From Gammaproteobacteria bacterium (GTDB lineage: Bacteria; Pseudomonadota; Gammaproteobacteria; SZUA-229), in the NCBI GenBank assembly GCA_030595185.1, contig JAUVDT010000013.1, forward strand, positions 1-33,040: a stretch of DNA of 33,040 nt, in the 5' to 3' direction. The notes beneath the pieces were generated by a model. It was given only the letters and a program-made list of their open reading frames with translations. It did no database searches and was not told the origin of the DNA. Positions 1 to 33,040 of this stretch are shown piece after piece; positions within the stretch are counted from its first letter, which is position 1, and every line of letters starts with the position of its first letter. The position numbers were made by a program, and so were the translations under genes.

Positions 1-1
1 G

Positions 2-808
2 ACCAAATATACCAATGCCGATATTACAGTCGTTGGTTTGATTGGTGAACGAGGACGTGAAGTAAAAGAATTTGTGCAGGAAATTTTAGGCGACGAAGGT
101 ATGAAGCGTGCCGTTGTCGTTGCAGCACCATCAGATGCACCGCCTTTAATTCGCATGCACGGAGCAATGTTAGCCACTAGTATTGCCGAGCATTTTAGAG
201 ATCAGGGCAAACAGGTTTTATTATTAATGGATTCACTCAGCCGCTTTGCACAAGCGCAGCGTGAAATTGGTTTATCTATTTCTGAGCCACCTGCAACAAA
301 AGGTTATCCGCCTTCTGTGTTTGCTAAGTTGCCTCAATTAGTTGAGCGTGCTGGTAATGGCGATGCAGGTCAGGGATCAATCACTGCCTTTTATACGGTG
401 TTAACGGAAGGTGACGATACCAATGACCCCATCGCAGATGCTGCTCGAGGTATATTGGATGGTCACATTGTTTTATCACGTCAATTAGCCGAGCAAGGTC
501 ACTTTCCTGCTATTGATATTGAAGCATCAGTGAGCCGTGTTATGCCATCGGTTGTTGGTGACGAACAAATGCAATCCATGCAGTCCATAAAACAGCTTTA
601 TTCCGTCTATCAACAAAATCGTGATTTGATAAATGTAGGCGCATACCAGCCTGGTTCTGATGCTTTAATCGACCTTGCGATACGCATGCACGCTGATATT
701 GACAAGTTTTTAAAACAAGGTATGAATGAATCTGTCGATATGGCGGAAAGCGCAAAACAATTACAGCTATTGGCTAATGAAATTAATACAAACTTAGCTA
801 TAGTATAA
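2..808 (+). CDS. fliI: Flagellar export ATPase FliI (5'-truncated by window edge)
   Basis: FliI is the hexameric ATPase at the cytoplasmic base of the flagellar type III export apparatus, where it works with FliH and FliJ. The reading frame is open from base 2, so the N-terminal part including the Walker A P-loop lies outside the window and 268 residues remain. Visible family hallmarks are [13 protein letters not shown] near the start, the Walker B stretch [14 protein letters not shown], and [17 protein letters not shown] followed by the segment [19 protein letters not shown]. These are the ATP-synthase-beta-like core motifs of FliI/YscN proteins. The C-terminus is of normal flagellar type. 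fliJ follows after about 70 bases, as in most gammaproteobacteria. Related type III secretion ATPases are the only real alternative, and the fliJ-fliK context favours FliI. Confidence 0.97.
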
Positions 809-881
809 AGGTGATATCAGTCTATTTTGTCCTAAAGGTTATGCAGAGGTTGACGCTATTAAAGTATGGTAGCGAAAAAAT

Positions 882-1328
882 ATGAATAAACGCTCTAAAA
901 GACTAAAACCAGTAGCGACTCATGCGAAAAACCTTGAGCAAGATGCCGCGCGCACCTTTGCCCAGGCGCAACAACGTGTGTCTGATAGTGAATCGCAATT
1001 AGTGCAACTTGAAAGCTTTAGAGATGAGTATTTAGGTCAATATCAGTCTGCCAGCCAGAAAGCGGCATCTATGACGCAAATATTAGACTATCAAGCATTT
1101 CTCGCTAAGTTAAATCAAGGTATTGGACAGGCGAATAATACAATTAATATCTGTCGCCAGCAGCGCGATATTTTAAAGCAACAATGGTTACAGCGTCGAG
1201 TTCGCCGACAAGCATTAGAATCTGTTGTTGAAAAATACCAACAAGTAGAGAATAAACAAGCTGTATATGCTGAACAAATGGAGCTTGAAGAATTTAATCA
1301 ACATAGATTCCATCAACGTCGTAATTAA
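882..1328 (+). CDS. fliJ: Flagellar export chaperone FliJ
   Basis: This 148-residue protein is mostly helical and rich in Q, A, E and R, with a coiled-coil pattern from about residue 15 to 140. That matches the size (about 147) and character of FliJ, the soluble stalk-like subunit that links the FliI ring to the export gate FlhA and recycles chaperones. The N-terminus (KRSKRLKPVATHAKNLEQDAA) and the later stretch DYQAFLAKLNQGI fit the family. Sequence conservation in FliJ is low, so identity rests on size, composition and position between fliI and fliK. ATG 882 was chosen because the nearby upstream ATGs (841, 865) run quickly into stops. No strong Shine-Dalgarno is seen. Confidence 0.9.
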   Translation: MNKRSKRLKPVATHAKNLEQDAARTFAQAQQRVSDSESQLVQLESFRDEYLGQYQSASQKAASMTQILDYQAFLAKLNQGIGQANNTINICRQQRDILKQQWLQRRVRRQALESVVEKYQQVENKQAVYAEQMELEEFNQHRFHQRRN

Positions 1329-1374
1329 GTTTCAATTTCCTCCCTTATTAAAACCTATTATTTCCTTTAAATAC

Positions 1375-1391
1375 TTGGCCTGTGTTTTGCA
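1375..1391 (+). promoter_or_regulatory. Sigma-54-type promoter upstream of fliK
   Basis: TTGGCCTGTGTTTTGCA has the invariant GG (1377-1378) and GC (1389-1390) separated by exactly ten bases, and it matches the -24/-12 consensus (TGGCACG-N4-TTGCW) except at two positions. It lies about 90 bases before the fliK start, leaving a leader. In polar-flagellate gammaproteobacteria the middle flagellar genes, including fliK, are typically transcribed by RpoN with an FlrC/FleR-type activator. No activator site was identified. Confidence 0.6.
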
Positions 1392-1481
1392 CTTATAACA
1401 AGCATAAGAATTTAAATATGCACTGAGTGTATCTGCAAAGCTTTAATTTCGTTATTCGATATTAATGCCAGGAATAAAACA

Positions 1482-2570
1482 ATGCCATCTATCGACAATA
1501 GTTTTTTATCAACAAAAGCACCAGCAAAGCAAGACGGTATAAAGCCATCAGCTGATGTAGTGTCTGATACTAAGGAAGCAAAGCCCTTTGGGCAGTACTT
1601 ACAGGATGAAATTGAAAAAGAACAAGAAGATCCTGTGTTAGATAAGGTAGCTAAACAAACAGAAGAGTTGCTTGAAGAAGGGCCTGAAATACCTGTTGTA
1701 ACGCTACAAGAGTCTGAGGCAATAGAGGAAAGCGATATCCTCTTAACTGGCAATAAATTGCCTGTAGAAAGCTTAAATGAAGAAGTGCCTGAAATACATG
1801 TCGAAATTGAGAAATTACCCATCAATAAGGTGGTTGGCGTAGAAAAGCTTTTACAGACTGTGCCTGCTAAAGAGCCCGTTTCTCTACCATTGACATCAAA
1901 AGCACCAGTCTCAGCAGAAAATGACTTAGATTTGATAACAACTGAAAACAAGCAAGCGTTTGAAGTCATAGAAGAACCCGTTATTAAAATTCAAAAGCAA
2001 GTAATAGACGGGCAGTTAAATACCAAAGTTGAATTACCTGTTAATGACGGCGGTAAAATACTCAAAATGGTTCAAGTCGCTCCTGTTAATACGATCAATA
2101 CCGCAGAAGTATCTAGAAATCCAATTGACGCATCTTCTGTTGCGCCACAAATATCGACCCCAGTTAATAATAAACAATGGGGTGCCGACTTATCTCAACG
2201 TGTAGGTTTAATGCTGAACAATGGACAGCAGGTTGCTGAATTACGTTTAAACCCAGCTCGTTTAGGATCTGTCAGTATTCGCCTGCAATTAGATGAAGAT
2301 AAGGCCAGTATTTCATTTGTAACTCAAAATCAGGCCGTTAAAGAAGCCATCGAATTGTCATTACCAAAGTTGAGAGATCAATTACAACAACAAGGTTTAG
2401 AACTTGCTCAAGTTGATATAGAAAATAGGGATAGTGAAGAAACTTCAAAAAACTCTGAGTACGACGAACAGGGTGAAACCTTTAATCAAAAAAATGACGA
2501 GATTGATGTGCCATTACAAGAAATTTCATCTGTAGTAAATATTGATGCCGGATTGAGTGTATTTGTATAA
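1482..2570 (+). CDS. fliK: Flagellar hook-length control protein FliK
   Basis: FliK is the secreted molecular ruler that measures hook length and switches export specificity from hook to filament subunits. The protein has 362 residues. Residues 1-230 are low-complexity and probably disordered, rich in E, P, V and K. Residues about 233-315 form the conserved C-terminal Flg_hook domain, with the diagnostic VAELRLNPARLGSVSIRL and a downstream helix AIELSLPKLRDQLQQQGLEL. An acidic tail follows. The disordered N-terminal half is expected for a ruler. A sigma-54-like promoter lies upstream. The gene ends before a strong terminator, so it is the last flagellar structural gene here; the usual fliL-fliM-fliN continuation is absent and a chemotaxis operon follows. 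Confidence 0.93.
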   Translation: MPSIDNSFLSTKAPAKQDGIKPSADVVSDTKEAKPFGQYLQDEIEKEQEDPVLDKVAKQTEELLEEGPEIPVVTLQESEAIEESDILLTGNKLPVESLNEEVPEIHVEIEKLPINKVVGVEKLLQTVPAKEPVSLPLTSKAPVSAENDLDLITTENKQAFEVIEEPVIKIQKQVIDGQLNTKVELPVNDGGKILKMVQVAPVNTINTAEVSRNPIDASSVAPQISTPVNNKQWGADLSQRVGLMLNNGQQVAELRLNPARLGSVSIRLQLDEDKASISFVTQNQAVKEAIELSLPKLRDQLQQQGLELAQVDIENRDSEETSKNSEYDEQGETFNQKNDEIDVPLQEISSVVNIDAGLSVFV

Positions 2571-2678
2571 AAAGCTGGTATATCAATGAATTATTGGTGA
2601 ATAAAGTCTATTTACATGGCAGAACCTAAAAGCATGGTCTATATCAAATAGGTAGTAGGTAAAGTATCAATATGAAGA

Positions 2679-2707
2679 AAAAAACGGTTGAAAATGAACC
2701 GTTTTTT
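2679..2707. terminator. Bidirectional intrinsic terminator between fliK and cheY
   Basis: A perfect 11-bp inverted repeat, AAAAAACGGTT / AACCGTTTTTT, encloses a 7-base loop (2690-2696). A run of T on the right and a run of A on the left make it a U-tailed terminator for both strands. It separates the flagellar unit ending in fliK from the chemotaxis operon, so cheY probably starts from its own promoter or from partial read-through. Confidence 0.85.
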
Positions 2708-2727
2708 TATAAGTTTTTTGTATAAAA

Positions 2728-2746
2728 CTGGTGGTCTTTTCACCAG
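2728..2746 (+). promoter_or_regulatory. Small leader hairpin before cheY
   Basis: CTGGTG (2728-2733) and CACCAG (2741-2746) form a perfect 6-bp stem with a 7-base loop, ending about 10 bases before the Shine-Dalgarno of cheY (GGGG, 2757-2760). There is no T-run after it, so it is not a terminator. A role in mRNA stability or translation is possible but not shown. Confidence 0.4.
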
Positions 2747-2768
2747 AGAAATGAATGGGGTTTTAAAT

Positions 2769-3131
2769 ATGGCTTTGATTTTAACGGTTGATGATTCTGC
2801 ATCAATGCGACAAATGGTTGCGTTCACCTTAAAAGGTGCAGGTTATGACGTAGTAGAAGCTGAAGATGGACAAAAGGCTCTTGCTGCCTCAAAAACCAAA
2901 AAGTTTGATCTTGTTATTACGGACGTCAATATGCCGGTAATGGATGGAATTACTTTTATCCGTCATTTAAGAGCGGAAGCAAACTATAAGTTCACACCAA
3001 TTTTAATGTTAACAACAGAGTCTTCTGCGGATAAAAAGAGCGAAGGTAAATCAGCTGGTGCAACTGGATGGATTGTTAAACCTTTTAACCCTGACCAACT
3101 GTTAGCAGTTGTCAAAAAAGTTATTGGTTAA
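2769..3131 (+). CDS. cheY: Chemotaxis response regulator CheY
   Basis: This 120-residue single-domain receiver carries the full phosphorylation site: acidic pair D8-D9, phospho-acceptor Asp52 in LVITDVNMP, the switch Thr in LMLTTESS and the Lys in IVKPF. It is phosphorylated by CheA and acts on the flagellar switch or as a phosphate sink. The frame is open further upstream, with another ATG at 2751. ATG 2769 was chosen because the protein then begins at the canonical receiver start (MALILTVDD) and GGGG sits 8 bases upstream. It is the first gene of the chemotaxis operon and lies just upstream of cheA, as in F7/Che2-type clusters. Confidence 0.95.
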   Translation: MALILTVDDSASMRQMVAFTLKGAGYDVVEAEDGQKALAASKTKKFDLVITDVNMPVMDGITFIRHLRAEANYKFTPILMLTTESSADKKSEGKSAGATGWIVKPFNPDQLLAVVKKVIG

Positions 3132-3177
3132 GGCTAAGTTTCTTTTATAGATAAGTCACAAGAGAGACGGAGCAAGT

Positions 3178-5178
3178 ATGTCAATTGATATGGAACAGTT
3201 TCATCAGGTATTTTTCGAAGAAAGCTTCGAAGGGCTTGATATTATGGAAACTGGATTACTGAATCTGGACAATGGTGAGGCTGATGATGAGGAAATTAAT
3301 ACCATTTTTCGTGCAGCTCATTCTATTAAAGGAGGAAGTGGTACTTTTGGTTTCCAGTCTATTGCAGATTTCACACACATTATGGAAACCTTGCTTGATG
3401 AGGTTCGAGACGGAATACGTGAACTAACCCATGATGGTATCAATGTTTTACTAAAATCTGTCGATTGCCTGCGAATGATGATGACTGCCGAAAGTGATGG
3501 TGGTGATATTGATGATAGTGAAGTAAAAACTAATTTTGACGCATTACAGAACATATTAGGCTCAAGTGATAGTCCATCAGATAACTCAACCGCAGAAGTA
3601 GCCGACACTACCAGTGATGTTCCATCAGCCTGGAAAATAAGCTTTTCTCCGCATAAAAATTTCATGCAGTTCGGTAATGATCCCGCAAGAATCATTAAAG
3701 AATTGGCAACTATGGGCCAGCTAACTGGTCATGTTGATACCAAAAATGTACCGGATTTTGTAGACCTCAATCCTGAAAATATGTTTCTTTCATGGGATAT
3801 GGAGTTAAAAGGTAATGTCACAAAAGAACAGATTGATGATGTTTTTTCCTGGGTAGAAGATGAAAGTGATATCAGCATAACGGCATTATCTAAGAACAAA
3901 GAAAAAACTCAGAATACAGCTAAAAAATCACAAGATACTAAGATAAAGGCAGCTGCCTCTCAAGCACCTGTGAAATCTGCTGCTGCCGATAAAAAAGAAA
4001 AATCAGCACCTGCAAACAGCTCAATTAGGGTAGGAATAAACAAAATAGATGACCTGATAAATATGGTTGGCGAGCTGGTAATTACTCAGTCCATGCTCAG
4101 TATGCTGGGTGAAGATTTTAATATGACACGGCTTGAGAAACTTCAAGAAGGCTTGATTCAGCTTGACCGTCATACTCGTGAATTACAAGAAAGTGTCATG
4201 CAAATTCGCATGGTACCTATCAGCTTTACCTTTAGTCGTTTCCCAAGAATGGTTCGTGATTTGAGTGAAAAACTTGATAAGAAAATCCAACTGGTTATGC
4301 ACGGTGAAAATACTGAACTGGATAAAACAGTTATTGAAAAAATTGGTGATCCATTAGTCCACCTGGTGCGGAATAGTATCGATCATGGCATTGAAATGCC
4401 AGAAGATCGAATCGCAGCTGGTAAGCCAGAAACAGGCACAATACAACTTAACGCATTCCATCGCGGTGGCAATATTGTGATTGAAATTACCGATGATGGT
4501 AAAGGTATTGATAAAGATGTTATTTACAACAAAGGTGTAGAAAAAGGCCTGGTCGAAGCGGGTTCCAAATTATCTGATCAGCAAATTTACGATTTATTGT
4601 TTAATCCCGGTTTTTCTACTGCAACTGAAATCACGGATGTATCTGGCCGTGGTGTTGGTATGGATGTTGTTAAGAAAAATATCATGAGCCTTGGCGGTGC
4701 AATTGAAACACATTCTGTTAAAGGCCAGGGTAGTATTTTTAGTATTCGATTACCGTTAACGCTTGCCATACTTGATGGGCAGTCAGTCACTGTTGGTGCA
4801 GATAATTATATTATTCCCTTGGTTTCAATTGTTGAATCTGTACAGCCTAAAAAAGAGCAGCTAAATATGGTTGCTGGTAAAGGCGAAACATATAAGTTAC
4901 GTGATGAGTACTTACCGATTCTTCGGATCTGTGATTTATTTAATATTCCTGATGCAAAAGCAGACAAACTGGAAGACGGTTTGCTGGTAGTAGTGGAAGC
5001 CGATGGTAAACATTTTGGCGTGTTTGTTGATGATTTATTGGGTCAGCAGCAAGTGGTTATTAAATCGCTGGAATCAAACTATAAACGTATTGAAGGTATA
5101 TCAGGTGCAACTATTTTAGGTGACGGCTCGGTAGCGTTAATTCTGGATGTGCCTGGTTTAATAAGAATGTCTGATTAA
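3178..5178 (+). CDS. cheA: Chemotaxis histidine kinase CheA
   Basis: CheA is the soluble array kinase that autophosphorylates in response to receptors and passes phosphate to CheY and CheB. Domain order in the 666 residues: Hpt/P1 with His48 in FRAAHSIKGGSGTFGF; a middle region (about 145-235) at the position of the P2 regulator-binding domain; a K/A-rich linker (about 240-280); P3 dimerisation starting SSIRVGINKIDDLINMVGEL; P4 ATPase with N box LVHLVRNSIDHGIE, G1 DDGKGID and G2 GRGVGMDVVKKNI; and P5 CheW-like to the end. All catalytic motifs are intact. A GAGAGACGGAG Shine-Dalgarno region precedes the ATG. cheW follows after 16 bases, so translation is likely coupled. Confidence 0.97.
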   Translation: MSIDMEQFHQVFFEESFEGLDIMETGLLNLDNGEADDEEINTIFRAAHSIKGGSGTFGFQSIADFTHIMETLLDEVRDGIRELTHDGINVLLKSVDCLRMMMTAESDGGDIDDSEVKTNFDALQNILGSSDSPSDNSTAEVADTTSDVPSAWKISFSPHKNFMQFGNDPARIIKELATMGQLTGHVDTKNVPDFVDLNPENMFLSWDMELKGNVTKEQIDDVFSWVEDESDISITALSKNKEKTQNTAKKSQDTKIKAAASQAPVKSAAADKKEKSAPANSSIRVGINKIDDLINMVGELVITQSMLSMLGEDFNMTRLEKLQEGLIQLDRHTRELQESVMQIRMVPISFTFSRFPRMVRDLSEKLDKKIQLVMHGENTELDKTVIEKIGDPLVHLVRNSIDHGIEMPEDRIAAGKPETGTIQLNAFHRGGNIVIEITDDGKGIDKDVIYNKGVEKGLVEAGSKLSDQQIYDLLFNPGFSTATEITDVSGRGVGMDVVKKNIMSLGGAIETHSVKGQGSIFSIRLPLTLAILDGQSVTVGADNYIIPLVSIVESVQPKKEQLNMVAGKGETYKLRDEYLPILRICDLFNIPDAKADKLEDGLLVVVEADGKHFGVFVDDLLGQQQVVIKSLESNYKRIEGISGATILGDGSVALILDVPGLIRMSD

Positions 5179-5194
5179 TGAAAGAAAATAAATT

Positions 5195-5704
5195 ATGAGC
5201 ACAGACGTTGAAAGTAAAGTGGATGAGTCACCTCTGGATAGTGATGCAGAGCTGGGTGATGAATACCTAACATTCTCTTTGGCAGATGAAGAATATGGTA
5301 TTGATATTCTTCGAGTTCAGGAATTGAGAGGTTGGGAAATGGTTACACGTATTCCTAACTCACCTGAGTTTGTTAAAGGAGTGTTGAATTTACGTGGTGC
5401 AATAGTGCCCATTATCGATTTGCGTGAGCGCTTTAATTTGTCTGTTTCTGATTACACGGAAACCACAGTAGTCATTGTGTTGTCAGTTAACGACGGCCCG
5501 GATGATAATGAACGAACTATGGGTGTTGTTGTGGATAGTATATCTGATGTAGTACATGCAAAAATGAGTGAAATACAGGCAACTCCAAAGTTTGGTTCAA
5601 GTCTGGATACTGAATATATTTCAGGTTTAGCAGATGCAGATGGAAAAATGTTGATGCTGCTAAATGTTGATGCAATGTTATCGATTAGTGGAATGCTTGG
5701 GTAA
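5195..5704 (+). CDS. cheW: Chemotaxis adaptor CheW (first copy)
   Basis: CheW couples receptors to CheA in the array. This 169-residue protein has a short acidic N-tail (residues 1-25) and then a single CheW domain, beginning EYLTFSLADEEYGIDILRVQEL and continuing with the typical GVLNLRGAIVPIIDLRERF and VVVDSISDVV. It shares these blocks with the second copy at 9010-9525, so the two flank the receptor gene as paralogues. Shine-Dalgarno sequence is weak (AAAGAAA), in line with coupling to cheA. The stop codon abuts a long hairpin (5704-5754). Confidence 0.95.
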   Translation: MSTDVESKVDESPLDSDAELGDEYLTFSLADEEYGIDILRVQELRGWEMVTRIPNSPEFVKGVLNLRGAIVPIIDLRERFNLSVSDYTETTVVIVLSVNDGPDDNERTMGVVVDSISDVVHAKMSEIQATPKFGSSLDTEYISGLADADGKMLMLLNVDAMLSISGMLG

Positions 5705-5754
5705 TGAGTTTTTGCAATGAAGGTTTTAGTAGTAAGTTCATTGCAAAGACTCAT
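5704..5754 (+). promoter_or_regulatory. Long stem-loop between cheW and mcp
   Basis: TGAGTTTTTGCAATGAA (5705-5721) pairs with TTCATTGCAAAGACTCA (5737-5753) over 17 bp with a single G-U wobble; A5704-T5754 adds one more pair. The loop has 15 bases. The stem starts at the last base of the cheW stop codon. No T-run follows, so it is not a standard intrinsic terminator. It could protect or process the mRNA and set different levels for cheYAW and the receptor. Confidence 0.65.
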
Positions 5755-5802
5755 CGTGAGAATTTAAATAATAATTAGAATTGTGGACGGAGAAAATAAG
5801 TC

Positions 5803-8800
5803 ATGAGAATTAATGAGCCGGTGACGCATAACGAAGTAGTAATGAAGGAGAGTCAATTCCTTGTTACTAAAACAGATCTGAAAGGCATTATGACTTTCGT
5901 TAACCGTGATTTTATCGATATTAGTGGCTTCAGCCGTGATGAATTAATCGGGAAAAATCATAATGTTGTGCGACATCCTGATATGCCGCCTGCTGCTTTC
6001 GAAGACTTATGGAATACCGTAAAGAATGAAAAGCCCTGGGTAGGAATGGTTAAAAACCGTTGTAAAAATGGTGATTTTTATTGGGTGCAGGCAAATGTCA
6101 CTCCAATTATGGAAGGCGGTCGTCTCTCTGGTTATATGTCGGTACGAAACAAACCCAGCAGAGACAAAGTTGCAGTTGCTGAAAAACTATATGGCGAAAT
6201 GAATGCCGGCAAGATGCCTAAAGCAAGTTTATTTAGTCGCTTAAATATATTTAGTAAAATGAAAATATGGCAGAAACTGGCTTTTGTTGGTTTCATCTTC
6301 TTTGCATTAATTGCAGCATTATCTGTTGAAGTTTACCTGATTACTGATGAAGATATTGTTTTTGCAAATGAGGAAAGAGTCGGTGTCGAATATGTGGTTG
6401 GCATTCGAAAAGTGATGCAAAACATGCCGCAACATAGAGGAATGAGTGCCGCATATTTAAGTGGTAATAAGTCGGTTAAGTCTAAAATACTATCTAAGCG
6501 AAAAGATATTGATGCAGATTTTGCAGCACTAAAATCAATCGATGATCGTTTGGGTGCTGAACTAAAAACAACGGCTGATTTAACTAAAATAATTGATCAA
6601 TGGAATCAATTAAAACAGGAAACTTTACAGTTATCAGGAAAAGAAAGTTTCTCTCGACACACTGCATTATTAGAAGAAGTTATCGCTTTAAATGTAGAAG
6701 TTGGTAATAACTCTAATCTGATACTTGACCCTGAAATTGATAGTTTTTATGCGATGGATTTAATCATAAATCGTGTTTTGCAATTAACTGAAAAAATGGG
6801 TCAAGTTCGAGGTCTGGGTGCTAGTATCATCGCAAAAGGTACCATGTCGGATCAGCAAAAAGAGCGCTTAATTAGGTTAAGTGTTCTAAATGGTGGTTTA
6901 GTTGAAGGTATCGAACTGGCACTTGATTCAGCCTATAAAGCAAACCCTATGATAAAACCTAAGCTTGAATCTTATGCAAGCTCAGTCAATAAAGCATTGA
7001 ATGGGTTTAATAAAAAAGTGGACCTGGTTATATCGGGTAAATTTGCTGGGCTGGATTCTACAGACTTTTTTAGTGATGGTACGGATGCAATAGGTAGTTC
7101 ATTTGCCTTATATGATGCCACTGCACCGGTATTAGACGAGTTGCTTCAAATAAGAATTGATAATTTAACATCGACAGAAGTAACTATTCTAATTTTAATT
7201 CTGATAGGTATAGCAATTGCAATATCTGTTGGATTTGCGATTGCTCGCGATATTTTGACTATATTAAGTGAAACTAATGAAGAGTTTGGTTTCCTCGCAG
7301 AAAATAACTTTAAACGTGATATTGATATTTTACGTTACGATGAGTTTGGAGATCTGCTACGTTCAATGAAAAATATGCAGATTAAACTTGGCTTTAATGT
7401 TAATGATACCAAGGCAACTGCTGATGAAATGATGCAGATTAAGGTGGCTCTCGATAACGTTTCCAGTAGCGTTATGATGGCTGATAACGATAACGTTATT
7501 ATGTATATGAATAGCGCCGTTACAAAATTAATGAAAGAATCTGAGTCTGCTATTAAACACGACTTACAAGACTTTGATGCAGATTCGCTGATAGGAACTT
7601 GTATTGATGTGTTCCATAAAAATGCGGCACATCAACAGCAGCTATTAAAAAATCTGACATCACCTTACACAGCACAAATTGAGGTTGGTGGCCTTATCTT
7701 TAGATTAACGGCTAACCCTGTTGTCAATGATCAGGGTCTACGTTTAGGTACAGCAGTTGAATGGGTCGATAGAACAAATGAAGTGGCTGTTGAAAAAGAA
7801 GTAGAAAATATTGTTCAGGCTGCTAAAGCAGGAGATCTGGATCAGCGACTTGAAATTGCAGGTAAAGAGGGTTTCTTCTTGCAGTTGAGCGAAGGCATCA
7901 ATGAAATGATTGGCACTATTTCAAATAGTTTCAATGATGTGGCTCGTGTTATGCGTGCAATGTCTGATGGTGACCTAACTCAAAAAATCACTGATGATTA
8001 CGAAGGAACTTATGCTGATGTACAGAATGACATTAATGCGACTATTGATAAGTTTGAAGATGTAGTTGGTCAAATTGTAGAGTCGAGTGAATTCTTCAAG
8101 AGCACTAGTGAGGAGATAGCTTCTGGTAATAACAACTTGTCACAGCGAGCTGAAGAACAGGCTTCTACACTTGAAGAAACTGCATCAAGCATGGAAGAGT
8201 TAACCGGTACGGTTAAAAATAATGCCGATAATGCTCAACAAGCTAATCAGTTAGCAGCCAGTGCACGAGGTACGGCTGAAAAAGGTGGTGAAGTAGTTAA
8301 GGAAGCTGTGATCGCCATGGAAGAAATCAATTCTTCCAGTACTAAGATTGCAGAAATCATTGGTGTCATTGATGAGATTGCTTTCCAGACAAACTTGCTT
8401 GCGCTGAATGCTTCGGTTGAAGCGGCAAGAGCTGGCGAACAAGGTCGTGGTTTCGCGGTTGTTGCAACTGAAGTCAGAAATCTGGCCGGTCGAAGTGCTA
8501 CTGCAGCAAAAGAAATTAAAGACCTGATTACTGACAGTGCTGAAAAAGTTGAGAATGGTTCAAAACTTGTTAATGAATCAGGCGAAACCTTAAGTGAAAT
8601 TGTTGCAGGCGTTAAGAAGGTTGGTGACATTATTTCTGAAATTGCAGCGGCTAGTTCTGAACAGTCTGCCGGTATTGATCAGATCAATAAAGCAGTCTCA
8701 CAAATGGATGAGATGACACAGCAAAATGCTGCATTAGCTGAAGAAGCTTCTGCTGCCAGTGAATCATCAGTCTCTAAAGCTGTAGACATGGTTAAGTTAG

Positions 8801-8970
8801 TTGAATTCTTTTCAACAAATACAACCTCTGCAAAAGCAAGCCGTGATGATGAACCAGTAGCTGCTGAAAAAAGGCCGGCTGCAAGTTCTAAACCACAACA
8901 ACGCAGAGCAAAAAATAAACCTGCACCCAGAACCGTCGTAGACGATGATGATGAATGGGAAGACTTTTAA
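5803..8970 (+). CDS. Aer-like PAS methyl-accepting chemotaxis receptor with C-terminal tether
   Basis: This is a 1055-residue chemoreceptor. Residues about 10-115 form an Aer-type PAS domain ([51 protein letters not shown]), which in Aer binds FAD and senses redox state. TM1 is about 153-175. A periplasmic region of about 280 residues follows, with [14 protein letters not shown] resembling nitrate/NIT-like sensors. TM2 is about 459-482, then HAMP, a second PAS-like segment (about 536-660), another HAMP, and the signalling domain with the tip [21 protein letters not shown]. After a K/R/A/P-rich linker the protein ends in EWEDF, a WxxF pentapeptide of the type bound by CheR/CheB. A GGACGGAGAA ribosome site precedes the ATG. 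The ligand is unknown. Confidence 0.93.
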
Positions 8971-9009
8971 GTTGAATAATCATTTAAATGATAGTGAAGA
9001 GAACTGAAA

Positions 9010-9525
9010 ATGTCTGAATTTTTAAACATCTCTGATAAATCAACTAAGGAAGCTGTCGATACTGTTCAGCAGTATCTGACCTTCCTGTTAGGTGATGATA
9101 TTTACGGTGTTGATATTTTGCGAGTTCAGGAAGTGCGTGGCTGGACTAAAGTCAGGGAAATTCCAAATACACCAAAGTATGTTAAAGGTGTACTGGATTT
9201 ACGTGGCACGATAGTACCAATCATTGACTTGAGAACGCGTTTATCAATTGAGGCGGTTGAATATACACCGATAACAGTTGTTATTGTTTTATCTATTGAG
9301 GTTGGTGATGAAAAGTATGTGATTGGTATTGTAGTTGATACTGTATCTGATGTACTGGATGTCGTTAAATCAGAAATTAAGAAAGCACCAAACTTTGGTA
9401 CAAAGGTAGAAACACGATTTATTGACGGTATGGTTATGGCTGATGCTGGCATGGTAGTGTTAATGGATATAGATAAAATGCTTAATCCTGATGAACTTAG
9501 TGCATTACAGGATATGGCTGACTGA
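9010..9525 (+). CDS. cheW: Chemotaxis adaptor CheW (second copy)
   Basis: This 171-residue single-domain CheW has the same conserved blocks as the first copy (YLTFLLGDDIYGVDILRVQEV, GVLDLRGTIVPIIDLRTR, VVDTVSDVLD). It sits directly downstream of the receptor gene, giving the arrangement cheW-mcp-cheW seen in F7-class clusters of Vibrio. Two CheWs with different N- and C-tails may occupy different positions in the array ring. Shine-Dalgarno GTGAAGAGAA lies upstream of the ATG. A gap of 43 bases separates it from parA. Confidence 0.95.
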   Translation: MSEFLNISDKSTKEAVDTVQQYLTFLLGDDIYGVDILRVQEVRGWTKVREIPNTPKYVKGVLDLRGTIVPIIDLRTRLSIEAVEYTPITVVIVLSIEVGDEKYVIGIVVDTVSDVLDVVKSEIKKAPNFGTKVETRFIDGMVMADAGMVVLMDIDKMLNPDELSALQDMAD

Positions 9526-9568
9526 TTTATTCATGAGCTTTCAAAAACTTCGTATAAGGCGATAATCA

Positions 9569-10327
9569 ATGACTGCAAGGGTGATATCAGTCATCAATCA
9601 AAAAGGTGGCGTTGGCAAAACAGCAACGGCTACAAATTTGGCTCATGGTCTGGCTTTGAAAGGCTATCAAGTCCTGGCAATTGATCTTGATCCACAAGCA
9701 CATCTGGCTTCTAGCCTTGGTATTACTCGTGAAGATATTGCGGGACTAGATGCCGTTTTTTTGAAAGGTATTCCATTACAAAGTGTTCAGATGCAAGTTC
9801 GTGAAAATTTGAAACTTGTCTCTGCTGGTGGACATTTAAATGAAGTGGAAAATCTGGAAGGTGGTAAATCCCGCGGGCTCTTATTAAAAAGAGCGCTGGA
9901 TCAATATAATGATGATGTTGATTTCATAATTATTGATTGTCCTCCATCATCTGGTCTATTGGTAATCAATGCATTGTTTGCAACTGAAGAAGTGCTAATT
10001 CCAATGACAGGTGATTATCTTGCTATGCAAGGTTTGTCACACTTAATGGCTACACTGTCAAATTTTGAAGAGGCTTTACAAAAATCATATCAACAGTGGA
10101 TTGTTTTGAGTCGTTTTCACGACAGGCGACGTCTGGCTCAGGAAGTTAAAGAAAAACTCATTAATTATTTTCCTGATACAGTATTAAAGACATCTATATC
10201 TGAAGCGGCCTCTTTAGCAGAGTGTCCAGGTTTTGGTAAGACTGTCTATGAATACAGGCCTAATAGTAAATCAACAGAAGAGTATACATCTCTAGTTAAG
10301 GATTTGATCTCCGGGAGGGTTTTTTGA
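9569..10327 (+). CDS. ParA/MinD-family ATPase, probable positioner of the chemotaxis array
   Basis: This 252-residue protein is a deviant-Walker-A ATPase of the ParA/Soj type. It has KGGVGKT with signature Lys12 and P-loop Lys17, the A' motif IDLDPQAHLASSLG, and Walker B DFIIIDCPPSSGLL. No N-terminal DNA-binding extension is present, so it is a short (type Ib-like) ParA. It lies inside a chemotaxis operon with no parB or centromere-like repeats nearby. ParC of Vibrio and PpfA of Rhodobacter are chemotaxis-linked ParA proteins that localise arrays, so array positioning is the likely role. Its stop overlaps the next start by one base (TGATG), tying it translationally to the lysine-tailed STAS protein, a candidate partner. 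Confidence 0.85.
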   Translation: MTARVISVINQKGGVGKTATATNLAHGLALKGYQVLAIDLDPQAHLASSLGITREDIAGLDAVFLKGIPLQSVQMQVRENLKLVSAGGHLNEVENLEGGKSRGLLLKRALDQYNDDVDFIIIDCPPSSGLLVINALFATEEVLIPMTGDYLAMQGLSHLMATLSNFEEALQKSYQQWIVLSRFHDRRRLAQEVKEKLINYFPDTVLKTSISEAASLAECPGFGKTVYEYRPNSKSTEEYTSLVKDLISGRVF

Positions 10328-11154
10328 TGGCTAAAAAAAGTACAACAAAGACCACAAAAAAGAAGACCGCAGCAGCGGTTAAAAAAGTACCAGCTAAGAA
10401 AAAAACTGCAACTAAGAAAAAAGCGAAAGCTAAAAAAAGTCCGTTTAAATCCAAGTTGGGTCATGACCCGTTGGCATGGATTACTGGAGATGATGCAACT
10501 GAACTAGGTCTTAGTTTTGATGATATTGAATCAAGCTCAAGTTCTAGTGCACTTGATGAAATTATTCCTGCCGTGCAGGTTGCCGAAGATAGCATTGAAG
10601 TTAATGAGGTCGCTGCTGAGCCTGTTAGTGTAATTGAGCAGAATGTGGCAAGTGAAACTGTTGCTGATACTGCTCCGCCAGTTTCTGATGACGGTTCATG
10701 GGGTTTGTTTGGTAGTAAAGAAGAAACTCCCGTTACAGCGCAATCAGAGACCTCTGATGATGGATCCTGGGGTTTATTCGGGTCAGAAGAAGCTGAAGCT
10801 AGCGATTCATCTACTGATGAAGGTATTGCGTGGGGCTTATTTGAAGATGAGTTAGCTACAGATACAGATATCGATCATGATGCTTTAACAATACATTTAC
10901 CAGCCAGTTTTAATGTTTCAGTAATTTCAAAGGTCTATCATGAGTTTGAAGAAATCATCAGTAAAAATCATGATGTAATTGTTGATGCAAGTGATATAGA
11001 AACTATTGATGCTGTGGGCTTGCAGCTTTTATTTGCAGGTAGAAAAGAATTGCAAAAGAACGGCTGCAAGATGGTAATAAAAGATGGATCTAAACGTGTT
11101 GATTTATTATCAAAGTCTTCATTCATAAATGAACTGATTGGTATTTCAGGATAA
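10327..11154 (+). CDS. STAS-domain protein with lysine-rich N-tail and three WGLF repeats
   Basis: This 275-residue protein is not a textbook Che component. Residues 2-40 are a Lys/Ala/Thr tail like histone H1 or AlgP (STTKTTKKKTAAAVKK and similar). Residues about 48-120 are acidic and disordered. Three repeats then follow at residues 124-128 (SWGLF), 147-151 (SWGLF) and 168-172 (AWGLF), each preceded by an acidic stretch. Residues about 185-275 form a STAS (MlaB-like) domain, TIHLPASFNV...VIVDASDIETIDAVGLQLL. The position equal to the phosphorylated Ser of SpoIIAA is Ala229. GGGAGGG (10313-10319) lies 7 bases before ATG 10327, which decides that start over the TTG just upstream. It is encoded between parA and cheR; function is not established. 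Confidence 0.85.
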   Translation: MAKKSTTKTTKKKTAAAVKKVPAKKKTATKKKAKAKKSPFKSKLGHDPLAWITGDDATELGLSFDDIESSSSSSALDEIIPAVQVAEDSIEVNEVAAEPVSVIEQNVASETVADTAPPVSDDGSWGLFGSKEETPVTAQSETSDDGSWGLFGSEEAEASDSSTDEGIAWGLFEDELATDTDIDHDALTIHLPASFNVSVISKVYHEFEEIISKNHDVIVDASDIETIDAVGLQLLFAGRKELQKNGCKMVIKDGSKRVDLLSKSSFINELIGISG

Positions 11155-11157
11155 ATT

Positions 11158-12003
11158 ATGGCCGTTACTATTAAACCAGACAGGGAATTCTTATTTACTG
11201 AAAAAGATTTTAATTACCTGAGAAAAGTGGCCAATGACTATTCAGGTATTACCGTTTCAGATGATAAATATGACATGTATTATGCTCGCATTGCTAAAAG
11301 AGTAAGAACTCTAGGTGTGGGTGATTTTGCAGGATATTGTAAGTACCTGAAAAACAACCACGCTAAAGAATTTACTAATTTTATTAATTCTATAACAACT
11401 AATTTAACATCGTTTTTTAGAGAAAATTATCATTTTGAATTTATGGTAAGTGATCTAATTCCTGAGTTCAAAAAAAAATATGCTACTAAAAAGTCATTAA
11501 AAATTTGGTGTACTGCAGCCTCTACTGGTGAAGAGCCTTACTCAATTGCAATGACTTTAGCTGAAAATTTTGACTTAAAAGCATGGGATATTAGATTTTT
11601 AGCTACTGATATAGATTCTAATGTACTGACTACTGCACGTAATGGTGTTTATGAAGAGCAACGAATAGCGAATTTAAGTAAAACGCGAAAATCAAAATGG
11701 TTTAGAAAAGGCTCAGGTGAAAATAAAGGTACTGTCAGGGTCGACAAAAAGTTAAGAGAAATGGTTTCATTCAAAAGGTTAAATCTCATTCAGGAGTGGC
11801 CGCTAAAAAATAAGTTTGACCTTATAATTTGTCGTAACGTATTTATTTATTTTGATGGGCCAACAAAAGAAATGATCCTTGAAAGATATCATGATTTATT
11901 AAATGACGGAGGTTATTTAATACTTGGGCATTCTGAATCTATTCATTCAATGAATACAGACTATGAAACAATAGGTCATACAATATATAGGAAAACTATT
12001 TAA
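11158..12003 (+). CDS. cheR: Chemoreceptor methyltransferase CheR
   Basis: CheR transfers methyl groups from S-adenosylmethionine to receptor glutamates. The 281 residues comprise an N-terminal helical domain and a C-terminal SAM domain with IWCTAASTGEEPYSIAM (about 115-131), FLATDIDSNVL, and FDLIICRNVFIYFD followed by LILGHSESI. The beta-subdomain loop reads FRKGSGENKGTVRV, which aligns without gaps to the glycine-containing loop of enteric CheR (FMRGTGPHEGLVRV). That loop is a feature of pentapeptide-binding CheRs. This agrees with the EWEDF tail of the receptor in the same operon and with the three WxxF repeats just upstream. It starts 3 bases after the STAS gene. Confidence 0.96.
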   Translation: MAVTIKPDREFLFTEKDFNYLRKVANDYSGITVSDDKYDMYYARIAKRVRTLGVGDFAGYCKYLKNNHAKEFTNFINSITTNLTSFFRENYHFEFMVSDLIPEFKKKYATKKSLKIWCTAASTGEEPYSIAMTLAENFDLKAWDIRFLATDIDSNVLTTARNGVYEEQRIANLSKTRKSKWFRKGSGENKGTVRVDKKLREMVSFKRLNLIQEWPLKNKFDLIICRNVFIYFDGPTKEMILERYHDLLNDGGYLILGHSESIHSMNTDYETIGHTIYRKTI

Positions 12004-12004
12004 T

Positions 12005-12634
12005 ATGGCTCTGAGTAGTGATAAACATCGAATTCATAAAGCATTACCTGATTTTTCTAGTATTAAACGCTATTGGGATAAAACTAATAACTGTGTGGCT
12101 GCAAAAATATTACCAGGCGAATATTATGTGTCTGTTACTAATGAGTTAATTACTACGGTGTTGGGTTCGTGTATTTCGGTTTGTATTCGTGATGCTAAGA
12201 ATGGCATCGGTGGTATGAATCACTTTATGTTACCCAAAGATAATAATGTAAGTGATAGTATTGTTAGTGAGGCTGCCCGTTATGGGAACTTTGCAATGGA
12301 ACATTTGATTAATGATATTTTACATTATGGTGGCGAGCGTAAAAACCTGGAATTCAAAGTGTTTGGTGGTGGTAAGGTTCTTGATATGAAGATGGATATT
12401 GGTAAAAAAAATATTGAATTTGTATTTGAATATCTTAAATTGGAAAGGTTTTCCATACTTTCTGAAGATGTAGGAGATGTATATCCAAGAAAAGTGAATT
12501 TTTTTCCATTATCTGGTGTCGCTAAAGTTAAAAAACTGAAAAAACTACATAATCAAACTATTATTACTAGAGAAAATACGTATCTTGAAAATATTAAAAA
12601 TGCACCTGTTGAAAGTGATATTGAGTTATTTTAA
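12005..12634 (+). CDS. cheD: Chemoreceptor glutamine deamidase CheD
   Basis: CheD deamidates specific receptor glutamines and, in some species, is held by CheC-type proteins. This protein has 209 residues, somewhat long for the family because of an N-terminal extension and a C-terminal tail. The catalytic Cys56 lies in ELITTVLGSCISVCIRD, and His73 lies in GIGGMNHFMLP. Both match the Cys-His pair of CheD, and the FGGG block (VFGGGKVLDM) follows. It starts one base after the cheR stop and ends 17 bases before cheB. No cheC is present in the window, so any CheD partner must be encoded elsewhere or be different. Confidence 0.95.
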   Translation: MALSSDKHRIHKALPDFSSIKRYWDKTNNCVAAKILPGEYYVSVTNELITTVLGSCISVCIRDAKNGIGGMNHFMLPKDNNVSDSIVSEAARYGNFAMEHLINDILHYGGERKNLEFKVFGGGKVLDMKMDIGKKNIEFVFEYLKLERFSILSEDVGDVYPRKVNFFPLSGVAKVKKLKKLHNQTIITRENTYLENIKNAPVESDIELF

Positions 12635-12651
12635 ATGAGAGCTAAAGCTAC

Positions 12652-13743
12652 ATGTCAAAAATAAAAGTCTTAATTGTTGATGATGCGGCTTTGATGCGTA
12701 AATTGCTGACAGAGATATTGTCATCAAGTTCCAGGATTGAAGTAGTGGGTACAGCAGCCGATCCATTTATAGCCCGAGATAAAATCAAACAACTCAATCC
12801 AGACGTGATTACACTTGATGTTGAAATGCCTCGTATGGATGGCATTACTTTTTTAAAAAATTTGATGCGTTTACGACCTATGCCAGTAGTCATGATTTCT
12901 ACGCTTACTGAAGATGGTGCTGATATAACTCTTGAAGCACTTGCAAGTGGCGCAATTGATTATATACCTAAACCAAAAGCAGACTTTGAACATTCTATTA
13001 GCGACTACGCAAATGATATTATAGAAAAAGTTATCACTGCTGGACAGGTTAATATCAGCAAGATTGAAAAAAGAATCAAGACTTTAGGTAAAATGAAAGT
13101 GTCACCAAAACTTTCAGCAGATGCAGTTTTATCAAGTAGATCAGGTAAGAATGTTGTCAATACAACGGATAAATTTATAGCAATTGGTGCTTCAACAGGC
13201 GGAACAGAGGCTGTAAAAGAAGTACTTATGGGTTTGCCCTCTGATGTGCCAGGTATCGTGATTGCACAACATATACCAGCTACTTTTAGTACTAGTTTTG
13301 CGCGTAGACTGAATGAAACCACAAACCTGAGGGTGCGCGAAGCAAAAAATGGCGATCAGATACTTCCAGGGCATGTATATCTTGCGCCTGGTGACAAACA
13401 TCTGATCATACAGAGAACAGGTGCAAAATATATCTGTAAACTGAATGATGGCCCTGAAGTAAATAGACATAAACCCAGTGTTGATGTTTTATTTCGCTCT
13501 GTTGCACAAAGTGCTGGACCGAATGCGATGGGTATCATGTTAACAGGTATGGGTGCAGACGGTGCGCAGGGTATGTTAGAAATGAAACAAGCGGGTGCAT
13601 ATAATATTGCACAAGATGAAAATACTTCTGTTGTATGGGGTATGCCAGGTGCTGCTGTTAAGCTTGGAGCAGTGGATAAAGAGTTTCCGTTAGATTCCGT
13701 TGCTAATGAAATAAGTAAATATATGGTGAAATCTAGCGTGTAG
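12652..13743 (+). CDS. cheB: Chemotaxis methylesterase/deamidase CheB
   Basis: CheB removes receptor methyl esters (and can deamidate) once phosphorylated by CheA. In the 363 residues, the N-terminal receiver has D10-D11, phospho-acceptor Asp56 in VITLDVEMPRMDG, and the Lys of DYIPKPKADF. After a linker (about 130-170) comes the esterase domain with a complete triad: Ser181 in AIGASTGGTEAV, His207 in IAQHIPATF and Asp303 in GMGADGAQGM. The protein is fully functional by these criteria. It follows cheD by 17 bases. Length and architecture are normal. Confidence 0.97.
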   Translation: MSKIKVLIVDDAALMRKLLTEILSSSSRIEVVGTAADPFIARDKIKQLNPDVITLDVEMPRMDGITFLKNLMRLRPMPVVMISTLTEDGADITLEALASGAIDYIPKPKADFEHSISDYANDIIEKVITAGQVNISKIEKRIKTLGKMKVSPKLSADAVLSSRSGKNVVNTTDKFIAIGASTGGTEAVKEVLMGLPSDVPGIVIAQHIPATFSTSFARRLNETTNLRVREAKNGDQILPGHVYLAPGDKHLIIQRTGAKYICKLNDGPEVNRHKPSVDVLFRSVAQSAGPNAMGIMLTGMGADGAQGMLEMKQAGAYNIAQDENTSVVWGMPGAAVKLGAVDKEFPLDSVANEISKYMVKSSV

Positions 13744-13764
13744 AATTTAAAGGGAATTTTGTAT

Positions 13765-14976
13765 TTGTTACTAGAATTTAAAAAATATTGGATAGCCTTA
13801 TCAGTAAGTTTAATTGTATTGCTGTATGGCCTTCTAGCGACAAAATTTAATTACAATATCTTTTTAATTGTTATTATAATTTTAAGCTGGATGATTAATG
13901 TTTATATTGTATATAAATTTAATCTTAAAGAGTCGTCAGGATTATCTGCGCCGAAAAATAGTACTGAGAGTAACACTGAAAAGTTGTCTGAAAAAATATC
14001 TGAATTATCAGACTTAACTAAAGGTGAAATGAGTGCGCTTAAGGAGAGTATTGAGCAGGTCAATAATCTGGTGCTAGATGCTGTTTCAGGACTTGGCATT
14101 AGTTTTACAACATTAAGCAACGAGACTCGCTCACAAGAGCAGTTAATCATGAGTCTTATCACTAATATGGCTGGTTCAGGTGATGACTCTGGTACTATTA
14201 CTATTAAACAATTTGCAAATGAAACTAATGAAATTTTAAACTATTTCGTTAAAAACATCATTGATGTTAGCAAAGAAAGTATGGTCATGGTTCATACTAT
14301 TGATGACATGGTTATCAATATGAACGAAATCGATAAATTGCTAGCTGATACTAAAATAATAGCGGATCAAACTAATTTACTGGCTTTGAATGCAGCAATT
14401 GAAGCCGCTAGAGCAGGTGAGGCTGGACGAGGATTTGCCGTAGTAGCGTCAGAGGTTAGAGATTTATCAGTAAGATCAAATCAATTTAATGAAAGAATCA
14501 AAGCTGCTGTTCATCGTGCAGTAGATGACATGGGTAAAGCACAATCTATAATTTCTGATATAGCCTCGAAAGATATGAGTGTCGCGATTAAATCGAAGGA
14601 TCGCGTGGATGAAATGCTGGATAGCTTAAATGATATGAATTTATTTATTGCTAATAAATTAGGTGAAGTTAGCAGTATTACGGAAAGTATAGAAACAGGA
14701 GTTAATGGAGCGGTACAGTCACTTCAGTTTGAAGACATTATTCGGCAATTGTGCGAATATATTGCAAATCATCTTGATCAGATTGGTCATAGCTATGATT
14801 TAATGCATTCAAAGCTTACTGATTTAGACCTTAAAGATGATGACCCTGAAAAAATAATGGAAGTATTGTCATTAGTAAATAATATGCTATATGACGATTT
14901 AGAAGATATTAAACATAATAAAAGACAAACAGTACAGCAAGGTAGTATGGACGAAGGTGCTATCGAGTTATTCTAA
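13765..14976 (+). CDS. Small membrane MCP-like protein with CheZ-like DxxxQ motif
   Basis: This protein of about 403 residues has two membrane helices at its N-terminus ([18 protein letters not shown] and [19 protein letters not shown]), almost no periplasmic loop and no HAMP domain. It has an MCP-type signalling hairpin, [21 protein letters not shown] followed by [18 protein letters not shown]. Near the C-terminus is [14 protein letters not shown], with Asp324 and Gln328 spaced as in the CheZ active site (DFQDLTGQ). It lacks sensor domains and a WxxF tail, so it may be an accessory or phosphatase-like array protein rather than a receptor. The start is not ATG: TTG 13765 lies 9 bases after AAGGGA, while TTG 13759 in the same frame is only 3 bases away. 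Confidence 0.8.
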
Positions 14977-14989
14977 TGTGGAGAAATAG

Positions 14990-15295
14990 ATGTCAATAAG
15001 TATACAAAAATCGGATGATGGTAAAGAAATTACGATTAAGATCGATGGTCGATTTGATTTTGGCTCGCATCATGATTTTCGTGATGCATATCGAGGTGCA
15101 ACTGAGTCAGGTACTATCTTTTCACTAGATATGTCAGATACTGACTATATGGATAGTTCTGCTTTAGGAATGATTTTATTACTTAAAGAGTACTCAAGTA
15201 CTTTAAGTGGTGATATTAAAATCATAAATGTAAATTCAGAAATTAAAAATATTCTGAAAATAGCAAATTTTGATAAGCTTTTTAGTGTTTCGTAA
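14990..15295 (+). CDS. Single-domain STAS protein (anti-sigma-factor-antagonist type)
   Basis: This 101-residue protein is a lone STAS domain of SpoIIAA/RsbV type. Residues 14-25 form the first strand (ITIKIDGRFDFG). DTDYMDSSALGMILLL carries the phosphorylatable position Ser56, aligning with Ser58 of SpoIIAA. The partner would normally be an anti-sigma-like Ser/Thr kinase, but none is encoded in the window. It follows the MCP-like gene by 13 bases with TGGAGAA as ribosome site. It is the last gene of the operon and converges on mltF 22 bases later. It differs from the STAS domain at 10327-11154, which has Ala at the same place. Confidence 0.88.
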   Translation: MSISIQKSDDGKEITIKIDGRFDFGSHHDFRDAYRGATESGTIFSLDMSDTDYMDSSALGMILLLKEYSSTLSGDIKIINVNSEIKNILKIANFDKLFSVS

Positions 15296-15317
15296 GTAGG
15301 AACTTTAAATAAAAAAC

Positions 15318-16775
15318 TTATAAAATATTTGGAAGAATCTTCATTGATGAAGGTTCTGGAGTTGAGTTTGGTTTAGATTTGTTAATTTCCCATGTTAATA
15401 AATCATAGTAACTGCGAATGTTTTCTACATACTTTACTGGCTCCCAGCCTCGAGCGTAGCCATATTTAGTCTTTTTATACCAGCGTCTTTGCGCAAGTAA
15501 AGGCAGAGCTGCTTTTACATCAATCCATTTGTTTGGATCATTTCCCAGCTTTTTAGTAATCTTTCTAGCATCATCAAGATGGTAATAGCCTACATTATAT
15601 GAAGCCAGGGCCATCCATGTTCTATCAGGTTCTGGAATATCTTTATCCATTCGCCCGATTAAATGAGAAAGGTATTTAGCGCCACCAAATATGCTACTTT
15701 TTGCATTGAGTCGATTTTTTACACCAAGGTCACCCGCTGTTCGTCGAGTGAGCATCATAATGCCACGTACACCAGTTGGTGAAATTGCACGTCTGTTCCA
15801 GTGTGACTCTTGATAACCCGCAGCAGCTAATAGCTTCCAATCCAGGTTATTTTCCTCAGCGGCATTTATAAAATGGTTTTTATAGTATTTGAGGCGAGTA
15901 GAAATATGCCGTACGAAAACTCGAGTACCAAAATAATCAAACCGTTCAGTATGTCCGTAGTGGCGATCAATAATTTGCTTTAAAGTACCATCTTCTTTTA
16001 TTTGGCTTAAATATTCACTAGCCGCATCATATAAACTGTTGTCCCTTGTTTTTGGGAATGCCCATGCTAGCTGTTCTATTTCACCCAGTTCAAAAGCGAC
16101 ATCTACTTCAGGAAAAAAATGACGGTAGATCATGAATTCATTGGAGTCTGCAATTGTGTACTCGATAAGTTTTTCAGAAACTAAATGGAGTAACTGATCG
16201 CTGTCGGCGAGTTCAGTATCGGTCCAGCTCAAGTTTTCGTGTTCTTGTTGTAGTTTATGGAGTGTTTGAGAGTGACTGCTACCGGCAATTACTTCGATAT
16301 GTTTGTTATAAAGTTCTTCAATTGTCTTTGGTTTTTTATTTTGTCGGTGGTAAATAAGTTGCTGTTTAATTTCTTGATATGATGGAGTGAATTTAACAAA
16401 TTCTTTTCGTTCTTCAGTAATGCTTAAACCAGCAGCAGCAAAGTCGACATGACCATTTTGAACCGTAGGTAGAATGTCGCTAAATTTATTGGCAATAACG
16501 GGTTTTAGGGTAACACCTAAAGAATCTGCAAAGCCTTTAATTAGGTCGTATTCTAGCCCCGCATCTTTACCATCGGCTGTTTCATATAAGGTAGTAGGGC
16601 TATTTCGTGTGACAACGATTAAAGTACCACGAGATTGTACTTTTTCAAGATCGGTATAAGCCAAATCAGGAATGAATTTAAAAATGCTGAGCACAGCTAA
16701 AACTGAGATGGCGAGCACCGTACCAATTTTAAAACACTGTGTCTGGTTTTCAAAAAATCGCATTAGTACACTCAT
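15318..16775 (-). CDS. mltF: Membrane-bound lytic murein transglycosylase F
   Basis: MltF cleaves peptidoglycan in the periplasm by a non-hydrolytic transglycosylation. The 485 residues comprise an N-terminal hydrophobic anchor (about 16-36), a periplasmic solute-binding-like SBP_bac_3 module (about 45-280; SRGTLIVVTRNSPTTLYE, GLEYDLIKGFADSLGV), and an SLT domain. The SLT domain has catalytic Glu323 in AAAGYQESHWNRRAISPTGVRG, then MLTRRTA and LASYNVGYYHLDDA. Domain order and length match E. coli MltF. A lipoprotein Cys is not obvious, so it is probably anchored by the N-terminal helix. ATG 16775 is used; a second ATG four codons later is also possible. It is monocistronic and converges with the chemotaxis operon. 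Confidence 0.93.
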   Translation of the reverse strand: MSVLMRFFENQTQCFKIGTVLAISVLAVLSIFKFIPDLAYTDLEKVQSRGTLIVVTRNSPTTLYETADGKDAGLEYDLIKGFADSLGVTLKPVIANKFSDILPTVQNGHVDFAAAGLSITEERKEFVKFTPSYQEIKQQLIYHRQNKKPKTIEELYNKHIEVIAGSSHSQTLHKLQQEHENLSWTDTELADSDQLLHLVSEKLIEYTIADSNEFMIYRHFFPEVDVAFELGEIEQLAWAFPKTRDNSLYDAASEYLSQIKEDGTLKQIIDRHYGHTERFDYFGTRVFVRHISTRLKYYKNHFINAAEENNLDWKLLAAAGYQESHWNRRAISPTGVRGIMMLTRRTAGDLGVKNRLNAKSSIFGGAKYLSHLIGRMDKDIPEPDRTWMALASYNVGYYHLDDARKITKKLGNDPNKWIDVKAALPLLAQRRWYKKTKYGYARGWEPVKYVENIRSYYDLLTWEINKSKPNSTPEPSSMKILPNIL

Positions 16776-17235
16776 TTCTAAATCTAACTTCGCCTATTTT
16801 ATCAGTGTGAGCAGGTTAAATGTTATGGTTGTGTAAAAAAGATTAAAACTGTCAAATAACTCGACGATTAATAGTTGGTTTTGTTTCTAACCATATGATT
16901 CTTATATGAAATTTATAGCCTTATAAGTGTGTTATTAATAATTAAGTATTAATGGTTAGTCTTTAATAAGATAACTATGTGGTTAATATTGTCGAGATAC
17001 AATGAAATTCAATTAAATTGCTCTTAAAGCGGCATGTTTATATGTTAGAATCGCGCACCAATTTGGTTTTATTCTATAAAATCAATGAGTTATTAGTATT
17101 AAAAATATTTGAGTGGCGGCTCAGTATTTTTACATAATCTGGAGAAGTGGTCGTTTAAGGGCATCAGTGCTTAGTACGACACTTGTACATCCATGTACAT
17201 CGTCCAAGGACATGTATAAAAAAGTACAAATATCA
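16776..17235. other. Intergenic region between mltF and tRNA-Ser
   Basis: No convincing gene. It contains the upstream region of mltF (reading leftward) and a candidate promoter for the tRNA (17024-17051), followed by a transcribed leader of about 170 bases. Within that leader are TGTACATCCATGTACA (17184-17199), a 7-bp inverted repeat around CC, and GGAGAAGTGG at 17141, which copies the first bases of the tRNA. Confidence 0.6.
17024..17051 (+). promoter_or_regulatory. Candidate promoter for tRNA-Ser
   Basis: TTAAAG (17024-17029) and TAGAAT (17046-17051) are separated by 16 bases and followed by CGCGC, a GC-rich discriminator typical of stable-RNA promoters. The predicted start is about 175 bases before the mature tRNA, which is long, so a nearer promoter is possible. 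Confidence 0.35.
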
Positions 17236-17325
17236 GGAGAAGTGTCCGAGTGGCCGAAGGAGCACGCCTGGAAAGTGTGTATACGTTTATTCGTATCGAG
17301 GGTTCGAATCCCTCCTTCTCCGCCA
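17236..17325 (+). tRNA. tRNA-Ser, anticodon GGA
   Basis: The 90-base cloverleaf has acceptor stem GGAGAAG / CTTCTCC, discriminator G and an encoded CCA. The anticodon stem CACGC / GTGTG holds loop CTGGAAA, giving anticodon GGA (serine, UCC/UCU). A long variable arm (TATACGTTTATTCGTATC region), as required for class II tRNA-Ser, and a TTCGAAT T-loop are present. Confidence 0.97.
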
Positions 17326-17326
17326 T

Positions 17327-17375
17327 ATAAACAAAAAAGCCCTACCTGTTTTTCAGGTAGGGCTTTTTTGTTTAT
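17327..17375 (+). terminator. Intrinsic terminator after tRNA-Ser
   Basis: A perfect 22-bp stem (17327-17348 with 17354-17375; core GCCCTACCTG / CAGGTAGGGC) surrounds a TTTTT loop, with the T-run forming part of the distal arm. It starts two bases after the tRNA CCA. The symmetry means it can also stop transcription arriving from the right. Confidence 0.93.
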
Positions 17376-17575
17376 GGGGGTAAGGGCGGACGAGAACCCT
17401 TTAAAGATAATGTGTGTGCTACCACAGTTATTTGCGTGTCCCCTCGGCATCTGCTCCTGCTTTGCTCTACTACCTACGTCCATGTAGGCATACACAGGCA
17501 AGTACGATTCGAAAAAATTACAGGACAGCAAATTTTGATGCAGTGACTTTTTACTGCGCCCGAAGAGAGGTATTT

Positions 17576-20500
17576 TTAACTCTTAACTAATTCACTAATT
17601 CTTTTTAATAAGGTTGATGAGTGGTAAGGTTTGTTAAGTAGATTCTTATGTAGACTATCATCGGTCATGTTTAAATGGCGGTCATCACTAAAGCCACTGG
17701 CCATTTGGATTTTTATATCTGGATATTCTTTCTGTACGATAGCTGCCAGCTCATAACCGTCCATTTCAGGCATAATGACATCAGTAAGTAGAATGTCTAT
17801 TTTTTGATTTGCTAATGTTTTGAGGGCTTGTTTACCATTATTTGCGCTTAGGCAGTTATAACCGTGTTGTTCAAGAATTTGAGAGGTAACGTTGATCAAT
17901 GCTGGCTCATCATCAACTATCAATATGGTTTCGGTTCCATATAAATCCTTTGGTTGAGTATTATTTTGAATTGGCTCTTCATTAACATTGTCATGCGCAC
18001 GAGGAAAGTAAAGTGTAAACCGAGTGCCATGACCTGGTTCTGAATAGAGGTTTATAGCGCCATGGCTTCTCTGTATAAATCCATAGACTTGAGTCAAACC
18101 TAGTCCTGTTCCTCGTTCACCTTTAGTTGAAAAGAAAGGATCAAAAACTTTCTCTTTGATTTCTTTACTCATGCCATTACCTGTATCGGTCAGGCTAAAT
18201 AAAACATAATCGCCTGCATCTATTTGTAACTGTTGAGCGTCTGAGTCAGAAATAACTTCATTTCGTGTTTGAATAGTTAGTTTGCCATTGTTTTCTATAG
18301 CATGCATGGAATTAATGCTCATATTTAATATAGCGTCTTCGAAATCACTTACATCGATAGATATGGGCCATAAATCATCAGACAGATTTAATTCCAGATT
18401 AATACGAGCTGTCATGGTTTTTTCTAACATGAGTCTTGAATCTTTTAATATTTCATTTAGCTGTACTACTTTATTTTCAGATGATTTTTGTCGGGAAAAA
18501 GTTAATAGTTTTTTGGTCAGCTTTGCACCACGTTCACCAGCACGGTGAATTTCTTTAATATAGCTAATTAAGTCTGGTTCATTAGAGAGCTTGATTTGTA
18601 ATAACTCTGAATAACCTAGTATTACGCCAAGCATATTGTTGTAGTCATGTGCAATACCACCTGTTAGTTTTCCAAGTGCTTCCATTTTTTGACTGCGGCG
18701 GAGTTGCTCATCCTGTAATTTTCGTTCAGTTACATCAGTGGATATCCCACATATTGCATAGATATTGTCATCATCATCAAGTAGTGGGAACTTTGTTGAA
18801 ACATAAGTATGTGGCCCATCCTCCTGAGGTGCTATTTCTTCAGATTCCAGTGCATGTCCTGTTTCTAAAACATCGATATCATTTTTCTGCATTTCATCAG
18901 CAATTTCTTTTGGAAATATATCGTGAAGTGTTTTACCTAGAATAGTTTTATTATCAACATTAAATAATTCACGAAATTGTTGGTTAATAAAAGTAAAGTG
19001 TCCTTCCAGGTCTTTAACGTAAATAACAGCTGGAGAATTATCCATAATAGCTTGTAGATCACGGCGATTTTTTGAAGCAGATTGACGTAATTTATACTGT
19101 TCTGTCACGTCGTTAAAGACCAGTACCATGCCGATGATACTGTTGTCTGTATTTCTAATAGGTGCAGCTGAATCGGCTATTTGAAATTCATTACCACTTT
19201 TTGAAATTAAGGTAGTGTGATTGCTGAGATATACTATTTCACCCGTTGCTAAAACTTTATCGACAGGGTTTTGTATAGGCTCTCTTGTTGTAGCGTTGAT
19301 AATAGGAAAAACAGTTTTCAAAGGTATGTTTTTTGCTTCATCTATTGTCCAGCCCGTTAGTTGTTCTGCTACGGGGTTCATGCGGGTGATATTACCTTTT
19401 GAGTCGGTGGTAATGACTGCATCACCTATACTGTTAAGTGTAATGGCAAGATCTTGTTCACTTTCCTGAAGGGCAAGCTGAGCTCTATGGGCTATTGTGA
19501 TATCTAATACAATAGATGCTGCACCAATGACGTTACCCGATTTATCTATAAGTGGGGTGTTGTGCCATTCGCAAAGAATTATATCTCCAGACTTTGTAAG
19601 GTTTTCATTAATACTTACCATGCCACCTTTTTGAGATATTAAGTTTTCCCATAGTTCTTTAATATCAACGATAACGTTTTTAGGTAACATAATGTCTGCA
19701 AAGTTTTTTCCTTTCACTTCTTCTAGTGTATAGCCAAACATTTTTTCAGCTGCTTTGTTCCAGTCAATAACTTCAAAGTCTATGCTCCATTCAATTGTAG
19801 CAAGAGGCGTTTGTTCTCTGTATAGTTTGAGCTGTTGTTCTGATAAACGAATTTCTTCACGCATGTGGTATTGTTCAGTAACATCGTTAAAAATTAATAC
19901 CATGCCTTGAATATCGTTATTGCTATTTCGAATAGGGGCTGCAGAGTCTGCTATCTGGTATTCAGTACCGTCTTTAGCAATGAGTGTGGTGTGGTTACTG
20001 AGAAAAACAGTTTCACCAGTTGATATAACGATATCTACCGGATTATTAATTTTCTTGCGTGTGGTTGCGTTAATAATTGGGAAGATTGTTTTTAAGGGGT
20101 TATTCTTAGCATCTTTTAATGACCATCCCGTTAGTTTTTCTGCTACCGGATTCATGCGTGTTACCATGCCATTAGAATCTGTTGTAATAACAGCATCACC
20201 AATACTATCGAGTGTAATAGCAAGATCTTGTTCACGATCTTCAAGAGCTTGAAGTGCCTTTTCTCGCTCTAATTGTGAGGATTGAATATTTCTTGTCATC
20301 TCATTAAAAGCATCGGCAAGTACTTTAATTTCATCACTTGTTTTTATGTTTATTCGGCCTTCAAAATTTCCTGAACCAATGTCTTTAGTCGCATTAATTA
20401 AGTGTGTAATTGGCTTGGATATAGAGCGATAAATTATGGTTCCCATACTGATGATAATAAAGGTAAGGATGAATGCGGCTATTATTGTAGTATTTATCAG

Positions 20501-21376
20501 TGAGCTAATAGAGCTTTTAGCCTGACTGGCTGCACTTGCTAATTCGGCTTGCTCAGTTTTTATTAAATCATAGAGAGTGTGTATAAGTGTTTTTCTTGAT
20601 TTATTTAGCTCTTCTTCATAAGCGTATATTCTCGATACAGGGGCTTTTCGTTCTGAAATTTCATTGAGATAATAGTTGGCCGATTCTGTATAGGCTGACA
20701 CGGCTTGTTTTAATACATTGGTGTTAGATTTGTTATTAGCTTTATCGAAGTCATTAACTAATTTGTTGAGTTTAGCTATTGACTCAACTGCTTTGTTTTT
20801 GTCATGTGGTATTCCACGTAAGTAGAACTCAATTGATTTTAGTGATACTTTTCTGGCTTCGCTTTTTATTTTCTCCAGAATTAATTTATCGTGAGTTGTG
20901 CTGATGTTTTTCGTAATACCAATAAGGTTTTTTCTGGATTTATGTAATTTAGATTCATCCAAGTTTAATCTGCTTAATGAAGGACCTTCTGATATTTTAA
21001 GATAATCCTCAGTCGTTAGAATAAATTGATTTACAAGAGTATTAAGGTCGTTTAGATCGGTACGCACGGTGCGATGGTCTTGTGCCTCAAGAGTTGTGTA
21101 ATTTGAGACATGATGTTTGATTTTTTCAATGGCTTCTAGTGCTTTTGATTTATCTTTTTTGTTGCCATGAATTGAATATTCAACGGCTTTTAGTGATGCT
21201 TGTCTGGCGCTTGATTTTATTTCGATTAATGATGTTAATGAAGGGGTTTCTGATTCGATTAGTTCATCAAATAAATCAGCTAATTCAATGCCGTTCTGAA
21301 TTTTAAAGAAATCGGATAGTGCGGAAACAGTAATAACAATTACTACAGTTAATATTATCTTATGACTAATACGCAT
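17576..21376 (-). CDS. Hybrid sensor histidine kinase with duplicated PAS domains
   Basis: This 1266-residue inner-membrane hybrid kinase has TM1 at about 5-22. Its periplasmic region contains two similar segments ([15 protein letters not shown] and [15 protein letters not shown]). TM2 (about 290-315) and HAMP follow, then four PAS domains (about 380-500, 515-630, 640-760, 775-890). The kinase core has His910 in [18 protein letters not shown] and an HATPase domain with DTGNGMS and GTGLGL. The receiver has phospho-acceptor Asp1199 in [15 protein letters not shown]1 and PAS3 are close duplicates. AGAAGGACA precedes the ATG. It is the last gene of a three-gene operon, 15 bases after the porin. 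No output domain exists, so a separate Hpt or regulator is expected. The signal is unknown. Confidence 0.93.
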
Positions 21377-21391
21377 TATTGTCCTTCTATT

Positions 21392-22513
21392 TTAAAAGTC
21401 TATCTGAGCACGAAACTGTAATATATTGGGGTTTCCATAAATATTATCAACATCTGTATTTACAAAAATATAATTCATTGAAAAACGGGTCTTTTTAGTA
21501 GTATAGCAATTGATGCCAATTGTTGTATTTTCTGCTTTGCCACCAGTTATAGTGTCATCATTTAGGTTGAGCTTACTATAACGAATAGCTACTTCCCATG
21601 CGCCGTGTGTGCTTATTGGTTTAATACGACCATATACCCCGCGATTGGCTCTATATGGTCTTTTTTCGCCAGTTAAAAACCAACTGGCATAAATATATGA
21701 GCCATGAAACTGTAAGCTATTAGAGTTATCGTTTTTTGTCAATTTAACGGCCATTGCTTCAGCTTGAATTGAAAATGATTTGAAGGTTGTCGATATTTCA
21801 ATGCCTGAACGAATTATGTGATCAATGTTGGTGATAGTTCCTGTGTCGAGAATATTATCTGTTATGTGTGATTCAGGCCTTGCATCAAACGAAATACTGT
21901 TATTAACATCATCTTCTGGTTCTTCAATACTTAAGTTAACGCCTACATGAAGTATTTGCTGCATGTTTTGTAGAATAGGGCTTGTGACTCGACTACTAAT
22001 ACCAAAGCCTTCATCACCATTGTCGCCATCGGCTGAGCCTTGTCCGAATATGCCTGCATTGTAATTAATATTGTTTGAGTAATTGTGATACGCAATACCA
22101 ATTCGTCGGCCAGGTTTAAAAGCATTTGGTAATGCCTGTTCCATAAATGTAATAAATTTAGAGCTGGTCATTTCATCAATGCTGAAAGATGGTTTGAATA
22201 AACCAATCTTAAAGCCCGTATCATTATTTTTCATATAAGCATCTTTGACGCTTAAGTCATTTTCTTCAAAGCCGACTCTTAATTTGTAATCCCAGTTTTT
22301 ATTATGTTGGCCAGAAATAAAGAACCTGGCTCTTCTAACTTCAGTGCCGCTACCGGGAGTTAATTCTGTTTGATCATCGTTAATGAAGGTGGCATCTAGT
22401 TGAATAGTGCCACCTATATTAGGTTGGTTTAAATCGGCTGAGCTGGCAATAGAAATACCATAATATATTAGGGGTAAATGAATCAACAAAAAGCTTATTT
22501 TAATGATATACAT
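21392..22513 (-). CDS. Outer-membrane porin of the OprO/OprP phosphate-selective type
   Basis: This 373-residue protein has a hydrophobic N-terminal signal (about 1-27, ending near ASSADLNQ) and then alternating beta-strand sequence through to an aromatic C-terminus (RAQIDF), as in outer-membrane barrels. Family-like blocks are TEVRRARFFISGQHNKNWDYKLR, DAYMKNNDTGFKIGLFKPSFS and the GRRIGIAYHNY segment, all typical of phosphate-selective porin O/P members. Actual substrate selectivity cannot be deduced. It is slightly shorter than OprP. It lies between two signalling genes on the same strand with gaps of 25 and 15 bases, so it is probably co-transcribed with them. Confidence 0.8.
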   Translation of the reverse strand: MYIIKISFLLIHLPLIYYGISIASSADLNQPNIGGTIQLDATFINDDQTELTPGSGTEVRRARFFISGQHNKNWDYKLRVGFEENDLSVKDAYMKNNDTGFKIGLFKPSFSIDEMTSSKFITFMEQALPNAFKPGRRIGIAYHNYSNNINYNAGIFGQGSADGDNGDEGFGISSRVTSPILQNMQQILHVGVNLSIEEPEDDVNNSISFDARPESHITDNILDTGTITNIDHIIRSGIEISTTFKSFSIQAEAMAVKLTKNDNSNSLQFHGSYIYASWFLTGEKRPYRANRGVYGRIKPISTHGAWEVAIRYSKLNLNDDTITGGKAENTTIGINCYTTKKTRFSMNYIFVNTDVDNIYGNPNILQFRAQIDF

Positions 22514-22538
22514 TTATAGAGTATAGCTATCTCTATGG

Positions 22539-25367
22539 TTATTTTTCATTGATATTAGTTAATAGTTTTTCAAACTCTTCTGCTGGAACTGGTTTGCTGC
22601 AAAAATAGCCTTGATACCATTCGCATCCATATTCTTTCACGATATCGAGTTGCTTCTGTTCTTCAACGCCTTCGGCAATTATTTTTAAACCCAGATTATG
22701 GCCCATCGCAATAATTGTTTTTACGATGGTGTCATCATCTTTGTCGAAAGTAATATCACGAATAAATGAACGATCAATCTTTAAAACATCAATAGGGAAT
22801 ATTTTTAAATAGCTGAGTGATGAGTAGCCTGTACCAAAGTCATCGATAGCCAGTTTAATGCCGAGTTGGTGCAGGCTTTGTAATGTTTTGGCAACTTCCC
22901 CCGGGTTGTCCATGATGCTACTCTCGGTCACTTCTAACTCAAGCCATTGCGCATCAAGTTTAGTTTCTATGAGAACTGATTTTATGTTGTCCAGAATATT
23001 TTCTTGCCTAAATTGTCTAGGAGATAAGTTAACGGCAATTTGTATAGGTTGGTATCCTTTTTCTTGCCATTCTTTATTTTGTTGGCATGCTGTTTTAAGT
23101 ACCCAGTCGCCAACTTCCGTTATTAAACCTGTCTCTTCTAAGATGGGTATGAATTTATTAGGAGATACAATTCCTAAGTCAGGGTGCATCCATCTGATAA
23201 GTGATTCTGCGCCTACAATTTTTCCATTTTGAAGGTCAACTTGTGGCTGATAATACAATTGAAATTCGTTTCTTTCTAAGGCGCGTCGTAGGCTGCTTTT
23301 CATAACCAGTTGTTCAAAGCCTTGTGTATTCATTTCGTCATTGAAAAACTGGAAACTGTTACCTTCACGTTTTGCATGGTTTTGGGCAGACTCTGCAGAG
23401 CGAAATAAAACCGCATCATTATCACCATCGGTTGGTGCTATTGAAATTCCTATACTTGCTGTAACAAAGACTTCTTGTTTGTTGAGCATGATTGGTTCGG
23501 CAATGCTGTCTAATATTTTCTGGGCTTTTTTAGCCAGTTGATTCGGTGAGTCGATATCGGGGCAAATAATAGTGAATTCATCGCTGCTGATTCTCGCTGT
23601 TTTATCTAACTCATGATTACAGCGAATAATTCTTCTGGCAATAATTTGTAGTAATTGGTCACCTGCATCATGCCCCATGGTTTCATTAATATTAAAGAAT
23701 CGATCAATATCTATATTAAGAATACCTGTGAGTTTATTATTTACATCACTCAGGGCTAGTGAGTTTTTTAAAATTTCATGGCTGAGTGATCGATTTGGTA
23801 AGTTTGTTAAGTTATCGTAATAGGCTAAACGATGAATCTGTTCTTCATCATGTTTTCTGTCACTGATATCAGCAAAGATAGCAATGTATTCTACAATGCT
23901 GTTATCGCTATCTTTTAATGTGCTGATGGTGAGAAGTTCAGGGTAAATCTCACCATTCTTTCGTCGGTTCCATACTTCTCCTTGCCAAACACCACTCTGG
24001 TTAAGCATTTTCCACATGTCGGCAAAAAAGACATCCTTATGTTTTCCCGATTTTAATATATTGGGTTTTTTTCCAATGATGTCTTGCTCACTGTAGCCGG
24101 TAATTTTACTGAAAGCGGGGTTGATTCGAATGATATTGTTTTGGCTATCACAGATTAAGATGCCTTCAATGCTGTGTTCAAAAACTTGTGCAGCCTGTAA
24201 ATTTTTAGCATCGTTTTCTTTTCGCTCGGTAATGTCTCTTTTAATAGAAACGAAGTGACTAATTTTACCGTGCTCATTTAATACAGAGGTAATCGTTTGT
24301 TCTTCTAAATATTCATCGCCATTCTTTTTGCAATTAATTAATTCGCTGTTCCAAGTTTCACCAGAAAGAATGGTTTTCCAAAGCTTCTCATATAGCGCTT
24401 TGTCTTGATTTAGTGAGTTCCATAAGTGAGGTGTGCTACCTACTAGTTCGGTATACTTATAACCACTAAGGCGTGTCATTGCAGGGTTGGCCCAAACAAT
24501 TTCCCCATTAATATCGGTAATTATAATGCTGTCTGCCGAAGCCTCTAAAGCAGCAGCTAATAAATGTAATTGTTTGAAAGTCTCATTCGAATGTGTGATG
24601 TCTTGTAAAATGCCTGAAATGTGAGAGATGTTTCCATCTTTATCAGGAATAGGTTTGCCCTGGCTTTTAACAACCACTTCGTTACCAAGTGGCTGGATAA
24701 TTCTAAATTCTAATAGAAAGGCTTTTTGCTTTTCTATGACATTTTCTATGGCATCTGAAAGCATGGCTTTGTCATCTGCGTGAACAAAGCTTAAAAGATC
24801 CTCAAAACCATTTTTAAGTTGTCTTTCAGGAATGCCTAAGATGGTAAAAATTTCACTCGAACAATAAAGCTCATTGGTGTTGATATTCCATTCCCAATTA
24901 CCCATTTGTGCAATGCTTTGTGCTTCTGCAAGGCGTGCTTCACTAATAATAAGATCCTTTTTAACTTGATCTTGTTGTTTAATGTTGCCCCATTCGCGAC
25001 AGTTTCTTTGTAAAGTTCTGGGTAAGCTGATAAAGGCTTCTGGTGTTTTAGCCAGATAGTCCATTGCACCATTTTTTATAACTTCAACAGCCAGCTTTTC
25101 ATTACCATTATTGGTTAAGATGATGACGGGTATTTTTCGCTGTACTAATGAGTTGGTGAGTAAAATGCTGGCATCACCATCAGGTAAATGATAATCGCTA
25201 ATAATCACGTTAGGTGGCGATAATTGAATATGGCTTAATGCGTCTGTAATTGATGATTTAAAGATTAATTCAGGGGTTGTGTCCTGCAGAGCAAATGCTT
25301 TTTCAATTTGCTCTTTATCAGATTGGCTCTGATCTATAATTAGAATTGTGGTCTGATCGGTACTCAT
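22539..25367 (-). CDS. REC-PAS-GGDEF-EAL cyclic-di-GMP signalling protein
   Basis: This 942-residue soluble protein begins with a receiver with Asp58 in NVIISDYHLPDGD. Its usual second acidic residue is replaced (IIDQ instead of DD). Three PAS domains follow (about 145-260, 270-385, 390-510), then a GGDEF domain (about 515-670) and an EAL domain (about 685-935). The GGDEF signature is SSDEF (residues 594-598), so cyclase activity is doubtful. The EAL motif is ESL (721-723) with Glu kept. DDFGTGYSSLSYL, KIDRSFI and IIAEGVEE are intact, so c-di-GMP phosphodiesterase activity is plausible. It is the first gene of the operon with the porin and hybrid kinase, whose phosphoryl groups could reach this receiver. 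Confidence 0.92.
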   Translation of the reverse strand: MSTDQTTILIIDQSQSDKEQIEKAFALQDTTPELIFKSSITDALSHIQLSPPNVIISDYHLPDGDASILLTNSLVQRKIPVIILTNNGNEKLAVEVIKNGAMDYLAKTPEAFISLPRTLQRNCREWGNIKQQDQVKKDLIISEARLAEAQSIAQMGNWEWNINTNELYCSSEIFTILGIPERQLKNGFEDLLSFVHADDKAMLSDAIENVIEKQKAFLLEFRIIQPLGNEVVVKSQGKPIPDKDGNISHISGILQDITHSNETFKQLHLLAAALEASADSIIITDINGEIVWANPAMTRLSGYKYTELVGSTPHLWNSLNQDKALYEKLWKTILSGETWNSELINCKKNGDEYLEEQTITSVLNEHGKISHFVSIKRDITERKENDAKNLQAAQVFEHSIEGILICDSQNNIIRINPAFSKITGYSEQDIIGKKPNILKSGKHKDVFFADMWKMLNQSGVWQGEVWNRRKNGEIYPELLTISTLKDSDNSIVEYIAIFADISDRKHDEEQIHRLAYYDNLTNLPNRSLSHEILKNSLALSDVNNKLTGILNIDIDRFFNINETMGHDAGDQLLQIIARRIIRCNHELDKTARISSDEFTIICPDIDSPNQLAKKAQKILDSIAEPIMLNKQEVFVTASIGISIAPTDGDNDAVLFRSAESAQNHAKREGNSFQFFNDEMNTQGFEQLVMKSSLRRALERNEFQLYYQPQVDLQNGKIVGAESLIRWMHPDLGIVSPNKFIPILEETGLITEVGDWVLKTACQQNKEWQEKGYQPIQIAVNLSPRQFRQENILDNIKSVLIETKLDAQWLELEVTESSIMDNPGEVAKTLQSLHQLGIKLAIDDFGTGYSSLSYLKIFPIDVLKIDRSFIRDITFDKDDDTIVKTIIAMGHNLGLKIIAEGVEEQKQLDIVKEYGCEWYQGYFCSKPVPAEEFEKLLTNINEK

Positions 25368-25535
25368 AATGTATTCAATAGTATAAGTAAGTAGAGTAAA
25401 AGCAAATCATAAATCGATAATTTACTGATTTTCTTATTATTTTTCTTGTAGGGGCATAATGGTGCTTGCATCGCACCGAAGATTCGCGCAAAATAGCCAC
25501 GCCTTTTGATAGCCTCTATCATTAGTGTCTTTATG

Positions 25536-25645
<110 letters not shown>

Positions 25646-25755
25646 TTTCATAAGCTTCTTCTTAACATCAATTGTTCTCTCCTTCATTAGGTATTTACCG
25701 TCGTTTAACGGTAGAATACAGCTCTTAGTAATTGTTTCTAAAATAACAGTAATTT

Positions 25756-27396
25756 ATGAATTATCAGGTTTTGGCTAGGAAGTGGCGGCCTCAAAATTTC
25801 AAAGAAATGGTCGGTCAGGATCATGTGCTACGTGCATTGGTCAATGCGCTGGATGAAAATCGTCTGCACCATGCTTATTTGTTCACCGGTACCCGCGGTG
25901 TGGGTAAAACAACGGTTGCCAGAAACTTTGCCAAAGCCTTAAATTGTGAGCAGGGTATTAGCTCAAGCCCATGTGGCGTGTGCCAGGCTTGTGTTGAAAT
26001 CAGTGAAGGGCGTTTCATCGACTTGATTGAAGTGGATGCGGCATCACGTACTAAAGTCGAAGACACCAGAGAATTACTCGATAACATCTTATACGCGCCA
26101 ACCAATGGCCGCTTCAAAATCTATTTGATCGATGAAGTACACATGCTCTCAAATCACAGTTTTAATGCTTTGCTTAAAACGCTTGAAGAGCCACCGCCAC
26201 ACGTAAAATTTTTATTAGCGACTACAGATCCACAAAAGCTTCCGGTTACGGTTTTGTCGCGTTGTTTACAGTTTAATTTAAAACCTATGCCACCGGCGCT
26301 GATCAGCCAGCACCTCGAATATGTTTTAGGACAAGAAAATATCGTTTTTGAAACAGCGGCATTACAAGAAATTGCTTATGCCGCTGATGGCAGTATGCGC
26401 GATGCGTTAAGTTTAACCGATCAGGCCATTGCTTATGGTCACTCAGAAGTTAAAACGCAAGATGTACGTGAAATGTTGGGCACAGTGGCACGTGATCAGG
26501 TCATCAATATAGTAAAAGCATTAAGTACTAATAATGCAACAGCGGTGATGTCAGCAGTAGAACAACTGGCGCAAATGTCGCCTGACTATGATAATGCCTT
26601 ATCAGAAATTTTAGCGTTATTGCATCAGATTGCGTTATTAATTCAAGTCCCTGACGCACTTGATCAAACGGTATTGGATTTTCAGCAGATTAAAGAACTG
26701 TCTCAAACTGTCATTGCTGAAGATGTTCAGTTGTTTTATCAGATCGGATTAATTGGTCGACGTGATTTGGCTTTAGCACCTGATATGCGATCAGGTTTTG
26801 AAATGGTTTTGCTTCGAATGCTGGCTTTTAAACCAGTAGAGTCATCACAAACTCAACTTGTAGCACCTGTTACAGCGAGGCCGACTCAAGCAGCCGCTGT
26901 TGTAAATAGCCCGGTTACCAATACGGTGGCAGAACGAGTTGTTGTCGCACCAGAAATAGCGCCAGTAGCTAATAATGCTGAGTTAGTTGCTAATCTTGGA
27001 AAAAGTGCAGATTTAAATGCAGAGTGGCATGGCATCGTAAACGCATTGCCCGTTAGGGGTATGGCAAAGCAATTGGCATTAAATTGTGAGCTTAAAGCGT
27101 ATGAAGATAAGTATGTCGTACTTAATATCAGTAATGAGCACAAGTCCATGCTTACACCCAGTGTGGAAGAGCAATTAACTAAAGCGCTTTGTGACTTTTT
27201 TAAGAGAGATTTAAAGCTCAAAATACAGTCAGGAAATTTTGAGCACGCAACCCCGGCAGTTGCAGAACAAAAAAAAGTTGAAGATAAATTACAATCAGCG
27301 CAACAAAGTATCGACAGCGATACTGTAGTACAAGCTTTTAAAGATAACTTTGGTGCGACGGTGATAGAGCAATCGGTACGCCCGATTAAAGACTGA
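25756..27396 (+). CDS. dnaX: DNA polymerase III subunit tau (gamma/tau)
   Basis: DnaX is the clamp-loader ATPase that links the polymerase cores and helicase at the replication fork. The 546 residues begin with the invariant MNYQVLARKWRPQNFKEMVGQ. Walker A is GTRGVGKTT with Lys51. Zinc ligands are in CEQGISSSPCGVCQAC, Walker B is IYLIDEVHML, and ATTDPQKLPVTVLSRC is the sensor/arginine-finger region. A Pro/Ala/Val-rich linker (about 370-420) leads to the C-terminal tau domain that binds the alpha subunit, ending QSVRPIKD like E. coli tau. It is shorter than E. coli tau (643), chiefly in the linker. A run of eight A (27269-27276) lies in codons 505-507; a -1 slip there would give a stop two codons later. 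Confidence 0.97.
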   Translation: MNYQVLARKWRPQNFKEMVGQDHVLRALVNALDENRLHHAYLFTGTRGVGKTTVARNFAKALNCEQGISSSPCGVCQACVEISEGRFIDLIEVDAASRTKVEDTRELLDNILYAPTNGRFKIYLIDEVHMLSNHSFNALLKTLEEPPPHVKFLLATTDPQKLPVTVLSRCLQFNLKPMPPALISQHLEYVLGQENIVFETAALQEIAYAADGSMRDALSLTDQAIAYGHSEVKTQDVREMLGTVARDQVINIVKALSTNNATAVMSAVEQLAQMSPDYDNALSEILALLHQIALLIQVPDALDQTVLDFQQIKELSQTVIAEDVQLFYQIGLIGRRDLALAPDMRSGFEMVLLRMLAFKPVESSQTQLVAPVTARPTQAAAVVNSPVTNTVAERVVVAPEIAPVANNAELVANLGKSADLNAEWHGIVNALPVRGMAKQLALNCELKAYEDKYVVLNISNEHKSMLTPSVEEQLTKALCDFFKRDLKLKIQSGNFEHATPAVAEQKKVEDKLQSAQQSIDSDTVVQAFKDNFGATVIEQSVRPIKD

Positions 27397-27533
27397 TACC
27401 TTTATACGAAAGTCTTTTCTCACAATACGGCGTTAAAAATCAGCGCAAAATGCTCACTTACTTTGTGTAAGCTGCGCTTTTTTACTGTTTTTTGCCTTGT
27501 CTTGAGAGAAAATCCAATTCGTATAAAGGCATC
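27395..27533. repeat. Large imperfect inverted repeat between dnaX and ybaB
   Basis: GATACCTTTATACGAA (27395-27410) and TTCGTATAAAGGCATC (27518-27533) pair at 15 of 16 positions. Inside, TCTTTTCTCA faces TGAGAGAAAA, AGCGCA faces TGCGCT, and CTTAC / GTAAG closes a 5-base loop. The whole 139-base interval therefore folds as one long interrupted hairpin starting on the dnaX stop codon. It looks like a dispersed MITE-type element or a large transcript-end structure. Confidence 0.7.
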
Positions 27534-27563
27534 AGTTAAATAATTTTTGAAGAGGTAAAGAAT

Positions 27564-27884
27564 ATGAAAGGTGGATTAGGCGGCTTGATGAAACAAGCTC
27601 AAAAAATGCAGGAAGACATGAAAAAAGCACAAGCTGAATTGGCAACGATGGAAGTCGAAGGCGAAGCTGGTGCCGGCATGGTTAAAGTAACTATGAATGG
27701 TCGTCATGAAATTCGTCGCGTTAATATAGATGATGGTGTGATGGATGATAAAGAAATGCTGGAAGATTTAATTGCGGCAGCGGTTAATGATGCTGTTCGT
27801 AAAATAGAGCAACAATCATCAGATAAAATGTCAGGTGTGACTGCAGGTATGAACTTACCAGCAGGAATGAAACTACCGTTTTAA
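27564..27884 (+). CDS. ybaB: YbaB/EbfC-family nucleoid-associated protein
   Basis: This 106-residue protein begins [22 protein letters not shown], has the central [25 protein letters not shown], and ends [12 protein letters not shown], all hallmarks of YbaB. It forms a tweezer-like dimer that binds DNA without strong sequence specificity. The gene sits between dnaX and recR, its standard place in bacteria, and is probably co-transcribed with recR, which starts 13 bases later. GAAGAGG upstream is the ribosome site. Confidence 0.97.
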
Positions 27885-27897
27885 TTAAAGAAAAATT

Positions 27898-28488
27898 ATG
27901 TCACCTCTTTTACAACAAATGATTGATGCTTTACGTTGCTTGCCCGGGGTTGGTCCAAAATCTGCTCAGCGTATGGCATTTCATTTGTTGGAAAGAAACC
28001 GTGATGGCGCTCTAAAACTGTCAGCTGTGCTCAAACAAGCCGTTGAGGATATAGGCCATTGCAAACAGTGCCGAACCTTCACAGAATATGATGAATGCCA
28101 AATTTGTTCAGACTTGTCGCGAGATGAGTCTGTGCTGTGCGTTGTCGAAACGCCGGTTGACGTGCTTGCAATCGATCAAGCAACGGGTTTTCGCGGTAAA
28201 TATTTTGTTTTAATGGGACATTTGTCACCATTGGATGGTATTGGGCCCGCAGAGCTGGGTTTGGATAAATTAGAACAGCGATTTGAGCAAGATAAGATCA
28301 AAGAAGTTATTCTTGCGACCAATCCAACGGTTGAAGGTGAAGCAACAGCTCATTACATCAGTGAAATGGCAATAGAGCAGGGTATTTCAGCTTCGCGTAT
28401 CGCGCATGGTGTGCCTTTAGGCGGAGAACTAGAATATATTGATAGTGGCACACTGGCGCATGCATTCAGTGGCCGAAAACTTATATAG
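27898..28488 (+). CDS. recR: Recombination mediator RecR
   Basis: RecR acts with RecO (and RecF) to load RecA on SSB-coated DNA during gap repair. The 196 residues contain the N-terminal helix-hairpin-helix [20 protein letters not shown], the four-cysteine zinc finger [16 protein letters not shown], and a TOPRIM domain starting [16 protein letters not shown] with the conserved [11 protein letters not shown]. The Walker-B-like C-terminal segment [20 protein letters not shown] follows. Length and motifs are normal. It is the last gene of the dnaX-ybaB-recR block. Confidence 0.97.
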
Positions 28489-28606
28489 AACACCTCTCTT
28501 CAACTGTACTGACTCCAAGCTTAAACTAACAACTTGAAATATGATTAATAAGTAACCTAACTGATGGCTACAAATAGTACAGAGCATACATTGAAAGGCT
28601 TTATTT

Positions 28607-28829
28607 TTTACCGCAAATAAACGCGAATACACGCAAAAAAGTCAAAACCTCTTTTATAATAAAAAACACCGTCATTCCGGCGTGCTTTTAGCCGGAATCT
28701 AGCGCCTTTAGTTTTTAAGTCATTGGATTCCGGTTAAAATACTACCGGAATGACAAGCTCTTTATTTTGTATAAATAACCCTAAAGTCTTTTGACTTTTT
28801 TGCGTGTATTCGCGTTCATTTGCGGTAAA
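28607..28829. repeat. Nested MITE-like inverted repeat
   Basis: Outer arms of 41 bases (28607-28647 and 28789-28829; core CGCGAATACACGC and its complement) match at 40 of 41 positions. They enclose an inner element with GTCATTCCGG (28671-28680) and CCGGAATGAC (28745-28754), plus internal GCCGGAATC (28691-28699) and GATTCCGG (28726-28733). This gives two short hairpins back to back. No transposase is encoded inside. It looks like one repetitive element inserted into another. Confidence 0.85.
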
Positions 28830-28951
28830 TATTTTTTAACTCTAACGACCGCTTAAGGATGATGTTGAGACATTCGAATTTTCAGGACATAACTAAAGAT
28901 ATACACGTGAACTTTTCACTCGGCTTCAATATCTGGCAAGTAGATATTCTC

Positions 28952-28960
28952 TGCTATACT
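28952..28960 (+). promoter_or_regulatory. Extended -10 promoter candidate
   Basis: TGCTATACT combines a TGn extension with a near-consensus -10 (TATACT) about 60 bases before the start of the hypothetical gene at 29023. No clear -35 is present at the normal distance, which extended -10 promoters can tolerate. Confidence 0.4.
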
Positions 28961-29022
28961 CAAATATCGGATAATTTCATATGTTTTTGCGTTTGCTTTG
29001 ATGATGGAGAAGCCTATCTAGC

Positions 29023-29379
29023 ATGTATGTTAATGCTGTCAGCTCATATTTTAATCCTTATGATGTGGCCCGTGTGGTCGGCGTTAGAGCCAGACCTGAG
29101 CAAACAGAAACGCGTGAAAAGCAGACGCTTCAGCAACCATCGCCAGAAAGAGTTATTCAGGGTGAAGTTCTAAGTCGTGAGCGACTGCAGAATAGTAAGT
29201 TATCCAGTACCAATGATGCATTATCAAACAGACAGTATAATGGTGACCAGCAACAGTCTGGGTTCGGTTTTAATTCTAACCAGGCGATCAACACCTATCT
29301 ATCCAATCAATCACGAGGTGAACAAATAGACCGTGAATCCAGTGATGCTAGTGATCAGCTAATTGATATTTATGTGTAA
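29023..29379 (+). CDS. Hypothetical protein, low-complexity and polar
   Basis: This 118-residue protein is not recognised. It begins MYVNAVSSYFNPYDVARVVGV, after which it is rich in Q, N, S, R and E with no hydrophobic core, so most of it is probably disordered. No signal peptide, membrane helix or known motif is visible. GGAGAAG (29006-29012) lies 10 bases before the ATG, and an extended -10 promoter lies upstream, which supports a real gene. It is followed 31 bases later by the HIT gene on the same strand. Codon use resembles the neighbours. Confidence 0.65.
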   Translation: MYVNAVSSYFNPYDVARVVGVRARPEQTETREKQTLQQPSPERVIQGEVLSRERLQNSKLSSTNDALSNRQYNGDQQQSGFGFNSNQAINTYLSNQSRGEQIDRESSDASDQLIDIYV

Positions 29380-29410
29380 CAATAAAATATAATAAAAAAG
29401 GGTTTAAGGA

Positions 29411-29755
29411 ATGAGTGATTGTCTATTTTGCAAAATTAATAACGGTGATATTTCAGCAGATATATTATATCAAGATGATGATGTAACTGTTTTTAAAGAT
29501 GTTAGCCCGCAAGCACCGGTACATTTTTTAGTGATTCCTAAAAAGCACATCACTACACTAAATGATTTAGAAAGTGATGATGAAGCGCTAATTGGAAAAA
29601 TGATGATAGCTGCAAAAAACGCAGCTGCAGATTTAGGTATAGCGGAAAGTGGGTTTCGTACTACCATGAATTGCAATTCAGATGGTGGGCAAAGTGTTTA
29701 TCATATTCATTTGCACGTATTAGGCGGTCGACAAATGAACTGGCCACCGGGTTAA
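29411..29755 (+). CDS. hinT: HIT-family purine nucleoside phosphoramidase (HinT-like)
   Basis: This 114-residue single-domain protein has the histidine-triad active site His98-x-His100-x-His102 in YHIHLHVLGGRQMNWPPG and an N-terminal CLFCKI as in HinT proteins. HinT hydrolyses adenosine 5'-monophosphoramidates and related adenylated compounds in the cytoplasm. AAAGGG (29397-29402) 8 bases before the ATG is the likely ribosome site. The stop codon directly abuts, with no gap, the stop codon of the convergent sensor kinase. Confidence 0.93.
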   Translation: MSDCLFCKINNGDISADILYQDDDVTVFKDVSPQAPVHFLVIPKKHITTLNDLESDDEALIGKMMIAAKNAAADLGIAESGFRTTMNCNSDGGQSVYHIHLHVLGGRQMNWPPG

Positions 29756-31678
29756 CTATTTTATTTCTTGTTCTACTGGAATGGTGAAAATAAAACAGGC
29801 GCCTTTGTTGTCTGTTTTTTGTGTGAATATCGTTCCATTGTGAAGTTTAATAATTTGAGCGCAAAGCGCTAAGCCCAAGCCAGTTCCACCTGCACTAGAT
29901 TGTGTTGCTGAACTCTCAATGAACTTATCAAAAATAGTCTCAAATTCATTCTCTGGTATACCAATGCCCTCATCATTGATCATAAATTTTGCCATATTCT
30001 TATCTTTGGTCTTCTCGATACTCAAATAAATATCGATAGAATTATTTTCAGGTGTGTATTTTATTGCGTTTGAAAGCAGCTTGTTTATAACTTGTGTAAT
30101 CATGTCTTCATCAAAACTTGCATTCAGAGAAGAGTTCTCACAGTGAATGGAAATAGAAAGTTTCTTTTCTTCCGATAATTGGCTTAATTGTTTTGTTGCA
30201 ATTGATGTGACTAGGTAAAGGTCGTTTTTCTTGATACTTAATTTACTTCTACCTGATTCTAGTCTGGCAAGGTCTAATAAATCACTTAATAAAAACAATA
30301 AGCGTTTACCACTTTGATTAATGGAGTCAAAATATAACAGAGACTTTTCTTGATCTAATTCTTTGTGTTTGTTTATTCCTAGTTCTGAAAAGTTTAAAAT
30401 TCCATGTAAAGGTGTGCGTAATTCATGTGACATATTCGCGAGAAATCTAGATTTTGCAATATTTGCTTTTATAGCCTTTGCAACAGCATTCTTGAGTTGA
30501 ATGTTTTGTGATTCTACCTGATTTTCAAGTTCGTTGAATGCTGTGACAATTCTCTGGGTTTCTTTTGATTGGTTTTGTGAAAAGCATTCTTTTTTATTGC
30601 CAAATGCTTTTTGTTTCATTACGTTAGCAATGTCAATAATAGGTTTGAATATCATTAATTCGAGTGATACAAGAAGGATGGCTATAAATACTAAAAATAC
30701 AGTTATTATTATGGCTAAAATATAAAAAAGATTTTCACTACTGTCTTTAAACTCATTAGTAATTGTTTTTTTCTGCTGGCTAAGGTGTTTGCGGTGTTCG
30801 ATTAACAAAGCTGAAATAGACTCTATTGAAGGGATGATTTGTTGTTCCATTAATCGGAGGTCTTCTTGCCAATGATCGGATTCGCTAGTTTCTCTTAAGC
30901 GAATAAAATCCAGGTACCATTTGTTTTGTAATTTTTTTATTTCTCTAATTGCACCTGGTCCATCGAAACTATCTGATTCGTTTTCATACAGTGCTCCTAG
31001 GTGATTCAGTTTTTTTAATAAAATAAGATGGAAGTCAGTTAATGAGTTTGCCTGGCTAACCAAAATCTCATTTGAAAATGAGGCTAAGCGGTTAGCCATA
31101 TATATTCTGGATTGTGATATTTCTTTTTCAATGAGTATTCTGGTTTTTAATACCTCACTATAAGTTTGTTTTGATTTTGGTTCAAAATCACCATCTTCAA
31201 TTTCACGTTGTAATTCATTAAGAAGGCCTTTAATTTTACTCTGTACTTGTGCCATGCTATTAGCAGATATGGACATGCCGGGATATTGAAGATTGGCATC
31301 GGTACGAATTTCAATCAGTGTTATAACCATAGGTTGTAATTCATTAAAGCTACTTTGCAATGTGTTTTCTAAATCTTTTACATCTAATAAATGAATGTAC
31401 TTAATGGTGTTAGCAACATCTGAATGAATACGCGTAACATTTTTTTTTGGGTGAAGCAGGAAAAGATCAATAGAACGATATATATTGGAAATACTGGTTC
31501 TAATTTTTTCATGGATAGTTAGTTGCTTATCAATTTTTAGTAAGTTTTGTGTGGCAAACTCATTTTTTTCCGATAGGCGAAGATAAGTGTTGAAGACAAA
31601 TCCAATAATAATAGTCGCTAATATTAATGTCAGGCTGAAATAGCGAGTTCGAAGACTGGGTGTTTTCTGGGTAATCAC
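29756..31678 (-). CDS. Membrane sensor histidine kinase
   Basis: This 640-residue sensor kinase has TM1 (about 15-32), a long helical periplasmic domain (about 33-312) with coiled-coil character, and TM2 (about 314-340). A HAMP-like segment (FKPIIDIANVMKQKAFG) leads to HisKA with His418 in FLANMSHELRTPLHGILNF. The HATPase has N box INKLLSNAIKYTPE, G1 DEGIGIP and G2 GGTGLGLALCAQI. No receiver or Hpt domain is attached, and no response-regulator gene is adjacent, so it is an orphan here. The start is GTG at 31678; upstream in-frame options are blocked, and the ATG just upstream is out of frame. It probably sends phosphate to a regulator encoded elsewhere. Confidence 0.92.
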   Translation of the reverse strand: MITQKTPSLRTRYFSLTLILATIIIGFVFNTYLRLSEKNEFATQNLLKIDKQLTIHEKIRTSISNIYRSIDLFLLHPKKNVTRIHSDVANTIKYIHLLDVKDLENTLQSSFNELQPMVITLIEIRTDANLQYPGMSISANSMAQVQSKIKGLLNELQREIEDGDFEPKSKQTYSEVLKTRILIEKEISQSRIYMANRLASFSNEILVSQANSLTDFHLILLKKLNHLGALYENESDSFDGPGAIREIKKLQNKWYLDFIRLRETSESDHWQEDLRLMEQQIIPSIESISALLIEHRKHLSQQKKTITNEFKDSSENLFYILAIIITVFLVFIAILLVSLELMIFKPIIDIANVMKQKAFGNKKECFSQNQSKETQRIVTAFNELENQVESQNIQLKNAVAKAIKANIAKSRFLANMSHELRTPLHGILNFSELGINKHKELDQEKSLLYFDSINQSGKRLLFLLSDLLDLARLESGRSKLSIKKNDLYLVTSIATKQLSQLSEEKKLSISIHCENSSLNASFDEDMITQVINKLLSNAIKYTPENNSIDIYLSIEKTKDKNMAKFMINDEGIGIPENEFETIFDKFIESSATQSSAGGTGLGLALCAQIIKLHNGTIFTQKTDNKGACFIFTIPVEQEIK

Positions 31679-31814
31679 AAATGGCTCATTAGTTTGTCGG
31701 TGGTTTAGTGCATATACATTATAGATAATAGTAGATTATTAATTGTTTATGCCCTTTCTCGACTAATAGGCTGATTTAGTTAAATAAATTGTCAACAAAT
31801 AGCTCCTTATAGGC

Positions 31815-31843
31815 TTGTTCTAATGCCGAATCTTGCATATAAT
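31815..31843 (+). promoter_or_regulatory. Sigma-70 promoter of tRNA-Val
   Basis: TTGTTC (31815-31820) and a perfect TATAAT (31838-31843) are separated by 17 bases. The predicted start is about 7 bases before the mature tRNA. Confidence 0.8.
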
Positions 31844-31856
31844 CCCACCGCTCTTT

Positions 31857-31933
31857 AGGCGCGTAGCTCAGTTGGTTAGAGTACCACCTTGACATGGTGG
31901 GGGTCGGTGGTTCGAATCCACTCGCGCCTACCA
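31857..31933 (+). tRNA. tRNA-Val, anticodon GAC
   Basis: The 77-base cloverleaf has acceptor stem AGGCGCG / CGCGCCT, discriminator A and encoded CCA. The anticodon stem CCACC / GGTGG closes loop TTGACAT, so the anticodon is GAC (valine, GUC/GUU). D-arm TAGCTCAGTTGGTTAGAG and T-arm GGTGG-TTCGAAT-CCACT are standard. It lies upstream of thrS. Confidence 0.97.
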
Positions 31934-31997
31934 ATTTTAATCTAGAGTCGTTTTTCTAGTAAAGATTGGTAGTCTGAAAAAGTCACTTTATTTAATT

Positions 31998-32026
31998 CTG
32001 ACTTTCAGTCGAAAATTTTTTATAAA
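31998..32026 (+). promoter_or_regulatory. Candidate sigma-70 promoter of thrS
   Basis: CTGACT (31998-32003) and TATAAA (32021-32026) are separated by 17 bases. A start near 32033 would give a leader of about 88 bases that contains both hairpins described next. Confidence 0.45.
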
Positions 32027-32045
32027 ATTGATCTAAAATTAACCC

Positions 32046-32101
32046 GACAATGACGCTCGTGTGTCATTGTCTTAAAACAAGTGGTCCTTTGTGTGGATCA
32101 C
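32046..32101 (+). promoter_or_regulatory. thrS leader with two tRNA-Thr anticodon-like hairpins (putative autoregulatory operator)
   Basis: Hairpin 1 is GACAATGAC (32046-32054) with GTCATTGTC (32063-32071), 9 bp, loop GCTCGTGT. Hairpin 2 is GTGGTCC (32081-32087) with GGATCAC (32095-32101), 7 bp with one G-U, loop TTTGTGT. Read as anticodon loops, they show U33 followed by CGU and UGU, both threonine anticodons, each followed by G. Hairpin 2 ends 9 bases before the Shine-Dalgarno AAGGGA (32110-32115). In E. coli, ThrRS represses its own mRNA by binding tRNA-like leader domains, so the same mechanism is inferred here. Confidence 0.6.
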
Positions 32102-32120
32102 CACTGAAAAAGGGAACAAT

Positions 32121-33040
32121 ATGCCTGTTATTACTTTGCCTGACGGTAGTCAGCGCTCATTTACTTCTGCTGTATCTGTCTTTGATGTTGCCTCTGAAAT
32201 TGGTCCTGGTTTAGCTAAAGCTACCCTGGCTGGTAAAGTCGATGGCGAGCTGGTTGATAGTTCGTATTTAATCGAAAACGATGCTGCACTGGAAATTATT
32301 ACCAATAAAAGTGAAGAAGCTTTAGAAGTATTGCGTCATTCTACTGCTCACTTAATGGCACAGGCTGTTAAAGAATTGTTTCCTACCGCTCAAGTAACGA
32401 TTGGTCCTGTTATCGATAATGGTTTCTTTTACGATTTCGATTACGAGCGTCAGTTTACCCCTGAAGATATAGAAGCCATTGAAAAGAAGATGAAAGAATT
32501 GGCGAAAGCTAATTTTACTGTCGAGCGTTCAGTGATGAGTCGTGATGACGCGGTTAAGTTCTTCCGCGATATGGGTGAAGAATACAAAGCGGAAATCATT
32601 GAGAGTATTCCTGCGGATCAAGAATTGTCTTTATACAAGCAGGGCGATTTTATTGATTTATGCCGTGGACCGCATGTACCCAGCACAGGCGCTATTAAAG
32701 CGTTTAAGTTAACTAAACTGGCGGGTGCTTACTGGCGCGGTGATTCGAAGAATAAAATGTTGCAACGTATCTACGGCACATCATGGCCTGATAAAAAGCA
32801 GCTGAAATCTTATCTACACCGTATAGAAGAAGCTGAAAAACGTGACCATCGCCGTATCGGTAAACAAATGGGCTTGTTTCATACCCAGGAAGAAGCGCCG
32901 GGTATGGTGTTCTGGCACGATCACGGCTGGACTGTTTATTTAGAAGTACAAGAATACATTCGTAAGGTGTTGCGTAAGCATGACTACAAAGAAATTCACA
33001 CACCATCGGTAGTTGATAGAACCTTGTGGGAAAAATCAGG
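32121..33040 (+). CDS. thrS: Threonyl-tRNA synthetase (3'-truncated by window edge)
   Basis: ThrRS charges tRNA-Thr. The first 306 residues are present and the frame stays open to the window end. The N-terminal TGS domain (1-61) starts [14 protein letters not shown]. The editing domain (about 62-225) carries His73 and His77 in [13 protein letters not shown], and Cys181 and His185 in DLCRGPHVP; these four residues hydrolyse mis-acylated Ser-tRNA-Thr. The linker [23 protein letters not shown] leads to the start of the catalytic core ([22 protein letters not shown]). AAGGGA 5 bases before ATG decides the start. The structured leader upstream is probably its operator. infC would be expected downstream, beyond the window. 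Confidence 0.97.

Follow-up and report, generated by a model that had tools for sequence, protein, structure and literature searches.

Three WGLF repeats in the linker of a ParA-linked STAS protein of an F7-type chemosensory cluster: a candidate docking motif confined to one lineage

The tether pentapeptide of chemoreceptors is NWETF in E. coli Tar and Tsr, and the tail of P. aeruginosa Aer2/McpB is also a tether; for ATPases of the ParA/MinD kind, a partner protein binds the ATPase and stimulates its activity, linking it to cargo. Described tethers terminate a receptor; when Salmonella CheR is in complex with NWETF, contact is made by Q182, R187, G188, G190, G194, and R197 (PMC2577667). Outside positions 2 and 5, the consensus of such tethers is mostly acidic (PMC7390727). 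In stage-1 F7 chemosensory clusters, a tether pentapeptide is carried by an Aer2-like receptor (Ortega et al. 2020, PMC7184735). The partners of ParA/MinD ATPases have been described as binding via a positively charged, disordered N-terminus, and in Halothiobacillus a ParA-family protein positions chemotaxis clusters (PMC10241942).

The window analyzed here, a stretch of 33,040 nucleotides from a gammaproteobacterium of the lineage SZUA-229 (GCA_030595185.1, contig JAUVDT010000013.1), holds a cluster in the order cheY, cheA, cheW, receptor, cheW, parA, STAS, cheR, cheD, cheB, McpA-like receptor, and STAS (Table 1). In common with stage-1 F7 clusters (PMC7184735), it has cheY, cheA, two cheW genes, a receptor with an xWxxF tail, cheR, cheD, cheB, an McpA-like receptor, and a STAS gene, and both gene content and order correspond except for the serine phosphatase. 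Unlike those clusters, the window has parA and a long STAS gene inserted ahead of cheR, lacks the terminal serine phosphatase, and has flagellar genes upstream (fliJ, fliK, and a FliI-type ATPase gene); the next gene downstream, on the opposite strand, encodes SBP_bac_3 (solute-binding) and SLT (transglycosylase) domains and not a serine phosphatase. A word search of PMC7184735 returns no mention of ParA. Our literature search found no ParA-STAS pair in such a chemosensory cluster, which is no proof of novelty, and no ParA partner with a STAS cargo part and a DPLAW motif. The ParA-type positioning of chemosensory arrays is of a known kind, of which the WGLF-bearing ParA-STAS pair would be a variant.

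Table 1. Positions of the features discussed, numbered within the window.
Feature	Position	Strand	Remarks
Chemoreceptor in Aer2 position	5803..8970	+	PAS, NIT, HAMP, MCP signal domain
EWEDF tether pentapeptide, C-terminus of that receptor	8953..8967	+	Translated ORF
ParA-family ATPase	9569..10327	+	Pfam AAA_31, 1.7e-43; overlaps STAS gene
STAS protein, 275 aa	10327..11154	+	ORF; ATG overlaps parA stop; Pfam STAS, 1.4e-07
Lys-rich N-terminal tail	10327..10452	+	19 K/R in the 45 residues preceding DPLAW
KLGHDPLAWIT motif	10453..10485	+	Conserved among ParA-linked STAS proteins
Repeat 1, SWGLF	10696-10710	+	Residues 124-128 of STAS protein, in frame
Repeat 2, SWGLF	10765-10779	+	Residues 147-151 of STAS protein, in frame
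Repeat 3, AWGLF	10828-10842	+	Residues 168-172 of STAS protein, in frame
STAS domain	10864..11100	+	Pfam match; phospho-Ser position is Val (DAVG)
CheR methyltransferase	11158..12003	+	Pfam CheR, 3.7e-61; aligned with Salmonella CheR 1AF7/1BC5
CheR beta-subdomain loop KGSGENKGTVR	11707..11739	+	K, G, G, G, R at the places of Salmonella R187, G188, G190, G194, R197
CheD C-terminal IELF tail	12620..12631	+	Alternative model for WGLF
McpA-like receptor C-terminal IELF tail	14962..14973	+	

The long STAS protein is composed, in order, of a Lys-rich tail, a GHDPLAW motif, an acidic linker with the three WGLF repeats, and the STAS domain. As the ATG at 10327 and the parA stop codon overlap as TGATG, this ATG is a likelier start than the TTG at 10324 given in the list of open reading frames. 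SpoIIAA-type anti-sigma antagonists, which are STAS proteins, carry a phosphorylated Ser in a D-S-S-G type motif; that phosphorylatable Ser is absent here, with DAVG in the window protein and DATG in its congeners. The cluster's second STAS protein (14990-15295) retains MDSSALG. A catalogue of 24 DPL[AS]W-STAS proteins, 3 with and 21 without the repeats, defines the constant part of the family as GxDPL[AS]W followed by the STAS domain. A Lys-rich stretch is usual and may lie on either side of the motif: it comes after the motif in g10, and no K or R precedes the motif in L120 and L121. These two and L122 (genomes G507, G487, and G581) are relatives from the same phylum but outside the class, each with GHDPLAW, a STAS domain, and a ParA neighbor; in a phylum-wide search with the DPLAW pattern they were the only relatives, most other matches being to proteins or frames unrelated to the family. 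When plasmids were searched with the STAS protein as query, there was no match.

The linkage of this family to ParA is close to complete. A parA gene overlaps or adjoins the STAS gene for 22 of the 24 catalogued proteins and lies about 200 bases upstream, with GGVAKT, for another (23/24 in all); the last member is at a contig end. At one locus, L144, the parA-STAS pair is kept together, though moved apart from cheR. The window protein resembles the ParA/MinD partners ParB, McdB, Vibrio ParP, and Rhodobacter TlpT in being encoded beside the ATPase, by a gene that overlaps the ParA gene, and in having a basic N-terminal tail, a feature not universal among its relatives, with a separate cargo part. 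It is unlike them in that the cargo part is a STAS domain and in its DPLAW motif. On the basis of gene order and of these known partners, the STAS protein probably acts as partner to the ParA encoded next to it and contributes to positioning the array.

The three WGLF repeats are genuine and beyond chance. Counted from the ATG at 10327, their sequences, residue numbers, and spacing (23, then 21 residues) are exactly those given in the first-pass annotation, which had also rightly called the surrounding region acidic: residues 61-180 contain 30 D/E, 1 K/R, and 7 aromatic residues. When this linker is shuffled, at least three WxxF arise in 3 of 200,000 trials and three WGLF in none of 200,000. 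Among the 25 proteins of the window (9,632 aa), xWxxF is found only in the three repeats and in the C-terminal EWEDF of the Aer2-position receptor, whose last residues are DDDDEWEDF, so that the annotation's remark that a receptor of the same operon ends in this pentapeptide also stands. A literature search for WGLF returned unrelated abbreviations only.

Conservation within the genus can be read from a three-species alignment of the window protein with those of the two cluster-bearing congeners, G002 (L016/L004) and G001 (L005); a third congener, G003, has neither this ParA nor this CheR. All three repeats are retained in both, and the W and F positions, whose conservation among homologues the annotation had proposed to check, are invariant. 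Indeed, G and L are kept as strictly as W and F: within this one genus, a small sample of three species, 12/12 WGLF columns are invariant versus 22/85 in the remaining linker. Codon comparison at the 36 WGLF pair-sites shows 17 synonymous differences and no replacement (Fisher p 1.5e-13, computed on pair-sites that are not independent of one another), and purifying selection thus acts on the repeats. It could be speculated that spaced aromatic motifs in an acidic linker adjoining a strongly basic tail act as stickers for a condensate-like self-association of the adaptor, with basic tail and acidic linker pairing electrostatically. Stickers, however, do not require the exact order W-G-L-F, and the strict invariance of G and L points to a shaped pocket instead, which leaves this explanation highly improbable.

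Outside the genus, the repeats disappear. Within the order, 3 of 54 genomes show the WGLF pair pattern, and these three belong to the same genus; among 369 genomes of the class the sole further match has an in-frame stop codon. No linker of the 21 other catalogued proteins, nearly all of which are encoded beside parA, contains WxxF, and a role of the repeats as a general family trait is thereby ruled out. Their repetition and their invariance in a fast-changing linker nevertheless lead us to infer a docking role, and we give an even chance to the proposal that they constitute a multivalent docking motif, confined to one lineage, on a putative ParA adaptor.

Placed into the context of the cluster, this suggests a model in which the STAS protein would serve as adaptor of the ParA encoded upstream, and the pair would position the F7-type array. 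The GxDPL[AS]W motif and the Lys-rich stretch would likely form the ParA or nucleoid side of the adaptor, and the linker and STAS domain the side facing the cargo. Three equal WGLF short linear motifs would have been acquired by the acidic linker in one genus, and through them a cluster component would dock multivalently onto the adaptor. That the STAS adaptor and its ParA position the array while WGLF docks such a component is, as a whole, about equally likely to hold or to fail. ParA or an array component had been named as an alternative partner of the repeats in the first-pass annotation; with the gene linkage, the ParA connection fits the protein as a whole better. The repeats themselves might, for instance, be extra, degenerate copies of DPL[AS]W that strengthen binding to the putative target of that motif, most likely ParA. 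In both sequences, [AS]W leads into hydrophobic residues amid acidic surroundings (DPLAWITGDD and GIAWGLFEDE), and DPLAW accompanies ParA across the family, but the repeats lack D-P-L and the motif lacks G-L-F, and such an origin appears very doubtful.

One candidate for the docked component is CheR, encoded by the next gene. At the six Salmonella contact positions, the window CheR has S, K, G, G, G, and R; on this basis, with four of six contacts retained together with R187K, it can be regarded as of the pentapeptide type, and its GxG loop is as the annotation had described it. The repeats, all of which match the tether pattern x-[HFYW]-x-x-[HFYW], could then be internal copies of the CheR/CheB tether, such that as many as three molecules of CheR (or CheB) would sit on the ParA-positioned complex, with the adaptor as scaffold or decoy. 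W2 and F5 are invariant in all nine copies from the three species, and the acidic flanks are reminiscent of the receptor tail. Shared with the Tar/Tsr and Aer2/McpB systems are the x-W-x-x-F pattern, its flexible, acidic surroundings, and a CheR of the pentapeptide type in the cluster. Unlike those tethers, the repeats are triple, sit on a non-receptor protein, and are limited to one genus; they are also internal, lying within residues 124-172 of a 275-aa protein and not at the extreme C-terminus of a chemoreceptor, where described tethers are found (PMC2577667). Moreover, position 1 is S, A, or G, position 3 is G, and position 4 is L in all nine copies, so that the acidic residues expected outside positions 2 and 5 are missing and an invariant, neutral G-L core stands where the consensus (PMC7390727) and the clusters' own EWEDF and EWEEF tails are acidic.

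Relatives without the repeats weigh further on this question. In the sister genus the receptors terminate in DWEEF or EWEEF, tails also read in g4 and g9, and where CheR was read in repeat-free ParA-STAS clusters it also has the GxG loop, except at L029 (GRRKQEG). Some of these CheR proteins, the loop having been read for part of the loci, carry D or N in place of G194. As receptor tail and CheR loop occur without the repeats, the repeats are not part of a general CheR/CheB docking in the family; a pairing of the repeats with a special CheR loop is likewise ruled out, since this loop type is shared by clusters that have the repeats and clusters that lack them. The annotation's proposal of a CheR/CheB scaffold or decoy is thus upheld in the invariance of W and F among congeners, the mostly conserved CheR contacts, and a resemblance beyond chance, and weakened by the absence of the repeats outside the genus despite tail and loop, by their internal position, and by G-L in place of acidic residues. 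We consider the tether interpretation unlikely. The more specific scenario, in which a ParA cargo adaptor evolved a triple internal tether mimic so that CheR or CheB is held multiply on the array-positioning machinery and not on receptors alone, is slightly less likely still; if WGLF does bind CheR or CheB, a physical link would join the adaptation enzymes to array positioning. Since the STAS and cheR genes are in the same frame, the pair was also folded as a read-through fusion (10327-12000, TAA read as Gly), and the model, from three sequences, has a mean pLDDT of 40.8 and a pTM of 0.27, values too low for any conclusion on docking. A scan of viral contigs for further CheR sequences found none. 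The second CheR of the genome (L128:10091-10924, G000:C14) is without the GxG loop, with KGVRAQQGV; the receptor adjoining it ends in FERFS, which is not a tether.

Similarly, the repeats can be compared with a C-terminal [IVF]ELF tail that these clusters' CheD, McpA-like receptor, and small DxxxQ (CheZ-like) proteins have in common, and which is found in the window and at L010, L016, L025, L026, L027, L029, L043, L053, L124-L127, and L144. It is conceivable that the repeats represent the [IV]ELF tail in internal form and bind a putative partner in common with it: the final L-F is identical, both have a hydrophobic residue three places before the final F, each motif is preceded by acidic and Gly residues, and the tail is carried by three kinds of protein in these clusters. 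Against this, the repeats have W where the tails have I or V and G where they have E, and the ELF tails are C-terminal, unlike the repeats. As WGLF has L-F in common with the tails and W..F in common with the tether, the sequence by itself does not decide between these two explanations; we judge the ELF one to be decidedly improbable. According to Ortega et al. (PMC7184735), the McpA C-terminus is highly conserved and without a known role, and that of P. aeruginosa has V as its second residue and does not bind CheR; the [IVF]ELF tail may be relevant to this observation. In the McpA-like receptor at L016:11332-12540, orthologous to the window receptor at 13759-14976, a CheZ-like D-x-x-x-Q stretch (LQFEDISRQL) lies towards the C-terminal part.

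Returning to the docking model, our analysis points to a family of ParA-linked STAS adaptors for F7 arrays in which GxDPL[AS]W and the STAS domain are constant and the linker variable. The linker is the site at which lineages insert differing modules, WGLF repeats here and a globin domain in another genus. The latter is genus g5 (L068:575-1519 in G007; L045 in G018), where the ParA-partner STAS protein has the globin domain (Pfam PF00042, 7.3e-14) between DPLAW and STAS, and where a second globin-like ORF follows the globin-STAS gene.

Follow-up and report, generated by a model that had tools for sequence, protein, structure and literature searches.

A receptor-like protein of an F7-type chemotaxis cluster carries a conserved CheZ-like motif and is a candidate membrane-tethered CheY phosphatase

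The window that we analyzed, a 33,040-nucleotide stretch of a Gammaproteobacteria genome, encodes an MCP-like protein with an Asp and a Gln placed as in the phosphatase CheZ. We refer to this protein and its relatives that carry the CheZ-like motif as MZ. Judged from sequence comparisons, it is likely that the protein is a membrane-tethered, CheZ-like phosphatase for CheY (or another REC protein) built on an MCP hairpin, and it would probably serve as an off-switch, not as a sensor. A sequence-only reading of the window had proposed such a tethered CheY phosphatase. The proposal gains partial support from the register of the D/Q pair, the profile match to CheZ, the CheZ-like C-terminus, and relatives that keep motif and tail after losing the receptor tip or the hairpin, and it is weakened by a canonical cheZ on another contig of the genome. 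The features discussed here are collected in Table 1.

Table 1. Features of the MZ protein and its chemotaxis cluster in the window.
Feature	Position	Strand	Basis or remark
MZ, MCP-like protein with CheZ-like motif; McpA-like receptor of F7-type cluster	13759..14973	+	405 aa, TTG start; Pfam; gene order as described in PMC7184735 section 10
Membrane anchor, two hydrophobic segments, about residues 9-30 and 32-56	13783..13926	+	Kyte-Doolittle 19-residue windows >1.6
Canonical receptor tip, residues 204-236	14368..14466	+	PF00015 match; near-invariant in alignment A3
CheZ-like motif QFEDIIRQ, residues 323-330; D326 = tip+118, Q330 = tip+122	14725..14748	+	in-register hhalign match to CheZ
Conserved C-terminal peptide, putative CheY/REC docking peptide	14944..14973	+	F405 invariant in 86/86; tail census
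cheY of the cluster, putative substrate	2688..3131	+	PF00072
cheA, F7 type	3178..5178	+	similarity
Aer2-like receptor, CheR-tether-type C-terminus DDDEWEDF	5803..8970	+	NF041847 574 bits, below its cut-off of 1200
cheR, cheD, cheB, directly upstream of MZ	11158..13743	+	names by similarity and order
STAS protein, directly downstream of MZ	14990..15295	+	PF01740 45.7 bits

The architecture of the protein is as the sequence-only reading had described it: two membrane helices (by Kyte-Doolittle analysis, hydrophobic segments separated by a short loop alone), no sensor domain and no HAMP. MCPsignal (PF00015; 93.4 bits against a cut-off of 34.6, residues 176-320) is its sole Pfam match above cut-off, and the protein thus lacks the sensor domain and HAMP of an ordinary transmembrane chemoreceptor. 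The receptor tip is intact. We also confirmed the motif with its CheZ-like Asp/Gln spacing, which falls within nucleotides 14719-14766 (residues 321-336), the codons of D326 and Q330 starting at 14734 and 14746. The protein ends in AIELF, a conserved C-terminus without the pattern -x-[HFYW]-x(2)-[HFYW].

A D...Q pair alone is uninformative, as it occurs 4119 times in 9107 non-family ORFs. In the same ORFs F[QE]D...Q occurs six times and [LM]QF[QE]D...Q not once in 1.70 million amino acids, and when the MZ protein itself is shuffled, F[QE]D...Q arises in 70 of 20000 shuffles. The evidence beyond chance therefore comes from conservation and a fixed register among relatives. The Asp lies exactly 118 residues after the receptor tip in 25 of 25 relatives selected by motif. 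We then divided a census of 198 distinct MCP-tip ORFs according to whether or not they close with the C-terminal pattern [IVL]x[LFI]F, here called the tail; its counts are of related proteins, not of independent events. D and Q stand at tip+118 and tip+122 in 88 of the 90 tail-bearing frames. Among the 108 frames without the tail they do so in six, namely four that belong to the family but have a variant or shortened tail (L020, L077, L078, L083) and two ordinary MCPs (L024, L227), which have the pair by chance and make up 2/104 of the ordinary MCPs. Many census loci were fetched with a profile that holds the motif and not the tail, which leaves the link between tail and motif informative, yet affected by selection. 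At the motif position ordinary MCPs carry sequences such as EEAAAASESMDEQ. Given the family census and the motif counts in non-family ORFs, we rejected chance as an account of the motif. The expectation that D and Q are conserved in homologues was borne out, the register being kept in 88/90 tail-bearing frames against 2/104 ordinary MCPs.

The two remaining tail-bearing frames (L185:8470-9774 and L186:7462-8730) are MZ-like and form a separate subfamily, in which the motif (QYQD/QFQDVVRQ) is off by one residue relative to the tip, an Arg follows the Gln, and the tails read IQFF and LELF.

Conservation outside the tip region is narrow. Across 86 full-length members no column there is invariant except Q323, D326, Q330 and F405; D and Q were the selection criterion for this set, and Q323 and F405 were not. 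In profile A1, built from relatives picked by the regular expression Q[FY][EQ]D...Q, the invariant Q, D and Q are so by construction. The tail lies outside A1, with which the loci for the class-wide genome counts were found, and a short acidic-hydrophobic C-terminus ending in Phe nevertheless accompanies the motif.

In CheZ, D143 contacts CheY, Q147 orients the attacking water in CheY-P, and a C-terminal peptide holds CheY. Aligned by hhalign, the C-terminal segment of MZ (92 sequences, one of which, L024, is an ordinary MCP that has D/Q by chance) matched 32 CheZ sequences with a probability of 87.8, an E value of 3.3e-6 and a score of 39.4, in a register that sets LQFEDxxxQ of MZ on DFQDLTGQ of CheZ. 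The controls gave 15.6 for the best of 60 column permutations, 19.3 for the reversed profile and 0.39% for ordinary MCP C-termini. Removal of the 11 motif columns lowered the score to 15.0, which is background. The match thus resides in the motif helix alone, and convergence may account for it. In a database of 9298 ORFs enriched in both the MZ and CheZ groups, a 70-residue MZ profile (HMMER, E<=0.01) found only MZ, standalone short forms, variants and 15 of 34 CheZ, and a CheZ profile at E<=1 found ten non-CheZ matches, all of the MZ family.

The likeness to CheZ thus consists of an Asp and a Gln four residues apart, one helical turn, following a conserved Phe and lying on the polar helix face at angles nearly those of CheZ (helical phase), and of a linker followed by a short acidic C-terminal peptide whose last residue is Phe, common to both families. 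MZ differs in having an MCP hairpin and a membrane anchor, another hairpin length, and LQFED where CheZ has QDFQD. We do not class the window's protein as CheZ, because PF04344 has no match in it, a search of PDB sequences with profile A4 returned unrelated matches and no CheZ chain at E<=10, the signal is confined to the motif helix, and a single-sequence AF2 model is poor (pLDDT 50). PF04344 at E<=0.1 matches only 4 of 86 MZ members, with unrelated coiled-coil families matching more, and none of ten scanned proteins lies above its cut-off. CheC, CheX and FliY, the CheY-P phosphatases of organisms without CheZ, have a fold unrelated to CheZ and the motif ExxN; the window's genome, a 69%-complete assembly, has no match to them.

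The strongest argument, at the level of sequence, comes from relatives in which the CheA/CheW-binding tip is lost and the motif and tail are retained, which suggests that selection acts on motif and tail. Several relatives without the tip or the whole hairpin occupy the McpA-like position of che clusters. Profile A1 recovered ten standalone proteins, in frames of 168-234 aa, with [LFI]QF.D...Q and no receptor tip; nine end in ..LF, and the frame of the tenth (L183) continues past an aligned IDLF. For seven of the ten, che core genes lie no more than 11 kb away; six of these seven are in clusters with an Aer2-like receptor, where they stand between that receptor and cheR or after cheB. Nine scanned standalone forms had no Pfam or NCBIfam family above cut-off. 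In a phylum sample the module was present in 86 of 299 genomes, and we inspected 29 loci, 26 of them from outside the window's class. All 26 retain [LM]QFEDxxxQ and a tail ending [IV][ED]LF; a degenerate tip, LNA[RN]IV, replaces LNAAIE in 22, and the other four (L252, L261, L273, L275) have no recognisable tip. The four tip-less forms follow cheB, and 21 of the 22 degenerate-tip forms lie between cheW and STAS-REC genes. A scan for close relatives found one distant MCP in genome contigs and none in viral contigs, and plasmid searches with the standalone short forms as queries gave no match.

LNA[RN]IV in these loci (L247-L275) is an observation in its own right: a conserved and apparently inactive receptor tip in soluble proteins encoded between cheW and STAS-REC.

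The cluster in the window runs fliI-fliJ-fliK, cheY, cheA, cheW, Aer2-like receptor, second cheW, ParA-like ATPase, long STAS, cheR, cheD, cheB, MZ, short STAS, where the fliI/J/K and che names are in part presumptive. A cluster with cheY and without cheZ had been noted from the sequence. This is true of the cluster and not of the genome, in which a full fliA-cheY-cheZ (locus L001; PF04344 E 5e-74) lies on another contig; we therefore rejected the absence of cheZ from the genome. Two further MZ are encoded in the same genome, on contigs C16 and C14. The one at C16:9233-10381 (L034) represents a third subfamily, with LQYEDAVTQ, the tail GEIDLF, and a STAS and then a REC protein downstream.

Among 88 distinct MZ, with neighbours labelled by phmmer from window proteins as queries and not from curated annotation, STAS is directly downstream in 40 and cheB directly upstream in 36. 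A second cluster type, with 18 of the 88, places MZ directly before cheY-cheA, with motifs such as LQFQDRVSQ and the tail ITFF. It is represented by named proteins of Pseudomonas sp. HR96 (WP_320579541.1) and Aeromonas sp. BC14 (WP_268015531.1). Each is annotated as methyl-accepting chemotaxis protein, and in each cluster a STAS gene separates cheY from cheA. MZ clusters such as L303 and L304 are ordered MZ-cheY-(STAS)-cheA-mcp-cheW-cheR-cheD-cheB, which we take to resemble the F9 order; the F9 assignment is by gene order. At L114:7572-8795, one of two such cases (the other is L122), MZ directly follows cheY-cheZ-cheA-cheB and so stands beside a canonical cheZ.

The gene order and content of the window's cluster match the stage-1 F7 cluster as set out in the relevant sections of Ortega et al. 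2020 (PMC7184735), which call the gene at the MZ position an 'mcpA-like chemoreceptor'; like that gene, MZ adjoins the F7 cheR-cheD-cheB and STAS. The McpA-like receptors of F7 systems named in passages of PMC7184735 and PMC9855816 include PA0180 (CttP/McpA), VCA1088 and SO_2117, and both sources there treat the protein as a receptor of unclear role. By these descriptions they share with MZ a gene after cheB, an adjoining STAS, a TM region, no CheR pentapeptide and a conserved C-terminus, which PMC7184735 describes in the same context as important and of unclear role. They differ in that the passages concerned are silent on both a DxxxQ motif and phosphatase activity in them; neither 'CheZ' nor 'phosphatase' occurs in the text of PMC9855816, and in the open-licence PMC literature we found no paper tying McpA-like receptors to a CheZ-type motif or phosphatase activity. 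A homologue in the same cluster position in Vibrio sp. THAF191d has LQFTDIIVQ and EEGEVELF. The review PMC7534058 gives VCA1088 as without experimental reports, and describes VC1394 of the F9 cluster as a receptor of the same topology as the McpA-like ones, with no assigned pathway.

In a class sample of 274 genomes the module occurs in 79, CheZ in 115 and both in 69. Since 69 of the 79 module-bearing genomes have cheZ, the module accompanies cheZ within the class; the enrichment predicted where cheZ is missing fails here, and we rejected the module as a marker of cheZ-less genomes in the class. Outside the class, PF04344 CheZ is missing from 56 of 59 module-bearing genomes, 44 of which have a CheX/CheC match. 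With 'F7-type' defined as similarity to the window's cheA at about 597 bits or more, the module is present in 54 of 63 genomes with an F7-type cheA, in 21 of 68 with another cheA and in 4 of 143 without a cheA match. Of 58 F7-type cheA loci, 29 are truncated where the contig or locus stops. MZ or a short form lies nearby in 23 of the 58, neither in 34, and only cheZ in one; that no more than 23 have one counts against the phosphatase reading. Three F7 genomes without CheZ (G092, G222, G155) encode FliG and lack any match to CheC or CheX, and MZ, or its short form in G155, is the only recognisable candidate CheY phosphatase in them. Three others (G106, in one contig, G157 and G269) have the module and no FliG, CheZ, CheC or CheX match. 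A weak PF04344 match in G106, a 202-aa frame at C1:446867, was set aside: it has no CheZ-like motif and lies opposite another frame, presumably that of a PAS/AAA+ transcription regulator. G244 was left off the cheZ-less list on account of a CheZ C-terminus at a contig edge.

If MZ is a phosphatase, D326 would contact CheY and Q330 would position the attacking water in CheY-P, by the chemistry of D143 and Q147 in CheZ. The C-terminal peptide would dock CheY, as the CheZ C-terminus and the FliM N-terminus do. The MCP hairpin and membrane anchor may serve to hold the activity within receptor arrays or close to them. The most likely substrate would be the CheY encoded in the same F7 cluster. The CheY of the F6 array, where McpA-like proteins reportedly reside, may be another, and where a cluster includes STAS and a REC protein, that REC protein may be the substrate.

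It is tempting to extend this proposal, tentatively and at somewhat less than even confidence, to McpA-like (F7) and VC1394-like (F9) receptors at large, which would be array-resident CheY phosphatases, not sensors. They would make up a second, widespread CheZ-like lineage that also comprises soluble dead-tip or tip-less forms and hairpin-less forms of about 200 aa. Receptors and CheY phosphatases would then be helical hairpins that evolution can convert into one another. Were this so, the McpA-like receptors would gain a function, and the F7 (and apparently F9) clusters, which bear cheY without cheZ, a means of signal termination. The receptor scaffold would bear the off-switch of its own pathway, and annotations as 'methyl-accepting chemotaxis protein' would hide likely phosphatases.

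The reading closest to current annotation, that MZ is an ordinary or specialised chemoreceptor whose conserved helix has a structural role or one in adaptation and is CheZ-like by convergence, draws on the intact tip in the window's protein and on two reports. A role as trichloroethylene receptor has been reported for CttP/McpA, as cited in a passage of PMC7534058, and the S. oneidensis McpA (SO_2117) is located in CheA3 (F6) arrays and, when overproduced, raises swimming as other MCPs do, according to the parts of PMC9855816 that concern it. Its deletion was without effect there, as would be expected if CheZ is also present, and these portions of the SO_2117 data do not contradict a phosphatase reading. 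We regard a plain receptor as distinctly improbable: the protein has no sensor domain or HAMP by Pfam, the motif is missing from ordinary MCPs apart from the two chance cases, and motif and tail are kept in forms without a functional-looking tip.

A non-catalytic adaptor is also unlikely, if a shade less so. Here the C-terminal peptide and the motif helix would bind CheY, or the REC of an adjacent STAS/REC module, and either keep it sequestered or recruit it to the array. The conserved peptide is in keeping with such a role, as are the STAS and REC genes that often adjoin (STAS directly after 40/88 distinct MZ), but the exact D...Q pair of CheZ would be superfluous in a protein that only binds, and that pair is kept where tip and hairpin are lost. 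Docking of the adaptation enzymes CheB, CheR or CheD by the tail and motif helix, suggested by cheB directly upstream of 36/88 MZ and by a C-terminus that resembles the CheR pentapeptide in length and final Phe, seems very improbable. The second position of the tail is Ile or Val, not aromatic; the P. aeruginosa McpA tail interacts with none of four CheR homologues, as stated in section 11 of PMC7184735; and in the other cluster type (18/88) MZ stands directly before cheY-cheA. A CheZ-like phosphatase remains our preferred reading.

Other genes of the window deserve brief mention. A ParA/MinD-like ATPase (9569-10327, + strand) sits between cheW and STAS, and parA-labelled matches recur in many related clusters. 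The long STAS protein (10324-11154, + strand) has three WGLF copies, DDGSWGLFGS twice and GIAWGLFED once, in a low-complexity N-terminal region before its STAS domain; it is possible that these repeats are a repeated docking motif. At 17113-17531, overlapping frames on both strands look like the spurious ORFs that commonly surround tRNA genes.
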